Shown: piece by piece, positions 1 through 64,000 of the stretch
Layout of the letters: every line of letters begins with the position of its first letter
Position numbering within the stretch: the stretch's first letter is position 1
Source of the DNA: Flavobacterium luminosum
GTDB taxonomy: Bacteria; Bacteroidota; Bacteroidia; Flavobacteriales; Flavobacteriaceae
NCBI RefSeq assembly: GCF_023635005.1
Contig: NZ_JAMLJM010000010.1
Span: forward strand, 1-64,000
Reading direction: 5' to 3'
DNA: 64,000 bases
The notes under the pieces: generated by a model
What the model was told of the DNA's origin: nothing
Database searches by the model: none
What the model saw: the letters and a program-made list of their open reading frames with translations, nothing else
Position numbers and translations under genes: made by a program

Positions 1-54
1 TAATGCAAAATCAAATGTTAATTTTACAATTAAATTTTCTTTATCGTTTCTCAT
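1..54 (-). CDS. Four-helix-bundle protein (S23/IVS family), N-terminal fragment
   Basis: The start of a gene that runs off the left edge. Only 18 codons are visible, reading MRNDKENLIVKLTFDFAL. This closely resembles the N-terminus of the small four-helix-bundle proteins first known from 23S rRNA intervening sequences, which are common as solitary chromosomal genes in Flavobacteriaceae; their function is unknown. It begins 23 bases after the scoA stop codon and is probably in the same transcript, perhaps lying between the two CoA-transferase subunit genes. Too little is visible to exclude another family. Confidence 0.55.
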   Translation of the reverse strand, partial: MRNDKENLIVKLTFDFAL

Positions 55-77
55 CTTCAAATTAAAGAATTGTCAAA

Positions 78-776
78 TTATTTTTGTCTTACTGTACGTT
101 GCTCAATTCTTTTTTCAAATTTCTCTCCTTGGAAAATTCGGTTGACCATAATTCCCGGAATATGAATTTCATTAGGATCTAAGGTTCCTACAGGTACTAA
201 TTCTTCAACCTCGGCGATAGTGATTTTAGCTGCTCCGGCCATTGGTGCGTTGAAGTTTCGAGCCGTTCCTTTAAAGATTAGGTTTCCGGCTTCGTCGCCT
301 TTCCAAGCTTTTACGATGGCAAAATCAGCCTTGTAAGCATGTTCTAAAACGTGCATTTTTCCGTTAAATTCACGTACTTCCTTCCCTTCGGCTACTTCAG
401 TTCCATAACCGGCAGGGGTAAAAAATGCAGGGATTCCCGCTTGTGCAGCACGGCACTTTTCGGCTAAGGTTCCTTGTGGAGTTAATTCTACTTCTAACTC
501 CCCGGAAAGCATTTGGCGTTCAAATTCTGCGTTTTCGCCTACATACGATGAAATCATTTTCTTGATTTGACGTTTTTGTAGTAGCAATCCTAAACCAAAA
601 TCGTCTACTCCGGCATTGTTAGAGATACAAGTCAAATTAGTAACCCCTTTTTTAACCAATTCTGCAATGCTGTTCTCTGGAATTCCGCATAATCCAAATC
701 CGCCTAGCATTATAGTCATGCCATCTTTAACATCATGTAATGCTTCTTGAACGTTGTTTACTTTTCTATTAATCAT
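78..776 (-). CDS. scoA: 3-oxoacid CoA-transferase subunit A
   Basis: Subunit A of a heterodimeric 3-oxoacid (succinyl-CoA:acetoacetate type) CoA-transferase, which moves CoA between succinyl-CoA and acetoacetate in ketone-body and short-chain acid metabolism in the cytoplasm. The 232-residue length is normal for the alpha subunit. The family pattern [10 protein letters not shown] is at residues 25-34, with [15 protein letters not shown] in the middle and [14 protein letters not shown] further on. The catalytic glutamate lies in subunit B, which is not in the window and is probably just beyond the left edge. It starts two bases after the pbp1A stop codon, so it is likely co-transcribed with it although the functions are unrelated. 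Confidence 0.9.
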
Positions 777-778
777 AA

Positions 779-3103
779 TTATATTCCGAATTCGTCTGTG
801 TTCTGTTCTTCAATTTTTACAGCAGTAGAGTCGGTTGCAGTAGAATCATTTACTTGTCTTCTTGGTGCAACATAACAATCTACTTTTATTGATAAGTCTT
901 TAGGTTTTTCGAAAGCTTCTTTGGAAACATTCAAAGATGTATCTGCATAACATTTTTTCATAAATAATGCCCAAATAGGTAGTGCCATAGTAGCTCCCTG
1001 ACCCGTTGCCAATGTTCTGAAATGAGCGGAACGATCATCATTTCCTACCCAAACACCAGTCGCTAAATTAGGTACCATACCCACAAACCAACCGTCCGAC
1101 TGATTTTGAGTTGTTCCTGTTTTTCCTGCAATTGGGTTATCAAACATATAAGGATAACCGGTTACTCTTTCAAACTTCCAGCCCCCTCCTTGAGTTCTTA
1201 ATCTGCTTCCGGATCCAATTTCGGTTACGCCTTCCATTAATTTGATAACGGCATAGGCTACGTCTTTACTTAAAACGTCTTTGGATTCTAACTTAGGTTC
1301 AAAAATAACATTTCCGTTTTTATCTTCAATCTTGACAATCACCTGGGGTTTGATATAAATTCCTTGGTTTGCAAAGGCACTAAAAGCGGCTACTAAATCT
1401 CTCACTGTAATATCTACAGCACCTAATGCAATAGACGGTTGTGAAGGAATTTCTGTTTCAACACCTAATTTTTTCACTAGATCGATTACTGCATCAGGAC
1501 CGGTTCTGTCTATGAGTTTTGCAGAAACCGTATTGACAGAAAGTGCCAGAGCTTTTTTAAGACTTATCATACCTCTGTACTGATGGTCTGAATTTCTAGG
1601 TTCCCAATCTTCGGTGACATTATGACGCCCTTTGCGAATCATGAAAGGACCGTCAACAATAGTATCACAAGGAGACATTCCTAATTGTTCTAAAGCGGTA
1701 GCATACACAAAAGGCTTGAAGGTTGAACCTACTTGTCTAGCTCCTAATCCTACGTGATCGTATTGAAAATAACGGTAATCGATACCACCAACCCAAGCTT
1801 TTACAAAACCTGTTTGAGGCTCCATAGCCATTAAACCTGGTTGTAAGAAATGTTTATAATAACGGATGGAATCGTAAGGTGTCATGATAGTGTCTCTGTC
1901 ACCTTTCCAAGTAAAGACCGTCATTTTGGTTTTAATGTAGAATGACTTTTTAATCTCTTCCTCATCTTTTCCATCCTCAGAAAGTATTCTCCAGCGTTCC
2001 GAAGTTCGCATAGAACGCTCCATAATTCTATCGATATCCGACTGCTTGATATTAACAAACGGAGCGGTTTTGTTCTTTTTAGATTCTAAGAAAAACTCTT
2101 CCTGTAAATTCGCTAAATGTTCTTTTGCGGCTTCTTCAGCGTACAATTGCATTCTAGAATCTATAGTAGTATAAATTTTTAATCCATCGGAATAGATATT
2201 ATAGTCCGATCCGTCTTCTTTTTTGTTTTCTACTACCCATTTTTTCATGTAATCGCGAAGATATTCACGAAAATAGGTTGCAGTTCCTTCGTTATATTTC
2301 TCGGGAGTAAAAGTCAATGTAATTGGTTTGGCCTGAAAATTTTCTTTTTGTGTTGTCGTCAGAAAATTATTTTTCTCCATTTGTTTCAAGACAACATTTC
2401 TTCTCTCGCGTACTTTTTCTTCTCTTTTTAAGGGATTAAATAGGGATGGATTTTTAAGCATTCCCACCAACATAGCTGCCTCATCAATAGTTAGATTTTT
2501 AGGCTCTTTAGCAAAATATACTTTTGCTGCGGAACGAATTCCAACCGCTGTATTAATAAAATCGACTTTATTAAAATACATAGCGATAATCTCGTTTTTG
2601 GTGTATTGTCTTTCCAAACGAATCGCAATAATCCATTCTTTTGCTTTTTGAACAATACGGAACGGTAAAAATTGAGAACCTTCACCGTGGAATAATAATT
2701 TGGCCAATTGCTGTGTTATGGTACTTGCTCCTCCTCTACTTCCTAAGCTCAGAGAGGCACTTAACGTTCTTCTGCCATCAATACCAGAATGTTCATAAAA
2801 ACGTTCGTCTTCGGTAGCAATTAGAGCCTCTACCAAATGTTTAGGTAAATCTTCATACTTAACCGGTGTTCTATTTTCATTAAAAAATTTACCAATAACG
2901 ACACCGTCTGAAGAAATAATTTCTGTAGCCAAATTAGACTCAGGATTTTCTAATTCAGAAAATGAAGGCATTGATCCAAAAAGCCCCCAAGAAGCAAAAA
3001 GAAAAAACAACAATACGCCTCCAAATCCCATGAAGAAGTATTTCCAAAATTTTTTCACATATGGTGAATAATCCGGTTTTTGAGTATTCAGTTTTTGTGC
3101 CAT
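779..3103 (-). CDS. Penicillin-binding protein 1A (transglycosylase/transpeptidase)
   Basis: Bifunctional class A penicillin-binding protein of 774 residues that polymerises lipid II and cross-links peptidoglycan in the periplasm. A short cytoplasmic tail is followed by one membrane anchor at about 20-44. The GT51 glycosyltransferase domain follows, with the catalytic-glutamate segment EDERFYEH at 98-105 and [10 protein letters not shown] at 126-135. The transpeptidase domain shows all three motifs: SxxK at 460-463 (STFK), SVN at 522-524 and KTG at 661-663. The C-terminus is a short charged/Thr-rich tail. It is called PBP1A/MrcA-type from overall architecture. Its place directly after gldH and ricT suggests one envelope-related transcript. 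Confidence 0.93.
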
Positions 3104-3104
3104 A

Positions 3105-3605
3105 CTATTTCTTTTCTAATGATTCTATTCTAAAACCTATTTCGGTGATACCGTTCAAGCGTTCTACTCCGGTTACTTTCCCGGTTTGTCTTACCGCTTG
3201 TTGAATGGAAACTTTGTAATTTCCAGTTTCCGAAAAAGTAGCCTTTTCTTTGTACCAAAGTTTACTTTCCTTGATATCCGACCAACCTTCTCCCATTAAG
3301 GTACCGTCGGGATTTGCCATTTGATACTCTAACGTATCGATATGAATTTTTCCTTTGGGTTGTTCCATTTTTACAATTAGAAACAAATTACTGAATTCAT
3401 AATCATCATTGTTTCTAACATTTATAAATAAATTGACAGGAACCTTTGAAGCTTTTTGTTCAAAATTAAAAGTAATGATGCTATCTCGATGCCAACCATC
3501 GTCGATAGTATGATATTCGTCAAAAATTTGCGTTTTATCGCACGATATCATCATCGAAGCGAACAAAAACAGCAATACACTATTTTTTAGCATCTTTTTT
3601 TTCAT
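3105..3605 (-). CDS. gldH: Gliding motility lipoprotein GldH
   Basis: GldH is one of the lipoproteins required for Flavobacterium gliding and type IX secretion. The reading frame is open further upstream, but the start at 3605 is chosen because it gives a proper lipoprotein signal: MKKKMLKN, a hydrophobic stretch, then the lipobox MISC with the acylated Cys at residue 22. An alternative start lies four codons later. The mature part (about 145 residues) has the family sequences TIDDGWHRDSI, VRNNDDYEFSNLF and GEGWSDIKES. The first 26 bases overlap the end of ricT in another frame, so the two are probably translationally coupled. Confidence 0.88.
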   Translation of the reverse strand: MKKKMLKNSVLLFLFASMMISCDKTQIFDEYHTIDDGWHRDSIITFNFEQKASKVPVNLFINVRNNDDYEFSNLFLIVKMEQPKGKIHIDTLEYQMANPDGTLMGEGWSDIKESKLWYKEKATFSETGNYKVSIQQAVRQTGKVTGVERLNGITEIGFRIESLEKK

Positions 3606-4854
3606 TTCTAAATTTAGGACGATTTTGTCTTTTAGGTTTATTATCTTTTTTTTCGCCCTCCGGCTTCGGTGTCGTTGCATTTTGATTTTGCCCTTGAGTT
3701 TGCTGTGGCGTTTGTGATTGCGGACGGCGTTTTTTATTATTGTTATTTTTGCTTTTCTTCTTTGGCTGATCGAAACGAGTTAAACTGTCTTGTCCCATAG
3801 CATTTTGGAACGTTTTTTCCACTTCTGGTTTTTCCGCTTCAAGCGCATAATCCTCTAAAGAAGAAACTCTTGTTTTTTGCTTGTTTAAGGCTATAATTTC
3901 TTTAACCTGTTCTGCTTTAATTACATGCCAATGCGCAAAATTATCGGTATAAGCAAACCACATCAGTCCTTTAAATATGTCTATTTTTTGACATACCGCA
4001 TCTCCTTTTTCTGTATAAAGTTTCGTATCCATATCTGGCAAATCTTTTAAAGCATCCAGATAGGTATCTAATTCATAGTTAAGACAGCATTTTAGTTTAC
4101 CACATTGCCCAGCTAATTTTTGAGGGTTTAAAGACAACTGCTGGTAACGAGCTGCAGAAGTATTCACACTTCTGAAATCTGTCAACCAAGTAGAACAGCA
4201 CAATTCTCGACCACAAGAACCTATACCTCCCAATCGGGAAGCTTCTTGGCGGAAACCAACCTGTTTCATTTCGATTCTGATTTTGAATTCAGAAGCATAA
4301 TCTTTGATTAACTGACGGAAATCTACTCGATCATTGGCGGTATAATAAAATGTAGCTTTCGAACCATCTCCTTGAAATTCGATATCCGAAATCTTCATTT
4401 CTAGATTTAAAGCAATGGCTAATTCACGAGCGCGAACCTTCATAGGCTCTTCGCGGTTGCGAGCATCACTCCAAATATCGATGTCTTTTTGAGAAGCTTT
4501 ACGATATATTTTAGGGATTTCACCATCGGGGTTTTCGCCTTTTTTCTTCATTTGGACTTTAACCAACTCACCCGTCAGGGTAACTATACCCACATCGTGT
4601 CCCGGTGAAGCTTCGGTTGCTACAATATCCCCGATACTTAAGGTTAATTTTTCTGTATTTCTGAAAAACTCTTTTCGCCCGTTTTTAAAACGAACTTCCA
4701 CACAATCGAAAGGTTCCTGACCACCTGGTAGACTCATGTTGGCCAACCAATCGAAAACTGTTAATTTGTTGCAGCTATCGGTGCCGCAAGTCCCATTATT
4801 TTTACACCCTTTTGGCGCTCCGCCATCAGTGGTTGAACAAGAATTACATGCCAT
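3580..4854 (-). CDS. ricT: PSP1-domain protein, RicT-like
   Basis: RicT/YaaT family PSP1-domain protein of 424 residues. In Bacillus RicT works with RicA and RicF in an Fe-S-containing complex that affects mRNA processing; the role in Bacteroidota is not established. The start at 4854 was chosen because it opens directly into a conserved Cys-rich head (Cys 3, 6, 17, 23, 28). The PSP1 core is at about 45-200, followed by two vicinal-Cys motifs, CGRELCC (214-220) and CGKLKCC (251-257), typical of the family. The last 70 residues are a low-complexity Lys/Asn/Gln/Pro tail. It leads the transcript ricT-gldH-pbp1A-scoA. RicA and RicF homologues are not in the window. Confidence 0.87.
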   Translation of the reverse strand: MACNSCSTTDGGAPKGCKNNGTCGTDSCNKLTVFDWLANMSLPGGQEPFDCVEVRFKNGRKEFFRNTEKLTLSIGDIVATEASPGHDVGIVTLTGELVKVQMKKKGENPDGEIPKIYRKASQKDIDIWSDARNREEPMKVRARELAIALNLEMKISDIEFQGDGSKATFYYTANDRVDFRQLIKDYASEFKIRIEMKQVGFRQEASRLGGIGSCGRELCCSTWLTDFRSVNTSAARYQQLSLNPQKLAGQCGKLKCCLNYELDTYLDALKDLPDMDTKLYTEKGDAVCQKIDIFKGLMWFAYTDNFAHWHVIKAEQVKEIIALNKQKTRVSSLEDYALEAEKPEVEKTFQNAMGQDSLTRFDQPKKKSKNNNNKKRRPQSQTPQQTQGQNQNATTPKPEGEKKDNKPKRQNRPKFRNEKKDAKK

Positions 4855-4875
4855 AAATTTGAATATATATAGGTC

Positions 4876-4895
4876 GTCCCGGTTTGTTTTGGGAC
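4876..4895 (-). other. Small inverted repeat in the ricT leader
   Basis: GTCCC (4876-4880) and GGGAC (4891-4895) are separated by ten bases, just upstream of the ricT start. The stem is short and no T-run follows, so it may be a weak leader hairpin or chance. Confidence 0.25.
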
Positions 4896-4937
4896 TACTA
4901 TTGCCAAAATCATTTTGTGGGTAAAGATACATATTTT

Positions 4938-4975
4938 AAATTCCAAATTAGAAATTCCAAATCCCAAAATTTTAT
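4938..4975. repeat. Short AATTCCAAAT-type direct repeat
   Basis: Two exact copies of AAATTCCAAAT (4938-4948 and 4952-4962) are followed by the related AATCCCAAAA. It lies between ricT and the ferredoxin terminator. From memory, similar words recur between genes in Flavobacterium genomes, but only this one site is visible here. Confidence 0.4.
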
Positions 4976-4999
4976 TTTGCAAATGTCTAGCAAGACCTT

Positions 5000-5039
5000 T
5001 TAAACAAAAAACCTGTTACAATATAAAAACGTAACAGGT
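5000..5039 (-). terminator. Rho-independent terminator of the trhO-trhP-ferredoxin operon
   Basis: A perfect 9-bp inverted repeat, ACCTGTTAC (5011-5019) and GTAACAGGT (5031-5039), has an 11-base loop. Read on the minus strand it is followed by a run of T residues (complement of 5006-5010). It sits 28 bases after the ferredoxin stop codon. Confidence 0.8.
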
Positions 5040-5067
5040 GTAAGAATAAGTATCTTTAATCTAATTT

Positions 5068-5298
5068 TTAGGTTTCTTTTACCGAAATAATATGTACCGG
5101 ACAAGCTTTTTCGGCTAATTCACAAGCCTCTACAATGGTATGATCGTGTGATTTTAAGGTGTGAAATCCTTTCGTATCGACAGATTTAATCAGTACCGAT
5201 TTGCCATCTTTTTTAGACATTTGAAACTGTGCCGGCGCAAACTCTACACAATAATTGCAACCAATACACTTATCACGTTGTAAGGTAATAATAACCAT
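5068..5298 (-). CDS. Small 4Fe-4S ferredoxin
   Basis: A 76-residue ferredoxin with one predicted [4Fe-4S] cluster. CxxCxxC is at residues 11, 14 and 17, and the fourth ligand is in a Cys-Pro pair at 66-67. An extra Cys is at 59. The second-cluster motif of bacterial 2[4Fe-4S] ferredoxins is absent. Its start codon touches the stop codon of trhP (they share base 5298), so it is very likely translated with it. That position suggests it supplies electrons to the tRNA hydroxylation enzymes upstream, or helps with their Fe-S cluster; this is inferred from context only. Confidence 0.85.
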   Translation of the reverse strand: MVIITLQRDKCIGCNYCVEFAPAQFQMSKKDGKSVLIKSVDTKGFHTLKSHDHTIVEACELAEKACPVHIISVKET

Positions 5299-6539
5299 TA
5301 GGCTTCTACAATTTTGTATAATTTATCTGACAATCGAATTCTGAATGGTAGTTTAAATGTACAACTGTCACCTTTTGTCGCTTTTTCGGAAACTTGATCG
5401 TTCACATACATCTCCCCAATAACCATTTCTTGTGCACCAGTACTTGGTCCTGTGATTAGAATCTTATCACCTTTCTTAATATCATAGGCTTCAATTTTAA
5501 ATTCACCTATACTGGCTTTTTGATAAAAATGCATCCCTTTTCCCACATATACTTTCTTTTGAGTGGCATGACTTCCAGGGTCTTTACTCCATTCGCCTAG
5601 TTTTTGCCCTAAGTAATAACCGCTCCAGAATCCTCTATTGTAAACGGTGGACAAGGTTTCCATCCAAGTGCTGATTTTTTCTTTGGTAAAAGTTCCTTCG
5701 TAATACGAATCGATGGCTTCGCGATATGTTCTTGTTACTGTCGCCACATAATCGGCTGCACGACCACGACCTTCGATTTTTAAAACTTTAACACCAGAAT
5801 CGATTACTTGATCTAAAAAATCGATTGTGCACAAATCTTTAGGAGACATCATGTATTCGTTGTCTATCTCAATCTCAAATCCTGACTCTTGATCGATAAC
5901 CGTATATTTTTTTCGACAGTTTTGCTTACAAGCACCGCGGTTTGCCGACGAATTATGCGAATGCAAACTCAAATAACATTTTCCTGAAACTGCCATACAC
6001 AAAGCACCGTGACCGAAAATTTCAATTTCAACCAAATGACCGCTTGGTCCTTTGATTTGTTCTTTTTCGATTTGCTCTGTAATTTTCTTTACTTGACGCA
6101 AACTCAACTCGCGAGACAACACAATAGTGTCGGCAAACATGGCATAGAATTTTACTGTTTCAATGTTAGTAACATTCAATTGAGTTGAAATATGCACCTC
6201 CATTCCAATAGTTTTGGCCGCCATGATTACTGCTTGATCTGATGCAATAACAGCGGTTATATTAGCTTCTTTAGCTTTGTTCAAAAGTGTTTTTACTATT
6301 GAAAGATCATGATCATAAACAATTGTATTGAGAGTCAAATAAGTTCTCACATTTTTTTCTTGACAACGACGCGCTATTTCCGGTAAATCGTCTAATACGA
6401 AATTTACCGTTGCTCGTGCTCGCATGTTCAATTGTTCTACACCAAAATAAACTGAATCACAACCGTTGTCTAACGCCGCTTGAAGTGATTCGAAATTTCC
6501 AGCCGGAGCCATTAATTCGATTCTTCCTGTAGTTGTCAT
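5298..6539 (-). CDS. trhP: U32-family tRNA uridine-5-hydroxylation protein TrhP
   Basis: A 413-residue U32 'peptidase' family protein of the YegQ/TrhP group, which makes 5-hydroxyuridine at tRNA position 34 by an oxygen-independent, Fe-S-dependent route. The U32 signature EIFGHGALCMAVSGKCYLS runs through residues 173-191, and Cys 181, 188, 204 and 208 are the likely cluster ligands. A C-terminal beta domain occupies about 327-411. The assignment to tRNA hydroxylation rather than proteolysis is supported by the adjacent trhO gene, which makes the same modification by another route, and by the ferredoxin gene. It shares single bases with both neighbours, indicating coupled translation. Confidence 0.87.
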   Translation of the reverse strand: MTTTGRIELMAPAGNFESLQAALDNGCDSVYFGVEQLNMRARATVNFVLDDLPEIARRCQEKNVRTYLTLNTIVYDHDLSIVKTLLNKAKEANITAVIASDQAVIMAAKTIGMEVHISTQLNVTNIETVKFYAMFADTIVLSRELSLRQVKKITEQIEKEQIKGPSGHLVEIEIFGHGALCMAVSGKCYLSLHSHNSSANRGACKQNCRKKYTVIDQESGFEIEIDNEYMMSPKDLCTIDFLDQVIDSGVKVLKIEGRGRAADYVATVTRTYREAIDSYYEGTFTKEKISTWMETLSTVYNRGFWSGYYLGQKLGEWSKDPGSHATQKKVYVGKGMHFYQKASIGEFKIEAYDIKKGDKILITGPSTGAQEMVIGEMYVNDQVSEKATKGDSCTFKLPFRIRLSDKLYKIVEA

Positions 6540-7909
6540 TAGCGTATTATTTTAAATAATTTATCGGACGGTCTTACTTTAAAAGGTACATTAAATGTTA
6601 ATTTGTCTCCTGCTTTTGCAACAGTATTAGGAACACCGTTAACATACATGTTTTCTACGATGAGTTCTTGTGTTCCGGTAGTTGGGCCAATAATCATGAT
6701 TTTATCTCCCACTTGAAGCTCTTGGTTTTCCATTAAAAACTGACCTACTTGAGCTTTGGAGAAATAATGTTGTCCTTTGGCAACCAATACTTTTTTCTGC
6801 GCGATTCTTTGACGAATATTTTTGGGTTTCTCTGTCAAATCAGTTGCCTTGGCCAAAGGGGTTGCCGTTAACTCACCCGATTTCTTAAACTTTAAGGCTT
6901 CCGATTTTCCTTTTCTGAAGATTTTATTCCCTACCTGAATTCCTCTGCGAAGTCTAACTTGTTCTTCTAGTGGAAGATGAGTCATCTCGAGACATTCGGT
7001 TGAACAACAATTTTCCATTCTTTCAGCACACTCCTCACATTGAATAAACAATAAGTGGCAACCGTCATTGGCACAATTGGTATGGGTATCGCAAGGTTTC
7101 CCGCATTGATGGCATTGCGCTATAATATCATCGGTAATTCGTTCTCCCAAACGATGATCGAACACAAAGTTTTTACCGATGAATTTACTTTCTAATCCTT
7201 CTTCTTTAATTTGTTTCGCGTAATTGATAATTCCGCCTTCTAGTTGGTATACGTTTTTAAATCCTTGATGCTTAAAATATGCCGAGGCTTTCTCACAACG
7301 AATTCCTCCGGTACAATACATCACCAGATTTTTATCTTCTTTGAAATCTTTTAATTGCTCGTTAATAATCGGTAAGGATTCACGGAATGTTTCCACGTCT
7401 GGCGTGATAGCTCCTTTGAAATGTCCTACTTCACTTTCGTAGTGGTTTCTAAAATCTACTACAATTGTGTTAGGATCTTCTAGAATTTCATTGAACGCTT
7501 TAGCATTTAAATGTACTCCTTTATTAGTTACATCAAAGGTTTCATCATTTAAGCCATCGGCTACAATTTTGTGACGTACTTTAATGGTCAGTTTCAAAAA
7601 CGAGTGATCGTCGTGTTCTACCGCCACATTCAAACGAATTCCTTTCATAAAAGGATACACTTCTAAAGTATCTCGAAAAGCTTCAAAATTTTCTGCAGGA
7701 ACACTCATTTGGGCATTAATCCCTTCTTTGGCTACATAAATACGGCCTAATGCTTCGAGTGCATTCCAAGCTAAAAATAATTCGTCTCTAAATTTTTTTG
7801 GATGTTCAATGTTGGCATACGCATAGAAAGACAATGTAAGGCGTTGTTTCCCCGCCTGATCAATTAGTTCTTTTCTTTCTTCTGCGCTTAAGGTGTTATA
7901 CAGTTGCAT
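6539..7909 (-). CDS. trhO: Rhodanese-type tRNA uridine hydroxylase TrhO with extra U32-type C-terminal domain
   Basis: TrhO (YceA family) carries out oxygen-dependent formation of 5-hydroxyuridine at U34 of tRNA. The N-terminal acylphosphatase-like domain is at about 20-110. The rhodanese domain has its active loop CTGGIRC at 199-205 (Cys199 nucleophile). A Cys-rich metal-binding region at 266-306 includes CHQCGKPC and CEEC. At 456 residues it is about 100 longer than the E. coli protein. The extra residues 371-455 align without gaps to the C-terminal domain of the TrhP next to it, about half identical. It is the first gene of the operon, with a good promoter at 7973-8000. Confidence 0.9.
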   Translation of the reverse strand: MQLYNTLSAEERKELIDQAGKQRLTLSFYAYANIEHPKKFRDELFLAWNALEALGRIYVAKEGINAQMSVPAENFEAFRDTLEVYPFMKGIRLNVAVEHDDHSFLKLTIKVRHKIVADGLNDETFDVTNKGVHLNAKAFNEILEDPNTIVVDFRNHYESEVGHFKGAITPDVETFRESLPIINEQLKDFKEDKNLVMYCTGGIRCEKASAYFKHQGFKNVYQLEGGIINYAKQIKEEGLESKFIGKNFVFDHRLGERITDDIIAQCHQCGKPCDTHTNCANDGCHLLFIQCEECAERMENCCSTECLEMTHLPLEEQVRLRRGIQVGNKIFRKGKSEALKFKKSGELTATPLAKATDLTEKPKNIRQRIAQKKVLVAKGQHYFSKAQVGQFLMENQELQVGDKIMIIGPTTGTQELIVENMYVNGVPNTVAKAGDKLTFNVPFKVRPSDKLFKIIR

Positions 7910-7972
7910 GCTATAAACGTTAAGTGAGAAATAAATAAAATGTCTTGAATTCTAAATGGAAGAATTCGCGGC

Positions 7973-8000
7973 AAAGGTATTGATTTTTAAATTATCTCAA
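7973..8000 (-). promoter_or_regulatory. Promoter of the trhO-trhP-ferredoxin operon
   Basis: On the minus strand TTG (7998-8000), 17 bases, then TACCTTTG (7973-7980) match the Bacteroidota consensus TTG-N17-23-TANNTTTG fully. The predicted leader to the trhO start at 7909 is about 55 bases. The -33 element lies inside the 3' end of dprA. Confidence 0.7.
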
Positions 8001-9090
8001 AATATTTACCCGGTAAAGGTCTAACAACACCTTTGAGTTCCATACCCAACAATATCGACGATAATTTGAATACCGGCATTTGACAATCGATTGCAATAGT
8101 GTCTAAATGTTCTTTGTTACCTTTTTGCAAATAATCATAGATCAATTGCTCTTCGTTTTCTAAAGCAACAAAAAGTTGTTTTTGAATAGCCTTAGAAGGC
8201 TCTTTCTTTAAATCCCAATTCAAATGATAAATCAAATCTGCGGCACTCGTGAGCAATTGGGCTTTATTGGTTTTAATAAGAAGATTGCATCCTTGGCTGT
8301 ATTTGTCGGTAACTCGGCCCGGTACTGCAAAAACTTCCCGATGATAATCATTAGCCATATTAGCTGTGAGTAATGATCCACCTTGTTCAGCACTTTCGAT
8401 AACAATAGTAGCTTCAGAAATACCCGCTACAATGCGATTTCTTTTCACAAAATTTTCCCTATCTGGATTTGAAGAACTCCAAAACTCGGTCATGAAGCCG
8501 CCATTTTGCTCCATTTTGGCCATATACTTTTTATGGTTTTTAGGGTAAATTTGATTCAATCCATGTGCTAAAACACCTATCGTTGGTAGATTATGTTCTA
8601 TTGCTGCTTGGTGGGCTACAATGTCTACGCCATAAGCAAAACCGCTAACAATCATTGGATTCAAAGGCGCTAAATCGGCTATAAGTTGCTTACAAAAATC
8701 AGCACCATAGGAAGTTACTTGTCTTGTGCCTACTATACTTATAATTTTTCGATTATTGAAATTGATATTTCCAGTCGTAAAAAGTAAAACAGGCGAATCA
8801 TTACATTGTTTTAAACGTTCTGGATATAACGCGTCTTGGTAAAAAAGCGTTTGGATATTTTCTGATTGAATAAACTTTAATTCGCTTTCTGCCTCTTTAA
8901 AAGCTAGTGAATCTTGCAATTTTTTAATAATGAAAGGTCCAATACCTTCAATTTTAGCTAATTCAGAAGTTTTAGCTTTAAAAATTGCTTCTGCTGATCC
9001 TAAATGCGCTAGAAGTTTTTTGGCGGTAACATCACCAATACCTTCCACTTTCAGTAAGGCTAAGGTGTATAACAAATCTTGATGTAACAT
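7987..9090 (-). CDS. dprA: DNA-processing protein DprA
   Basis: DprA binds single-stranded DNA taken up by the cell and loads RecA on it during natural transformation. The protein has 367 residues. Helix-hairpin-helix segments (VEGIGDVTAKKLL, KIEGIGPF) are at 15-53. The Rossmann-fold core starts with IVGTR (119-123) and SGFAYGVD (149-156), then continues with RNRIVAGIS, the GGSLLTA signature and AVPGRV. A C-terminal winged-helix (DML1-like) domain is at about 300-367. All core motifs are intact. It is divergent from the HU/SPOR gene, separated by about 100 bases containing a tandem 13-base repeat. Confidence 0.94.
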   Translation of the reverse strand: MLHQDLLYTLALLKVEGIGDVTAKKLLAHLGSAEAIFKAKTSELAKIEGIGPFIIKKLQDSLAFKEAESELKFIQSENIQTLFYQDALYPERLKQCNDSPVLLFTTGNINFNNRKIISIVGTRQVTSYGADFCKQLIADLAPLNPMIVSGFAYGVDIVAHQAAIEHNLPTIGVLAHGLNQIYPKNHKKYMAKMEQNGGFMTEFWSSSNPDRENFVKRNRIVAGISEATIVIESAEQGGSLLTANMANDYHREVFAVPGRVTDKYSQGCNLLIKTNKAQLLTSAADLIYHLNWDLKKEPSKAIQKQLFVALENEEQLIYDYLQKGNKEHLDTIAIDCQMPVFKLSSILLGMELKGVVRPLPGKYFEII

Positions 9091-9130
9091 GGCGTATAAA
9101 TTGTGAATAACAAAGTAACGTATTTTTAAA

Positions 9131-9156
9131 TTGTTAATAAAATTTGTTAATAAAAT
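9131..9156. repeat. Tandem 13-bp repeat TTGTTAATAAAAT x2
   Basis: Two exact adjacent copies (9131-9143, 9144-9156) lie between the divergent dprA and HU/SPOR genes. Each contains TGTTAATAA, the word that is also enriched at 60036-60493. It could be a protein-binding site. Confidence 0.6.
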
Positions 9157-9191
9157 TTTTATTTTGGCTTGTATGCTTTACTTTTGCTACT

Positions 9192-10127
9192 ATGAATGTA
9201 GCACAACATATTTCTCAGTTATTGTATCGTTATCAATGTGTAACGATTCCAGGTTTTGGTGCCTTTTTAACCGAAACTGTTTCTGCAAACATACAGGAAA
9301 ACAATCACACCTTTTTTCCTCCTAAGAAAGTAATTTCTTTTAATGCCAATATTAAGAACAATGATGGCTTATTGGCTAATCACGTTGCTGTTGCTGAAAG
9401 AATAAGCTACGAGCATGCGGTATCTGCTATTGAAAATGAAGTTTCCGAATGGAAAACAAAATTAGAAGGCAGAGATTATTTAATTTTTAAAGGCATTGGT
9501 CTATTAAAATTAAACGCTGAAGGTAATATTGTTTTCGAAGCTTCGAGTCATGTAAATTACCTTACTGATTCTTTTGGTCTTAGTTCTTATGTTTCGCCGG
9601 CTATAAAACGTGAAGCACTTAAGAATTTGGCAGATGCACCTGCTACCAAAAAAATAAGTATCGAAACCATAGAAGAGAGAAAAACCGTTCGCCCTTACTT
9701 AAAATATGCGGCAATGTTTGTCCTTTCCCTTGGAGGTACTGGTTTCGGATATGTTTCTTATATCAACCAGCAAGAGCAAGCTGAAACTTTATTGGTTCAG
9801 AAGCAAGTACAGAATGAAGTAAAAAATAAAATTCAGGAAGCTACTTTTTTTCTAAATAATCCGATAGGAGAAAACACTGTTGATCCTAACTTAAACTATA
9901 ACTTTCATATTGTTTCCGGGTCATTCAGAATTAAAAAATATGCTGAAAATGCCATGAATATTCTAATTCAAAAAGGCTACGATGCTTCGGTTTTAGAACG
10001 AAATGAAGATGGATTATTTTCTGTATTGTACGGAACTTATAATTCTCAAGCTGAAGCCGATGCTGCTTTACTGAAGATTCAGAATCAAGAAAATAAAGAT
10101 GCTTGGATTCTCCTGCAAGAAAAATAA
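9192..10127 (+). CDS. HU-CCDC81 / SPOR-domain membrane protein
   Basis: A 311-residue protein with an N-terminal HU-like CCDC81 module (about 1-130, containing VTIPGFGAFLTE), one membrane helix at about 175-195 (AAMFVLSLGGTGFGYVSYI) and a C-terminal SPOR domain (about 235-310) that probably binds denuded peptidoglycan. This architecture is Bacteroidota-specific and likely acts at the division septum or cell wall. The start at 9192 is preferred over an upstream in-frame ATG at 9144, because the longer version adds an unrelated hydrophobic stretch in front of the HU module. A TACTTTTG -7-like element (9179-9186) lies right before it, implying a very short leader. Confidence 0.85.
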   Translation: MNVAQHISQLLYRYQCVTIPGFGAFLTETVSANIQENNHTFFPPKKVISFNANIKNNDGLLANHVAVAERISYEHAVSAIENEVSEWKTKLEGRDYLIFKGIGLLKLNAEGNIVFEASSHVNYLTDSFGLSSYVSPAIKREALKNLADAPATKKISIETIEERKTVRPYLKYAAMFVLSLGGTGFGYVSYINQQEQAETLLVQKQVQNEVKNKIQEATFFLNNPIGENTVDPNLNYNFHIVSGSFRIKKYAENAMNILIQKGYDASVLERNEDGLFSVLYGTYNSQAEADAALLKIQNQENKDAWILLQEK

Positions 10128-10137
10128 AAACCTTTAC

Positions 10138-10167
10138 AGCCTTTCAATTTCTGAAAGGCTTTTTTTA
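10138..10167 (+). terminator. Rho-independent terminator after the HU/SPOR gene
   Basis: The stem AGCCTTTCA (10138-10146) / TGAAAGGCT (10152-10160) has a 5-base loop and is followed by a T-run to 10167. It begins 11 bases after the stop codon. Confidence 0.9.
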
Positions 10168-10208
10168 TAACTATAGATATACGCACTATCTTTACCAAAA
10201 AAATTACT

Positions 10209-10721
10209 ATGCAAACTAAATTTCCTTCTGAATCATTAACCATACTTACCGATTTAGTTCTTCCTGGAGAAACAAACCCTTTAAACAATCTTTTTGGAGG
10301 AGAATTGTTGGCTCGTATGGATCGAGCAGCAAGTATTGCCGCAAGACGTCATTCCCGTCGTATTGTTGTGACAGCTTCTGTAAATCATGTGGCTTTTAAT
10401 AGAGCCGTACCACTAGGAAGTGTCGTTACTGTTGAAGCTAAAATTTCAAGAAGTTTTAAATCTTCTATGGAAATCTATATAGATGTTTGGATTGAAGACC
10501 GTGAGTCGGGGAACAAAACAAAGGCCAATGAAGCCATTTATACTTTTGTAGCGGTAGATGAAACAGGACGTCCTGTAGAAGTCCCGCAGGTTATACCACA
10601 AACTGATGAAGAAAAAATCCGTTTTGATGCTGCTTTACGTCGTAAACAATTAAGTTTAGTCTTGGCTGGAAAATTGAAACCCAGCGAAGCAACAGAATTA
10701 AAAGCGTTATTTATACAATAA
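10209..10721 (+). CDS. Acyl-CoA thioesterase (hotdog fold, YciA-like)
   Basis: A 170-residue hotdog-fold thioesterase of the acyl-CoA hydrolase (YciA/BACH) family, hydrolysing acyl-CoA to free acid and CoA in the cytoplasm. The family core LPGETNPLNNLFGGELLARM spans residues 19-38, with the catalytic Asn and Asp in this region (N27, D39). The sequences VTASVNHVAFNRAVPLG and NEAIYTFVAVD follow. The substrate chain length cannot be read from the sequence. It stands alone between two terminators, so it is monocistronic. Confidence 0.87.
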   Translation: MQTKFPSESLTILTDLVLPGETNPLNNLFGGELLARMDRAASIAARRHSRRIVVTASVNHVAFNRAVPLGSVVTVEAKISRSFKSSMEIYIDVWIEDRESGNKTKANEAIYTFVAVDETGRPVEVPQVIPQTDEEKIRFDAALRRKQLSLVLAGKLKPSEATELKALFIQ

Positions 10722-10747
10722 AAAAGTCCCAAATTTGGGACTTTTTT
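10720..10747. terminator. Bidirectional terminator between thioesterase and envC-like gene
   Basis: A perfect palindrome, AAAAAAGTCCC (10720-10730) / GGGACTTTTTT (10737-10747), with loop AAATTT. It starts within the thioesterase stop codon and ends two bases before the stop of the convergent gene, with T-runs on both strands. Confidence 0.92.
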
Positions 10748-10748
10748 A

Positions 10749-11966
10749 TTACATATTAATGATCCATACTTGAGGATTCAATTTCGTTATATTTTGATAA
10801 ATCAGGAATTTAAGCACTGATCTTCCAGCGGATTGATTATAGAAAATCTCCCCTAAAACTTGTTTGGTAGTAACCTTACTTCCTTTGTTCACATAAACTT
10901 TACTAATATTAGAATAAGTTGTAGTGTAATCTCCATGACGCACCATAATTGTTGCTGTACCGTTAGGAGCCATCTGTACATCACTTACCTCTCCGTTAAA
11001 TACCGCTCGCGCTTTTGCTCCACGCTCTGAAGATACTTCAATACCGCTACTTTCAATCATGATAGAAGGTTCCAACGGATGTGGCTGACGACCAAAACGC
11101 TTCGTTAACGCCCCTTTTTCTACTGGCCAAGGCAAACGACCTCGATTCGCTTTAAAATCGTTAGCTAATTCTTTTGCTTCAGGTGTTAAGACGAAAGTTG
11201 TTGTATTCGTCGTGTTTCCAGATTTTCTGTTGGCTGCTGCAATTGCTTCACGAATTAATCGTTCTATTTGTCGTTCAATTGCACGTGCTTCTTTTTGTTT
11301 TTTACGGATATCCGCAATGATTTTATTTTTATCCTTTTTAATAGATTTTAATAACTTTTGTTGCTCTTGGCGTTCTATTTCTAAAGCCTTTTTTTCTTGC
11401 TCGCTTTCCGCAATCAGTTTTTCTTTTTCTTTTTTCTGAACCGCTAGCTTGTTATTGTATAGTTCTAGCTGTTTGGTTTTTTCTTTAATTTGTTCGCCTT
11501 GTACTTTTCTGAAACTAGAATATTGTTTCATATACTGAAAACGCTTGTAGGCTTGTAAAAAATTATCCGACGACAAAATAAACATTGCCTTACTTTGTTC
11601 TGATCGACTTTTGTATGATTTTACAATGTTTTTAGCATAATCTTCTTTTAACAAAATCAATTCTTTTTTAAGTTTATTAACCTCTAACTGATTAATATAC
11701 ATACTATTCCCAAGAACCTTCTTTTGTTTTTCGGTAGTTCTAATTAATTTTTGTTGCAACCCAATTTTTACATTTTGTTGCTCTACAACTTTCACTACCG
11801 ATTTTTCTTTCTTTCTTTGAGTTTGTAATAATTTTTCCTGTTCACGAATTTCTTCCTGTAATCTGGCTTTTTGTTCTTCTAACCTACGTTGTCTCTCTTC
11901 TTCCTGACCAAAAGAAGTAGTGACCGTAATTAAAGCAAAAAATAAAATTATATATTTTAACATCAT
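10749..11966 (-). CDS. EnvC-like murein hydrolase activator (coiled coil + degenerate M23)
   Basis: A 405-residue periplasmic protein with a signal peptide (MMLKYIILFFALITVTTSFGQ), a long charged coiled coil at about 22-240 and a C-terminal LytM/M23 domain at about 280-405. In EnvC-type proteins this domain lacks zinc ligands and activates amidases at division. Here the usual HxH segment reads VRHGDYTTTYSN rather than HGHG, and the first HxxxD segment is ERGAKARAVFNG, consistent with a non-catalytic activator. It is the last gene of a minus-strand run with DUF4292 and TPR genes, 15 bases downstream of DUF4292. Confidence 0.85.
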   Translation of the reverse strand: MMLKYIILFFALITVTTSFGQEEERQRRLEEQKARLQEEIREQEKLLQTQRKKEKSVVKVVEQQNVKIGLQQKLIRTTEKQKKVLGNSMYINQLEVNKLKKELILLKEDYAKNIVKSYKSRSEQSKAMFILSSDNFLQAYKRFQYMKQYSSFRKVQGEQIKEKTKQLELYNNKLAVQKKEKEKLIAESEQEKKALEIERQEQQKLLKSIKKDKNKIIADIRKKQKEARAIERQIERLIREAIAAANRKSGNTTNTTTFVLTPEAKELANDFKANRGRLPWPVEKGALTKRFGRQPHPLEPSIMIESSGIEVSSERGAKARAVFNGEVSDVQMAPNGTATIMVRHGDYTTTYSNISKVYVNKGSKVTTKQVLGEIFYNQSAGRSVLKFLIYQNITKLNPQVWIINM

Positions 11967-11981
11967 TAAAGATTAATTAGA

Positions 11982-12761
11982 CTATTTGATGGTAATTTGT
12001 TCATAACCTCTTGGTACATTATATACAAAATTTAACTCGTCATTAAATTTGGCATCCCTGTACTCTATGGCAATGGACGTAGTTTGATTGTTCTGTGTTG
12101 CAAAAATAGCTAATTCTTGCGGTAAAACACTTTCGGCAAACGATTTATAATTGGAATAATTCACCAACATTTTTCGTTCAGGAGAAAGTTGTTGTATTTC
12201 TTGTTTTTTTAAATTGAAAGAATCCGGATAAAATACAAAACCTTTTAAAAAATTACCGGAAGTAATTTCGTTCAATCTCGGTGCGTTTTCTTCGGTAGTC
12301 ATTTCATATTTGGTCTGATCTAAATCGTCTATAGCCTGACCAATAAGCATGTTTTGGACTTTCTTAAAATCCAATTCGGTCCCTAACCAATCGCTCAACA
12401 TTTTGTAATCGCCTTCAAAATATGTATTGTTGGCTTTTTCATAATATTTAACCTGTGTTGGTGTGATGAGAGCTTTTGCACCAGTAATTCCGAAAAATTT
12501 TACAGTCAATAAAATCATCTCGTCTTTTTTAATACGAATATCTGCCGATACTCTTAAAGACTGTTTTGGACTTACATAATCTACGTTGGCATTTATAAAA
12601 GCCGTCTTAAAACCACGATTAATCGCGTAATGATTGGATATAATATTTTTAACTGTTTCTACTGCAGCGGTATTTGTTACTGTTGCAGGGGTTACTAAAT
12701 TTTGTTTGGGTTTACAAGCTACCACTAAAACTAAAAGTAGTAAAGGAAGTATTTTTTGCAT
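11982..12761 (-). CDS. DUF4292 lipoprotein
   Basis: A 259-residue lipoprotein with signal peptide MQKILPLLLLVLVVAC (lipobox VVAC, Cys16). The remainder resembles the DUF4292 family, found in Bacteroidota and structurally suggestive of LolA/LolB-like lipid carriers. Recognisable segments are SHYAINRGFKTAFINANVDY and VKFFGITGAKALITPTQVKYY. The function is unproven. It sits directly between a TPR protein and the EnvC-like activator, an order I recall as common in Flavobacteriaceae, pointing to an envelope role. Confidence 0.8.
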   Translation of the reverse strand: MQKILPLLLLVLVVACKPKQNLVTPATVTNTAAVETVKNIISNHYAINRGFKTAFINANVDYVSPKQSLRVSADIRIKKDEMILLTVKFFGITGAKALITPTQVKYYEKANNTYFEGDYKMLSDWLGTELDFKKVQNMLIGQAIDDLDQTKYEMTTEENAPRLNEITSGNFLKGFVFYPDSFNLKKQEIQQLSPERKMLVNYSNYKSFAESVLPQELAIFATQNNQTTSIAIEYRDAKFNDELNFVYNVPRGYEQITIK

Positions 12762-12767
12762 TCTTTT

Positions 12768-14111
12768 TTATTTCTTTTTAAGATTAATAGCTCTTTTCTG
12801 GTACTGATCACTTTTTGGGATATTGCCCATTTCTTTAAAAGTTTCTGATAGCAGTAAACAAAAATCAGTTTCAAGAGCTACATTATCAACTACATAATCT
12901 ATGCCTATTTCTAAAAAAGTAATCGCTTTTTTGAAATTTTTAACTTTTGCAGAAGCCTTACCTGCAAAGTAATAATATTCCGGTTGGTTTGGATAAAGAT
13001 CAACCAATTCGGATGCTTTTTTTAAGAGCAGTTCATAATTGGCTACTTCTTCGTAAGATGCCAATAAAAAAATATTCGTTTCTAAATCGTTGGTACTCGT
13101 ATTGAATGCTTTTTCTAAATAAGCAATCGCTTTGGACCAGTTTTTCTTTTTGTAATAAAACTTTCCTAATTCTGTATAAACATTTACTTCAGGATTATTT
13201 TCGAAGTATGGAATTATTTTATTCAACTGTGTTTCAAAAGAAGAATTCTTCGTTGTGAAAATCAAAAACTCATTAAACATTCTGAATTTGATTTTCATAT
13301 CAATTTTTTTACCGTTAAGAACTTTTTCTAAAGAAGCCAATGCTTCTGTTCCTTTGTTATCATTAATATGATATTTGAATAAAAAAACTTGTGCCCATTC
13401 CGAATTTGGAATATTTTTTTCCATCTTTTGAGCCACAGCTCGCGCTTTTTCCTCCTGATTGTTTTCGGAATACGTATAAATTAACGAAATATAATTTTCC
13501 TCAACCAAAGGATTTTGTTCTATTGCACTTTCAAGATTTTTCTTCCCTGTGCTATTACTAGTCGATTGCATATTAATTTCCAATCGATAAGTATCCCGAA
13601 TATACGTTTTCCCAACAGTCTCGTCTAGCTCATTAATTAAAACCAAAGCTTTATCATACTGACGGGTATACATATACAACGAAAGTAAATCCTCTTTATA
13701 ATTCTTATCGAGTGGAATAATTTTTTGAAGAGTTGTAATTCCCTGATTGTAATTTTTGGTTTCATAATAAACCTCATACAAATCAATCCAATACCATTTA
13801 TTATTGGGTTGCAATTGGGTTGCTTTTACGTAATTATTCTCAGCCTCGATATAATTTTTTTGAAAAAAATAATTTTTCCCTAACTCATGATAAATTACTT
13901 CATTTTCAGGCTGAAGTTGTAAACATTTTTCCAAAGAAACAATTGCTTTGTCGTAGTTTTCGATGCCCTTTTGCAACAGTGCTTCATAGTAGGCTTCCTG
14001 AAAATCATCGGTTTCTAAAGCTATATCTTCAGGATTAACCTGAGCCAAAAGAGTTTGGGTGCAACAACTCAGCACCAATAATACAACGATATTTGAAACT
14101 CTTTTTTTCAT
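12768..14111 (-). CDS. Tetratricopeptide-repeat periplasmic protein
   Basis: A 447-residue protein with a signal peptide (MKKRVSNIVVLLVLSCCTQTLLAQ, cleavage after AQ or nearby) followed by TPR repeats over almost its whole length (for example YDKAIVSLEKCLQLQPENEVIYHELG and WSKAIAYLEKAFNTSTNDLETNIFLL). It probably acts as a protein-interaction scaffold in the periplasm. It is six bases upstream of DUF4292 and nine downstream of the nucleotidyltransferase, so all four probably share a transcript. No specific partner can be named. Confidence 0.8.
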   Translation of the reverse strand: MKKRVSNIVVLLVLSCCTQTLLAQVNPEDIALETDDFQEAYYEALLQKGIENYDKAIVSLEKCLQLQPENEVIYHELGKNYFFQKNYIEAENNYVKATQLQPNNKWYWIDLYEVYYETKNYNQGITTLQKIIPLDKNYKEDLLSLYMYTRQYDKALVLINELDETVGKTYIRDTYRLEINMQSTSNSTGKKNLESAIEQNPLVEENYISLIYTYSENNQEEKARAVAQKMEKNIPNSEWAQVFLFKYHINDNKGTEALASLEKVLNGKKIDMKIKFRMFNEFLIFTTKNSSFETQLNKIIPYFENNPEVNVYTELGKFYYKKKNWSKAIAYLEKAFNTSTNDLETNIFLLASYEEVANYELLLKKASELVDLYPNQPEYYYFAGKASAKVKNFKKAITFLEIGIDYVVDNVALETDFCLLLSETFKEMGNIPKSDQYQKRAINLKKK

Positions 14112-14119
14112 CTTTATGT

Positions 14120-15133
14120 TTACTCCAAAACAGAATAATCGCCTATGCTGATACTCTTGAAATCGCCATCGAAAATTGCATGATTTCCAATCATAGCATT
14201 ATCTAGTTTAGCATTACGAATATGGGCATGCGTTTGTACCAAGCTGTTTTTAATATTCACATTGGTTAAGTGGGTCGATTTACCAAGAGATACGTTAGGA
14301 CCAACCGTTGAGTTTATCAATACCACATCTTCCCCAATGAAGCACGGAGGTATAATGGTTGAATTTTCAATTCGTACCGTATCTGCTATTAGATTTTCTT
14401 CTGCGTCAGTGTGAAGGAAATTTAACATGCGTGAATTGGTTTCTACGGTTACATTTTTGTTTCCGCAATCCATCCACTCCTCTACTTTACCAGGAACAAA
14501 TTTCATACCTTTTTGTTTCATGTTTTCCAACGCATCTGTTAGCTGATATTCACCACCTTTTACAACGTTGTGGTCTAACAAATATTGCAATTCGCTTCTT
14601 AGGGTTTCTCCAGATTTAAAATAATAAATTCCAATGATTGCTAAATCAGAAACAAACTCTTTAGGCTTTTCTACAAAATCAATAATTTCATGTTGGTCAT
14701 TAAGTTGTACTACTCCAAAAGCACTTGGATCATCTACTTGTTTCACCCAAATTACACTATCGGCTGTGGTGTCTAAAGTAAAATCAGCTCTAAACAAAGT
14801 ATCAGCATACGCAACAACTAAAGGTCCTTCCATCGACTCTTTAGCACACAAAATAGCATGTGCGGTACCCAATGCTTCATTTTGATAACAAATAGTACCC
14901 TTTGCGCCTAATTTTTCTGCAATAGCCACCAAATCCTCTTCGACTTTGGTACCAAAATCCTTGTGGATGATAAAGGCGATTTCCTCTATTTGATGATTAA
15001 TTACTTTGGCAATATCTTCAACTAATCTATGAACAATGGGTTTCCCCGCAATTGGGATTAAAGGTTTTGGGACAGTTAATGTATGTGGGCGCAAACGTGA
15101 TCCGCGTCCGGCCATAGGAATTATGATTTTCAT
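14120..15133 (-). CDS. Sugar-phosphate nucleotidyltransferase
   Basis: A 337-residue enzyme of the glucose-1-phosphate thymidylyl/uridylyl/guanylyl-transferase superfamily. The N-terminus carries the nucleotide-binding signature GRGSRLRPHTLTVPKPLIPI. The middle includes YADTLFRADF, the metal-binding D motif, and GIYYFKSGE. Residues after about 245 form a left-handed beta-helix (NSTIIPPCFIGEDVVLINST and following). It could feed cell-surface polysaccharide synthesis, but the sugar cannot be told. Bifunctional GlmU is less likely because the helix is short. Confidence 0.83.
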   Translation of the reverse strand: MKIIIPMAGRGSRLRPHTLTVPKPLIPIAGKPIVHRLVEDIAKVINHQIEEIAFIIHKDFGTKVEEDLVAIAEKLGAKGTICYQNEALGTAHAILCAKESMEGPLVVAYADTLFRADFTLDTTADSVIWVKQVDDPSAFGVVQLNDQHEIIDFVEKPKEFVSDLAIIGIYYFKSGETLRSELQYLLDHNVVKGGEYQLTDALENMKQKGMKFVPGKVEEWMDCGNKNVTVETNSRMLNFLHTDAEENLIADTVRIENSTIIPPCFIGEDVVLINSTVGPNVSLGKSTHLTNVNIKNSLVQTHAHIRNAKLDNAMIGNHAIFDGDFKSISIGDYSVLE

Positions 15134-15208
15134 CTTTTATTGTATTAACATTTAAAGTAATAAGTCTTTCGTGTAGTCAAAAGTCTTTACTTAATTGATT
15201 ATCTAAAT

Positions 15209-15649
15209 TTATTTTACTCCAGTACTGCCAAATCCTCCAGAACCTCGAGAGGTTTCGGACAATTCTTCTACTTCAAGCCATTGGGCTCTTTCGTGTTTTG
15301 CAATGACTAATTGTGCAATTCTTTCCCCGTTTTCGATTACAAAAACTTCATTGGATAAATTTACTAAAATTACGCCGATCTCTCCGCGATAATCCGCATC
15401 GATCGTTCCGGGAGAATTCAAAACGGTAATTCCTTTTTTTAATGCCAAACCGCTACGAGGGCGAACTTGTGCTTCGTAACCTATGGGAAGTTCCACAAAT
15501 AATCCGGTTTTGACCAAAGCTCTTTCTAGTGGTTGAAGTGTAATTGGTGTTTCTATATTGGCTCTCAAATCCATTCCTGCCGAAGCTAATGTTTCATAAT
15601 GAGGTAACGGATGTTCGGATTTATTAATGATTTTTATTTGCATTTTCAT
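15209..15649 (-). CDS. dut: dUTP diphosphatase
   Basis: Trimeric dUTPase, hydrolysing dUTP to dUMP and pyrophosphate, which keeps uracil out of DNA and provides dUMP for thymidylate. All five family motifs are visible in 146 residues: AGMDLRA (about 24-30), [32 protein letters not shown] and the C-terminal [10 protein letters not shown]. The start at 15649 (MKMQIKI) could also be two codons later. The intergenic 15134-15208 separates it from the nucleotidyltransferase. Confidence 0.96.
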
Positions 15650-15742
15650 TTGATTTTGAAGCGAAACTTACTAAAACCTAAAGCCTTTTTAAACTTGTTT
15701 TTTCGGTTAAAAAACTAAGGGTTCTTAGTGTTGGTTTCTGAA

Positions 15743-17191
15743 TTATTTTCGTTTGACTATTTTTAAAATAGTTTGTTTTTCGTTTCGATAAATATAATAA
15801 CCAAAAAGTAGTAATGCAAATATACCGAAAACGAAACTTTGTCTTAGTTGTGGTACGTAAAACGATAAAGCGGATAAAATGGTTGACACAGCCAAATAAC
15901 CTCCAATTTTTTGTTTGTCATAAGGAATGGGATATTTTTTTTGTCCCAAATAATAGGAAATAAACATCATACTTCCGTAGGCTACCAGTGTTGCCACTGC
16001 AGAACCGTAATAACTGTAGCTAGGTACTAACCAAAAGTTTAAAACCAAGGTTAAGACAGCTCCAACTATAGAAATATAAGCCCCTACCTGAGTTCTATTA
16101 ATCAATTTATACCACACCGAAAGATTGGTGTAAATACCTAGAAAGAAATTAGCCAACACAATTAACGGTACTACTTTCATCGCATCCCAATAATTGTCGT
16201 TAGGCACCAATACAACTTTTAATATATCAATAAAAACAATTACAAACAAAAATATAAAGGAGCCAGAAATTACAAAATATTTGGTAATCGTGGCGTACGT
16301 TTGTGTTGCATTCTCTTTATCGGCGTGACTAAAAAAGAAAGGTTCGATTCCTAAGGTATAGGCTGTTCTGAATAAAACCATGAACATTCCTAATTTATAA
16401 CAAGCTGAATAAGCACCAATATCATCTTTAGGCACTTGTAGTCTTTCTAGTAAAATTTTATCAAAATGTTCGTTAACGGCAAAACCAATTCCAGCGACTA
16501 AAATAGGCAGGCCATAACGCATCATCTGTTTCCATAAATTAAAATCGAAATGCCAATTAATTTTAAAGTAATTGCCTGAAAGAACCACTAGCGTTAAAAA
16601 ACTAGCTATTAGATTAGAAACGAAAATATAACCTACCTGAAAATCTTCAAAATAGATTACATTTAAAATATTGTCTTTGGAAATTGTTGGCAAAAACAGC
16701 AAAAAGAAAATATTCAGACCAAAATTAATCGCCACATTTCCGATTTTGATTATCGCATAACGCATTGGTTTTTTCTCTGCTCTTAGTTTGGAAAAAGGAA
16801 TAATTACCAACGCATCTAAAACCAAAATTCCAATCGTATAAGTAATGTATTGCGTTTTAATATTCAATGCACTAGCGACAGTTTCTTGATAAAAGAAACC
16901 TACAAATAGGAAAATCAAAGAGGAGCACAACAACGAAATCATAGACGTTGCGATCACCTTATTTTTATTGGATTCTGAATTATAAAAACGGAAAAAAGCA
17001 GTCTCCATTCCGTAAGATAAAATCACGTTAAAAAAGACTAAGTAAGAAAATATGATAGAGACATCGGCAAACTCTGCTTTTGGTAATGCATGAACATAAA
17101 CAGGATTAAGCATAAAGCTTATCATGCGTGGAAGCACAGTAGCTAAGCCGTAAATTAAAGTCTGTTTGAAAAGGCTTTTATATACACTCAA
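15743..17191 (-). CDS. Polysaccharide flippase (MOP/Wzx family)
   Basis: A 482-residue integral membrane protein with about 12-14 predicted helices, of the oligosaccharide flippase (MviN/MATE-like, MOP) superfamily. The start resembles typical members (LFKQTLIYGLATVLPRMISF) and the C-terminal half has the polysaccharide-biosynthesis C domain. It probably moves lipid-linked glycans across the inner membrane. A TACTTTTG -7 element is on the minus strand at 17208-17215, giving a short leader; no clear -33 TTG is seen. The closest polysaccharide genes are about 19 kb away. Confidence 0.86.
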   Translation of the reverse strand: MSVYKSLFKQTLIYGLATVLPRMISFMLNPVYVHALPKAEFADVSIIFSYLVFFNVILSYGMETAFFRFYNSESNKNKVIATSMISLLCSSLIFLFVGFFYQETVASALNIKTQYITYTIGILVLDALVIIPFSKLRAEKKPMRYAIIKIGNVAINFGLNIFFLLFLPTISKDNILNVIYFEDFQVGYIFVSNLIASFLTLVVLSGNYFKINWHFDFNLWKQMMRYGLPILVAGIGFAVNEHFDKILLERLQVPKDDIGAYSACYKLGMFMVLFRTAYTLGIEPFFFSHADKENATQTYATITKYFVISGSFIFLFVIVFIDILKVVLVPNDNYWDAMKVVPLIVLANFFLGIYTNLSVWYKLINRTQVGAYISIVGAVLTLVLNFWLVPSYSYYGSAVATLVAYGSMMFISYYLGQKKYPIPYDKQKIGGYLAVSTILSALSFYVPQLRQSFVFGIFALLLFGYYIYRNEKQTILKIVKRK

Positions 17192-17216
17192 AATATAATA
17201 ATTTGAACAAAAGTAA

Positions 17217-17694
17217 TTAATTTCTCGGTCGAGCCGAAGGATAAGGTGGTATTTCTTTTTCTATTACATTTTTAATTTTATAAAAAGCATTCTTTCCATT
17301 TTGAGTATAGGTCAAGAGTGCTTCTTTGTCGGAAATTCGTATCGGGGGTTCACAAGATTTGTTTTTTCTGAAAGTCCGACTCCATAATATCTGCTCTATC
17401 CCAGTTCGCATTTCCTTTAAAAGAAACCAAATAATTGAAATTATCTATGGGCTGTAAAGATTCTACTTTTCCTCTAAAATATAATTGTTGAATTTTTATC
17501 TCTTTGGGTAATCCCTGAGAGAAACGGATGTGAAAATTAGTCCCGGAACCTCCACCTCGAATTCCTGCAACCCAATTCTCGAAATATACTTCATCTATTT
17601 TTACAGGAAAAACATACTCTTGATGCATGATTGTTTTATTACTGCAACTCCATTGCAAAACACACCACAAAATAATTATAGCCCTTATGATCAC
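17217..17694 (-). pseudogene. Small lipoprotein gene interrupted by a frameshift
   Basis: From a GTG start at 17694 a signal peptide with lipobox LQWSC begins a 114-codon frame that ends at 17350. The continuation is in the next frame down to 17217 (CEPPIRISDKEALLTYTQNG, then KIKNVIEKEIPPYP). Removing one base from the run of six T (17362-17367, A on the coding strand) fuses them into one product of about 158 residues that reads through smoothly. It is either a real inactivating insertion or a homopolymer sequencing error. The start overlaps the stop of the upstream acetyltransferase as TAGTG. The family is a conserved hypothetical lipoprotein; function unknown. Confidence 0.65.
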
Positions 17695-18131
17695 TAACTC
17701 AATTGATTTTTATTAATTGTTTTTATAAAATGATATCCTCTTGGCGCAAATCCTTGATTGTAATAAAATCTATGCGCTGTATAATTTTCCACATAAGCAT
17801 CAAGAACAATCATGGTACTTCCAAACTCGTGCGCTTTGGCATCGATGTAATCAGTTAATAATTTTCCTATTCCTTTTCCACGATAATCAGGATGGACCAC
17901 AAAATTATCGATTTCTAAATATGGGCCAGACCATAATTTTATTCCTTTCCAAAAACCGGTAATTCCCGCGACTTTTTCTCCATCTAAAACTATGAGTTGT
18001 TTGTAATTATGAGGGATCATCTGTCTTAAGTAAAGTTCATATTTTTCTGCAGTCATCTTAGGATACAAATAGTGAATTGTTTCCAATTGTGCCAACATTT
18101 CTTCTAAAGTAGTGAGTTCTTTAAGTTGCAT
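17694..18131 (-). CDS. GNAT-family N-acetyltransferase
   Basis: A 145-residue GCN5-related acetyltransferase. The acetyl-CoA-binding motif A is VVHPDYRGKGIGKLLTDYI (about 75-93), and the C-terminal motif is ENYTAHRFYYNQGF (about 117-130). The substrate is unknown; the size and C-terminal ending suit small-molecule or antibiotic-type acetyltransferases. It is followed immediately by the damaged lipoprotein gene. Confidence 0.85.
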   Translation of the reverse strand: MQLKELTTLEEMLAQLETIHYLYPKMTAEKYELYLRQMIPHNYKQLIVLDGEKVAGITGFWKGIKLWSGPYLEIDNFVVHPDYRGKGIGKLLTDYIDAKAHEFGSTMIVLDAYVENYTAHRFYYNQGFAPRGYHFIKTINKNQLS

Positions 18132-18252
18132 AGTGTCTTTAATATTAAAATATAAAGATAAAAAAGAATACTGATCTAAAATACCCCATATACCTTAGTA
18201 TGTCGATTATCATCAAAACTTCAAAACATATATCCATTTCAAAATCACATCG

Positions 18253-18289
18253 AAAAAAAAGCCCCAGCGAAATCTTGCTGAGGCTTTTT
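18253..18289. terminator. Bidirectional terminator
   Basis: The stem GCCCCAGC (18261-18268) / GCTGAGGC (18277-18284) has one mismatch and loop GAAATCTT. It is flanked by A8 on the left and T5 on the right, so there are T-runs on both strands (T8 on minus). It terminates the 18310-18885 gene. Confidence 0.85.
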
Positions 18290-18309
18290 ATATAAAATAA
18301 ATTTATCTT

Positions 18310-18885
18310 TTAATGAATAGGATTATGTCTTGTATTCAGTTTTGTTTTCTCAAATACATTAATCAATTTTTTAGCTTCATTAATAATATTTGTTCCATCC
18401 TTTTTATCATAATCGTTAGCGATCAACCCTTCACCTTCAGCAAGAGCTTTCTCAGGCATGTCTAAATAAAGATATATTTTTCCTAGATTAAAATAAGCAG
18501 AGTATCTAATTTTTCGACTTCCTTTATCATCACCAATGTATTTCGTTTTTAGTGATTCGAAATATTCTATTAAAGGTTGCATGTTTTTCGCAATCTCATC
18601 AATTGGCTCGTTAGCATTCATCGATTTGAAAATTACTTTAACGGCATCTACAGCTTCTTTTTGAATTTTTCCTTCTTCATCCTCAGAATCTATAATCCAT
18701 AAATTGTCAGTAATTGTTTCAGGCGTAAAACCATATTTGTAATTGATAAAATCATAGGAATTATTAGCAACTTCATGGGCAAATTGACTCGCATAAAAAC
18801 TATACAATTCATTCTTTTCAGGGGCTTTATCCTTTTATCTAAAAACAGCGATCGATGCCAAGAATAATGAAATAATTTTCATCAT
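18310..18885 (-). pseudogene. TPR-like lipoprotein gene with an in-frame stop at the lipobox
   Basis: From the ATG at 18885 a signal peptide reads MMKIISLFLASIAVFR and is then stopped by TAA (18835-18837). The same frame then continues without interruption for another 175 codons (KDKAPEKNELYSFYASQF and on to 18310). The stop is exactly where a lipobox cysteine would be expected, so the ancestral gene was probably a lipoprotein. The 165-codon remainder could start at TTG 18807 but would lack a signal. The body has a TPR-like section (YFNLGKIYLYLDMPEKALAE). Function unknown. It lies downstream of atpG behind a terminator. Confidence 0.6.
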
Positions 18886-18920
18886 TTTGTAAATTTTAGT
18901 TTTTTTATTTGAGGTTATAT

Positions 18921-18947
18921 AAAAAATGCCCCATCTAAGGGGCATTT
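18921..18947 (-). terminator. Terminator of the ATP synthase operon
   Basis: The stem AAATGCCCC (18924-18932) / GGGGCATTT (18939-18947) has a 6-base loop and is followed on the minus strand by a T-run. It lies 39 bases after the atpG stop codon. Confidence 0.88.
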
Positions 18948-18985
18948 AAAATATTATAGTTGAAAGCAAAAAATGCTTTTCAATA

Positions 18986-19843
18986 TTATCCGTTCAGCGC
19001 TTCTGCACCACCAACGATCTCTAAAATTTCGCCGGTAATTGCTGCCTGACGAGCTTTGTTGTAAGTCAATTTCAACTGGTTTCTTAACTCAGTAGCATTA
19101 TCAGTTGCTTTGTGCATTGCAGTCATACGAGCTCCATGTTCTGCAGCAAATGAATCACGAATAGCTTTGAACAATTGTGTTTTTAAAGATTTAGGAATCA
19201 ATGTCATCACAATTTCTTCTTTTGAAGGCTCAAAAATATAATCCCCAGCAACCGCTTCCCCTTTAGCGATTGGTGCTAGTGGTAAAAATTGTTCTGTTTT
19301 TACTACTTGAGTGGCTGCATTTTTGAATTGGTTATATACTAATTCAATTCTATCATAATCTCCAGCAAAGAATTTAGCGGTTAAAGCCTCAGCAATTTCA
19401 GCAGCGTTCTCAAAAGTTAGGTTATCGAAAATAGCACTTTGGTTATCTACAATGGTATGAGTTTTCTTCAGAACGTCATTTCCTTTTTTTCCGATAGCTA
19501 ACACATCGTATTGAATACCTTGATTTTTTTCGGTAATACTTTTAACTTCTTTGATCACGTTGGTATTAAAAGCACCACACAAACCTCTGTTTGAAGTGAT
19601 GGCAACCACTAATACTTTTTTTACTTCTCTCTGGTTAGTATACGCTCCTCCTACTTCCCCCTCTAAAGTAGCCGAAAGATTTTGTAATAATTCGGTTAAC
19701 TTCTCAGCATAAGGACGCATAGCAGTAATAGCATCTTGTGCTTTTTTCAACTTTGCAGCTGAAACCATTTTCATCGCCGATGTAATTTGCATCGTTGAAG
19801 AAACTGAAGTAATTCTATTACGGATTTCTTTTAAATTCGCCAT
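18986..19843 (-). CDS. atpG: ATP synthase F1 subunit gamma
   Basis: Central rotor shaft of F1, 285 residues. The N-terminal helix reads MANLKEIRNRITSVSSTMQITSAMKMVSAAKLKKAQ and the C-terminal helix has LRNQLKLTYNKARQAAITGEILEIVGGAEAL, both standard. The Rossmann-like domain between contains ITSNRGLCGAFNTN. It is the last gene of the atpB-E-F-H-A-G run. The atpD and atpC genes are not in this window, as expected for Flavobacterium, where beta and epsilon are encoded elsewhere. Confidence 0.97.
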   Translation of the reverse strand: MANLKEIRNRITSVSSTMQITSAMKMVSAAKLKKAQDAITAMRPYAEKLTELLQNLSATLEGEVGGAYTNQREVKKVLVVAITSNRGLCGAFNTNVIKEVKSITEKNQGIQYDVLAIGKKGNDVLKKTHTIVDNQSAIFDNLTFENAAEIAEALTAKFFAGDYDRIELVYNQFKNAATQVVKTEQFLPLAPIAKGEAVAGDYIFEPSKEEIVMTLIPKSLKTQLFKAIRDSFAAEHGARMTAMHKATDNATELRNQLKLTYNKARQAAITGEILEIVGGAEALNG

Positions 19844-19915
19844 TTTTTATACGTAAATAGTGATAAGAAATTGGTAATTAGCATGCACTAATCACCAATT
19901 CTCTTCACTAAATTA

Positions 19916-21493
19916 TTAGTTATATTTTGCAGATACTTCTTTCGCTACTTTTTCGATAACATCAGTAATGTTGTCATCTAATTTACCAGCTTTTAAAGCA
20001 TCTAGTGTATCTCTGTGTTTTGCGTTTAAGAATTCTAAGAAATCTTTTTCGAATTCTTTTACTTTATTCACAGGAACATTTCTTAACAAGTTTTTAGAAC
20101 CAGCATAGATAATAGCTACCTGATCTTCTACCGTAAACGGAGAGTTTAAACCTTGTTTTAAGATTTCTACGTTACGTTTACCTTTTTCGATTACATTTAA
20201 AGTAGCCGCATCTAAGTCAGAACCAAATTTCGCGAAAGCTTCTAACTCACGGAACTGAGCTTGGTCTAACTTTAAGGTACCTGATACTTTCTTCATCGAT
20301 TTAATTTGAGCATTACCTCCTACACGAGATACAGAAATACCTACGTTGATTGCCGGACGCACCCCTGAGTTGAATAAATCAGACTCTAAGAAAATCTGAC
20401 CGTCAGTAATCGAAATTACGTTGGTCGGGATATACGCAGAAACGTCACCTGCTTGTGTTTCGATAATTGGTAACGCTGTTAATGAACCACCACCTTTAAC
20501 GATTGGTTTCAATGACTCTGGTAAGTCGTTCATGTTTTTAGCGATATCATCGTCAGCAATTACTTTAGCTGCTCTTTCTAATAAACGAGAGTGTAAGTAG
20601 AATACGTCTCCAGGGTAAGCCTCACGTCCTGGTGGTCTTCTTAATAATAAAGACACCTCACGGTAAGCTACTGCTTGTTTAGATAAATCATCATAAACAA
20701 TTAAAGCAGGACGACCTGTATCACGGAAATACTCACCAATTGCAGCACCTGCCATTGGAGCGTATACTTGCATTGGAGCAGGATCAGAAGCATTAGCAGC
20801 AACGATAACCGTATAAGCCATAGCTCCTTTTTCTTCTAACGTTTTTGCTAAAGCAGCAACCGTTGAAGCTTTTTGTCCAATAGCAACATATATACAGAAT
20901 ACTGGTTTACCAGCATCATAAAATTCTTTTTGGTTAATGATGGTATCGATACAAACAGTAGATTTACCAGTTTGACGGTCACCAATTACCAACTCACGTT
21001 GACCACGACCTACAGGAATCATAGCATCTACTGCTTTAATACCAGTTTGTAACGGTTCTGTTACAGGTTGACGGAAAATTACTCCAGGAGCTTTTCTTTC
21101 TAATGGCATTTCGTATAAGTCACCACCGATAGGACCTTTACCATCTATAGGAAATCCTAAAGTGTTTACCACACGTCCTACCATTTGTTCCCCTACTTTA
21201 AGAGAAGCAATACGTTGTGTTCTTTTCACTGAAGAGCCTTCTTTGATACCAGTTGAAGGGCCTAATAATACCACCCCAACGTTATCTTCTTCAAGGTTCA
21301 AAACGATACCTTCCATACCATTTTCAAACTCTACTAACTCACCGTATTGAACGTTTGAAAGCCCGTAAGCACGAGCAATACCATCTCCAACTTGAAGTAC
21401 TGTTCCTACTTCTTCAAGGGTAGCACCAGATTCAAAACCTGATAATTGCTTTTTTAAAATTGCTGAAATCTCAGCTGGTTTAATATCCGCCAT
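19916..21493 (-). CDS. atpA: ATP synthase F1 subunit alpha
   Basis: A 525-residue alpha subunit of F1, forming the non-catalytic nucleotide sites of the hexamer. The Walker A segment GDRQTGKST is at 171-179, followed by [20 protein letters not shown] and the signature [13 protein letters not shown]. The length is normal. Codon usage is more regular than in neighbours, fitting high expression. It lies between atpH and atpG in the usual order. Confidence 0.98.
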
Positions 21494-21509
21494 AATTATA
21501 TTACAATAA

Positions 21510-22043
21510 TTAATTACTTAACTCTCTTTTTAAAACTTGTAATCTGTTGGCTACGGAAGCATTGTACTGCTGGTCGCCTATTCTTAAAATAAATCCACCA
21601 ATAATTGAAGGATCTACAGTATTTTCTATTGTGATTTTTTTATCAGAAAACTCTTTAACCTTAGCCATCACTTTAGCTTCCATTTCTGGAGTCATTTCAA
21701 CAGCCGTAGTTACTTTAGCAACTTGTAAACCGTTAGCCTCATCAAATAGTTTATTGAATTCTACTGTGATAGATTCTAACAATTCAAATCGTTTGTTTTC
21801 TAATAATAATTGAAATAAACCTTTGCTTACAGCATTAGCAGAAGCAAAAACTTCCAACAATGCGTTGTACTTTATTTCATTTTTTAAAGTAGGGTTTTCG
21901 ATAAAAGCCGCTAACTCTTGGTTTTCCTTAATCGTTTTAGCAATCAAGATCATGTCTTGGCTAACTTCAGAAGCAACGCTTTTGGAATTAGCTAAGTCTA
22001 AAATTGCTTTCGCATAGCGAATGGCTGCTCTTGTACTTGACAT
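21510..22043 (-). CDS. atpH: ATP synthase F1 subunit delta
   Basis: A 177-residue delta (OSCP-like) subunit that joins F1 to the peripheral stalk. The N-terminal helical bundle starts with [16 protein letters not shown], and the C-terminal part has the conserved [20 protein letters not shown] region. It is 7 bases after atpF and 16 before atpA. Confidence 0.95.
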
Positions 22044-22050
22044 GATAGAA

Positions 22051-22551
22051 TTAGTTTAATTTTACATCACCTAACATTTTCTCAACCAATTTCATTTGAG
22101 ACTCTTTGTTAGATAATTCTTCTTTTAATAATTTTTCAGCAATCTCTAATGAAATAGAAGATACTTGCGATTTTAATTCAGCCATAGCTGCATTTTTCTC
22201 ACTCTCGATAGAAGCTTTCGCTTGCTCAATCATTTTTTGACCTTGAACTTGTGCTTCTTCTTTTGCGTCAGCAATCATTTTTTCTTTCATTTCACGAGCT
22301 TCTTTTAATAAAGAATCACGCTCTAAACGCGCCTCTTGTAAAATACGCTCATTGTTCGCTTGTAAATCTTGCATTTCTTTTTTAGCATTATCAGCAGCTA
22401 ATAAAGCATCTTTGATACCTTCTTCTCTAGCGGTGATAGATTCCATAATTGGTTTCCATGCGAATTTAACCAATAACAAAATCAAGATTACTAAAATAAT
22501 TGCTTGCCAAAAAAACAGACCGAATGAAAAATCGTTATATAATTTCTCCAT
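22051..22551 (-). CDS. atpF: ATP synthase F0 subunit b
   Basis: A 166-residue peripheral-stalk subunit b. The start at 22551 (MEKLYNDFSFG) is preferred to a longer frame opening at 22608, since it puts a single membrane helix at about 11-30 (FFWQAIILVILILLLVKFAW) right at the N-terminus. The rest is a highly charged coiled coil ending in KLVEKMLGDVKLN. A hairpin in the atpE-atpF gap (22597-22619) lies just upstream. Confidence 0.95.
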   Translation of the reverse strand: MEKLYNDFSFGLFFWQAIILVILILLLVKFAWKPIMESITAREEGIKDALLAADNAKKEMQDLQANNERILQEARLERDSLLKEAREMKEKMIADAKEEAQVQGQKMIEQAKASIESEKNAAMAELKSQVSSISLEIAEKLLKEELSNKESQMKLVEKMLGDVKLN

Positions 22552-22596
22552 TATGTTGAATATAAAATGATTTAATTTTTTAATTGATAAAACAAG

Positions 22597-22619
22597 ACCT
22601 GTAACCAACCGTTACAGGT
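22597..22619 (-). promoter_or_regulatory. Intergenic hairpin between atpE and atpF
   Basis: A perfect 9-bp stem, ACCTGTAAC (22597-22605) / GTTACAGGT (22611-22619), has a 5-base loop. Only interrupted T residues follow on the minus strand, so it may be a partial terminator or an mRNA-stability element that favours high atpE output. The stem sequence is strikingly like that of the terminator at 5011-5039. Confidence 0.6.
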
Positions 22620-22638
22620 ATTGTTTGTTTTGTCTTTA

Positions 22639-22836
22639 TTATTTTCCTAAGATTAAAGCAGCAAATGCTAAACCTTCTAATAAAGCTGCGATGATGATCA
22701 TCGCTGTTTGGATTTTACCTGCAGCTTCTGGTTGACGAGCAATAGCGTCCATAGCAGAACCACCGATTTTACCTAAACCTAAACCAGCACCGATTACTAC
22801 TAAACCTGCACCTACTAACGTTGGAATAGTTCCCAT
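22639..22836 (-). CDS. atpE: ATP synthase F0 subunit c
   Basis: A 65-residue c-ring proteolipid, the shortest common length. It has two membrane helices joined by the conserved polar loop RQPEAAGK (34-41). The ion-carrying carboxylate is Glu54 in ALLEGLAF. The Gln in helix 1 and Ser/Thr after the Glu that mark Na+-binding rings are absent, so proton coupling is predicted. It is 42 bases downstream of atpB and followed by a hairpin. Confidence 0.97.
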   Translation of the reverse strand: MGTIPTLVGAGLVVIGAGLGLGKIGGSAMDAIARQPEAAGKIQTAMIIIAALLEGLAFAALILGK

Positions 22837-22878
22837 AAGTATATATATATAAAATTAAACTTCTAAATTAATTATCTA

Positions 22879-24048
22879 TTAATGATGTCCTTCTTCGTGG
22901 TGATGATCTTGTACCGCCATACCAATAAATAAAGAAGACAACATAGTAAAAATAAATGCCTGTAAAAATGCAACTAATAATTCAATAACCGAAATAAATA
23001 ATGTTAATCCTAAAGAGATTGGCATATCAGAAACTAAATTTTTACCCACGAAGATTAATGAAATTAAAGTCATTATCACTACGTGACCTGCGGTAATGTT
23101 TGCATACAAACGAACTAATAACGCAAATGGTTTTGTTAATGTACCCAATAATTCAACTGGAATCAAAGCAATCTTCATCAATACAGGTACACCCGGCATC
23201 CAGAAAATATGACCCCAATACTCTTTATTCGCACTAAATTGCGTAATAATGTAAGTAAATGTAGCTAAACAAATAGTTACTGCAATATTTCCTGTTACGT
23301 TGATTCCTAGAGGAGTCATTCCTAAAAGGTTTAATAACCAGATAAAAAAGAACACCGTCAATAAGAATCCCATAAACTTACGGTACTTTTTCTCTCCAAT
23401 ATTTGGAATCGCCACTTCATCTCTAATGAAAAGAATTAGTGGTTCTAAAATTCTTCCAAAACCTGATGGGATAGGACCTTTTTTATAAGAGTTTGCTAAA
23501 CTAATAAACATGAATAACAACATGGCAGAAACAACCAACATTGACAATACGTTTTTAGTAATAGAAAAATCTAATGGTTTTTGATTCGTTGGGTGATGAT
23601 GCTCATCGTACGTAATTGTACCGGCAGCATCTGTTTTGTATATTTTACCGTGGTATAATTTATAAAAATTACCGTTAACTTCTGCTACAGTTTCTCCATG
23701 ATGGAATTTCGAAGAAGAGAACACTTGTAAACCATTATCCCATAAAATTACAGGCAATGAGAAACCATAATGCTTACCTTCTTTTTCATCAGAGAAAAAT
23801 GTAAAATCATGAGAATCCTGTAAGTGATGCTCTATGAAAGCAGTTACTTTTTCTTTTTTCTCTTCTTCAGGAGTTAAAGTTTTTACCTCGTGAGCTGCAT
23901 TTGCATGAGTAGAATCATTAGCAACAGCATGAGTTTCGTGTGTACTTACCTGAGTTGAATCAGTAGTAGGATTAGCGATTGCTGCCGAAGCTAACAAAGA
24001 CATCCATACTGACACTATTAATGATACCGACTTGTTTGAAATCACCAT
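22879..24048 (-). CDS. atpB: ATP synthase F0 subunit a
   Basis: A 389-residue subunit a with an unusually long N-terminal part, typical of Bacteroidota. A signal-like segment (VSLIVSVWMSLLASAAIA) is followed by a His/Thr-rich periplasmic region of about 150 residues, then 5-6 membrane helices from about 175. The essential proton-channel arginine is in LLVRLYANITAGHVVI. The C-terminus is His-rich (DHHHEEGHH). The first gene of the run, it has its own full-consensus promoter at 24082-24109. Confidence 0.96.
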   Translation of the reverse strand: MVISNKSVSLIVSVWMSLLASAAIANPTTDSTQVSTHETHAVANDSTHANAAHEVKTLTPEEEKKEKVTAFIEHHLQDSHDFTFFSDEKEGKHYGFSLPVILWDNGLQVFSSSKFHHGETVAEVNGNFYKLYHGKIYKTDAAGTITYDEHHHPTNQKPLDFSITKNVLSMLVVSAMLLFMFISLANSYKKGPIPSGFGRILEPLILFIRDEVAIPNIGEKKYRKFMGFLLTVFFFIWLLNLLGMTPLGINVTGNIAVTICLATFTYIITQFSANKEYWGHIFWMPGVPVLMKIALIPVELLGTLTKPFALLVRLYANITAGHVVIMTLISLIFVGKNLVSDMPISLGLTLFISVIELLVAFLQAFIFTMLSSLFIGMAVQDHHHEEGHH

Positions 24049-24081
24049 AAAAAACTATTAAGCTAGTGTTTAAATTTGGTG

Positions 24082-24109
24082 CAAAGGTACATTTTTTATT
24101 AATATCCAA
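24082..24109 (-). promoter_or_regulatory. Promoter of the atpBEFHAG operon
   Basis: On the minus strand TTG (24107-24109), 17 bases, then TACCTTTG (24082-24089) give full agreement with TTG-N17-23-TANNTTTG. The leader to atpB at 24048 is about 27 bases. The ATP synthase genes can therefore be expressed without the upstream block. Confidence 0.75.
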
Positions 24110-24259
24110 AACGTTTAAAATATTTTTTTTAGAAAAGCCGTTTGTGTTTCTCATTTTCAAGGTTTTATCTTTGAGCTAATCTTCCTTTTTTGAAAGAATT
24201 CTTTTGAAGTTATTAACAAATAGAAATGGGATATGACTCTAAGATTGCTTATTTTTCAA

Positions 24260-24282
24260 CGATGAAATAAAGTATTTCATCG
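24260..24282. promoter_or_regulatory. Perfect 10-bp palindrome upstream of the RCC1 promoter
   Basis: CGATGAAATA (24260-24269) and TATTTCATCG (24273-24282) are perfect inverted repeats around a 3-base spacer, ending 18 bases before the -33 element of the RCC1 promoter. No T-run follows, so an operator for a dimeric regulator is more likely than a terminator. Confidence 0.5.
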
Positions 24283-24300
24283 AATAAAATGTCGATAAAA

Positions 24301-24330
24301 TTGTTAATAAATTATTTTTCGTTACTTTAG
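24301..24330 (+). promoter_or_regulatory. Promoter of the RCC1-repeat gene
   Basis: TTG (24301-24303), 19 bases, then TACTTTAG (24323-24330) has one mismatch to TANNTTTG. The leader to the start at 24355 is about 18 bases. Confidence 0.6.
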
Positions 24331-24354
24331 CCTCTGGCCAAAAACAAGATTTTA

Positions 24355-25740
24355 ATGAGAAAGATATTACTTTTTTATTTTCTATGTCCTTTTTTACTCC
24401 AAGCACAATGTTGGAAAGAAGTTTCTACTGGAGGTGTTCACACTATAGGATTGAAAGATGGAGGGACTTTATGGTCTTGGGGTAGAAATAATCAAGGGCA
24501 ACTAGGAACAGGAGAAAATACAACTATTACTAATAAAATACCTAAACAAATAGGAACAGAAAGTAATTGGGTTAAAATTTCTGCAGGAAATGCTCACAAT
24601 TTGGCTATTAAAACAGATGGAACGCTTTGGGCTTGGGGTAGAAATCTTGATGGACAGGTAGGCGTTGGTACTAGTACTTCTTATTTTAATTTTCCCCAAC
24701 AAATAGGTTCTGATACTGATTGGGAATTTATCTCTGCAGGAGACGAGTTTTCTTTAGCAATAAAAAAGAACGGCACGCTTTGGGCATGGGGTGACAATGC
24801 ATTTGGACAATTAGGCGACAATTCCACCTCTGATAAAAATACACCTATTCAAATTGGTATAGCAACTGATTGGTCTTTTGTATCTGCGGGAACTGAACAT
24901 TCTTTGGGAATAAACAAAAATGGAGAATTGTGGGCTTGGGGAAAAAACAGTAGCGCTCGATTTGGGATTAATACTCCATCATATTCACATGTGCCTATTC
25001 GCATAGGTAGCGATACAGATTGGTCTGTAGTACTAGCTTCTCGAGAACACGGCGTAGGATTAAAAACCAATGGAACTTTTTGGACCTGGGGTTCGAATGC
25101 CACAGGACAGTTAGGGGATGGTACAACAAGCCCTAAAACATCTCCCATCAACATCGTTGCTTTTAATGAAGCGACTGCAATTGCTAAAGGCCACCAACAT
25201 ACACTAGTCATAAAAAAAGATGGAACACTTTGGTCATGGGGTGGTAATGCAACTGGACAATTAGGCATTGGAACGCCACTATCCCCAACGGCACCTGGAC
25301 CAACTTTAACCCCAACTCGAGAAAACACATTCAACAATAGTTGGGTTTTTGTGAGCTCAAAAATTACCCACACCGTAGCTATTAAAAGTGATGGTAGTTT
25401 GTTTACTTGGGGAAACAATATAGGAGGACAACTTGGTGACAACACTCAGACTGCTAAAAGTTCACCAACATCGGTTTCTTGTCCTACTTTAGGATTAGAC
25501 GATATAGCAGTAAAAGAAAATATTATGGTGTATCCAAACCCGGTAACAACAATTTTGAAATTTAAAAACACCGAAGATATCCCATTCTCTTCTATAGAAA
25601 TTCTAGATATCACGGGGAAAGTATTACTTCAACAAAATTTCGCGACCGAAATCAACGTAGAAAACCTAGCGAATGGAATCTATTTTGTTCGAGCGAATGG
25701 AGGTGATGTTGTATTTCAATCCCGATTTATGAAAAACTAG
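24355..25740 (+). CDS. Secreted RCC1-repeat protein with type IX sorting domain
   Basis: A 461-residue exported protein. The signal peptide MRKILLFYFLCPFLLQAQ precedes seven RCC1/BLIP-II type repeats, each with a core like DGTLWSWGRNNQGQLGTG, predicting a seven-bladed beta-propeller (about 20-375). The last 75 residues are a type A C-terminal sorting domain (VMVYPNPVTTILKF, then GIYFVRANGGDVVFQSRFMKN), so it should be secreted by the type IX system. It is on the opposite strand between atpB and the genes normally upstream of it, and its last 14 bases overlap the end of the DUF6168 gene. Its ligand is unknown. Confidence 0.88.
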   Translation: MRKILLFYFLCPFLLQAQCWKEVSTGGVHTIGLKDGGTLWSWGRNNQGQLGTGENTTITNKIPKQIGTESNWVKISAGNAHNLAIKTDGTLWAWGRNLDGQVGVGTSTSYFNFPQQIGSDTDWEFISAGDEFSLAIKKNGTLWAWGDNAFGQLGDNSTSDKNTPIQIGIATDWSFVSAGTEHSLGINKNGELWAWGKNSSARFGINTPSYSHVPIRIGSDTDWSVVLASREHGVGLKTNGTFWTWGSNATGQLGDGTTSPKTSPINIVAFNEATAIAKGHQHTLVIKKDGTLWSWGGNATGQLGIGTPLSPTAPGPTLTPTRENTFNNSWVFVSSKITHTVAIKSDGSLFTWGNNIGGQLGDNTQTAKSSPTSVSCPTLGLDDIAVKENIMVYPNPVTTILKFKNTEDIPFSSIEILDITGKVLLQQNFATEINVENLANGIYFVRANGGDVVFQSRFMKN

Positions 25741-26110
25741 TTTGGTTTAATTTTTTCGCTGTATGGAACGTTTCTAAAAAAAGGTAAAAGATAAACAATC
25801 CGTAGAAATTCCATTTTTCGGTGGAAGAACCATCAACTTCCATGATAAAATGACTTCCGATAAAATAAATTATAGCCACTTTAACAGAGGTGATTAGTAA
25901 AAAAGTCATTCCTACTAGTTCTTTATTTTTCTTAAACACCAAATTCAGTACTATTGTTACCAAAATAGATAATAACAGCATTAAAATATGGGTTTTTTCT
26001 AAACTTAATTGAAACGTTGAAGTATCGATATTAAGTACTGAAAAAAGAATTTTTTCTATAACATAAACCACAAATCCTGCTACTAGTATTGGTGCGATGG
26101 TTTTGAACAT
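25727..26110 (-). CDS. DUF6168-like membrane protein of the ATP synthase locus
   Basis: A 127-residue protein with four predicted membrane helices (about 6-25, 38-60, 67-86, 100-117). It resembles the DUF6168 family, encoded beside ATP synthase genes in Flavobacteriaceae where other bacteria have AtpI. A helper role in assembling the c-ring or F0 is inferred from position and topology only. It is 11 bases after atpZ. Its stop codon region overlaps the end of the convergent RCC1 gene. Confidence 0.65.
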   Translation of the reverse strand: MFKTIAPILVAGFVVYVIEKILFSVLNIDTSTFQLSLEKTHILMLLLSILVTIVLNLVFKKNKELVGMTFLLITSVKVAIIYFIGSHFIMEVDGSSTEKWNFYGLFIFYLFLETFHTAKKLNQTSFS

Positions 26111-26121
26111 TTCTATTTTTT

Positions 26122-26349
26122 TTATTTATTCCCTATTTTATTCACTTGTTTGATAACCTGATACAAAGCAACTACAACCCCCAACAATGTAAGCAATTGA
26201 CTGTAGTAGATTGTACTGCTAGGATGATTAACATCTAACCATTCACCTAATTTGAAAAATACAAATATGATGAGTCCCATCTGAAAAGGAATATTGATTA
26301 ACGACATCCATTTATTTATTCCTCTTCTATCGGGTTTTTTATTTTCCAT
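26122..26349 (-). CDS. AtpZ/AtpI-type ATP synthase accessory protein
   Basis: A 75-residue protein with two membrane helices separated by a short polar loop, matching the AtpZ/AtpI small accessory family (NKWMSLINIPFQMGLIIFVF, then LLTLLGVVVALYQVIKQV). AtpI helps assemble the c-ring; AtpZ has been linked to cation transport. The start overlaps the bactofilin gene by 11 bases, suggesting translational coupling. Confidence 0.8.
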   Translation of the reverse strand: MENKKPDRRGINKWMSLINIPFQMGLIIFVFFKLGEWLDVNHPSSTIYYSQLLTLLGVVVALYQVIKQVNKIGNK

Positions 26350-26728
26350 GAGTTGTCTCTGCTGTATTCACAACTGTTTTCATTACACAAGTCGCATTAA
26401 AATTAGCTCCTGGTTCTACAACTAATTTCCCACAAGTAACCTCACCATTAATAACAGCGTTCGTCTTTACATTTAACATTTCCTGAACGACAATTTTACC
26501 TTCAACTTTGCCTTCCACATCAACGTTAAGACAGTGAATATCTCCGGTCACACTTCCTGCGGGTCCTACAACCAATTTCCCTTGAGAAGTAAAGTTGCCA
26601 ACTAAATTTCCATCTAATCTGAAATCTGCTTTAGACTGAATGTTACCTTCAATACTAGTTCCTTCTACAATTCGGTTAGTTTTACCGAGGGCATCGGTAT
26701 ACGATTTTGAGCTTTCTTTGAACATCAT
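26339..26728 (-). CDS. Bactofilin (polymer-forming cytoskeletal protein)
   Basis: A 129-residue bactofilin, a beta-helical protein that self-assembles into nucleotide-free filaments and scaffolds envelope enzymes. The DUF583 core is at about 20-115 with the typical six-residue periodicity (SIEGNIQSKADFRLDGNLVG, then GPAGSVTGDIHCLNVDVEGK). It sits three bases after sprE and overlaps atpZ, so it connects a gliding/secretion gene with ATP synthase accessory genes in one transcript. The biological reason for this linkage is unknown. Confidence 0.9.
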   Translation of the reverse strand: MMFKESSKSYTDALGKTNRIVEGTSIEGNIQSKADFRLDGNLVGNFTSQGKLVVGPAGSVTGDIHCLNVDVEGKVEGKIVVQEMLNVKTNAVINGEVTCGKLVVEPGANFNATCVMKTVVNTAETTHGK

Positions 26729-26731
26729 TTT

Positions 26732-29296
26732 TTAAATTTTAAGTTCTAAAAATTGATTGAAATTTTTATGCACCTGGATCACGGCATAATTCTCTGAAGA
26801 AATAACGTGAGCCGGTGTTTTAATTTTATAATCTTTTGTCGTTTGAAGTAATTCAACTAAATATACCGAAAATTCTCTAGAAGAAATTCCATGAATAACT
26901 ACAAAATTTTCTGTTTCGTTATAAACATCGTACGATACTTTAAATTTACTGTAGTCCTTTTCTAGAATATACTTGTTGATTTTTTCCATGAGTTGTACCG
27001 TAGCAGGATCTTCTTTTTTACCTACTTTATACAAGACCTTCCAACTTGTAGCAGTGGTATCAAGAGAAATAGCCATTTGTTCCATTTTTGGAATACTTTC
27101 CTTCAAGATATCCTGAGCTTGAGTGGCTTCTTTACTTTCAGGGTACGTTTCAACCACATGGGTCATTGCTTTTTTGTAAGCTGCAACCCCTTGTAATTTT
27201 CCTAGAACACTCGCTTTTAACAACTCAAATTTCGGTATTAAATTGTCACCGGCAAATTGACTCAAAGACTGATCGATCGTTGCCAAAGCAGAAGAAAATT
27301 CCTGATTCGTATACGATTTATAACAATTATTATACACTTCAGTCGGTGTTAAAGTTACTGTACTATTTTCTACAATTTGTCCACTTAAGATTTGAGCATA
27401 TCGCGTATTAGGATAATTAAGAACAATATTGTTTTTTAACGTTTCTGCTTTAGAAGGATTCGTTGTTTGATAAATCTGATACAAATTATAGAGTGTTGGC
27501 AGTACCAATCGTTCTTCAGGGGTACTGGCTAAAACCTTTTCAAATTTTGAAGTCGCCAATTCTAATTCAACAAACTTTTCTTTATAGATTACTCCTAACT
27601 GATAATTCGCAAAATTGCGCTCTCGAGCCAAACTGTCTAAAATAACAGGAGATGTTGGCAATTGTTTTAGATAAAATTCTGTTGTGTATTGCTCCGGAAT
27701 AGCTTCTTCCTTTTTAGGCTCTGGCGTTTGATTGTTTTCCGCGATTTTAACTTCTTCCGTTTGAATCGACCAACGCCAATTTTCTTTCAAAGCTCTTTTC
27801 CCCCAAAGTTTCTGGAATTCTACTTTTCCGTAAGCCACGGTTGTAGGCGTATAAAAATAGAAAGACCCTTTATCTTGAGGTAAATTAAACCCTGAAGGAT
27901 TTTGCGGCATTCCACTGTTAAGGTTCGGATTGTCTTCGGTATTTCTTTGTGCTTCTTTTTGCTTTTCTTCTAGAGCTATTCTAGCTTCCTCTTTGGCCTT
28001 AAGTTTAGAAATATGTTTTTCGAAAAAACTTTTTTGATCTTCTGCCGAAATAGATGATAGATAAAGAATACTGTCGTTATGTTTTACAACGCCTTCGAAT
28101 TTGATGACATCATTAAGATTTTGACGCTTTTTTGAAATCACAAAATACTCTTTATTCTTTTTCATCAAACGTGTCAGAGTACTATCATAATACTGACCTG
28201 CAGTAACATATTGGGTTCGGTCAAAATAAATAGTGGCTAGATTTCTATATGCCGAAGCTTGCAAATAAGCATCCGTTGATCCTGCTCTTAACGATTTATT
28301 GTAGAACTTAATTGCTTGATCTTTTTTATTCAAATGATCATAAAATAACCCCATTTCGAAATTCAAGACATCGAGATACGGTCTGTTTTCTCTATCTTTA
28401 AATAACTTGGCATACTTTTTCAAAAATGTTACAGTATCTTGAGTTGCATCTACTACTTGCGCTTGTTTGGCATGAGCACGAATAACATAATTTCGAGGAG
28501 ATTTACGCTTCATGTCTATCACCTCTTGAAATTTTGAATAAGCACTATCGTTGTATTGAAGCGATTGGTAAATTTGTCCTAAAATAAAATGATATCGAGC
28601 TCTTTCCTCATTTAACTTTGTAGAACCAATAGCGATTTTTAGCGGTTCAATAGCCTTCTCTTTTTCCTCTAAGTTGATGTACGCCTGAGCCAACATCGCG
28701 TTAGCATCCGCCTTAACCTGAGGTTTTAATTTGTCTTTTTTTAATAATAATTCTAGATTTTTAACCGCTAAAGCATCGTTTTCCAAACGTATATTGGTTT
28801 TTTCTCTCCACACCTTCGCTTCATAAATCTTATCCGAATTCGAATATTTGTATAAAATATAATTAAACGCTTCTAAAGCCGGAACAAATCTTTTGTCATA
28901 ATAACGGGCTTTTCCAAGTAACAAATGAGCTTCATCCATTTGCATATTCTTTTCTTTTCCCTTAATATTCATAGAATGCTTTTGTATTGCTTTGGTGGCT
29001 TTCTCTTCGGCACGATCAAAATTTTTATTTTTCCCTTTTTGACCCGGAAGAAAGGCTTCTTCGTCTATTTGCATTCGTTCAATGGGTAGGATTTCCCAAA
29101 AATTATCCGAATAACCCGTTTTTAACTCATTAATACCCGATTGTAAAGCTAAATCGCCATTATAAAGAGTATTATACTGCGTATTTAAAGCGTGCCAATT
29201 ACGATTAACGAATGTATTTTTTTTTGTAGAACAAGCTACTATTACAAAAAGTAAAACAAGAGGAGAAAGATATTTTAAGTATTTTATTTTCAACAT
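26732..29296 (-). CDS. sprE: Type IX secretion/gliding lipoprotein SprE (PorW)
   Basis: An 854-residue TPR lipoprotein of the SprE/PorW family, needed for type IX secretion and gliding. Signal peptide with lipobox VIVACS (Cys22). The N-terminal part NRNWHALNTQYNTLYNGDLA is typical, followed by many TPR units (about 110-380 and 540-760), a Gln/Asn-rich linker near 450-490 and a C-terminal domain ending HKNFNQFLELKI. The length suits the family (about 860-870). A perfect TAATTTTG -7 element is on the minus strand at 29321-29328. It heads the run sprE-bactofilin-atpZ-DUF6168. Confidence 0.87.
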   Translation of the reverse strand: MLKIKYLKYLSPLVLLFVIVACSTKKNTFVNRNWHALNTQYNTLYNGDLALQSGINELKTGYSDNFWEILPIERMQIDEEAFLPGQKGKNKNFDRAEEKATKAIQKHSMNIKGKEKNMQMDEAHLLLGKARYYDKRFVPALEAFNYILYKYSNSDKIYEAKVWREKTNIRLENDALAVKNLELLLKKDKLKPQVKADANAMLAQAYINLEEKEKAIEPLKIAIGSTKLNEERARYHFILGQIYQSLQYNDSAYSKFQEVIDMKRKSPRNYVIRAHAKQAQVVDATQDTVTFLKKYAKLFKDRENRPYLDVLNFEMGLFYDHLNKKDQAIKFYNKSLRAGSTDAYLQASAYRNLATIYFDRTQYVTAGQYYDSTLTRLMKKNKEYFVISKKRQNLNDVIKFEGVVKHNDSILYLSSISAEDQKSFFEKHISKLKAKEEARIALEEKQKEAQRNTEDNPNLNSGMPQNPSGFNLPQDKGSFYFYTPTTVAYGKVEFQKLWGKRALKENWRWSIQTEEVKIAENNQTPEPKKEEAIPEQYTTEFYLKQLPTSPVILDSLARERNFANYQLGVIYKEKFVELELATSKFEKVLASTPEERLVLPTLYNLYQIYQTTNPSKAETLKNNIVLNYPNTRYAQILSGQIVENSTVTLTPTEVYNNCYKSYTNQEFSSALATIDQSLSQFAGDNLIPKFELLKASVLGKLQGVAAYKKAMTHVVETYPESKEATQAQDILKESIPKMEQMAISLDTTATSWKVLYKVGKKEDPATVQLMEKINKYILEKDYSKFKVSYDVYNETENFVVIHGISSREFSVYLVELLQTTKDYKIKTPAHVISSENYAVIQVHKNFNQFLELKI

Positions 29297-29456
29297 AAAA
29301 AAGTTTTAAAATATAAACTTCAAAATTAGTTTTTTAGTATTATGACCCGTAAATGTACGTTTCTTTTTGAAATTCTTACCAAATCATGGCTTTAATTTTA
29401 CTCTATTAGAAATATTCTCGATGTACTTTAGTAATTTTGTCAAAAAACAAATTATC

Positions 29457-30509
29457 ATGTCTACATTCTATAAATTAGCCATAAAAGAAATTACCCGAGA
29501 GACTCCTCAGACTATTTCTGTCTTATTTAATGTCCCACTAGAATTTTTAGATTATTACAAATTTATTGCCGGTCAATATGTAAATTTGAAATTGACTCTT
29601 GACGGACAAGAAATCAGAAGAGCCTACTCTATTTGTTCGGCACCAAACAGTGGCGAATTACGCATTGCCATTAAAGCTGTAAAGAATGGTCTTTTTTCAA
29701 CATTTGCCAATGAAAAATTAACAGAAGGCCATGTACTTGAAGTAGGTCTACCAGAAGGTAAATTTATTTTTGAACCGGATCCTAGCAAACAACGAAACTA
29801 TATGGGATTTGCAGCGGGTAGTGGTATTACTCCAATTCTGTCGATTATTCAATCGGTATTAATAGAAGAGCCGCAAAGCACATTTGTTTTGGTATACGGA
29901 AACAAAACACCAGAAGAAACAATTTTTTATAAACAACTTATAGCATTACAACAAAAATATCTTGGTAGATTTTTTGTGCATTTTGTTTATAGTCAAGCTA
30001 ATGTTGCAGATTCATTCTTTGGAAGAATAGACAAATCGGTTGTAAATAATGTACTTAATGTGAAACATGATGGTAAAGAATTTTCTAAATTCTTCCTATG
30101 TGGACCAGAAGAAATGATTAATGTTGTTTCGGGAGTATTAAAAGAGAAAAATGTCCCAGAAAAAAATATCAAATTTGAATTGTTCTCTGCTTCACCAACA
30201 GAAAATAAAGTTGACGTTGGCAGTAACGATCATGCTAAAATAACCGTTATTGTTGATTCTGAAGAAACAACCTTTGAAATGTCTTCGAAACAAACCTTAT
30301 TAGAAGCGGCATTAAAACAAGGTTTAGATGCACCTTATTCTTGTCAAGGGGGCGTATGCAGTAGTTGTATTGCAAGAGTTACAAACGGTCATGCAGTGAT
30401 GAAAAAGAATTCGGTACTAAACGATAAAGAAATTGCCGATGGTTTGGTTTTAACCTGTCAGGCGCATCCAACAACACCGGAAATTACGGTAGATTTTGAC
30501 GATGTATAA
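29457..30509 (+). CDS. Flavin reductase with C-terminal 2Fe-2S ferredoxin domain (PaaE/FNR type)
   Basis: A 350-residue NAD(P)H-dependent oxidoreductase. The FAD-binding domain has RRAYSICSAP (about 51-60), the NAD-binding domain has FAAGSGITPILSI and FLCGPEEMI, and a plant-type [2Fe-2S] domain follows with Cys 296, 301, 304 and 334. The order matches phenylacetyl-CoA epoxidase reductase PaaE and related ferredoxin-NADP reductases. No paaABCD genes are nearby, so its partner is unknown. The start at 29457 (MSTFYKLAI) is preferred to a frame opening at 29367 because it is where family similarity begins. A TAATTTTG element is at 29432-29439. Confidence 0.88.
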   Translation: MSTFYKLAIKEITRETPQTISVLFNVPLEFLDYYKFIAGQYVNLKLTLDGQEIRRAYSICSAPNSGELRIAIKAVKNGLFSTFANEKLTEGHVLEVGLPEGKFIFEPDPSKQRNYMGFAAGSGITPILSIIQSVLIEEPQSTFVLVYGNKTPEETIFYKQLIALQQKYLGRFFVHFVYSQANVADSFFGRIDKSVVNNVLNVKHDGKEFSKFFLCGPEEMINVVSGVLKEKNVPEKNIKFELFSASPTENKVDVGSNDHAKITVIVDSEETTFEMSSKQTLLEAALKQGLDAPYSCQGGVCSSCIARVTNGHAVMKKNSVLNDKEIADGLVLTCQAHPTTPEITVDFDDV

Positions 30510-30521
30510 GAAGTGATAACA

Positions 30522-30562
30522 AAAAAATAAATTCCAACCTCAGCCGTTGGAATTTATTTTTT
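30522..30562. terminator. Bidirectional terminator with 17-bp stem
   Basis: A perfect inverted repeat pairs 30522-30538 with 30546-30562 around a 7-base loop, with A/T-runs on both sides. The stem overlaps the last codons of the convergent GT9 gene and places that gene's TGA in the loop. Confidence 0.9.
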
Positions 30563-31571
30563 GTACCACCTCCGAAGGCAAAATAGTTCGCATGGCATCC
30601 TCATAACCTTCGATAATTTTGTTGCCATAAACCGATGTGGGTAATAGTGGATATTGCTTTCTATCCGCAGTGATACAAAATTCATCCGGTTGATTAAAAG
30701 GTTTAAACCCTGCAAAAGGATGTGTGGCTCCCCAAAGAGTAATGACTTTAACTCCTAACATGGCCGCTATGTGAGCATTTCCACTATCCATAGACAACAT
30801 CAGGTCTAAATTCGAAATCAAATCTAATTCTTGTTGAAAATTTATGCTTCCGGCAACAACCACAACATTTTCATGATTCCCTTTTAATTGGTTCAACTTT
30901 AAGATTTCTTTTTCTCCACCACCAAATAGAAAAATTTTGACATTGGTTTTAACCAAATCATTGATCACTTCTTGCATTAAGTCTAACGGATAGACTTTTG
31001 ATGGGTACTGAGCAAAAGGAGCTATGCCAATCCATTTTTGATTTTTGGTTCCTGTAATTTTTAGGATATCATCGGATAAAATTGCTTTTTGAGGAAACTC
31101 AATTTTTGTCAAATCTATCGGAAACCCCAATTGTGTAAAAGTATCACAATGTCTTTCAAACATTGACTTTACAGGTTTAAAAACTTTATTTTTGGCCCGA
31201 GTCAACGCTTTTTTATCGGCTCTGCCTTTATCGGTAAAAGCCACTTTTTTACCAGATACCGCAAACAATCCTCTAACGATTTTAGAACGAAGCACATTGT
31301 GTAAATCCGCTACAGCATCAATGTTACGTTTTTTAAGGTCATTATACAATCGGACTAAACCAATGATTCCTTTGTGGCGCTCGTTTAAATCGACAGCAAA
31401 GAAATCTATGTTTTTAATTCCGTTAAAAAAAGGTTTAAAAAAAGGACGAGAAACTACCGTTACTTTTACTTCGGGATACTGCAAAGAAAAAGCTCTCAGC
31501 ACAGGGACTGTCATTGCAACATCGCCCATAGCTGAAAGCCTTATTACTAAAATGTGTTTGATGTTTGACAT
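30540..31571 (-). CDS. Glycosyltransferase family 9 (heptosyltransferase-like)
   Basis: A 343-residue GT9 enzyme, related to ADP-heptose:LPS heptosyltransferases, probably acting in lipopolysaccharide core assembly at the cytoplasmic face. The N-terminus IKHILVIRLSAMGDVAMTVPVLRAF and the C-terminal donor-site segments MLSMDSGNAHIAAMLGVKVITLWGAT are typical. It overlaps the terminator at its 3' end and is 12 bases after DUF4254, with which it forms a pair. Confidence 0.9.
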   Translation of the reverse strand: MSNIKHILVIRLSAMGDVAMTVPVLRAFSLQYPEVKVTVVSRPFFKPFFNGIKNIDFFAVDLNERHKGIIGLVRLYNDLKKRNIDAVADLHNVLRSKIVRGLFAVSGKKVAFTDKGRADKKALTRAKNKVFKPVKSMFERHCDTFTQLGFPIDLTKIEFPQKAILSDDILKITGTKNQKWIGIAPFAQYPSKVYPLDLMQEVINDLVKTNVKIFLFGGGEKEILKLNQLKGNHENVVVVAGSINFQQELDLISNLDLMLSMDSGNAHIAAMLGVKVITLWGATHPFAGFKPFNQPDEFCITADRKQYPLLPTSVYGNKIIEGYEDAMRTILPSEVVQKINSNG

Positions 31572-31583
31572 CGAAACAGCTTC

Positions 31584-32189
31584 TTATTTTTTATTTTGAT
31601 ACAAGACCGGATTCAATTCCTCGTCGTTGTACATTTTCATTTGCTTGTACACTTTCATATATTTATCTCCATTTTCAATATCTTCAATTAACTGACTAAT
31701 GGAAACGAACATGTCATTTTTTTGATCTAATAACACATTCAATTTTTCTTGACATTTTGCACGGTGCTCCGGAGTAGCTTCAGCTCTATGAGCTTCTTCG
31801 TTCATGTGATAAATTTTCAGTGCTAAAATAGACAAACGGTCAATAGCCCAAGCTGGACTTTCTGTGTTGATTTTTGCAGAAGGTTTTACCTGAACATCAG
31901 CATATTTTTGCAGAAAATAACTGTCGATATATTCTACCATGTCGGTACGAACTTGGTTCGAAGCGTCTATTTTGCGTTTCAAATCTAAGGCAGCAACCGG
32001 ATCAATTTGTGGATCACGAATAATATCTTCATAATGCCATTGCACGGTGTCTACCCAGTTTTTAGCATATAACAAATGTTCGATAGATCCTTTTTCGTAC
32101 GGATTTACAAGTGGTTGGTAGACATCATCTTTTATATGATACTCTTGAATACTTCTTTCAAAGATTGGAAAAGCAAATTCTGCAAACAT
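31584..32189 (-). CDS. DUF4254 protein
   Basis: A 201-residue cytoplasmic protein of the DUF4254 family, common in Bacteroidota beside GT9 genes. It is mostly helical and has no membrane segment. Recognisable stretches are WHYEDIIRDPQIDPVAALDLKRKIDASNQVRTD and ALKIYHMNEEAHRA. Function unknown; the pairing with GT9 hints at LPS synthesis. Confidence 0.82.
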   Translation of the reverse strand: MFAEFAFPIFERSIQEYHIKDDVYQPLVNPYEKGSIEHLLYAKNWVDTVQWHYEDIIRDPQIDPVAALDLKRKIDASNQVRTDMVEYIDSYFLQKYADVQVKPSAKINTESPAWAIDRLSILALKIYHMNEEAHRAEATPEHRAKCQEKLNVLLDQKNDMFVSISQLIEDIENGDKYMKVYKQMKMYNDEELNPVLYQNKK

Positions 32190-32211
32190 AGTTTTGACTC
32201 TTTATTTTTTA

Positions 32212-32245
32212 CAAAAGTAGCGTTTTTTTGTACTTTTATACTCAA
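32212..32245 (-). promoter_or_regulatory. Promoter of DUF4254-GT9 in the divergent upp region
   Basis: On the minus strand TTG (32243-32245), 23 bases, then TACTTTTG (32212-32219); the -7 element is perfect and the spacer is at the long limit. It lies in the 74-base gap shared with upp, which has an imperfect TACTTTTA on the plus strand at 32231-32238. Confidence 0.5.
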
Positions 32246-32263
32246 TTTGTAAAAATTATCAAA

Positions 32264-32917
32264 ATGCATATACATTATATTTCAGAACAAAATAGTATTT
32301 TAAATCACTTCCTTACGCAATTACGCGATATTCACATACAAAAAGACAGTATGCGATTTCGCAAAAATATTGAACGTATTGGTGAAATCATGGCCTATGA
32401 ACTAAGTAAAACTCTGGAATATAAAAATATAGATGTGCAAACTCCCCTTGGAATCAAGCATACTACCACTATTGCCGAACCGGTAGTTTTGTGTTCTATT
32501 TTAAGAGCTGGGTTGGCCTTACACCAAGGTTTTATGAATTTTTTTGATAATGCTGAAAACGGATTTGTTTCTGCCTACAGACATCATTACGACAACGATG
32601 AAAAATTTGATATTTTAGTTGAATACCAAGCGGCACCATCATTTGAAGGTAAAAATCTTATTTTGATTGATCCCATGTTGGCAACCGGTCAATCTATTGT
32701 AGCCGTATTGCATAAACTTCACTTAGAACAAAAACCAAAAGAAATTCATATAGCCGTTGTGATTGCTGCTCCTGAAGGTGTGGAGTATTTGCAAAAGAAT
32801 TTACCCGAAAACTGTCATTTGTGGGTCGCTGCACTTGACGAAAAACTTAACGAAAAAAACTACATTGTTCCCGGCCTAGGGGATGCGGGTGATTTGGCCT
32901 ACGGAAGCAAATTATAA
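32264..32917 (+). CDS. upp: Uracil phosphoribosyltransferase
   Basis: A 217-residue pyrimidine-salvage enzyme making UMP from uracil and PRPP. The PRPP-binding loop is LILIDPMLATGQS (about 129-141), preceded by SILRAGLALHQGF. The C-terminal uracil-binding GLGDAGDLAYG is as in known UPRTs. The start at 32264 (MHIHYISEQNS) is chosen over a frame opening at 32228. Its last 6 bases overlap the end of the convergent DUF6427 gene. Confidence 0.95.
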   Translation: MHIHYISEQNSILNHFLTQLRDIHIQKDSMRFRKNIERIGEIMAYELSKTLEYKNIDVQTPLGIKHTTTIAEPVVLCSILRAGLALHQGFMNFFDNAENGFVSAYRHHYDNDEKFDILVEYQAAPSFEGKNLILIDPMLATGQSIVAVLHKLHLEQKPKEIHIAVVIAAPEGVEYLQKNLPENCHLWVAALDEKLNEKNYIVPGLGDAGDLAYGSKL

Positions 32918-33844
32918 CAATCGTAAAACGTAATTTACTATACTGGCTAAGATAATGATTCCCAAAATTGATTCTTTTAGCCAGTATTTTTTTATGGTTT
33001 CCAAATAATTCGTCAACATAATCGAAACGGGAACAAAAGTAAAAATCAGGTACGTATTGTCTTTATTAGGTGAAATAAAGAAAATGATAAGGCCTAGTAT
33101 AAAAGCAAAAATTATTTTTTTGTACGAAGATTGTAAATTCAACGGCTTGTGCGTTAAAATAAAAAGCATAGTGAAAAAAGCAATCATAGCTACTATTATA
33201 TAAAGCCCCAAGGAAAAACTCTGAAAAATATTTTTGATGTAATTCACATCAAAATCTATGGCGATACCGCTACTATAACGAAAAATAAAATCCGGATTAA
33301 AGATTAGAGCAAAAAAAGTAGTAATTACTACTACTGTAAAAAATGCTATAAAAGGAATAATCCAATTTCTATAATCACGGGAAACGTGGAAAATGATTGA
33401 AATAAACACCAAAAGAATAAACAGAATACTCCAAAAATGAAATAAACTGGCCGCAAAAACCCACAAAGACGCATCAAAGATTTTTTCTTTTGGCGTGACC
33501 ATAGACTGCATTGAAATTAGTCTTCGCAGCGCCAATAAAATCAGTGCATTTGAAATAATAAGGTTTCCGTTTGAAAAAGTTCCAGGAAAAAGGATAAAAA
33601 ATATACAAAACAACAGGAACGTATAGCTGTTATCCTTACTCAATCCGTTTTTCTTGGTGATAAAATTAGTAATAAAGAGCGATCCTATTAATACCAATGA
33701 AAAAATCACTTTTTCGATAATCTCGTAAACTGAAATAGTTGAATAACTAGTAGTAAACTGATAAATAGCAAAACAAGTTAACAACAATATTGTAATTAAA
33801 ATATAATTTATTGGTCTTGATTTACTAAAAATGCTTGTTATCAT
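32912..33844 (-). CDS. DUF6427 membrane protein
   Basis: A 310-residue polytopic membrane protein with about 8-9 helices. Matches in outline the flavobacterial DUF6427 family (SKSRPINYILITILLL start, NGLSKDNSYTFLLFCIFFILFPGTFSNGNLIISN) that is usually next to upp. No catalytic motifs are visible; function unknown. Confidence 0.72.
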   Translation of the reverse strand: MITSIFSKSRPINYILITILLLTCFAIYQFTTSYSTISVYEIIEKVIFSLVLIGSLFITNFITKKNGLSKDNSYTFLLFCIFFILFPGTFSNGNLIISNALILLALRRLISMQSMVTPKEKIFDASLWVFAASLFHFWSILFILLVFISIIFHVSRDYRNWIIPFIAFFTVVVITTFFALIFNPDFIFRYSSGIAIDFDVNYIKNIFQSFSLGLYIIVAMIAFFTMLFILTHKPLNLQSSYKKIIFAFILGLIIFFISPNKDNTYLIFTFVPVSIMLTNYLETIKKYWLKESILGIIILASIVNYVLRLL

Positions 33845-33864
33845 GAGTATATTTTATATTTTTG
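33835..33864 (+). promoter_or_regulatory. Promoter of the DUF6341 gene
   Basis: TTG (33835-33837), 19 bases, then TATTTTTG (33857-33864) is a complete consensus match. The predicted start of transcription is near 33871, leaving an unusually long leader of about 110 bases. Confidence 0.7.
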
Positions 33865-33886
33865 CTGTGTAAATATAATACATTCG

Positions 33887-33964
33887 TGACGATACTATAA
33901 AACTTACTCCTTCTTTTGAAGAAAAAAGTTACCGTCATCAATGAATTACATGGGATTCTACTAA
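33887..33964 (+). other. Structured leader with a 7-codon open frame
   Basis: Nested inverted repeats TGACG (33887-33891) / CGTCA (33933-33937), AACTT (33901-33905) / AAGTT (33926-33930) and TTC-TTTT-GAA (33911-33920) lie in the leader of the DUF6341 gene. Just after them is a short frame, ATG 33941 to TAA 33964, reading MNYMGFY. This could be a regulatory leader; it is inferred only from pattern. Confidence 0.35.
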
Positions 33965-33982
33965 CAAAAAAAACGTAATGAT

Positions 33983-34213
33983 ATGAAATCATTTTTTGAA
34001 GCAATAGCTTGGTTATTTGAAGAAATTCTTATGGCTCCTCACGACCTAATGCGCTCTTTAGAATTGGATAATTGGTGGATTGCTAACCTCATCAATTGGG
34101 TTCTTTGGGGTATTATCTGTTATTATATTGTTTACTGGGTGAAACAATTACAAATTTTCAAAGACAACAACGAAGACGATCAGGATACTACTGCTCATTC
34201 TTTCTTAAAATAA
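33983..34213 (+). CDS. DUF6341 small membrane protein
   Basis: A 76-residue protein with a hydrophobic, Trp-rich N-terminal half (FFEAIAWLFEEILMAPHDLM and NWWIANLINWVLWGIICYYI) and an acidic tail. It resembles the DUF6341 family, small flavobacterial membrane proteins encoded near upp and purD. Function unknown. Confidence 0.75.
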   Translation: MKSFFEAIAWLFEEILMAPHDLMRSLELDNWWIANLINWVLWGIICYYIVYWVKQLQIFKDNNEDDQDTTAHSFLK

Positions 34214-34217
34214 AAAC

Positions 34218-34248
34218 AAAAATGCCGCTCGTTTGAAGCGGCATTTTT
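34218..34248. terminator. Bidirectional terminator between DUF6341 and purD
   Basis: AAAAATGCCGCT (34218-34229) / AGCGGCATTTTT (34237-34248) with a 7-base loop and T-runs on both strands; it ends exactly at the purD stop codon. Confidence 0.92.
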
Positions 34249-35523
34249 TTATACTAAATCCTGACCAATATCTTTTCGGAAATACATCCGGTCAAAATGA
34301 ATCTTCTGAATACTTTCATACGATTTTTTAATGGCTTCTTGAAAATTATCACCATAAGAAGTAACCGCTAAAACGCGTCCGCCATTGGTAACCACCTCAT
34401 CATTTGCTTGTTTGGTTCCGGCATGAAAAACGATAGAACCATCAACTTCTTTCAATCCAGTGATTATTTTTCCTTTTTCGTACTCTTCCGGATATCCACC
34501 CGAAGCTACAATTACTGTAGTAGCGGCTCTTTTATCAATTTCAAGTGTTACTTTTTCTAACTCTTGTTTGGCAACCGCCTGAAATAATTCTAATAAATCC
34601 GATTGTATTCTGGGCATTACTACTTCTGTTTCAGGATCACCCATTCGGACATTATATTCAATAACCATAGGTTCTCCCTTCACGTTAATTAACCCGATAA
34701 AAATAAAACCTTTATATTCGATACCGTCTTTTTGTAATCCTTCGACCGTGGGTTTTACAATTCGGTTTTCAATTTTTTCCATCAAAACAGCATCTGCGAA
34801 TGGTACCGGAGAAACAGCTCCCATACCACCGGTATTAAGTCCGGTATCCCCTTCTCCTATTCGTTTGTAATCTTTGGCTGTTGGTAAAATTTTATAGGAT
34901 TTCCCGTCGGTAAGCACAAAGCAACTCAACTCTATTCCGTCCAAAAACTCCTCGATCACCACTTTAGAAGAAGCTTCTCCAAATTTGGCATCGACCAACA
35001 TATTGCGCAATTCTTGTTGTGCTTCGGCTAAATCGTTCAAAATTAAAACGCCTTTTCCTGCTGCCAAACCATCAGCTTTTAATACATAAGGGGCACTTAA
35101 TGTGGTTAAAAATTCACAGCCTTGTTCTACCGTATCTTTGATAAAACTTTCATAACGAGCTGTTGGAATATTATGTCTTATTAGAAATTCTTTCGCAAAT
35201 TCTTTACTTCCTTCCAATTGTGCTCCCACTTTTGACGGTCCGATTACTGTAATATGACTAATTTGTGGATCACCTTTAAAAAAATCATAAATTCCTTGAA
35301 CCAAAGGATCTTCAGGTCCTACTACCACCATATCGATTTGGTGATCAAGAACAAATGATTTAACCGATTGAAAGTCTAAAGGGTTCAAGTTTACATTGGT
35401 TGCCAATGGTGCCGTACCGGCATTACCCGGTGCTACAAAAAGCTGATGACATAAAGGACTTTGAAGCATTTTCCAAGCCAAAGCGTGTTCACGACCGCCT
35501 GACCCTAAAAGAAGAATTGTCAT
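34249..35523 (-). CDS. purD: Phosphoribosylamine-glycine ligase
   Basis: A 424-residue ATP-grasp enzyme, the second step of purine synthesis (phosphoribosylamine + glycine + ATP to GAR). The start at 35523 opens with MTILLLGSGGREHALAWKM, the conserved N-domain. The ATP-grasp part has YVLKADGLAAGKGVLI, and the C-terminal signature is YNVRMGDPETEVVMPR. The frame is open further upstream to 35625 but without similarity. A TATTTTTG -7 element is on the minus strand at 35549-35556. Confidence 0.97.
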   Translation of the reverse strand: MTILLLGSGGREHALAWKMLQSPLCHQLFVAPGNAGTAPLATNVNLNPLDFQSVKSFVLDHQIDMVVVGPEDPLVQGIYDFFKGDPQISHITVIGPSKVGAQLEGSKEFAKEFLIRHNIPTARYESFIKDTVEQGCEFLTTLSAPYVLKADGLAAGKGVLILNDLAEAQQELRNMLVDAKFGEASSKVVIEEFLDGIELSCFVLTDGKSYKILPTAKDYKRIGEGDTGLNTGGMGAVSPVPFADAVLMEKIENRIVKPTVEGLQKDGIEYKGFIFIGLINVKGEPMVIEYNVRMGDPETEVVMPRIQSDLLELFQAVAKQELEKVTLEIDKRAATTVIVASGGYPEEYEKGKIITGLKEVDGSIVFHAGTKQANDEVVTNGGRVLAVTSYGDNFQEAIKKSYESIQKIHFDRMYFRKDIGQDLV

Positions 35524-35635
35524 AGTATTGTGTTGTTGTTTTGTTATGCAAAAATAGCTTGTTTTGGACAGAAAAAAAACATTTATAAATCGACTTTGTA
35601 AACCATATTTTATATTTTTGGGCAAATCTTACATT

Positions 35636-36946
35636 ATGATTCGGTTTTTTGATTGGTCTTTACGGTTAAACGGTTTCCAAATAAAGGAAGCAATTGCCGA
35701 ATTCAATTCGATTCTCTCATTATCAGAATCCGAATACCAAGAGTTCATTGAAAATAAAAAAAGAGAAATTATAGCCTTTCACTTAAAAAATAATGATTAC
35801 TACCGAAAATTTATTGGAGATCACTCTGTAAAAAACTGGAATGATATTCCGGTAATGACTAAAAAAGATTTTCAAAAATCTTTATCAGAAAGGCTTTCGC
35901 GAGGTTTTACTGAAAAAACGGTTTTTAAAAATAAAACTTCGGGTTCCAGCGGTGACCCTTTTGTTTTTGCCAAAGACAAATATGCTCATGCCATCACCTG
36001 GGCTTCAATTATTTACCGTTTTGGCTGGTATGGTATTGATTTCAACAAATCCTATCAGGCAAGGTTTTACGGAATTCCATTAGATTTTATTGGCTACACC
36101 AAAGAGCGAATCAAAGATTTTTTTGGGGGACGTTATCGATTTACTATTTTCGATTTATCGGATGCTGTATTGGAAAAAGTACTTCAAAAATTCAAACAAA
36201 AGAAATTTGATTACATTAACGGTTACACCAGTTCAATAGTATTGTTTGCAAAATTCTTGCAACAGAGAAATATTGTTTTAACTAATGTTTGTCCAACACT
36301 AAAAGTATGCATGGTTACCTCCGAAATGCTTTTTGAAGAAGATAAAATCTTGATGGAAAAACAATTTGGAATCCCAATTGTTAATGAATATGGAGCTTCT
36401 GAATTGGATTTGATTGCTTTTCAAAATCCTGCCGGAGAATGGCAAGTCAATACGGAAACCTTGTTTGTGGAAATCCTGGATGAAAATAACCAGCCCGTTC
36501 CTAATGGCACCGAAGGCAAAGTAGTAATTACTTCTTTGTTCAACAAGGCTCACCCGTTTATCCGTTATGATATTGGTGACATTGGGATTTTAGACGAAAA
36601 AAGCTTTGGCAAAAAAACCATTCTGAAAAAACTGATTGGTCGAACTAATGATGTGGCGATTTTGCCGAGTGGAAAAAAATCGCCCGGATTGACCTTTTAT
36701 TATGTGACCAAAAGTATTATTGAAGACGATGGAAATGTGAAAGAATTCATTATCAAACAAACCAAAATTGATTCGTTTGAAATTCACTATGTCAGTGAAA
36801 CCGAATTGACTTTAGTGCAAATAGACAAAATAAAACAAGCCATTGACTTGTATTTGGAGCCTAGATTGCATTTTACGTTTCATCGAAAAGAATCGTTAGA
36901 AAGAACTGCTAGAGGAAAACTAAAACAATTTCAGCGTTTGCTTTAG
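35636..36946 (+). CDS. CapK/PaaK-like adenylate-forming enzyme
   Basis: A 436-residue member of the phenylacetate-CoA ligase (PaaK)/CapK branch of the AMP-forming superfamily. The P-loop is KTSGSSGDPFVFAKDKY, followed by EYGASELDLIAFQ and the hinge HPFIRYDIGDIG. CapK-type members occur in polysaccharide clusters and may activate an acyl or amino-acid group for attachment. The neighbouring GT2 and sugar-nucleotide genes support this over phenylacetate catabolism. The start at 35636 is preferred to 35564. A TATTTTTG element is at 35613-35620. It overlaps the convergent GT2 gene by four bases. Confidence 0.83.
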   Translation: MIRFFDWSLRLNGFQIKEAIAEFNSILSLSESEYQEFIENKKREIIAFHLKNNDYYRKFIGDHSVKNWNDIPVMTKKDFQKSLSERLSRGFTEKTVFKNKTSGSSGDPFVFAKDKYAHAITWASIIYRFGWYGIDFNKSYQARFYGIPLDFIGYTKERIKDFFGGRYRFTIFDLSDAVLEKVLQKFKQKKFDYINGYTSSIVLFAKFLQQRNIVLTNVCPTLKVCMVTSEMLFEEDKILMEKQFGIPIVNEYGASELDLIAFQNPAGEWQVNTETLFVEILDENNQPVPNGTEGKVVITSLFNKAHPFIRYDIGDIGILDEKSFGKKTILKKLIGRTNDVAILPSGKKSPGLTFYYVTKSIIEDDGNVKEFIIKQTKIDSFEIHYVSETELTLVQIDKIKQAIDLYLEPRLHFTFHRKESLERTARGKLKQFQRLL

Positions 36947-37695
36947 TTTCTATACTTTAAAAAACCTCTCACCATCCAATGAATCATATAATAAACCGAT
37001 TGAAAAATGGATAGTTTTTCAACTTCGCGGTAAAATTGCCATTGGTATTTTATCAATGCTTTTTTATCTCTGGAAAGGGAATTTTCTCGTATACGGTAAA
37101 TGGCTTTAGGTTCTTTAATTCCGTGAGCAAAAGGAATTTCTTTCAAATACTTTAACCATAAGCCCATGTCTTGTCTTTTACGAATATCGGGCATTAGTTT
37201 TACACCTAATTTTTTGACATCAATAAAAGCGGTAAGACAACTGATCGAATTGGTTTTTAAAATATCTGTGTAAGTAACTTTTGGAGGCACAATGAAATCT
37301 GAATAGACAAATTGTAAATTTTCATTGGATCTTCTGTAGGAAGAAAATACAAATGGAATTCCTGTGTTGTTTATAGTAGCAATACTGTTGGTAATAAAAT
37401 CGGCAAACCAAATATCATCTGCATCCAGAAAAGTCATATAATCACCTCTTACTAATTTAATGGCCTCGTTTCTGGCTTTAGATGCTCCGGAATTTTTATG
37501 CAACCGAATTAAATGAATGCGATGGTCCTCTTCCATAAAATGCTGAATGATATCAACTGTTTTATCCAATGAACAATCGTCGACAATTAACATTTCCCAG
37601 TTTGAATAGGTTTGGTTTTGAACCGATTGAATCGTTTCAGTAATAAATTTTTCTGAATTGTATGTTGGAGTAATTATAGATACCAGCCCGTTCAT
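36943..37695 (-). CDS. Family 2 glycosyltransferase
   Basis: A 250-residue GT-A fold inverting glycosyltransferase. The nucleotide-sugar site is SIITPTYNSEKFITETIQSV (6-25), then IVDDCSLDKT and the metal-binding LDADD. It lacks membrane segments and probably adds a sugar to a lipid-linked repeat unit. It starts immediately (one base) after the priming transferase gene, so both are in one transcript. Confidence 0.9.
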   Translation of the reverse strand: MNGLVSIITPTYNSEKFITETIQSVQNQTYSNWEMLIVDDCSLDKTVDIIQHFMEEDHRIHLIRLHKNSGASKARNEAIKLVRGDYMTFLDADDIWFADFITNSIATINNTGIPFVFSSYRRSNENLQFVYSDFIVPPKVTYTDILKTNSISCLTAFIDVKKLGVKLMPDIRKRQDMGLWLKYLKEIPFAHGIKEPKAIYRIRENSLSRDKKALIKYQWQFYREVEKLSIFQSVYYMIHWMVRGFLKYRN

Positions 37696-39027
37696 TTAAT
37701 ACGCTTTTTCGTCGCCTAAAATAAAATTTTTAATTGTAATCAGTATTATTTTAATATCAAGAAATAAGGTCCAATTTTCGATATAATACAAATCAAATTT
37801 TAAACGATTTTCCACATCTTTATCCGTGATTACTTCCCCTCTAAATCCATTTACTTGCGCTAAACCCGTTACTCCTGGTCGTATGTAATGACGTTCCATA
37901 AATTTATCAAAACGACGGGCATACTCTTCGTTAACACTCAGCATATGCGGCCGCGGTCCCACCACAGACATGTCTCCTAAAAAGACGTTGATAAATTGCG
38001 GCATTTCATCGATACTCGATTTTCTTAAGAATTTACCCAGTCTGGTAATTCGTGTATCATTTTTAGAAGCTAACTCAATATCCGCAGTTGCATTGACCAA
38101 CATGGATCTAAACTTGATACAATCAAATTCTTCATTATCCAATCCGTGGCGTTTTTGCTTAAAAAAAACAGGCCCTTTTGAATCCATTTTTATCAATAAA
38201 GCAATTATGGGTATTAACCAAGAGAGTACAAAAATGATAATGAATAGTGAAAATACTATGTCAAAAATTCGCTTAAGCCAATAATTAAACCATATTTCTA
38301 GAGGTGTTTTTCTGATTGAAATTAAAGGGATGTATCCATAATAATCTAAAAACATATTATGAGATAACGCCGAATTGTCAGGAATTAACTTGATTGTTTT
38401 AAAATTACTGTGTGCAAAAGCAATAATTTCATCCGAACAGTCTTTTGAAACGCTATTAAGATCACAGTATATTTCATCGGTTTTATTTTGAAAAACGAAT
38501 TGGATTATTTCTGAAATGGAAATAGTATTCGAAAAAAGCATTTGTAATTTGTAGCCAAAATCAGCATTTTTTTTAAAGAAATCCGACAATTCTTGGCTCT
38601 TCTCGCTTTGTCCTATAATAATTACATTTCGGTAATTTCCACCAAGTATTTTCCTGTACTTCCGGAGTACATAAAAAATTCCGAATTTAAAAAAACCAAC
38701 AAGTACTGTTAAAAAAAGTAAGTATTTAATAACTATCGCAACAGAGACTACCCTTTGAGTAGTAAATAACAATGTTATAAATACCAATGAAAATAAGGCT
38801 AACTGTTTGAATATTTTTACTACAATATCACTTTGAGACGTAAAACGATATACTTCGTAAAAGTTCGTAAAATTGGCTATAACTGTCCATAATAACAGAA
38901 GTACTATTGTACTTTTAAATCCAAACGTAATACTCGGAAAAGCAAAAAGCAATAACCAGACGATCAAAAGAAAGTCTATCAAATAAGAAATAGGTCTGAT
39001 GTATTTAGAATACCTACCTACTGACAT
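37696..39027 (-). CDS. Polyprenyl glycosylphosphotransferase (priming enzyme)
   Basis: A 443-residue WcaJ/WbaP-type enzyme that starts an exopolysaccharide or O-antigen unit by putting a sugar-1-phosphate on undecaprenyl phosphate. Four membrane helices occupy about 12-125, then a CoA-binding-like region. A fifth helix (IFDIVFSLFIIIFVLSWLIP) leads the bacterial sugar transferase domain, with KMDSKGPVFFKQKRHG, KFRSM, LRKSSIDEMPQ and DMSVVGPRP. The domain is complete. Confidence 0.91.
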   Translation of the reverse strand: MSVGRYSKYIRPISYLIDFLLIVWLLLFAFPSITFGFKSTIVLLLLWTVIANFTNFYEVYRFTSQSDIVVKIFKQLALFSLVFITLLFTTQRVVSVAIVIKYLLFLTVLVGFFKFGIFYVLRKYRKILGGNYRNVIIIGQSEKSQELSDFFKKNADFGYKLQMLFSNTISISEIIQFVFQNKTDEIYCDLNSVSKDCSDEIIAFAHSNFKTIKLIPDNSALSHNMFLDYYGYIPLISIRKTPLEIWFNYWLKRIFDIVFSLFIIIFVLSWLIPIIALLIKMDSKGPVFFKQKRHGLDNEEFDCIKFRSMLVNATADIELASKNDTRITRLGKFLRKSSIDEMPQFINVFLGDMSVVGPRPHMLSVNEEYARRFDKFMERHYIRPGVTGLAQVNGFRGEVITDKDVENRLKFDLYYIENWTLFLDIKIILITIKNFILGDEKAY

Positions 39028-39029
39028 TA

Positions 39030-40013
39030 TTACTTAATAAAATCTTTAAAATCTTTATGAGCTTCTTTTAAAAGTTCTTCTTTGGGTAGGGATTTAAAAT
39101 ATTCGTACGTTAATTTCATACCTTCACTTCGGGAAACCTTAGCTTCCCAACCTAAAATTTCTTTGGCTTTTGTAGTATCAGGTTGACGCTGTAACGGATC
39201 ATTTTCCGGTAGCGGATGGTATACAATTTTTTGTTCCGTACCTGTTAGTTTAATAATTTCTTCCGCAAAATCTTTGATAGTGATTTCGTCCGGATTACCT
39301 ATATTCACCGGGTACGCATAATCCGAAAGCAACAAACGATAAATTCCTTCTACCTGATCATCTACGTAGCAAAAAGAGCGTGTTTGCATTCCGTCTCCAA
39401 AAATGGTTAAATCTTCGCCTCGCAATGCCTGACCAATAAATGCTGGAATTACACGACCGTCATTCAGTCGCATTCTAGGTCCATAGGTATTAAAAATACG
39501 AACAATACGGGTTTCTAATCCATGAAAACGATGGTAGGCCATTGTAATAGATTCCTGAAAACGTTTCGCTTCATCATATACACCACGCGGTCCGATAGTA
39601 TTAACATTTCCATAATATTCTTCGGTTTGTGGGTGTACTAAAGGATCTCCATACACTTCTGACGTAGAAGCTATCAAGATTCTTGCTTTTTTAACTCTTG
39701 CTAAACCCAAAAGATTATGGGTTCCTAATGATCCTACTTTTAGAGTTTGTATCGGAATTTTTAAATAATCGATAGGACTAGCCGGAGAAGCAAAATGCAA
39801 AATATAGTCTAATTCACCTGGAACATATACAAACTTAGAAACATCATGATGGTAAAACTCAAAATGTTCTAATTTGAACAAATGTTCAATATTTTTAAGA
39901 TCTCCCGTAATTAAATTATCCATTCCTATTACGTGGTATCCTTCTTTTATAAAACGATCGCATAAATGTGATCCTAAAAATCCTGCTGCTCCTGTAATTA
40001 AAACTCTTTTCAT
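39030..40013 (-). CDS. UDP-glucuronate decarboxylase-like SDR epimerase
   Basis: A 327-residue extended SDR. NAD-binding GAAGFLGSH (8-16), ASPASP typical of UDP-glucuronate decarboxylases, catalytic STSEVYGDP and the YxxxK pair in YDEAKR, plus [10 protein letters not shown]. It would convert UDP-glucuronate to UDP-xylose; a dTDP-glucose dehydratase is less likely given these motifs. It lies two bases upstream of the priming transferase. Confidence 0.87.
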
Positions 40014-40014
40014 T

Positions 40015-40854
40015 TTATTTGGTTTGTAGCAAACTTTCCTGCCACGATTTTATATTAATGTCAAATATCGTTTTTATTTTAGTCTTATCCAAGACACTGT
40101 ATGCGGGTCTTTTCGCCGGTGTGGGATACGCTTCAGTAGGAATAGGGTTTACTGTTGTGGAAATTGCATTGACTCTGAAAATTTCTTTGGCAAAGTCGTA
40201 CCAGGAACAAACTCCTTCATTACTGAAATTATAAATCCCATACATAGTACTATTTGATTGTATAATTGTAAGTAAAGTTTCTGCCAAATCTACAGCGTTT
40301 GTAGGTGTTCCGATCTGATCATTCACCACATTCAAAGCGTCCCTATCAAGGGCAAGTCGCAACATGGTTTTCATGAAATTGTTCCCAAACTGAGAATACA
40401 CCCAAGAAGTACGAATGATAAAATGTTTATCGCAATGAGCTGTCACTTCATTTTCACCTTCTAATTTCGTTTTTCCGTATATCCCAATAGGATTGGTGGT
40501 ATCTGTTTCTGTATAAGGTACCGAAGCCGTTCCATCAAAAACAAAATCGGTTGAAATATGAAGCAACGTAGTTCCTGATTTTTGACATGCTTTGGCTAAA
40601 TATTGAGATCCAAGAACATTGATTCGATAAGCCTTATCCGATTCTGATTCTGCTTTATCTACGGCAGTATATGCCGCGGTATTAATACAATAATCGATAC
40701 TGTTTTGATCAAAAAAAGTAGTAACACGATCTTCATTAGTGATATCCAAATCGTTCGAAGAAGCAAAAATAAATTGAATTTCGGGATATTTTGAAGCTAT
40801 AAAAGCAATGGATTGTCCCAACTGACCCGAAGCTCCTGTGACTAAAACTACCAT
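40015..40854 (-). CDS. rfbD: dTDP-4-dehydrorhamnose reductase
   Basis: A 279-residue RmlD-type SDR that makes dTDP-L-rhamnose in the last step of its synthesis. NADPH-binding GASGQLGQS (7-15), [20 protein letters not shown], and the catalytic YGKTKLEGE. It overlaps rfbC by 7 bases and is one base from the decarboxylase gene. The rfbA and rfbB genes for the first two steps are not in the window. Confidence 0.93.
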
Positions 40855-41399
40855 ACTTTTTTAGCATTTTCCAATGTTGGTAATATTTTATCCTTCTCGG
40901 AAATAATCAAATTTTCGATAGGAAATTCCCAGTTAATATTTACCGTTGGATCATTGTAAATTAATCCTCCTTCGCTGGCAGCATTGTAAAAATTATCGCA
41001 CTTATAAAAAAAAGTAGCCGTTTCACTTAAGACTAAAAAGCCATGTGCAAAACCTCGAGGTACAAAAAATTGTTTCTTATTTTCACCCGAAAGGACTACA
41101 GAATAATACTGACCGTAAGTGGGAGAATCCGGACGTAAATCGACTGCCACGTCTAATACCTCACCTTCCAACACGCGAACCAGTTTAGCCTGTGCGTGCT
41201 CACCGCATTGATAATGCAGACCGCGAAGTACCCCTTGGGTTGAATACGATTGATTGTCCTGAACAAAATTGATTTTTTGTCCAATTCCTTTTTCAAAAAT
41301 GTTTTGATTAAAGCTTTCCATGAAATAACCGCGATCATCATGGAAAACTTTGGGTTCTATTACAAAACAACCGGAAAGGTTTGTCTCTGTGAATATCAT
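40848..41399 (-). CDS. rfbC: dTDP-4-dehydrorhamnose 3,5-epimerase
   Basis: A 183-residue cupin-type RmlC. FVIEPKVFHDDRGYFMESF near the start, the catalytic-His segment GVLRGLHYQ (about 55-63), VDLR (about 87-90) and FVPRGFAHGFLVLSE are all present. It acts just before RfbD in rhamnose synthesis, consistent with their overlap. Confidence 0.95.
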   Translation of the reverse strand: MIFTETNLSGCFVIEPKVFHDDRGYFMESFNQNIFEKGIGQKINFVQDNQSYSTQGVLRGLHYQCGEHAQAKLVRVLEGEVLDVAVDLRPDSPTYGQYYSVVLSGENKKQFFVPRGFAHGFLVLSETATFFYKCDNFYNAASEGGLIYNDPTVNINWEFPIENLIISEKDKILPTLENAKKVW

Positions 41400-43084
41400 T
41401 AGCTATTAAAAATTTGCTCTAAAATTTTAATTGTAATCAAGTAGGTTGGTTTTACTCCTGTCGTTCCTAAACCACCAGAGGCCAATGTACTACCGGTTTC
41501 AAGCGGATTATCCGAAGCATAATAAGCGTAACGAACTTTTACATCCGGATTAATACTCTTACGAATTTTAGAAGCCGATTGGATTGCCTTCTGGTAATAC
41601 GCTCCTTCCATTTCTAATCCGATAGCTCCCCAAGTAGACTCGTGGAAAAACTTTAACAAGTCTCTATTTTGAAGAGAGGTTCCCAATACCGTAATCATAG
41701 GTCCGGCATATACAGGGATATCATTGCCTTCAAACATCTCCTTTGTTAATTCATTATGGAAAGGATAGTTGTCTGCCGTTCCTTCATTGACATGCGCACT
41801 AGGAATCATAATGTCTCCTTTACCACCTTCTAAAATACCCGCTTTCCCCATAATAGAGACCGATTCTACATTCAGGAACGTTTTCTTCTTGTCCACTTTA
41901 TACGGTTTCAAAAGTTCATCGATGGTTTCAAAGGCCTGTTCTCCAAAAGCGTAATCCATAACAATTAACACCGGAGCCTCTTTGCCTATTTTTGCTGTAG
42001 GGAAAGCTGTTTTTTTCCAATCGAATTTAGCCGTATCAAAAATTTGAACATCAATATTAGTTCCTGAAGTATCCGGCAAAGAAATCATTCCGTTTTGTAA
42101 AGCGAAATCTTCAACTTTTTTTCGTAATTCCTTGTTTCCTGAAGCCGATAAATCTTCATAAATCTGATATTCTCCTTTTCCTTTATACTTTGAAGCTAAC
42201 ACGGCCGGAGCGAAAACCGAGTTCATCACACTGTGCATATTGGCACTAATAATATGAATTGGTCTTTCTAATAATCCATTATTCGCTAATACTTCTTTAA
42301 TATTGGTAGCCCAAATATCTCCATAGATATGGTGCCCCAAACGCTCTCTTAAAATTGGACTAAAAGTGATAGTTCTCTTGTTATCATCAACTACTTCTTC
42401 AATAGCTAGTTTTCCTAACCAGTACACAATATGCAAGAAACGATCTGGCGAAGCTGCATTTCCAAAATCATCGTAAATATCGCTCACCTCAGCAAAAGTT
42501 CTACCTAAAACGTTAGCCGCATGAGAAATAGCTTTTTCTCTTTCTACTAATGTTAATTTTTTAGACTGTAATGCTGCTTGCTCTAATTTTTCCCAATCAC
42601 GAGATACTCTACCTTCATCATCAATTAAAACTTTATCTTTTATTTTATGTGATTCGATGAAAATAAAAGTAAGATGTGTTAAAATATCATAGATATCCGA
42701 ACGCCCTCTAGTAATTTCCACATTCATTTGTTCATCGTCAATACGATAACAATTTCTGCGACGTTTAGGAGGCACTATAGGTTGAAAATGTGATTTTGAA
42801 TACCCTTCGTCTGAAGTTAAATTAATGTATCGACATTCTTCAATTCCAACCGGTAAACGTTCGATTACGTATAATAATCCGTTTAATTCCACTTTTTCTT
42901 CGGCAATTGAACCGTAGATTTCGGGGCGAAGCTCTAACAAAGCTTCTCGTAAAGTTTCACCTGAAACACCCATGGGTTTATAAAAACCTCTGTTAAATAA
43001 ATGTCTCATGGTAATGTACAGTCGTTCGATAGCTGCCGACGACTCTTGCGCTCTAGAGCGCGAAATGTTCTTGATTTCTTTCAT
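41399..43084 (-). CDS. DUF6909 protein with nucleoside-phosphorylase-like C-terminal region
   Basis: A 561-residue protein of the DUF6909 type, conserved in Bacteroidota without an assigned role. The N-terminal 300 residues are largely helical and not recognisable. The last 230 resemble PNP/UDP phosphorylases in order of motifs: VLIVMDYAFGEQAF, SVSIMGKAGILEGGKGDIMI, PVYAGPMITVLGT and AIGLEMEGAYYQKAI (compare VEMEGAA of phosphorylases). This makes a nucleoside- or nucleotide-binding function plausible. It shares one base with rfbC. A minus-strand TACTTTTG at 43193-43200 implies a leader of about 100 bases. Confidence 0.65.
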   Translation of the reverse strand: MKEIKNISRSRAQESSAAIERLYITMRHLFNRGFYKPMGVSGETLREALLELRPEIYGSIAEEKVELNGLLYVIERLPVGIEECRYINLTSDEGYSKSHFQPIVPPKRRRNCYRIDDEQMNVEITRGRSDIYDILTHLTFIFIESHKIKDKVLIDDEGRVSRDWEKLEQAALQSKKLTLVEREKAISHAANVLGRTFAEVSDIYDDFGNAASPDRFLHIVYWLGKLAIEEVVDDNKRTITFSPILRERLGHHIYGDIWATNIKEVLANNGLLERPIHIISANMHSVMNSVFAPAVLASKYKGKGEYQIYEDLSASGNKELRKKVEDFALQNGMISLPDTSGTNIDVQIFDTAKFDWKKTAFPTAKIGKEAPVLIVMDYAFGEQAFETIDELLKPYKVDKKKTFLNVESVSIMGKAGILEGGKGDIMIPSAHVNEGTADNYPFHNELTKEMFEGNDIPVYAGPMITVLGTSLQNRDLLKFFHESTWGAIGLEMEGAYYQKAIQSASKIRKSINPDVKVRYAYYASDNPLETGSTLASGGLGTTGVKPTYLITIKILEQIFNS

Positions 43085-43117
43085 CTATATTTATTTATCT
43101 ATTCTCTATTTTAGTTA

Positions 43118-43174
43118 GGAAAGCATTTTTTTGACACATAACTCTCACCTTCTTCTTTGCAAGTTTTGCTTTCC
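43118..43174 (-). other. Leader region of the DUF6909 gene
   Basis: GGAAAGC (43118-43124) and GCTTTCC (43168-43174) can pair across the leader, enclosing the start of a 14-codon frame that begins at 43139 on the minus strand. The long loop makes a stable hairpin doubtful. Confidence 0.25.
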
Positions 43175-43212
43175 TTTTTTATTTTTAACCCGCAAAAGTA
43201 CAATTTTTATTT

Positions 43213-44088
43213 TTAGTTCGTTAGAATTAGATGAATAGCTGGTTCAAAAACCTTCGCTTTCAGTACTTTTCCATCACTATCCTTTTTAGATTCTTTTTGC
43301 CAACTACCTCCCATAAAGGTATAAGTGTATTCGCGATCTACGAAGCTATAAAAAGGTAACGGGTAATAAACTCTTTGGATTTTTGGTTTATTGGGATCGG
43401 CCGTAGCAACGGTTTTTTCTAACTTATTCTTTTCAATAAAAAGTCTTTCCACCGCCACAAACAATCCTTTTTTCGGGAAAATTAAATTCAATTTTGAGAG
43501 ATCGAACCAAGTTCTTCTCGAACCTTTTTTAACAGAAACAATATAATCTTTTTCTAATAGTTCATCACCAGGAAGACCATCGGGATTTACCTCATAGAAA
43601 TGTATTTTAACCGAAGCGTCCTCCAAAGCATTTTCTGTGAAAATAGAAATTTTCTTAATAAACTTTGTTTTGGCATAACTTTGCTGGTATGGAAAAAATT
43701 TAGCATCAAACTTGGGACCGTTTTCAAAAGCCTGATGCAAAGAGTTTTCGGACTTACCGATCTCGATTTGTTTGGTTTCTTTTTTATTTACAATAGACAC
43801 TTCCCCGAGTTCATATGTAGTTGAAGGTAAAACCACTAACATATTTTCCGAAGCGCTGATTTTCTTTTTTTCATATCCCAAAGCCGAAAAAACAAGTGTT
43901 TTACCTTCTTTGATGGCTAGAGAAAATGTTCCGTCTACATCAGAAGAAGTTCCAATATTTTCTTGTTCTACCACAATATTTACGTAAGGAACGGGTAGAT
44001 TATTTTCATCTACTACCTTTCCCTTGATTTGCGAAAAAAGAGAAATGCTAAACCATGAAAATAAAAAAATCAGCGTGTTTAATTTCAT
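43213..44088 (-). CDS. Exported protein with CarboxypepD_reg-like domain
   Basis: A 291-residue exported protein with signal peptide MKLNTLIFLFSWFSISLFSQ, then a CarboxypepD_reg-like beta-sandwich (IKGKVVDENNLPVPYVNIVV, about 22-95) as found at the N-terminus of TonB-dependent receptors. No receptor barrel follows. The rest is a Bacteroidota-type domain with FFEV-like strands and a YPLPFYSFVDREYTYTFMGG end. Probably periplasmic or outer-membrane associated. Function unknown. It is 9 bases after the GH3 gene. Confidence 0.75.
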   Translation of the reverse strand: MKLNTLIFLFSWFSISLFSQIKGKVVDENNLPVPYVNIVVEQENIGTSSDVDGTFSLAIKEGKTLVFSALGYEKKKISASENMLVVLPSTTYELGEVSIVNKKETKQIEIGKSENSLHQAFENGPKFDAKFFPYQQSYAKTKFIKKISIFTENALEDASVKIHFYEVNPDGLPGDELLEKDYIVSVKKGSRRTWFDLSKLNLIFPKKGLFVAVERLFIEKNKLEKTVATADPNKPKIQRVYYPLPFYSFVDREYTYTFMGGSWQKESKKDSDGKVLKAKVFEPAIHLILTN

Positions 44089-44097
44089 CTTTAATCG

Positions 44098-45585
44098 TTA
44101 TTGATTTGTGAAAAAATCGGCGATCTTTCTATCATTGGCTAATCTTGGCAATTTGTTTTGACCTCCTAATTTTCCAATAGATTTCATATAGTTTTGAAAA
44201 CCATTTTTAGCCACCTTACTAATTACCAAAGTACGCAGTACATGTCCAGAAATTAAATCGTCGTAGTATACATTTTGCTTCCGCATAGCCTGATCCAACT
44301 GTAAAGCAAAAGCCTCTAAGTCATCGGGTTCATTTTCAAATTCAATAAACCATTCGTGATAAGGCAGTCCTTGGGATGGATTAATTTGTGGGGCTACGGT
44401 AAACTCATTCACGCGCACCGATGTTCCGATCATTGCTTCTTGTAAAGCACTTTCTACTTCTTTACCAATGACGTGTTCTCCAAATGCTGATATGTAATGT
44501 TTTATTCTTCCAGAAACAATAACCCTGTAGGGTTCTAAGCTGGTAAATTGAATCGTATCTCCAATATTATAACCCCAAAGACCGGCATTGGTCGATAAAA
44601 TCAAAACGTAGTTGATGCCCCGTTCGACTTCACCAATGGTATATCTTCGCGGATTTTCGGTAAAAAATTCGTCTGCTTTTATGAACTCGTAAAAAATTCC
44701 TGAATTCAACAACAACAACATTCCTTTTTCTTTTTGAGAATCCTGATAAGCAAAAAAGCCTTCAGAAGCCGGAAAAAGTTCTATAGCATCTACTTTTCTA
44801 CCGATTAAGTTTTCGAATTTAGCACGGTACGGTTCGTAATTCACTCCTCCGTATATAAATAAGTTGAAGTTTTTGAAAATTTCACCTACGGGTTTATTGG
44901 CTTTCTCTTTCAGTTTTTCAAAATACATTTGTACCCAAGAAGGAATCCCGGAAATAACCGTCATATTTTCTGGAAATGTTTCCTCCACGATCGCTTCTAC
45001 TTTGGTTTCCCAGTCTTCTATACAATTAGTTTCCCAAGAAGGCATTCGGTTTTTTTGTAAATATTTAGGAACATAATGTGCCACTATACCAGACAATCGG
45101 CCTAACTTGATACCATTTTTTTCTTCTAGGATAGGACTTCCTTGTAAGAAAATCATTTTTCCGTTCACAAAATCAGCCTTACCCGTTTCATTGATATAGC
45201 TTAAAATCGCATTTCGGGCTGCTTCAATGTGAAACGGCATTGATTCTTTTGTTAAGGGAATATATTTGGCTCCCGAGGTGGTTCCTGAAGTTTTGGCAAA
45301 ATAAATCGGCTTTCCTTTCCAGAGAATATTTTCTTCTCCTTTAACCACTCGATCAATATAAGGACGTAAGGCTTCGTAGTCTCTTACCGGAACTCGTTGG
45401 GCAAAATCTTCGAACGTATGGATTTGATCAAAATGATGATCCTGACCAAATTGGGTTGACTTGGCCTGACGGATTAAATCCTGAAAAACCTTTTGTTGCG
45501 TTGCTACCGGATTGGTAGCCCATTTTTGGGTTTTGTAGTGTATATATTTTGCAAATTGCTTAGCAATTAATGACTTAATAGACAT
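44098..45585 (-). CDS. GH3-family acyl-adenylate enzyme
   Basis: A 495-residue GH3 superfamily protein. In plants GH3 enzymes attach amino acids to jasmonate or auxin; the bacterial substrates are unknown. The ATP motif FAKTSGTTSGAKYIPLT is at about 95-111, then VNYEPYRAKFE, ELFPASEGFFAYQ and the hinge LWGYNIGDTIQF. It is complete and about as long as other bacterial members. It is followed by the CarboxypepD_reg gene. Confidence 0.88.
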   Translation of the reverse strand: MSIKSLIAKQFAKYIHYKTQKWATNPVATQQKVFQDLIRQAKSTQFGQDHHFDQIHTFEDFAQRVPVRDYEALRPYIDRVVKGEENILWKGKPIYFAKTSGTTSGAKYIPLTKESMPFHIEAARNAILSYINETGKADFVNGKMIFLQGSPILEEKNGIKLGRLSGIVAHYVPKYLQKNRMPSWETNCIEDWETKVEAIVEETFPENMTVISGIPSWVQMYFEKLKEKANKPVGEIFKNFNLFIYGGVNYEPYRAKFENLIGRKVDAIELFPASEGFFAYQDSQKEKGMLLLLNSGIFYEFIKADEFFTENPRRYTIGEVERGINYVLILSTNAGLWGYNIGDTIQFTSLEPYRVIVSGRIKHYISAFGEHVIGKEVESALQEAMIGTSVRVNEFTVAPQINPSQGLPYHEWFIEFENEPDDLEAFALQLDQAMRKQNVYYDDLISGHVLRTLVISKVAKNGFQNYMKSIGKLGGQNKLPRLANDRKIADFFTNQ

Positions 45586-45644
45586 TTATTTTGTGGGTAT
45601 TATGTTTTTCTTTTCCGAAATTTAAAACGTAACGCGTATTTTAT

Positions 45645-46127
45645 TTACTTTTTTTGTGCTTCTTCTTGTACTTGTTTACGAAGTTCCATTTCGGCTTTAC
45701 TTACTTCTAAATCATATTCGGAAGGATCGACATAATCTGAAGCTAAGATCGAATCTTTGTTGACTTTGGCGTATTCTAAATCTCCTGTTAGTACTTTCTT
45801 TAAAGATTTGATATATTCATCGTTCTTTTTCAACTGAAATTCTAATGAGTCCGATTTGATTCCCAACAAAAGTGCATTTTTCTTTAACTCTGTTGACGAA
45901 TAGCCGGGAATATACTCCCGTAACGAAGTAAATGCAATTAAATAACTAGTTAAGGAGATTAGAAAAATAGCTCCTATGCTACCGAAAACAAAAACGTTTA
46001 AAATACTCAGTTTCAGCGAAAACTGTTCTTCAAATGTTTCTTCATTAACAATAACCAAACGACGACGCGCTTTTATGGCATCAAAAAAAGCTTTTCTTCT
46101 TAGTTTTTTTAATCGTTTTTTAGGCAT
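45645..46127 (-). CDS. Membrane-anchored coiled-coil protein, like the N-terminus of a Bacteroidota M23 peptidase
   Basis: A 160-residue protein: a basic cytoplasmic head (KKRLKKLRRKAFF), ETFEEQFSLKLSILNVFVFG, a single membrane helix at about 46-67, the phrase LREYIPGYSS, then a charged coiled coil to the end (ELRKQVQEEAQKK). The first 90 residues resemble Bacteroidota membrane-anchored M23 endopeptidases, but no LytM domain follows here or in the 60-base gap. It may be a naturally short version or a remnant. A TATATTTG element is on the minus strand at 46149-46156. Confidence 0.6.
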   Translation of the reverse strand: MPKKRLKKLRRKAFFDAIKARRRLVIVNEETFEEQFSLKLSILNVFVFGSIGAIFLISLTSYLIAFTSLREYIPGYSSTELKKNALLLGIKSDSLEFQLKKNDEYIKSLKKVLTGDLEYAKVNKDSILASDYVDPSEYDLEVSKAEMELRKQVQEEAQKK

Positions 46128-46275
46128 AATTCATCGCACTTATAGTTACAAATATAGCAATTTCGGGATTTTGAATCGTAATAAATAATAATTCGTTAAA
46201 AATTAAAACTCTTGTGCTTTTCTTTAATATATTTGCTGAATAATTCAAATGCTGAAAAGCATAAAATAAAGTATC

Positions 46276-46446
46276 ATGGGAAGATTTGGAACTACTGAAA
46301 TTATTGTAATATTAGTTGTTGTTTTATTACTTTTTGGAGGTAAAAAAATACCTGAATTAATGAAAGGTTTAGGAAGTGGATTGAATGAGTTCAAAAAAGC
46401 TTCTAAAGGTGAAGATACCACGAAAAAAGACGAAACTAAAGAATAA
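46276..46446 (+). CDS. tatA: Twin-arginine translocase subunit TatA
   Basis: A 56-residue TatA/E protein, the pore-forming subunit for export of folded proteins. One N-terminal membrane helix ([20 protein letters not shown], 6-25) ends in the FG-K hinge. An amphipathic helix ([17 protein letters not shown]) and a charged tail follow. It is short but complete from ATG 46276 to TAA 46446. A perfect TATATTTG -7 element is at 46228-46235, with no well-placed -33. tatC is not in the window. Confidence 0.9.
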
Positions 46447-46471
46447 TTCCGATTAGGTATTTACTTCATTT

Positions 46472-46933
46472 ATGGATAAAATAGACGCTAAAATTCTTAA
46501 TATATTACAGGAAGATTGTACTCTTTCTGTGAAGGATGTTGCGGCTATGGTAGGATTATCGTATACACCGACTTATGAAAGAATCAAAAATCTTCAGGAG
46601 TCCGGAGTGATTAAAAAAAGTGCCGTAATTCTAGATCCATCTAAAGTAGGAATAAAATTATTTGCCTACTGCAATGTAACCTTAAAACAACAGTCTAAAG
46701 AGAATTTAAAGTCTTTTGAAGACGAAGTTATTAAACTCCCTGAAATACTAGAGGTTACGAGTCTTTCAGGGGTTTATGATTATGTACTTAAAATTGCTAC
46801 TGCAGATATTGATGCTTACAATGATTTTGTAGTGAACAAATTAGCCAATATCCCTAATATTGGTCAATATCACAGTAATATTGTGATGAGTATGGTAAAA
46901 AACGAAACTTCGTACCATTTACCTGAAGATTAA
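46472..46933 (+). CDS. Lrp/AsnC-family transcriptional regulator
   Basis: A 153-residue regulator with an N-terminal winged helix-turn-helix (DAKILNILQEDCTLSVKDVAAMVGLSYTPTYERIKNL, about 4-40) and a C-terminal RAM/AsnC effector domain that binds amino acids. It follows tatA by 25 bases and overlaps the convergent argH end by four bases. Regulation of the arginine operon is possible but not shown. Confidence 0.9.
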   Translation: MDKIDAKILNILQEDCTLSVKDVAAMVGLSYTPTYERIKNLQESGVIKKSAVILDPSKVGIKLFAYCNVTLKQQSKENLKSFEDEVIKLPEILEVTSLSGVYDYVLKIATADIDAYNDFVVNKLANIPNIGQYHSNIVMSMVKNETSYHLPED

Positions 46934-48240
46934 ACCAACTTCTTCTTTTTGTTGTTAAATTCTTCTCTGATATAATCATTGCATAAATTACCCAAACTGC
47001 CTTCGTGAACATGATTGAGTTCTTGATTATTGTACTCGAATAGTTTTTCTTCCACTTGTTTCGAAACTAATTTATAAGCATCTCTGAAAGGAATACCCGA
47101 TAGCGCCAACTGATTCACTGCTTCTACCGTAAACAAATTCAAGTATTTTTCATCCGATAAAATATCCTTTTTTACTTCAATATTTTCCAACATAACCTGA
47201 AGCATATCCAAACATTCTTTAAGGGTGATAATTCCCGGAAACAAACATTCTTTGGTCAGTTGCATGTCTCTGTGATAACCCGAAGGTAAATTGTTGGTCA
47301 ATAAAGTTAACTCATTGGGCAATGATTGAATTCTGTTACATTTTGCTCTAATCAATTCGAAGATATCTGGATTTTTTTTGTGAGGCATGATGCTGCTTCC
47401 GGTTGTCAATTCTTTAGGGAAAGTTATAAAACCGAAATTTTGATTCATATACAAACAAACGTCCATAGCGAATTTTGTTAGCGTAGAAGCTACTCCTGCC
47501 AAAGCCATGGCCATCGTTTTTTCTATTTTTCCTCTAGTCATTTGAGCATATACTACATTATAATTCATGGTTTCAAAACCAAGTAAGTTGGTGGTAAGTG
47601 TTCTGTTTAAAGGGAAAGAAGAACCATAACCCGCACCGGAACCCAGAGGATTTTTATTCACCATTTGGTACGCTGCAATTAGAAGTTCTAAATCGTCACT
47701 TAAGCTTTCGGCATAAGCACCAAACCATAATCCAAAAGAAGAAGGCATGGCCAATTGAAAATGAGTATAACCGGGCAATAAATCCTTTTGATGTTTTTCG
47801 CTCAAATGAATTAAAGTAGTAAAAACGGTTTCTATTTTTTCTGTGATTTGTTGGATTTCTGATTTGATAAAAAGCTTGATATCCAACAAAGATTGATCGT
47901 TTCTAGAACGCCCGGCGTGGATTTTTTTCCCCACCTCACCTTTCATTTGTGTCAATAGTAACTCTACTTGAGAATGGACATCTTCAACACCGTCTTCAAT
48001 GACAAAAGTTTTATTGTAAACTGTTTCTAAAATAGCTTGCAACCCTTCATGAATCTCTTGTAATTCCTGAGCAGTAAGTAAACCTATTTCATGAAGCATA
48101 GTAGTATGTGCCAGCGAACCTTTGATATCCGCTTCGGCTAGATACAAATCCCAAACGATATCCTGACCAACAGTGAATTTTTCCACCATCTCTTCAACAG
48201 AAGTTTTTACTTTATTATCTGTATTTTGCCAAAGTTTCAT
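46930..48240 (-). CDS. argH: Argininosuccinate lyase
   Basis: A 436-residue fumarase/aspartase superfamily enzyme, the last step of arginine synthesis (argininosuccinate to arginine + fumarate). HAGRSRNDQ (about 103-111), TPGYTHFQLAM-type segment LPGYTHFQLAMPSS, and the family signature GSSIMPHKKNPD are intact. It is the last gene of the arginine operon but separated from argE' by 89 bases containing inverted repeats. Confidence 0.95.
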   Translation of the reverse strand: MKLWQNTDNKVKTSVEEMVEKFTVGQDIVWDLYLAEADIKGSLAHTTMLHEIGLLTAQELQEIHEGLQAILETVYNKTFVIEDGVEDVHSQVELLLTQMKGEVGKKIHAGRSRNDQSLLDIKLFIKSEIQQITEKIETVFTTLIHLSEKHQKDLLPGYTHFQLAMPSSFGLWFGAYAESLSDDLELLIAAYQMVNKNPLGSGAGYGSSFPLNRTLTTNLLGFETMNYNVVYAQMTRGKIEKTMAMALAGVASTLTKFAMDVCLYMNQNFGFITFPKELTTGSSIMPHKKNPDIFELIRAKCNRIQSLPNELTLLTNNLPSGYHRDMQLTKECLFPGIITLKECLDMLQVMLENIEVKKDILSDEKYLNLFTVEAVNQLALSGIPFRDAYKLVSKQVEEKLFEYNNQELNHVHEGSLGNLCNDYIREEFNNKKKKLV

Positions 48241-48277
48241 ATGTCTAAATTTTATTTTTTAGCAGTACCATACGGTG

Positions 48278-48328
48278 TCACCTTTAGTGATAAACGGTTT
48301 GTTTATACAAACGATTTGTCAAAGGTGA
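48278..48328 (-). promoter_or_regulatory. Nested inverted repeats between argE' and argH
   Basis: TCACCTTT (48278-48285) pairs with AAAGGTGA (48321-48328), and inside it ATAAAC (48290-48295) pairs with GTTTAT (48301-48306). No T-run follows, so it may be a processing or attenuation element tuning argH. Confidence 0.4.
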
Positions 48329-48329
48329 T

Positions 48330-49400
48330 TTAATGATCTGTCTGATTAAATTTTTCAAGCATTTCGATATAAATTTCAATGCCTTTGTTGATTTCTTCTA
48401 CGTAAATATATTCGTTAGCGGTATGCGATCGAGCTGAATCTCCAGGACCCATTTTAAATGTTGGAAAACCACTCATTAATGCTTGATCCGATGTGGTTGG
48501 TGAAGCGTAAATTGTTCTTCCCAATGCCATACCGCTTTGCACCATGGGATGTTCCTTGGGTACAAAAGAAGGATTTAATCGCGTGGAACGCGGAATCACT
48601 TCACAATCAACATGTTTTTTAATAATTTCTAAAGCTTGTTGATTGTTGTATTTATCGGTCGTTCTAATATCTACTGTAAACTGACAACTTTCTGGTACTA
48701 CGTTGTGTTGTACTCCCGCATTGATTATGGTAACGGACATTTTTACTTTGCCTAGCATTTCAGATTCCTCAGGGAATTCAAAAGTTCTAAACCATTCAAT
48801 GTCTTTCAAGGCTTTATAAATGGCATTTTCACCTTCCTCTCTAGCGGCATGTCCAGATTTTCCATGAGCAATACAATCAATTACAAACAAACCTTTTTCA
48901 GCAATGGCGATATCCATTTTTGTAGGTTCTCCAACAATTCCGAAATAAATATCTCCCAATTCCGGTAATACAATTTCGACACCATTGTTTCCTGATATTT
49001 CTTCTTCTGCCGTAGCGGCATAAATCAGATTGAAGTTAAGATCTTGTCTTTCATAAAAATGCAAGAAACAAGCCGCTAAAGAAACTAAAGGTCCGCCGGC
49101 ATCGTTACTGCCTAATCCGTATAGAATACCTTCTTCAATATCTGGACTGAACGGATCTCGCGTATATTGCTTATTGGGTTTGACAGTATCGTGATGTGAA
49201 TTGAGTAAAATGGTGGGTTTGGTAGCATCAAAATATTTGTTTTTCACCCAAACATTATGTTGCAATCTTTCGGTTGGAATGCCTCGCTGAACAAAAAAAT
49301 CATTCAGAATTTCAGCGGTTTGCTCCTCTTCCTTACTAAAAGATTGTGTTACAATTAGCTTTTGCAATAATACTAACGCTTCGTTTTGTAATTGTTTCAT
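48330..49400 (-). CDS. N-acyl-ornithine/citrulline deacylase (M20 family, ArgE')
   Basis: A 356-residue M20 metallopeptidase-fold deacylase. Zinc ligands appear in NSHHDTV (H69, D71) and GLGSNDAGG (D100), with the general base in AATAEEEISG (E132/E133). In this operon, which has a transcarbamylase acting on acylated ornithine, it should remove the acyl group from N-acylcitrulline to give citrulline. Whether the group is acetyl or succinyl is predicted to be succinyl from the ArgF' gene. It is 2 bases after argB. Confidence 0.87.
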   Translation of the reverse strand: MKQLQNEALVLLQKLIVTQSFSKEEEQTAEILNDFFVQRGIPTERLQHNVWVKNKYFDATKPTILLNSHHDTVKPNKQYTRDPFSPDIEEGILYGLGSNDAGGPLVSLAACFLHFYERQDLNFNLIYAATAEEEISGNNGVEIVLPELGDIYFGIVGEPTKMDIAIAEKGLFVIDCIAHGKSGHAAREEGENAIYKALKDIEWFRTFEFPEESEMLGKVKMSVTIINAGVQHNVVPESCQFTVDIRTTDKYNNQQALEIIKKHVDCEVIPRSTRLNPSFVPKEHPMVQSGMALGRTIYASPTTSDQALMSGFPTFKMGPGDSARSHTANEYIYVEEINKGIEIYIEMLEKFNQTDH

Positions 49401-49402
49401 TT

Positions 49403-50176
49403 TTAAACTATTTGGGTTCCGATAAATGCTTCTCCTTGCTCGTTAGCATAATCGGCATGACAAATTTCCACTTTACTGATTTCAGATTCACTAGCTCTGA
49501 ACGCATTTTCTAATTTTGGCAACATCCCTTTGGAAATAATTCCTTGTGTTTTTAAGGATTCGTACTGCTCTTTATCAAGCATTCTCAACCAAGAACTATC
49601 GTCTTCAGGGTTAAGTAATACGCCTAATTTTTCGAAACAAAATCTCAAGTGTACCTCATTGATTTCAGAAAGCGCCATAGCGACTTCCGTGGCGATGGTA
49701 TCAGCATTGGTGTTTAATAAATTCCCTTTTCCATCGTGTGTGATTGGGCTAATAACCGGGACAATATTATTATCGATCAAATTTTGTAAAAATCCAGCAT
49801 TGATGCTTTCCACATCACCAACCCAGCCATAATCAATGGTGGGGTGATTTCTTTTCACTGATTGGATAATATTTCCGTCAACTCCGCTCAATCCAATGGC
49901 ATTGCAGGATTTTGCTTGTAATTTGGCTACAATACTTTTATTCACTAATCCGGCATAAACCATGGTTGTAATTTTTAGGGTTTCTGCATCGGTAATGCGT
50001 CTACCATCGATGATTTGCTGTTCAATATTTAGATCTTTTGCCAAACTAGTGGCTAATTTTCCTCCGCCGTGAATTAAAATTTTTCCTCCCGGCAATTGCG
50101 CAAAACGATTCAGAAATACATCCAATTTATTTTCGTCATCAATGATGTTTCCTCCTATTTTAATTACATGTATCAT
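49403..50176 (-). CDS. argB: N-acylglutamate kinase
   Basis: A 257-residue amino-acid kinase phosphorylating N-acylglutamate. KIGGNIIDDE (6-15) and the Gly-rich IHGGGKLA (about 35-42) form the ATP site; NTNADTIATEVAMAL is the conserved C-terminal Asp motif. The long N-terminal helix of arginine-inhibited kinases is absent, suggesting no such feedback. It is 4 bases after argF'. Confidence 0.92.
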   Translation of the reverse strand: MIHVIKIGGNIIDDENKLDVFLNRFAQLPGGKILIHGGGKLATSLAKDLNIEQQIIDGRRITDAETLKITTMVYAGLVNKSIVAKLQAKSCNAIGLSGVDGNIIQSVKRNHPTIDYGWVGDVESINAGFLQNLIDNNIVPVISPITHDGKGNLLNTNADTIATEVAMALSEINEVHLRFCFEKLGVLLNPEDDSSWLRMLDKEQYESLKTQGIISKGMLPKLENAFRASESEISKVEICHADYANEQGEAFIGTQIV

Positions 50177-50180
50177 CTTT

Positions 50181-51128
50181 TTAAAAATTGGTTTCCAGTA
50201 TTTTTTTCAATACCGTTTGTGCTGCATATACTCTATTTTCGGCTTGTTTCAAGACTAGCGAATTTTCACTATCCAAAACCTCATCTGAAAGTTCTACATT
50301 TCTTCTTACTGGTAGACAATGCATGATCTTAGCAGAATTGGAGACTTTTAATTTTTCATTGGTTAACATCCAATCCTCTTCAACTGGTAGTACTTTCCCG
50401 TAATCAGTATACGATGACCAGTTTTTAACATAAACAAAATCGGCATCTTGCAATGCTTTTTCCTGATCGTATTCGATAGTGGCGCCTTTCGTGAATTCTT
50501 CGCTGAGTTCGTATCCTTCCGGATGAGTAATCGTTAGATCGTATTCACAAGCTAAAGCCCATTCCGCAAAAGAATTCGCCACCACATGCGGTATGGGTTT
50601 GATATGAGGCGCCCAAGTTAATACCACTTTAGGTTTTTCTTTGGTTTTGTGTTCCTGAATTGTAATCATATCGGCTAAACTCTGCAACGGATGTCGAGTG
50701 GCTGATTCTAGACTTACTACCGGTACTTTGGCATATTGAATGAATTGATTGATAATTTTATCGGCACTATCTTCTTCTTTGTTGGTTAAAGACGGAAAAC
50801 AACGAATTGCTAAAATATCACAGTACAAGCCCATTACGGCAGCCGCATCTTTAATATGTTCTACAGTTTTTCCGTTCATTACTGCTCCTTCCTCAAACTC
50901 CAAGGCCCAACCGTCATTGTTCACATTGAGAATCATTACTTCCATCCCCAAGTTTTGAGCTGCTTTTTGAGTGCTCATTCGGGTACGTAAACTCGAATTG
51001 AAAAACAATAATCCAATCGTTTTGTTCTTTCCTATAGCCGATGTTTTTTCGGAATTTTTCACTGCAATGGCTTCGTCAACCAAAGCTTTTGGATCGGCTA
51101 CGTCTTGTACTGAAGTGAACTTTTTCAT
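50181..51128 (-). CDS. argF': N-acylornithine carbamoyltransferase, predicted N-succinyl type
   Basis: A 315-residue transcarbamylase. The carbamoyl-phosphate loop reads SLRTR (46-50); the C-terminal site is MHCLPVRRN. The typical OTC ornithine motif is absent, matching the acetyl/succinylornithine branch. In that branch one residue after the DG(E/D)- segment sets specificity: Glu in the acetyl enzyme, Pro in the Bacteroides succinyl enzyme. Here the segment is MNGKTVEHI and the residue is Val89, which fits succinylornithine. It overlaps argD by 4 bases. Confidence 0.87.
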   Translation of the reverse strand: MKKFTSVQDVADPKALVDEAIAVKNSEKTSAIGKNKTIGLLFFNSSLRTRMSTQKAAQNLGMEVMILNVNNDGWALEFEEGAVMNGKTVEHIKDAAAVMGLYCDILAIRCFPSLTNKEEDSADKIINQFIQYAKVPVVSLESATRHPLQSLADMITIQEHKTKEKPKVVLTWAPHIKPIPHVVANSFAEWALACEYDLTITHPEGYELSEEFTKGATIEYDQEKALQDADFVYVKNWSSYTDYGKVLPVEEDWMLTNEKLKVSNSAKIMHCLPVRRNVELSDEVLDSENSLVLKQAENRVYAAQTVLKKILETNF

Positions 51129-52282
51129 TTTAAAATTGTTTTTAAAGCATTTAACAACGCATCTAATTCTTCTTGGGTTACCGCTAATGAAGGCAAAATT
51201 CTTAGTGTGTTTTTATTGCTGGCTGTTCCAGTAAAAATTCCGAATTCTTCCAATAGTCTTTTTCGTACCGGTGCACATGGCTCATGCAATTCGATGGCTA
51301 TCATGAGTCCTTTACCTCTTATTTCTTTGATATTAGGTACAGACTGCAATTGTTCTATTAGATACGTTCCTAATTTTTGGGCATTATCTATTAAATTTTC
51401 GTTCTCAATAACATCTAAAACCGCTATTCCAGCAGCACACGCTAAATAATTTCCTCCGAAAGTGGTTCCTAACATTTCTTTTTTAGGTTGAATATGAGGA
51501 GCGATTAAAACTCCCGCAATTGGAAATCCATTTCCCATACCTTTAGCCACCGTAATAATATCCGGTTGGATTCCGGCGTATTGATGCGCGAAGAATTTTC
51601 CGGTTCTTCCGTAACCCGACTGTACCTCATCTAAAATCAGAACTACATTATGCTCTTTACATTTTTGGGCAATATGTTGCAAAAATTCTGTTTCAGGAAT
51701 TTGAATTCCTGCCACACCCTGAATTCCTTCAATAATCACGCAACTCACCTCATCATTGAGTGCTGCGTCGAAGGCATTGATATCGTTTAACGGTAAAAAA
51801 GTTGTGTTGTTGTTTTCGTTTACCGGAGCAATAATCGCAGGATTATCGGTACTGGTAACCGCTAGTGAAGTTCTACCATGAAAAGCTTTTTCAAACGCGA
51901 TGATTTTTTTTCTTCCGTTATAGAAAGAAGCCAATTTAAAGGCATTCTCATTGGCCTCGGCTCCAGAATTGCATAAAAATAACTGGTAATTAGTGTAACC
52001 CGAAAGCGCTCCTAATTTTTGAGCCAATTCTTTTTGCTGCGCAATGATAATTGAATTAGAATAAAATCCTATTTTTTGCAATTGGTTGGTTAATGCCTCA
52101 ACATAATGAGGATGAGTATGTCCGATACAAATTACGGCGTGACCGCCATATAAATCTAAATATTCTTTTCCGTTTTTATCCCATAATTTAGAACCTAAAG
52201 CTTTAACGATTTCAACAGGTGAAACCGAATACACATCGAAAAGTTGCATTTGTAAAGGACTATTTGTAACTGTTGTATCCAT
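51125..52282 (-). CDS. argD: Acylornithine aminotransferase
   Basis: A 385-residue class III PLP aminotransferase converting N-acylglutamate semialdehyde to N-acylornithine. The PLP lysine is K247 in TVAKGMGNGFP, with LILDEVQSGYGRTG (D218) and NSGAEANENAFKLA. The length is normal. It lies between argC (2 bases) and argF' (4-base overlap). Confidence 0.93.
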   Translation of the reverse strand: MDTTVTNSPLQMQLFDVYSVSPVEIVKALGSKLWDKNGKEYLDLYGGHAVICIGHTHPHYVEALTNQLQKIGFYSNSIIIAQQKELAQKLGALSGYTNYQLFLCNSGAEANENAFKLASFYNGRKKIIAFEKAFHGRTSLAVTSTDNPAIIAPVNENNNTTFLPLNDINAFDAALNDEVSCVIIEGIQGVAGIQIPETEFLQHIAQKCKEHNVVLILDEVQSGYGRTGKFFAHQYAGIQPDIITVAKGMGNGFPIAGVLIAPHIQPKKEMLGTTFGGNYLACAAGIAVLDVIENENLIDNAQKLGTYLIEQLQSVPNIKEIRGKGLMIAIELHEPCAPVRKRLLEEFGIFTGTASNKNTLRILPSLAVTQEELDALLNALKTILK

Positions 52283-52284
52283 AA

Positions 52285-53247
52285 TTAAAAAGCACTTGGT
52301 TTTAATTTTAAACCTGTTGTTTCGGGTAATCCGAATAGTAAGTTCATGTTTTGTACTGCCTGACCCGAAGCGCCTTTGAGTAAATTATCAATGACACTTA
52401 CGATCATCAAATCGTCACCATTTTTTTCGAGATACATTAGGCATTTATTGGTGTTCACCACTTGTTTCAAATGACAATTCTTAAGCGACAAAAACACAAA
52501 GGGCTCTTCTTTGTACTTGTTTTCAAATAAAGCCTGTAGTTCTTCTAATGACTTATCTGATTTTAAGGTAATGCAAGCCAAAATACCTCGAGTAAAAGAA
52601 CCTCTTTGTGGTAAAATATGAAGTTTAGCACTCGCGTTTTCTTGTGTTTTTTGCAAACTTTGATTGATCTCAGCCAAATGTTGATGCGTAAAAGCTTTAT
52701 AAACCGATAAGTTATTTTGTCTCCAACTGAAATGTGAAGTTTCACTTAACGATTGTCCCGCACCAGTCGATCCTGTGGTACAAGAAGCATAGATTTCTCC
52801 TTCCAACAGATTGGCTTCTGCCAAAGGTAAAATGGCCAACTGAATTGCTGTAGCAAAACAACCCGGATTGGCAACAAAATTGGCTTTTTGAATTTCTTTT
52901 TTATTCCATTCCGGTAAACCGTAAACAAAAGAATGTTCTGCAGCAATACGGTGATCTTGGCTCAAATCGATGATTTTGACAGAAGACGGCAATTCGTTTA
53001 CTATTTTCTTCGCCTCGCCATGCGCTACACACAAGAAAACCACATCGACGTTTGTATCGAAAGATTCCGAAAATTTCAACTCGATTTCTCCAAACAAATC
53101 ATCATGAACGTCATAAAGAAACTTACCGGCGTTACTTTTGCTGTGCACAAACCCGATTTCCACTTGGGGATGATTAATCAGTATTCTGAGTAATTCCCCG
53201 GCAGTATATCCGGCTCCGCCAATTATTCCGACTTTAATTGTTTTCAT
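52285..53247 (-). CDS. argC: N-acyl-gamma-glutamyl-phosphate reductase
   Basis: A 320-residue NADPH-dependent reductase giving the semialdehyde used by ArgD. The nucleotide-binding IIGGAGYTAGELLRI (8-22) and the catalytic cysteine C130 in NPGCFATAIQLA are present. It overlaps the end of argG by 14 bases. Confidence 0.94.
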   Translation of the reverse strand: MKTIKVGIIGGAGYTAGELLRILINHPQVEIGFVHSKSNAGKFLYDVHDDLFGEIELKFSESFDTNVDVVFLCVAHGEAKKIVNELPSSVKIIDLSQDHRIAAEHSFVYGLPEWNKKEIQKANFVANPGCFATAIQLAILPLAEANLLEGEIYASCTTGSTGAGQSLSETSHFSWRQNNLSVYKAFTHQHLAEINQSLQKTQENASAKLHILPQRGSFTRGILACITLKSDKSLEELQALFENKYKEEPFVFLSLKNCHLKQVVNTNKCLMYLEKNGDDLMIVSVIDNLLKGASGQAVQNMNLLFGLPETTGLKLKPSAF

Positions 53248-54445
53248 TAGCTATATCTTTATTGACCTGATGATAAATGGATGTTTGGTTTCCAAATATT
53301 TTTGTGAATCCTTTTACATCTTCGCCCGTCCAACCCGTATTCATTTCTCCATAAGAACCGAATTTTGCCGACATTAAATCGTGTACACTGTCGATTCCGT
53401 TTAATTCATATCTGTAAGGATGTAACGTGATATAAACATCGCCACTGACTGTTTTTTGAGTATTCGTTAAGAACGCTTCAATATCACGCATGGTAGGATC
53501 AAGCATCTGACCTTCATGTAGCCAGTTTCCGTACCAACTTGATAATTGCTCTTTCCAGAACAGTTGCCATTTGGTTAGTGTATGTTTTTCCAACAAATGA
53601 TGCGCCTTAATAATTAATTCCGGTGCTGCTGCTTCAAAACCTACTCTTCCTTTAATTCCAATAATAGTATCACCCACATGAATATGTCTTCCTATTCCGA
53701 AAGGTTGCGCTAATTGTTGTAAATATTCAATCGCTATAGAAGGATGTTCAAAAGATTGTCCGTTTATAGATTGCAATTCTCCTTCAACAAAAGTCAATGT
53801 AATATCTATCGGAGCTGTAGCCGTAACAGGTGTTGGCCAAGCTTGTTCGGGTAAATTCTGATGCGAAGTCAACGTTTCCTTTCCTCCTACCGATGTTCCC
53901 CAAAGTCCTTTGTTGATACTATAAACTGCTTTTTCAAAATTGAAACTGACACCGTGTGATTTCAAAAATCCGATTTCTTCCTCACGACTTAATTTCTTGT
54001 CTCGAATGGGAGTAATTATTTCTACATTGGGTAACAAATGATTGAAAATCATATCAAAACGTACTTGATCGTTCCCTGCACCTGTACTACCGTGTGCAAT
54101 GGTGTTAATCCCTAATTGAATGGCATATTCTGCAATGCTTTTCGCCTGAACCGCTCTTTCGGCACTGACACTTAAGGGATAGGTTCCGTTTTTCAATACA
54201 TTTCCGTAAATCAAATATTTAATGCAATCATCGTAATATTCTTTGCGCACATCAATACAAGTATAAGAAGCCACTCCACATTGCAATGCTTTTTCTTCTA
54301 GCGTTGCAATCTCCTGGGGATCAAAAGCTCCTGTATTTATGGTTACGGCATGTACCTCGTAATTTTCAATTTTACTCAAATACACCGCACAGTACGTAGT
54401 GTCTAAACCGCCACTATAAGCTAATAGTATTTTCTTTTTTTGCAT
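53234..54445 (-). CDS. argG: Argininosuccinate synthase
   Basis: A 403-residue enzyme joining citrulline and aspartate with ATP. The start at 54445 (MQKKKILLAYSGGLDT) is chosen because the N-type ATP-pyrophosphatase loop AYSGGLDTT should be near the N-terminus; an ATG at 54457 is also possible, and the frame is open to 54568 within the preceding gene. AHGSTGAGNDQVRFD and GTSVGGKETL are typical. It overlaps the GNAT gene by 32 bases. Confidence 0.94.
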   Translation of the reverse strand: MQKKKILLAYSGGLDTTYCAVYLSKIENYEVHAVTINTGAFDPQEIATLEEKALQCGVASYTCIDVRKEYYDDCIKYLIYGNVLKNGTYPLSVSAERAVQAKSIAEYAIQLGINTIAHGSTGAGNDQVRFDMIFNHLLPNVEIITPIRDKKLSREEEIGFLKSHGVSFNFEKAVYSINKGLWGTSVGGKETLTSHQNLPEQAWPTPVTATAPIDITLTFVEGELQSINGQSFEHPSIAIEYLQQLAQPFGIGRHIHVGDTIIGIKGRVGFEAAAPELIIKAHHLLEKHTLTKWQLFWKEQLSSWYGNWLHEGQMLDPTMRDIEAFLTNTQKTVSGDVYITLHPYRYELNGIDSVHDLMSAKFGSYGEMNTGWTGEDVKGFTKIFGNQTSIYHQVNKDIANENN

Positions 54446-54986
54446 TTTTTGATTCATTTTCTTTACTGTTATACAACATGGCCGTACACAAACAATTCTT
54501 ATAATTTTTACTTTGCAAAATTTCAAAATTGACACAACTCTGACATCCTTTCCAGAATTTTTCATCATTGGTCAATTCCGAATACGTAACCGGAACATAA
54601 CCTAACTCCGAATTGATTTTCATAACGGCCAATCCTGTGGTTAGACCAAAAATTTTAGAATGTGGATATTTGGTTCGAGACAATTCAAAAATTTTAGATT
54701 TAATCATTCTCGCCAATCCGCTCTTACGAAATTTAGGATTAACAATCAATCCTGAGTTAGCCACATATTCTTCATTTTGCCACGTTTCTATGTAACAAAA
54801 TCCTGCCCATTCATTATCTTCAGTTACGGCAATAACCGCCTTACCTTCTTGTATTTTTTGTACAATGTATTCTGGTGATCTTTTGGCAATTCCTGTCCCT
54901 CTCACTTTCGCAGACGCTTCCATTTCATCACAAATTGTCTGAGCAAAAGAAATGTGGTTACTATTTGCAATTAGAATACTAAACAT
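54414..54986 (-). CDS. GNAT acyltransferase heading the arginine operon (candidate N-acylglutamate synthase)
   Basis: A 190-residue GNAT protein with acyl-CoA motif A at about 80-93 (IVNPKFRKSGLARM). No ArgA or ArgJ is in the operon, so this gene is the best candidate for making N-acetyl- or N-succinylglutamate. The C-terminal part has an unusual Cys set, C148-x2-C151 and C165-x-C167, possibly metal binding. A perfect TATATTTG -7 element is on the minus strand at 55002-55009, with no clear -33. The arginine operon starts here and continues through argH. Confidence 0.75.
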   Translation of the reverse strand: MFSILIANSNHISFAQTICDEMEASAKVRGTGIAKRSPEYIVQKIQEGKAVIAVTEDNEWAGFCYIETWQNEEYVANSGLIVNPKFRKSGLARMIKSKIFELSRTKYPHSKIFGLTTGLAVMKINSELGYVPVTYSELTNDEKFWKGCQSCVNFEILQSKNYKNCLCTAMLYNSKENESKNAKKENTISL

Positions 54987-55126
54987 AGATTAATTTTTGT
55001 GCAAATATATAAATAAATAGATATAATATCTTTTTTAAATGAAATTTAACAGGTTTTTTATCTTTATAGATAAATTTAACAAATAGTACAACTTGTATTT
55101 CATTGATTATTAGATATTTTATCTAA

Positions 55127-55162
55127 ATAAAAAAGCCCTGATTTCTCTTTGAAATCAGGGCT
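55127..55162 (-). terminator. Terminator of tex
   Basis: A perfect 12-bp stem, AGCCCTGATTTC (55134-55145) / GAAATCAGGGCT (55151-55162), has a 5-base loop. It is followed on the minus strand by a T-run, 22 bases after the tex stop codon. Confidence 0.93.
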
Positions 55163-55184
55163 ACTGTATAAATGTAAATATTGG

Positions 55185-57308
55185 TTAAATAATCATCGTC
55201 AGTTGAATACGCTTTCTGGCTTCATCCACTTCAACGACTTTAACCTGAACGTGTTGGTGTAATTTCACCACTTCATTCACATCGCTCACAAACCCTTCTT
55301 TGAGTTGGGAAATGTGAACCAATCCGCTTTCTTTGATTCCGATATCTACAAAACAACCAAAAGCGGTAATATTGTTTACAATTCCAGGGAGTATCATCCC
55401 CGAACGCACATCGGCTATGGTTTTTACATTGGGATCAAATTCAAATATTTTAGCAGCCTTTCTTGGATCTAATCCTGGTTTTTCTAATTCTTTCAAAATA
55501 TCCTTAATTCCTAGGATTCCAACCGTTTCGTTGGTATAATTTTCAGGTTTAATTTGAGAGATTTTTTCTTTATTTGCAATCAGTTCATCGACTTTTACAC
55601 CTAAATCTTTAGCCATTTTTTCGACTATTTTATACGATTCAGGATGTACCGCCGAATTATCTAATGGATTTTTTCCTTCCTTAATTCGAATAAAAGCAGC
55701 CGCTTGCTGGAAAGCTTTTTCTCCCAATCGAGGCACTTTTTTGAGTTGGTTTCGATCTTCAAAGGCACCGTTCTCACTGCGGTACGCCACAATGTTTTCC
55801 GCCATTTTTTCACCTATACCCGATACATAACTCAACAACGATTTACTTGCTGTATTTATATTAATTCCCACTGAATTTACACAACGAACCACTGTGGTAT
55901 CTAACTCTTCTTTTAATTTGGTTTGATCCACATCGTGCTGGTATTGTCCCACACCTATCGATTTCGGATCTATTTTTACCAATTCCGCTAAAGGATCCGA
56001 CAAACGTCTTCCGATGGATACGGCTCCACGAACAGTGACATCATAATTTGAAAATTCTTCGCGCGCAATTTTGGATGCAGAATAAACCGATGCTCCGGCT
56101 TCTGAAACTACGAAAACCTGAACTGGTTTATCAAAAGCAATTTTTTTAATGAAAAATTCCGTTTCTCTACTTGCTGTTCCGTTACCAATAGAAATCGCCT
56201 CGATATTATAGGCATTAACCATCGATTTTATCTTTTTCATAGCCATAGTTGTCTCGTTTTGTGGCGCATGCGGAAAAATAGTTTCATTGTATAATAAATC
56301 TCCTTTTTCATCCAAACATACCACTTTACAACCTGTTCTAAATCCTGGGTCTATGGCCAAAATACGTTTTTCACCCAAAGGCGGCGCTAATAATAGCTGA
56401 CTCAAGTTTCCGGCAAAAACATCGATGGCTTTGCTGTCTGCTTTTTCTTTTGCTTCCTGAAGCGTTTCATTAGCAAGTGCTGGTTCTAGAAGTCTTTTAT
56501 AACTGTCTTTTATAGCCAATTGCAAATGTGGTGTCGTGTCATTATCCGATTTGATGATGTTATCTTCAATAAAAGAAAGTGCTTCTTCTTTATCGATTTC
56601 AACATTAAGCTTTACATAGCCTTCCGCATGAGCTCTCAACATAGCCAATAAACGATGGGAGGGCGCTTTACTGATGGGTTCTGACCAATCGAAATACTGT
56701 GAAAATTTCTGTGCGGCTTCGTCGTCTTTTTTGGTTTTTACTACTTTGGTGGAAATCTCCCCTTTTCGTTGAAACAGGCGTCGAAGGTTTTTTCGAATAT
56801 AAATATTTTCATTAATCCATTCCGCTACAATATCACGGGCGCCTTGGAGCGCTTCTTCTTCGTTGGCTACCTTGTCATTAAGGTATTTTGATGCAATAAA
56901 CTCGATATCATCGTTGCGTTGGGCCATCATGATTTTAGCCAATGGTTCCAATCCGTTTTCTCGTGCAGTATCGGCTTTGGTTTTCTTTTTCTTTTTGTAA
57001 GGAAGGTATAAATCCTCTATTTCCTGTAAATCGAAACTGTTCTCGATTTTCGATTTGAGTTCCGGAGACAAAGCATTTTGTTCTTCTATGGATTTTAAAA
57101 TACTCTCTTTACGCTTAACAATTTCATCAAATTGTTTGTTGAGTTTGGCAATTTGCTCAATTACCACCTCATCTAAATTTCCCGTTTTATCTTTACGATA
57201 ACGAGCAATAAACGGAATAGTACAATCCTCGGCTAATAATTGTAAAGTGGCTTCGATATTTTTTGGTGTGGTTGAAACCGATTTTACTATGTATTCTATA
57301 TTTGTCAT
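55185..57308 (-). CDS. tex: Tex-family RNA-binding protein
   Basis: A 707-residue Tex protein, a transcription-associated factor. Order: Tex N-terminal helical domain with IPFIARYRKDKTGNLDE; YqgF/RNase H-like domain from about 320 (ILAIDPGFRTGCKVVCLD); double helix-hairpin-helix at about 490-555 (SYVSGIGEKMAENIVAYR); and S1 domain at about 633-707 (GMILPGIVNNITAFGCFVDI). It is complete. It is separated from the arginine operon by a terminator. Confidence 0.95.
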   Translation of the reverse strand: MTNIEYIVKSVSTTPKNIEATLQLLAEDCTIPFIARYRKDKTGNLDEVVIEQIAKLNKQFDEIVKRKESILKSIEEQNALSPELKSKIENSFDLQEIEDLYLPYKKKKKTKADTARENGLEPLAKIMMAQRNDDIEFIASKYLNDKVANEEEALQGARDIVAEWINENIYIRKNLRRLFQRKGEISTKVVKTKKDDEAAQKFSQYFDWSEPISKAPSHRLLAMLRAHAEGYVKLNVEIDKEEALSFIEDNIIKSDNDTTPHLQLAIKDSYKRLLEPALANETLQEAKEKADSKAIDVFAGNLSQLLLAPPLGEKRILAIDPGFRTGCKVVCLDEKGDLLYNETIFPHAPQNETTMAMKKIKSMVNAYNIEAISIGNGTASRETEFFIKKIAFDKPVQVFVVSEAGASVYSASKIAREEFSNYDVTVRGAVSIGRRLSDPLAELVKIDPKSIGVGQYQHDVDQTKLKEELDTTVVRCVNSVGININTASKSLLSYVSGIGEKMAENIVAYRSENGAFEDRNQLKKVPRLGEKAFQQAAAFIRIKEGKNPLDNSAVHPESYKIVEKMAKDLGVKVDELIANKEKISQIKPENYTNETVGILGIKDILKELEKPGLDPRKAAKIFEFDPNVKTIADVRSGMILPGIVNNITAFGCFVDIGIKESGLVHISQLKEGFVSDVNEVVKLHQHVQVKVVEVDEARKRIQLTMII

Positions 57309-57419
57309 TCTGAAAAAATAAGAACGCTAAAATAGTATCTTTGGCGCAATTAATTACGACTTCATTAAAAAAGAACGCGGAAAAAAACCTTTGGAAGTTT
57401 ATTGAATTATGCAGAAAAA

Positions 57420-57680
57420 ATGAAAATTATTCTACTCTATTTTATCATCATCAACCTCATTACTTTCTTTCTTTTTGGGATGGACAAATGGTTTGCCAAA
57501 AGAAGTATCCGTCGAATTTCGGAAGAAAATTTATTAGGTTTTTCATTTATTGGTGGTGCTTTAGGAGGCCTGATGGGCATGATTATTTTTAACCACAAAA
57601 CAGCCAAATTTTCTTTTATATGGAAATTTGTTATAGTGCTTATGAGTCAAATCGCTTTGATTGTTTTTATGAGAATTTAA
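57420..57680 (+). CDS. DUF1294 membrane protein
   Basis: An 86-residue protein with two or three membrane helices and the DUF1294 sequence FGMDKWFAKRSIRRISEENLL and GGALGGLMGMIIFNHKT. A TTG start at 57402 would add six residues. A perfect TATCTTTG -7 element is at 57336-57343. It overlaps the convergent neighbour by four bases. Function unknown. Confidence 0.85.
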   Translation: MKIILLYFIIINLITFFLFGMDKWFAKRSIRRISEENLLGFSFIGGALGGLMGMIIFNHKTAKFSFIWKFVIVLMSQIALIVFMRI

Positions 57681-58723
57681 TTTTCGCTTTTATAATTTCT
57701 TTTCAAAAAATTCAACGCAGCTTCTACCACTTCTCCCATGGATGTTGCTTTTTTGAAATGGATATCGTGAGTAAATTCGAAAATTTCATGTTTAAGTTGT
57801 TTCAATTTTTCTGGAGAAGAAAGCTCCATTGATTTCATGGCTTTTAACAAATCGTTTAATCTTTTCTCTGAACCAGCCATTCGCTTTACCATAACAGAGC
57901 GTTCTTCAATCTGATATTGTTCTATCGAGTTGGCTTCGAGTTTATCACTAACCAATTGACTAAACTTGAAATTTTCTTTGAACAGATGGGGTTTGTATAA
58001 TTTAAAACTTCCTTCGTAGCATTGCTGATCGAAATCGATAGCTCTAATTTTAAATACTTTATGATCGAAATCGAAAATTGGAATCACCACAAAATTATAA
58101 GATCGCATATCTCCCAATAAACCAATGGTGCATCGTTCGTTGAATTTGACAAATTCTTTGGCAATTTGTGATTTTTCAAGTTCGGTACAGTTTTTCAGAT
58201 GCTTTTCTAAAAAAAGATCACCAGGAACTCCTACAATATGTTCTTCGATGATGGTATCCTTGAAAACTAAAAAATTAATGCGATTCGGTGATAAAATATC
58301 TTCAAGCTCCAAACCAAAAATTCGGGAAGCATCCGCTTTTTTGACATAAAAAATCGTGTAATTCTCATTCAGAATATTTCGGACTTTAATTCGAAAAGGT
58401 TTCGAATTCCCAAAAGTGCAAAAATCAATATAGTCAACAGTGAGGAATTGTATTTTACTTTCATCTCCATCGGATAATAAAAGAGTGTAAATCTTTTTTA
58501 GACTGGCGTCTATTTCCTGTTTTTCAAATTCATTATAAAAGACACGAATCCACAGAGTATCTTTTCCATTGTCATCAAACACTTCTACAGATCCCTGAAA
58601 TCGAAGCAAATCATCATAAAGAACATAGGTTTTCGTGGTTCTTTTGTATTTTTCTAAATACTGAAAAAGCACCTCGTTAATTGGGTAATACTGTTTCTTA
58701 AATAATGGTGCTTCCTGACCCAT
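57677..58723 (-). CDS. Conserved protein of unknown function (348 aa)
   Basis: A cytoplasmic protein without signal or membrane segments. I do not recognise a family with confidence. The middle has IGLLGDMRSYNFVVIPIFDFDHKVFKIRAIDFDQQCYEG, whose spaced IDFD looks like a nucleotide- or metal-binding site in kinase-like proteins. The last third is helical and charged (SVMVKRMAGSEKRLNDLLKAM). It is alone between DUF1294 and a TRIC channel gene. Confidence 0.6.
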   Translation of the reverse strand: MGQEAPLFKKQYYPINEVLFQYLEKYKRTTKTYVLYDDLLRFQGSVEVFDDNGKDTLWIRVFYNEFEKQEIDASLKKIYTLLLSDGDESKIQFLTVDYIDFCTFGNSKPFRIKVRNILNENYTIFYVKKADASRIFGLELEDILSPNRINFLVFKDTIIEEHIVGVPGDLFLEKHLKNCTELEKSQIAKEFVKFNERCTIGLLGDMRSYNFVVIPIFDFDHKVFKIRAIDFDQQCYEGSFKLYKPHLFKENFKFSQLVSDKLEANSIEQYQIEERSVMVKRMAGSEKRLNDLLKAMKSMELSSPEKLKQLKHEIFEFTHDIHFKKATSMGEVVEAALNFLKRNYKSEN

Positions 58724-58822
58724 AACTCATGTTGATTGCTAGCTATTTTATAAAAAGTAAAGTTAGTTGAATTTTACTATCTCTTGAAATGATTTAATTA
58801 CTTTTGTGATTATTTGGATTGT

Positions 58823-59425
58823 ATGGATAACTTGCATATTATTGGTTATTTGGGCGTTTTCGTATTTGCCGTAATAGGTGTTTTAAAGGCTAGAACCAAA
58901 CGTTTTGATATTTTTGGAGCTGCTGTTTTAGCTTTTGTAACCGCTTATGGTGGCGGAACCATTAGAGATTTGCTCATTGGAATTAAACCCGTGAATTGGG
59001 TAAATGATAATTTGGCTGTTTTTATAGTATTGTTATCCACTGTAATTACCTTTTTCTTCAAACTCAATAATACCATTATCAGAAAACTGATTTTTTGGAT
59101 TGATGCTTTTGGGATAGGATTATTCACCATTGTGGGGATTCAAACAGCGCTTAAAGCGGACGTCAGTCAGGGATATTCGTTAATTATGGGAATCATAACC
59201 GCTACCTTTGGTGGATTAATTTCCGACGTATTGTGTAATAAAGTACCTAATTTATTAAAACCCGGTGAGTTATACGCTACGGCTTGTATCGTTGGGGGAA
59301 GTTTATATCTTTTGATGATTAACTATCATATCAATACAACAACGAGCATGATTGTTGGAATTTTGGTTACTGTAGTGGTACGTATTTTTTCAATTAGACG
59401 AAAATTACAATTACCTCGTATTTAA
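58823..59425 (+). CDS. Trimeric intracellular cation (TRIC) channel family protein
   Basis: A 200-residue membrane protein with seven predicted helices and two internal repeats, matching the TRIC/UPF0126 (YadS) family. The conserved glycine-rich segments are YGGGTIRDLLIG in the first half and ATFGGLISDVLCN in the second. The start at ATG 58823 is preferred to a TTG at 58814. A perfect TACTTTTG element is at 58799-58806. Probably a K+ channel. Confidence 0.9.
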   Translation: MDNLHIIGYLGVFVFAVIGVLKARTKRFDIFGAAVLAFVTAYGGGTIRDLLIGIKPVNWVNDNLAVFIVLLSTVITFFFKLNNTIIRKLIFWIDAFGIGLFTIVGIQTALKADVSQGYSLIMGIITATFGGLISDVLCNKVPNLLKPGELYATACIVGGSLYLLMINYHINTTTSMIVGILVTVVVRIFSIRRKLQLPRI

Positions 59426-59434
59426 CCTAAAACA

Positions 59435-59477
59435 TAAAAAAAAGAGCTGGTTTCATTTTTTGATCCCAGCTCTTTCT
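59435..59477. terminator. Bidirectional terminator between the TRIC gene and rpiB
   Basis: AAAGAGCTGG (59442-59451) / CCAGCTCTTT (59467-59476) with a 15-base T-rich loop. It ends just before the rpiB stop and has A-run on the left. Confidence 0.85.
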
Positions 59478-59479
59478 AT

Positions 59480-59911
59480 TTATCGGCAAGCTATTTTTTT
59501 AACTCGGTTAGCATGTCTTCCTCCTTCAAATGGTGTTTCTAAAAAGGCTTGTACCATTGCTACTGCCTGAGGAATTGAAGTATATCGGGCAGGAATACTA
59601 ATCACATTAGCATCGTTGTGTTGACGGGCCAATTCTGCAATTTCAACGGTCCAGCACAAAGCACATCGTACATCCTGATGTTTGTTGGCAGTCATGGCTA
59701 TACCGTTACCGCTACCACAAATTACAATTCCAAAATCAGCTTTCTTAGTCTGAACATCATACGCTACCGGATGCCCAAAATCAGGATAATCGACACTATC
59801 AAAAGTATCGGTGCCGTGATTCACTACCGTATGTCCTAAATTTTCTAAAAATTCAACTATTGCTTTTTTGTAATCGGGACCTGCGTGATCGTTTCCTATT
59901 GATATAATCAT
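59480..59911 (-). CDS. rpiB: Ribose 5-phosphate isomerase B
   Basis: A 143-residue RpiB/LacAB enzyme interconverting ribose-5- and ribulose-5-phosphate. NDHAGPDYK at 7-15, the catalytic Cys65 in VICGSGNGIAMTANK, and the C-terminal GGRHANRVKKI are present. It has a consensus promoter and is the last minus-strand gene before the long gap 59912-60680. Confidence 0.96.
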   Translation of the reverse strand: MIISIGNDHAGPDYKKAIVEFLENLGHTVVNHGTDTFDSVDYPDFGHPVAYDVQTKKADFGIVICGSGNGIAMTANKHQDVRCALCWTVEIAELARQHNDANVISIPARYTSIPQAVAMVQAFLETPFEGGRHANRVKKIACR

Positions 59912-59942
59912 AATGCTATATTTGTTCTGTGTTGATTACGTA

Positions 59943-59974
59943 CAAAAATACAAAATCGCTTTCTTTTAATTCAA
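59943..59974 (-). promoter_or_regulatory. Promoter of rpiB
   Basis: On the minus strand TTG (59972-59974), 21 bases, then TATTTTTG (59943-59950), a full match to the consensus. The leader to rpiB is about 25 bases. Confidence 0.65.
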
Positions 59975-60680
59975 AACAAACCATATTAAATACTTGTTGT
60001 GTTTAAAAAAGGATGAAATCAACGATAAGTGCGTTTGTTAATAATTATTTTTAATTAAAATACTGTATTTCAGTATTTTAAATCGATTTTATAACCTCTT
60101 TTTTTACGATGTTAATAACGAATCACAATCCCTTTGTTTCTAAGAGGTTAACATTTAACATCATTTGTTAATAACTTTGAATAGAAATTTAGAACTTTTT
60201 TTCGGTTGTATGACAAAAAAGTGTAATCCAAAATTGAAATGAGAAAATCAAGAAAAGTTTCGGCAATTTGTTCTTAAATTATTCAACAATAAAACATAGT
60301 TTTCAACAGTTTTTCACAGATGAACTTTTCAAAAAAAGAACGTAAAACACAAAAACTAACAATTGTTAATAACCTTTATATTAGATTTCATTTACAACAG
60401 ATTATCTTTTCATAACAGTGTTAATATCTCAGTATAACTCTGTAAAACTTTAAAAAAAAACCAAAATAAGAAAAGTTTTCAGCCTTATTAACACCCTATC
60501 ATAATCATCATAAATTTTAAAATTTTAAAAATCTCTTTTTTGTTTTTTTAATTGTTGTTGAAAACTTTGAAAAGTTATGCAAGAAAAAAATTTAAAAGTT
60601 ATTTTTAAGCCAATTGTTTCTACCGATTTCTGTTTTCTGAATTCTTCTTTGTAATTTTAATAAAAATTAGAAAAGATACA
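59975..60680. other. Long AT-rich intergenic region, candidate replication origin
   Basis: No gene is visible in this stretch. It holds TGTTAATAA at 60036, 60110, 60166 and 60364, its complement TTATTAACA at 60485, and TGTTAATAT at 60419. It also has TTTTCAACA (60300), TTTTTCACA (60310) and TGTTGAAAA (60556). These resemble the DnaA box TTATCCACA with one to three changes. A perfect 9-bp hairpin AAAATACTG / CAGTATTTT is at 60057-60079. AT-rich tracts that could melt are around 60450-60540. Genes on either side point away. A long rnr leader is the alternative. Confidence 0.45.
60057..60079. repeat. Perfect 9-bp inverted repeat in the candidate origin
   Basis: AAAATACTG (60057-60065) and CAGTATTTT (60071-60079) around a 5-base loop. 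No T-run follows on either strand that would make it a standard terminator. Confidence 0.6.
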
Positions 60681-62861
60681 ATGAGTATGAAACCTAAAAA
60701 GTTTAGTAAAGGGGTTAAAGATTTTTCTGGAAAAATTTTAAAGATTCTTTCCAAAGAACCTAATAAAACTTTTAACTATAAACAAATTGCTTCCCGATTG
60801 GAAGTTGACGATACTAAGAGCCGAAATGAGATCATTAAAGATTTAAAAATTTTAGCTTCTAAAAAACAGATTATCGAGACCGAACCCGGTAAATATTTAG
60901 TCATAGCACAGAGTCAAGATTATTACGAAGGTACTATCGATATGACCTCTCGTAAAACAGCCTATTTTATATGTGAAGATTTCGAAGAAGATGTTTTCAT
61001 TCCAACTAATAATTTAAATCATGCTTTAGATGGAGATAAAGTTAAGGTTTACGTTTACAATAAGAGAAAAGGTAAAAGACCTGAAGCTGAAGTAATTGAA
61101 ATTATCGAAAGAAGTAAAACAGAATTTGTTGGAGTCATCGATATTCAAAAAAACTTTGCTTTTGTAACTACGGCAAATGCTAAAATGTATACCGATATTT
61201 TTATTCCTAAGGATAAAATTGGTGAAGCTAAAAATGGAGATGTGGTTTTGGCTAAAATTGAAGATTGGCCCAAAAAAGCAGATTCTCCTTTTGGTTCTGT
61301 GATTAAAGTCTTGGGAAGACCAGGAGAGCATGATACTGAAATTCATGCTATCTTGGCTGAATATGGACTTCCGTATGACTTTCCTCCCGAAGTAGAAGCT
61401 TATGCACAACAGTTGGATACATCGATTCATCCGAATGAAATTGCAAAGCGTCGTGATATGCGTAACGTACTGACTTTTACTATAGATCCCAAAGATGCTA
61501 AAGATTTTGACGATGCTTTATCATTTCAAAAGTTAGAAAATGGTCATTATGAAATTGGTATTCACATTGCCGATGTATCACACTATGTTCAGGAAGGAAC
61601 TATCTTAGATGAAGAAGCCTACCAACGAGGAACTTCTGTTTATTTGGTAGACAGAGTGGTTCCAATGTTACCCGAAGTTTTATCTAACTTCGCTTGCTCT
61701 CTTCGTCCTCAGGAAGAAAAATATACGTTTTCAGCAGTTTTTGAAATTAATGAAAAAGCACAAGTTACCAATCAATGGTTTGGTAGAACTGTGATTCATT
61801 CAGATCAACGTTTTTCTTATGAAGAAGCTCAGCACATCATTGAAACTCGCGGAAACAGCATCCCTGCTGAGATTTCTTTAACCGGAACAGAATATATTGT
61901 TCCAGATCCAATCGTAAATGCTACTCTAAAATTAGATGAACTTGCTAAGATATTCCGAAGAAACCGTCTTAATAATGGAGCTATTTCTTTTGATAAAGTG
62001 GAAGTAAAATTCAATCTTAATGAAAAAGCTGAACCTACCGGAGTGTATTTTAAAATTGCTAAAGATGCCAATCATTTAATTGAAGAATTTATGTTGTTGG
62101 CCAATCGAAAAGTAGCCGAATACATTGGTAAACAGCAAAAAACATTTGTGTATCGTATTCACGATGAACCCGATGAAAATAAGTTAATGAACCTTCAAGG
62201 TGTGATTTCTAAATTTGGGTACAGCATCAATTTTAAAAGTAAAGAGGCTATTTCAAAATCTTTGAATGATTTGTTAGTTGGTGTAGTTGGAAAAAAAGAA
62301 CAAAACATGGTCGATACTTTAGCTATTCGTACCATGAGTAAAGCAAAATATTCTACCGACAATATTGGTCATTACGGATTGGCTTTCGATTATTATTCAC
62401 ATTTTACCTCACCTATTCGTCGTTATCCTGACGTTATGGTACATCGTTTGTTACAGTACTATTTGGATGGAGGCAAAAGTGTGAGCGAAGAAGTCTATGA
62501 AGAAAAATGCGTACACACTTCCAATATGGAAAATTTAGCTACCAATGCCGAACGCGATTCTATTAAGTACATGCAAGTTAAATACATGCAGGACCACAAG
62601 GATCAGGAGTTTGTTGGTGTAATCTCCGGTGTGACCGAATGGGGTATTTATGTTGAAATCATCGAAAACAAATGTGAAGGAATGGTTCGTATCCGTGAAA
62701 TAAAAGATGATTATTATACGTTTGATGAAAAACAATATGCTTTAGTTGGTGAAATGACTAAAAGTCTTTTGCAATTAGGTGATGAAGTCATTGTTAAAGT
62801 AAAAAATGCCGATCTAATCAAAAAGCAATTGGATTATCATTTCATCCGAAAAAATGAATAA
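60681..62861 (+). CDS. rnr: Ribonuclease R
   Basis: A 726-residue 3'-5' exoribonuclease of the RNB family, degrading structured RNA. N-terminal winged helix at about 15-70, cold-shock domains to about 225, RNB catalytic domain with DPKDAKDFDDALSF (the metal-binding aspartates) and HFTSPIRRYPDVMVHRLL, and a C-terminal S1 domain at about 640-720. It is complete. Two nearby ATG codons (60681, 60687) could both start. It is preceded by the unusually long gap. Confidence 0.97.
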   Translation: MSMKPKKFSKGVKDFSGKILKILSKEPNKTFNYKQIASRLEVDDTKSRNEIIKDLKILASKKQIIETEPGKYLVIAQSQDYYEGTIDMTSRKTAYFICEDFEEDVFIPTNNLNHALDGDKVKVYVYNKRKGKRPEAEVIEIIERSKTEFVGVIDIQKNFAFVTTANAKMYTDIFIPKDKIGEAKNGDVVLAKIEDWPKKADSPFGSVIKVLGRPGEHDTEIHAILAEYGLPYDFPPEVEAYAQQLDTSIHPNEIAKRRDMRNVLTFTIDPKDAKDFDDALSFQKLENGHYEIGIHIADVSHYVQEGTILDEEAYQRGTSVYLVDRVVPMLPEVLSNFACSLRPQEEKYTFSAVFEINEKAQVTNQWFGRTVIHSDQRFSYEEAQHIIETRGNSIPAEISLTGTEYIVPDPIVNATLKLDELAKIFRRNRLNNGAISFDKVEVKFNLNEKAEPTGVYFKIAKDANHLIEEFMLLANRKVAEYIGKQQKTFVYRIHDEPDENKLMNLQGVISKFGYSINFKSKEAISKSLNDLLVGVVGKKEQNMVDTLAIRTMSKAKYSTDNIGHYGLAFDYYSHFTSPIRRYPDVMVHRLLQYYLDGGKSVSEEVYEEKCVHTSNMENLATNAERDSIKYMQVKYMQDHKDQEFVGVISGVTEWGIYVEIIENKCEGMVRIREIKDDYYTFDEKQYALVGEMTKSLLQLGDEVIVKVKNADLIKKQLDYHFIRKNE

Positions 62862-62867
62862 CAATTC

Positions 62868-62897
62868 CTAGCAGCTTAATCAAAGCTGTTAGATTTT
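62868..62897 (+). terminator. Possible weak terminator after rnr
   Basis: CTAGCAGCTT (62868-62877) and AAGCTGTTAG (62883-62892) pair over 10 bp with one G-T, loop 5. The downstream ATTTT is only a weak T-run, so readthrough into the next gene is likely. Confidence 0.5.
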
Positions 62898-62911
62898 AAA
62901 TAGAATACACA

Positions 62912-63598
62912 ATGAAAAGACTAACATTTTTATTTTTAGCATCGACTCAATTTTTAGTGGCTCAAACTACTAAATCAGTGGGCGATTTTACAAAAGTTAC
63001 AGGTTTTGATCAGATTTCTATAGTTTTAATTCCTGCTGGAGAAAATAAAGTAGAACTTTCAGGAAACAATTCTGAACAGGTAGAATTTGTAAACAATAAC
63101 GGCGAACTAAAAATCCGTATGCCTTTACAAAAACTGTTAAAAGGGGAAGATGTATTAGCTAAAGTTTATTTTAAAAAAATCGAAGCAGCGGAAGCCAACG
63201 AAGGAAGTCATATTAAATCTGAAGCAACGATCAAGTCGATTAATTTTGATATCATAGCCAAAGAAGGTGCAACGGTACAATTAAACTTAGAGGCAAGTAG
63301 AGTGGCTGCCCGATCTTCGGGAGGTTCAGAAATTAAGTTGCAGGGTACAACCCAAAATTTCGAAGCAATTGCTAATTCTGGAGCAAAAGTCTATGCTAAA
63401 GATTTTGTAGCTTCTCAAGCTACAGCGACTGTAAATGCTGGTGGAGAAATAGAAATAAATGCCTCCGATTTTATAGATGCCAAATCCAGAGCAGGTGGTT
63501 CTATAATAATTTATGGTGATCCTAAGCAAGTGAATCAGAAAACCATTTTAGGTGGAAATATCATCGTAAAAAGTAACAAAAAGTACCATACCAACTAA
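62912..63598 (+). CDS. Head-GIN domain (DUF2807) exported protein
   Basis: A 228-residue exported protein with signal peptide MKRLTFLFLASTQFLVAQ followed by a putative auto-transporter adhesin head-GIN domain (DUF2807). The single-stranded beta-helix-like repeats are visible as regular short segments (GNNSEQVEFVNNNGELKIRM, ARSSGGSEIKLQGT, VNAGGEIEINAS). Its ending GGNIIVKSNKKY lacks a sorting domain. Probably an envelope protein; function unknown. Confidence 0.85.
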   Translation: MKRLTFLFLASTQFLVAQTTKSVGDFTKVTGFDQISIVLIPAGENKVELSGNNSEQVEFVNNNGELKIRMPLQKLLKGEDVLAKVYFKKIEAAEANEGSHIKSEATIKSINFDIIAKEGATVQLNLEASRVAARSSGGSEIKLQGTTQNFEAIANSGAKVYAKDFVASQATATVNAGGEIEINASDFIDAKSRAGGSIIIYGDPKQVNQKTILGGNIIVKSNKKYHTN

Positions 63599-63674
63599 AA
63601 AAAATATTAAAATTCAATTAAAGCTAGAATTTTAAAGAATATAAAATTAAATTGCGGTTTCTAAACAAACTATA

Positions 63675-64000
63675 ATGATTCAATACATTTTAAGCAACGG
63701 TATTCCACTTGGTATTTTTTTAAGTTTTATGATCGGACCCGTTTTCTTTGTATTGTTAGAAACCAGTATTACCAAAGGATTTCGAGCCGCTTTTGTGTTT
63801 GACGTTGGCGTCGTTTTAGGCGATATTTTCTTTATCGGAATTGCTTATTTGGGAAGTTACCGTTTAATTCAGAGTTTAAAAGACGATCCAGCCCTTTTTA
63901 TCTTTGGCGGCATCATTATGCTTACTTATGGGCTTATTTCCTTTTTTAAGCTTCGTAAAGCAAGCAAAAACATAGAAGCCGATCAAGAGGTAGTCGAGCT
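63675..64000 (+). CDS. LysE-family transporter, N-terminal part
   Basis: A gene cut off by the right edge, with 108 codons visible. It begins MIQYILSNGIPLGIFLSFMI, with GPVFFVLLETSITKGFRAAFVFDVGVVLGD typical of LysE/RhtB amino-acid exporters (first helix, GP motif, and conserved Asp). Three membrane helices are complete. It starts 76 bases after the head-GIN gene on the same strand. The substrate is unknown. Confidence 0.85.
   Translation, partial: MIQYILSNGIPLGIFLSFMIGPVFFVLLETSITKGFRAAFVFDVGVVLGDIFFIGIAYLGSYRLIQSLKDDPALFIFGGIIMLTYGLISFFKLRKASKNIEADQEVVE

Follow-up and report, generated by a model that had tools for sequence, protein, structure and literature searches.

The rpiB–rnr intergenic region is a chromosomal replication origin in all likelihood

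The gap between rpiB and rnr (positions 59912–60680, no strand assigned) is in all likelihood the chromosomal replication origin (oriC) of Flavobacterium luminosum, and the origin interpretation put forward in the initial annotation is supported by a box cluster, its uniqueness, a conserved layout and the skew minima of relatives. The window, that is, the whole 64,000-nt stretch analysed, lies on contig C2 (99,216 bp) of an assembly of 2.65 Mb in 25 contigs (G000). The ORFs flanking the gap, both with an NCBIfam name, encode ribose-5-phosphate isomerase B on the left (rpiB, 59480–59911, minus strand) and ribonuclease R on the right (rnr, 60681–62861, plus strand); the closest RpiB proteins are those of F. 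covae and F. columnare (90 and 89% identity, the top two among 80 named loci retained). The gap is 769 bp long, lacks any ORF of 80 codons and has a G+C content of 22.8%. It also holds the longest gene-free stretch of the window, as claimed, with 673 bp devoid of a stop-to-stop ORF of 90 codons, the next such stretch being 402 bp long and ended by the window edge. Gene directions are likewise those described at the outset: ORFs to the left of the gap are mostly on the minus strand, with a plus-strand ORF at 58814–59425 among them, and the three large ORFs on the right are all on the plus strand. A search of Rfam revealed no match at gathering score between 59,400 and 60,900.

A census of the gap in both directions yielded five TGTTAATAA, one TGTTAATAT, two TGTTGAAAA and one TGTGAAAAA. 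The five exact TGTTAATAA/TTATTAACA words of the initial annotation were all found, at 60036, 60110, 60166 and 60364 on the plus and at 60485 on the minus strand, together with its near copy TGTTAATAT at 60419. The three words listed there as DnaA-box-like, TTTTCAACA (60300–60308), TTTTTCACA (60310–60318) and TGTTGAAAA (60556–60564), are present too, but their separation from the TGTTAATAA motif is probably unwarranted: TGTTAATAA is probably the main DnaA-box form of the group and one and the same motif as these words. The sequence does show the hairpin of the original proposal (~60057–60079); judged by eye, it lacks conservation among six aligned species, and it was therefore left out of the case for an origin.

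The box cluster exceeds chance and is unique in the assembly

The estimate that far fewer than one such 9-mer should occur by chance was borne out by shuffling. None of 5,000 dinucleotide shuffles of the gap reached five TGTTAATAA (mean 0.076, maximum 3), and the wider box set (TGTTRATA plus TGTTGAAAA), counted 8 times in the gap, had a shuffle mean of 0.31 and a maximum of 4 (again 5,000 dinucleotide shuffles). Across the assembly, TGTTAATAA occurs 83 times, less often than its reversed control word (133), and 5 of the 83 copies lie in the gap. Equal density of the words elsewhere would have spoken against an origin; in the 2.65-Mb assembly, three TGTTAATAA fall within 1 kb at no place besides the gap. 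A box cluster well above chance, to which DnaA would bind, is thus confined to one intergenic gap. Contig C2 carries 13 of the 83 copies, 8 of them outside the gap, including a pair at window positions 9132–9153, in front of ORFs near 9.1 kb, and another at 24210–24310, between ORFs near 24.2 kb, the left one of which resembles by eye an ATP synthase a subunit; these pairs are possible DnaA-controlled promoters.

Box positions and directions are largely conserved among species

We aligned the window with the corresponding loci of F. covae, F. columnare, F. difficile, F. gelidilacus and F. jejuense, which resulted in a mean column identity of 54% over the whole alignment, the start of rnr in the relatives included. 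Among the predicted boxes, the TGTTAATAA words at 60166–60174 and 60364–60372 (both plus strand) are identical in all six species, the TTATTAACA word at 60485–60493 (minus) is kept in all six as TATTAACA, and the TGTTGAAAA word at 60556–60564 (plus) reads TGTTRAAAA in all six. Three further boxes vary in sequence while keeping their place and direction: TGTTAATAA at 60110–60118 (plus) is replaced by TGTTAATAG/TGTTAACAA in the relatives, TTTTCAACA at 60300–60308 (minus) by TTATTAACA in four of the five relatives and by TTATGAACA in the fifth, and the variant TGTTAATAT at 60419–60427 (plus) contains TGTTC or TGTTT in two of the five. The weak box TTTTTCACA at 60310–60318 (minus), which adjoins the 60300 box, matches ATTAACA in F. 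covae and F. columnare only. The layout expected of an oriC is largely kept across the six species, with the exception of the TGTTAATAA box at 60036–60044 (plus), a counterpart of which is absent in the five relatives.

Two blocks other than boxes are conserved as well, namely TAATCCAAAA at 60224–60233 (plus), which reads TAATCMAAAA across the six species, and CTATCATAATCATCA at 60496–60510 (plus), beside the 60485 box. Both are candidate sites of another factor or of the start of the unwinding zone, and the alignment makes CTATCATAATCATCA a possible start of that zone. Reading CTATCATAATCATCA by eye as DnaA-trios did not give a clean match and was given up; a literature search for the DnaA-trio in Bacteroidetes returned no paper. 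In the gap, only one 60-mer (60,035–60,094, over the unconserved hairpin) is less stable than the candidate DNA unwinding element (60497–60556, no strand assigned), which is located between the last two boxes. A box pair fitting this layout was found in 30 relatives. In 10 of them it is another pair, close to rpiB, and in 12 of the remaining 20 the stretch between the boxes belongs to the least stable tenth of its own gap.

By analogy with well-studied origins, DnaA, whose gene is on another contig, would bind the 8 or 9 ordered boxes, whose form is 5'-TTWTYAACA-3' (TGTTRAWAA on the other strand). DnaA-ATP would fill the boxes and assemble into a filament, the A+T-rich stretch at ~60,497–60,556 between the last two boxes would open, and helicases would be loaded there, so that two forks could leave leftward and rightward.

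The comparison was extended to the 80 named loci, 8 of which have no rnr in the stretch examined and 2 of which have gaps longer than 3 kb. Among the 70 left, 60 of the rnr-bounded gaps (<3 kb) contain at least three boxes, and for 59 of these 60 at most 2 of 200 shuffles scored as high; one F. paronense assembly accounts for four of the 59. The 11 of the 70 gaps outside these 59 comprise five without any box (L141 Myroides, L153 F. cauense, L159 Paenimyroides, L170, L172 F. supellecticarium) and six with a weak set (L144, L155, L183, L195, L200, L202). A separate count gave 4, 7 and 6 boxes in the gaps of G005, G006 and G036, the last being a closed genome of the same genus. As to the F. paronense assembly, it holds the rpiB|rnr locus four times (L148, L149, L150, L151), three of them on small contigs, which may reflect either redundancy of the assembly or an excess of origin-proximal sequence. 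A contig labelled Candidatus Nitrotoga (L146) also carries an rpiB|rnr locus of Flavobacterium type, with 4 boxes, and is probably a binning error.

GC-skew minima of two closed relatives fall in the orthologous gap

A skew minimum at the gap was one of the checks proposed initially. The cumulative GC minimum lies within the orthologous gap of F. covae and of G010, but 1.2 kb to the left of the gap on C2 itself. The 25 contigs make the F. luminosum assembly too fragmented for a whole-chromosome skew; along the 99 kb of C2, cumulative minima are at 58,728 (GC), 58,726 (strand) and 64,910 (GC3), near the gap rather than inside it. We therefore sampled three closed relatives, namely F. covae, G010 and G022.

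For F. covae (CP067379.1), 20 stretches of 20 kb and 80 contiguous kb were analysed. GC skew is positive in all eight stretches between 1.00 and 2.57 Mb and ranges from −0.112 to +0.003 in the other 12, and the minima within the 80 kb are at 989,292 (GC), 990,247 (GC3) and 996,160 (strand), with the rpiB start at 990,041. Third-position skew is irregular along this chromosome, with values such as −0.170 at 1.19 Mb and +0.084 at 3.23 Mb. For G010 (3.45 Mb), we used 20 stretches (~12% of the chromosome) and 320 contiguous kb. Two sign changes of third-position GC skew, near 1.04 Mb and near 2.7 Mb, are separated by about half the chromosome: values are negative from 2.93 Mb through 0.88 Mb, −0.004 at 2.76 Mb, and positive in the 1.04–2.61 Mb range, −0.046 at 2.24 Mb being the only exception. 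Plain GC skew shows the same trend with more scatter, reaching +0.054 at 0.17 Mb, for instance. Within the 320 kb, the GC minimum (1,040,057) is placed between the end of rnr (1,039,648) and the start of rpiB (1,040,725), with the GC3 and strand minima at 1,042,392 and 1,039,666. Cumulative GC skew thus switches at the gap in F. covae and G010, and not at this gene pair in G022. In the latter, the rpiB|rnr gap is only 182 bp long and boxless; local minima are at 974,513 (GC), 996,380 (strand) and 921,243 (GC3), the GC and strand ones 78–100 kb from the gap, and a box cluster at 999.4–999.8 kb directly precedes ybeY-mnmG.

The putative DnaA box carries A at position 6 and DnaA an altered recognition helix

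We compared counts of all 32 words of the form TGTNNAWA with those of 20 shuffles in 58 gaps, that is, the window and 57 named rnr-bounded gaps of 400–1,300 bp (the four F. paronense copies included). TAT(C/T)AACA and TTTCAACA proved strongly enriched, with 69 TATCAACA against 3.3 expected, 151 TATTAACA against 14.2 and 65 TTTCAACA against 9.9. The classical TATCCACA was not seen in these gaps (1.0 expected), and TTTCCACA was seen 6 times (2.1 expected). A classical origin would display TTATCCACA boxes (TnCACA), yet only TTTTTCACA (60310) ends in CACA in the window, and TTATCCACA forms no cluster in the assembly (26 sites, none on C2) or in G010 (30 sites). Since AACA words are enriched, TATCCACA is absent from the 58 gaps and TTATCCACA clusters are lacking in both genomes, the word of the gap is best read, as far as sequence tells, as a DnaA-box form with A instead of C at position 6.

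The DnaA of the analysed genome is a full DnaA (TIGR00362). Its alignment to domain IV of the E. coli protein (1j1v) evidenced that R399, R407 and K415 are kept and that RDHTT is changed to RDHAT, that is, T435 to A, in a numbering counted along the 1j1v chain, the end of which we take to be residue 467. DHAT was found in 14 of 16 DnaA loci, including all 10 of the window's genus, the other two having NHTT (G047) and DHST (G053). In E. coli DnaA, helix 434–451 reads the TnCACA half of the box, and the T435M protein is defective in box binding (PMC5742627). We infer that the helix change and the box change belong together, a proposal on which the wider comparison is mixed. TTATCCACA is in excess over its reversed control in G053 (88/20), as covariation predicts, but not in G047 (21/32), which is a misfit; the DHAT genomes gave 30/40 (G010), 27/22 (G049), 15/25 (G046) and 24/66 (G038). 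TTATCAACA exceeds its reversed control in G053 (84/38), G038 (120/60) and G049 (29/17), and not in G010 (100/102), G046 (56/70) or G047 (51/55). Given these mixed counts across the order, covariation of protein and box is a lead rather than a result.

The proposed origin is distant from dnaA

Origins linked to dnaA are common among bacteria. In F. luminosum, dnaA is on contig C1 and the proposed origin on C2, in accordance with the early remark that the two are not neighbours. The distance is ~0.9 Mb in F. covae (dnaA at 1,887 kb, within the positive-skew half, and the gap at 990 kb) and ~1.0 Mb in G010, where the DnaA domain match starts at base 415 and the gap is at 1,040 kb. The arrangement of a dnaA-linked origin, with dnaA beside it, is thus not that of these genomes, and the sampled 20 kb at dnaA together with the sampled neighbours contain no skew switch in F. 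covae or G010. A single TGTTAATA is found 494–513 bp before the dnaA ORF start in five of nine loci, including that of F. luminosum on C1 (L043, ~500 bp), and Dokdonia has TGTTAATA at −66 relative to dnaA; possibly, this word serves autoregulation.

The true origin might accordingly be sought at dnaA, with the rpiB|rnr cluster acting as a DnaA titration or control site, an alternative that could invoke the common linkage of origins to dnaA, the TGTTAATA ~500 bp before the gene in five of nine loci, and the DnaA-binding control sites outside oriC described in E. coli (datA, DARS). Against it, third-position skew is negative at dnaA in G010 and GC skew positive there in F. covae, without a switch in either; a single word is no cluster; and dnaA is reported not to fit the skew plot of Mariniflexile (PMC11278836). 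We consider an origin at dnaA very unlikely.

Some species carry the boxes before gltX instead

On C2 of F. luminosum, rnr is followed after ~7.5 kb by gltX and, across the adjoining gap, by a long ORF without NCBIfam name, ybeY and mnmG; G010, G011 and G009 have this block as well, and F. covae has most of it. Boxes before rpiB and before gltX were compared in 35 genomes of the genus. At least four boxes precede rpiB in 22 of the 35, and the gltX side of 20 of these has 0–2. Conversely, G009, G011 and G020 have 6–8 boxes before gltX and none before rpiB, with the stretches of G020 not bounded by the partner genes. No box precedes rpiB in G018, G022 and G027 (rpiB side alone in this comparison), and in the other seven genomes the rpiB-side stretch is absent or short (for example, 9 bp in G002, and 327 bp with 2 boxes in G021). 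These seven include G005, G006 and G036, for which the separate count above gave 4, 7 and 6 boxes.

In G009 and G011, rpiB and rnr still diverge, across 472 and 386 bp, respectively, without one box between them, and the gltX cluster is ~15–16 kb off. G009 has a distinct GC3 minimum (560,756), at 0.6 kb from the new cluster (561,359–561,796); the one in G011 (550,162) is 0.3 kb from the cluster (550,421–551,008) but shallow, on a curve nearly flat from 524 to 554 kb. Unlike the boxes, the GC and strand minima are at or nearer rpiB in both genomes (533,871 and 534,493 in G011; 553,335 and 546,614 in G009). Because the rpiB side is boxless and a cluster is present before gltX, the origin has probably moved in G009, G011 and G020, on skew evidence that is mixed. 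The published map of F. enshiense, on which the origin was placed at gltX by skew (PMC9867689), fits this reading. A GltX tree built from 31 proteins pairs G009 with G011 as sisters (99/98) and leaves G020 at an unresolved fork, so that one move to the gltX side is indistinguishable from two. Other families give mixed pictures as to which of the two sides, gltX or rpiB, is ancestral.

These genomes also bear on whether the gap might be a mere divergent promoter region of rpiB and rnr, its words bound by a transcription factor. The two genes do diverge and 769 bp would fit two promoters, but G009 and G011 retain the divergent gap without a box and have the boxes before other genes instead, and promoters would not explain why skew switches at the gap in two closed relatives; a promoter region alone is thus a highly improbable account of the gap.

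In G022, a second cluster of similar size, near 1,037–1,038 kb, is part of a dispersed repeat with the palindrome AGCTCCGTAGGAGC, which contains ten TGTTAATAA (C1:1037298–1048904; L115, L116) and is near an ORF that by eye resembles a REP-associated transposase. TGTTAATAA can therefore occur in repeats, as these ten copies at 1,037–1,049 kb illustrate, yet the words of the window have little in common in their surroundings when inspected by eye, most stay in place across six species where their flanks do not, and same-composition shuffles fail to yield them, all of which makes neutral A+T-rich or mobile repeats a scarcely credible source of the cluster.

Discussion

The rpiB|rnr origin is ordinary in kind and unusual in its box and neighbourhood, and very probably it is a real one. 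It resembles oriC of E. coli and B. subtilis in its 9-mer boxes in both directions, its A+T-rich zone and its location in an intergenic gap, and DnaA here likewise has a full domain IV. It differs from them in having A rather than C at box position 6, DHAT rather than DHTT in the protein, and rpiB and rnr as neighbours; the high-affinity boxes of E. coli and B. subtilis are TTATCCACA (PMC4285127). The predicted oriC of Elizabethkingia meningoseptica is similarly far from dnaA (741 kb vs 2,613 kb) but, unlike the one described here, has three TTATCCACA boxes with at most one mismatch (PMC8994065).

Published predictions for Flavobacteriaceae were likewise made by skew or Ori-Finder (PMC9867689, PMC11278836, PMC12843772), and those of the first two reports are also away from dnaA, which begins the respective sequences. 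Besides the F. enshiense map, the origin was predicted at mnmG in Mariniflexile litorale (PMC11278836), where a figure legend says otherwise, and in Algorimicrobium (PMC12843772). On C2 of F. luminosum, gltX and mnmG are ~10–17 kb from the rpiB|rnr gap. In their accessible parts, these reports mention no rpiB|rnr, no TTWTYAACA box form and no movement between two gaps. Judged by title or abstract opening, none of the literature matches listed dealt with Flavobacterium having an origin at rpiB|rnr or a box of the AACA form, and none of those listed for the literal 9-mers was about bacterial replication origins by title. DoriC presumably holds predictions for F. columnare, and the rpiB|rnr site may already be listed there.

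A broader proposal, which we advance tentatively and regard as somewhat more doubtful than probable, is that in Flavobacteriaceae T435 of the DnaA helix and position 6 of the box changed together (T to A and C to A, TnCACA becoming TnAACA), and that the origin became a movable module, freed from dnaA and shifted within one genus between gaps ~11–16 kb apart (rpiB|rnr and gltX|ybeY-mnmG), with the same type of box and new neighbours.

Collectively, these data offer a specific origin that can be put to the test in a genus with fish pathogens and polymer degraders among its members, of use for plasmid tools, for growth estimates from marker frequency and for rotating assemblies, for which dnaA is often the starting point (as in PMC9867689). 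They also suggest that searches for exact TTATCCACA would miss the origins of this group. The paired change in protein and box, if true, would be a natural experiment in initiator specificity, and with two gaps as alternatives one can ask how an essential origin moves.
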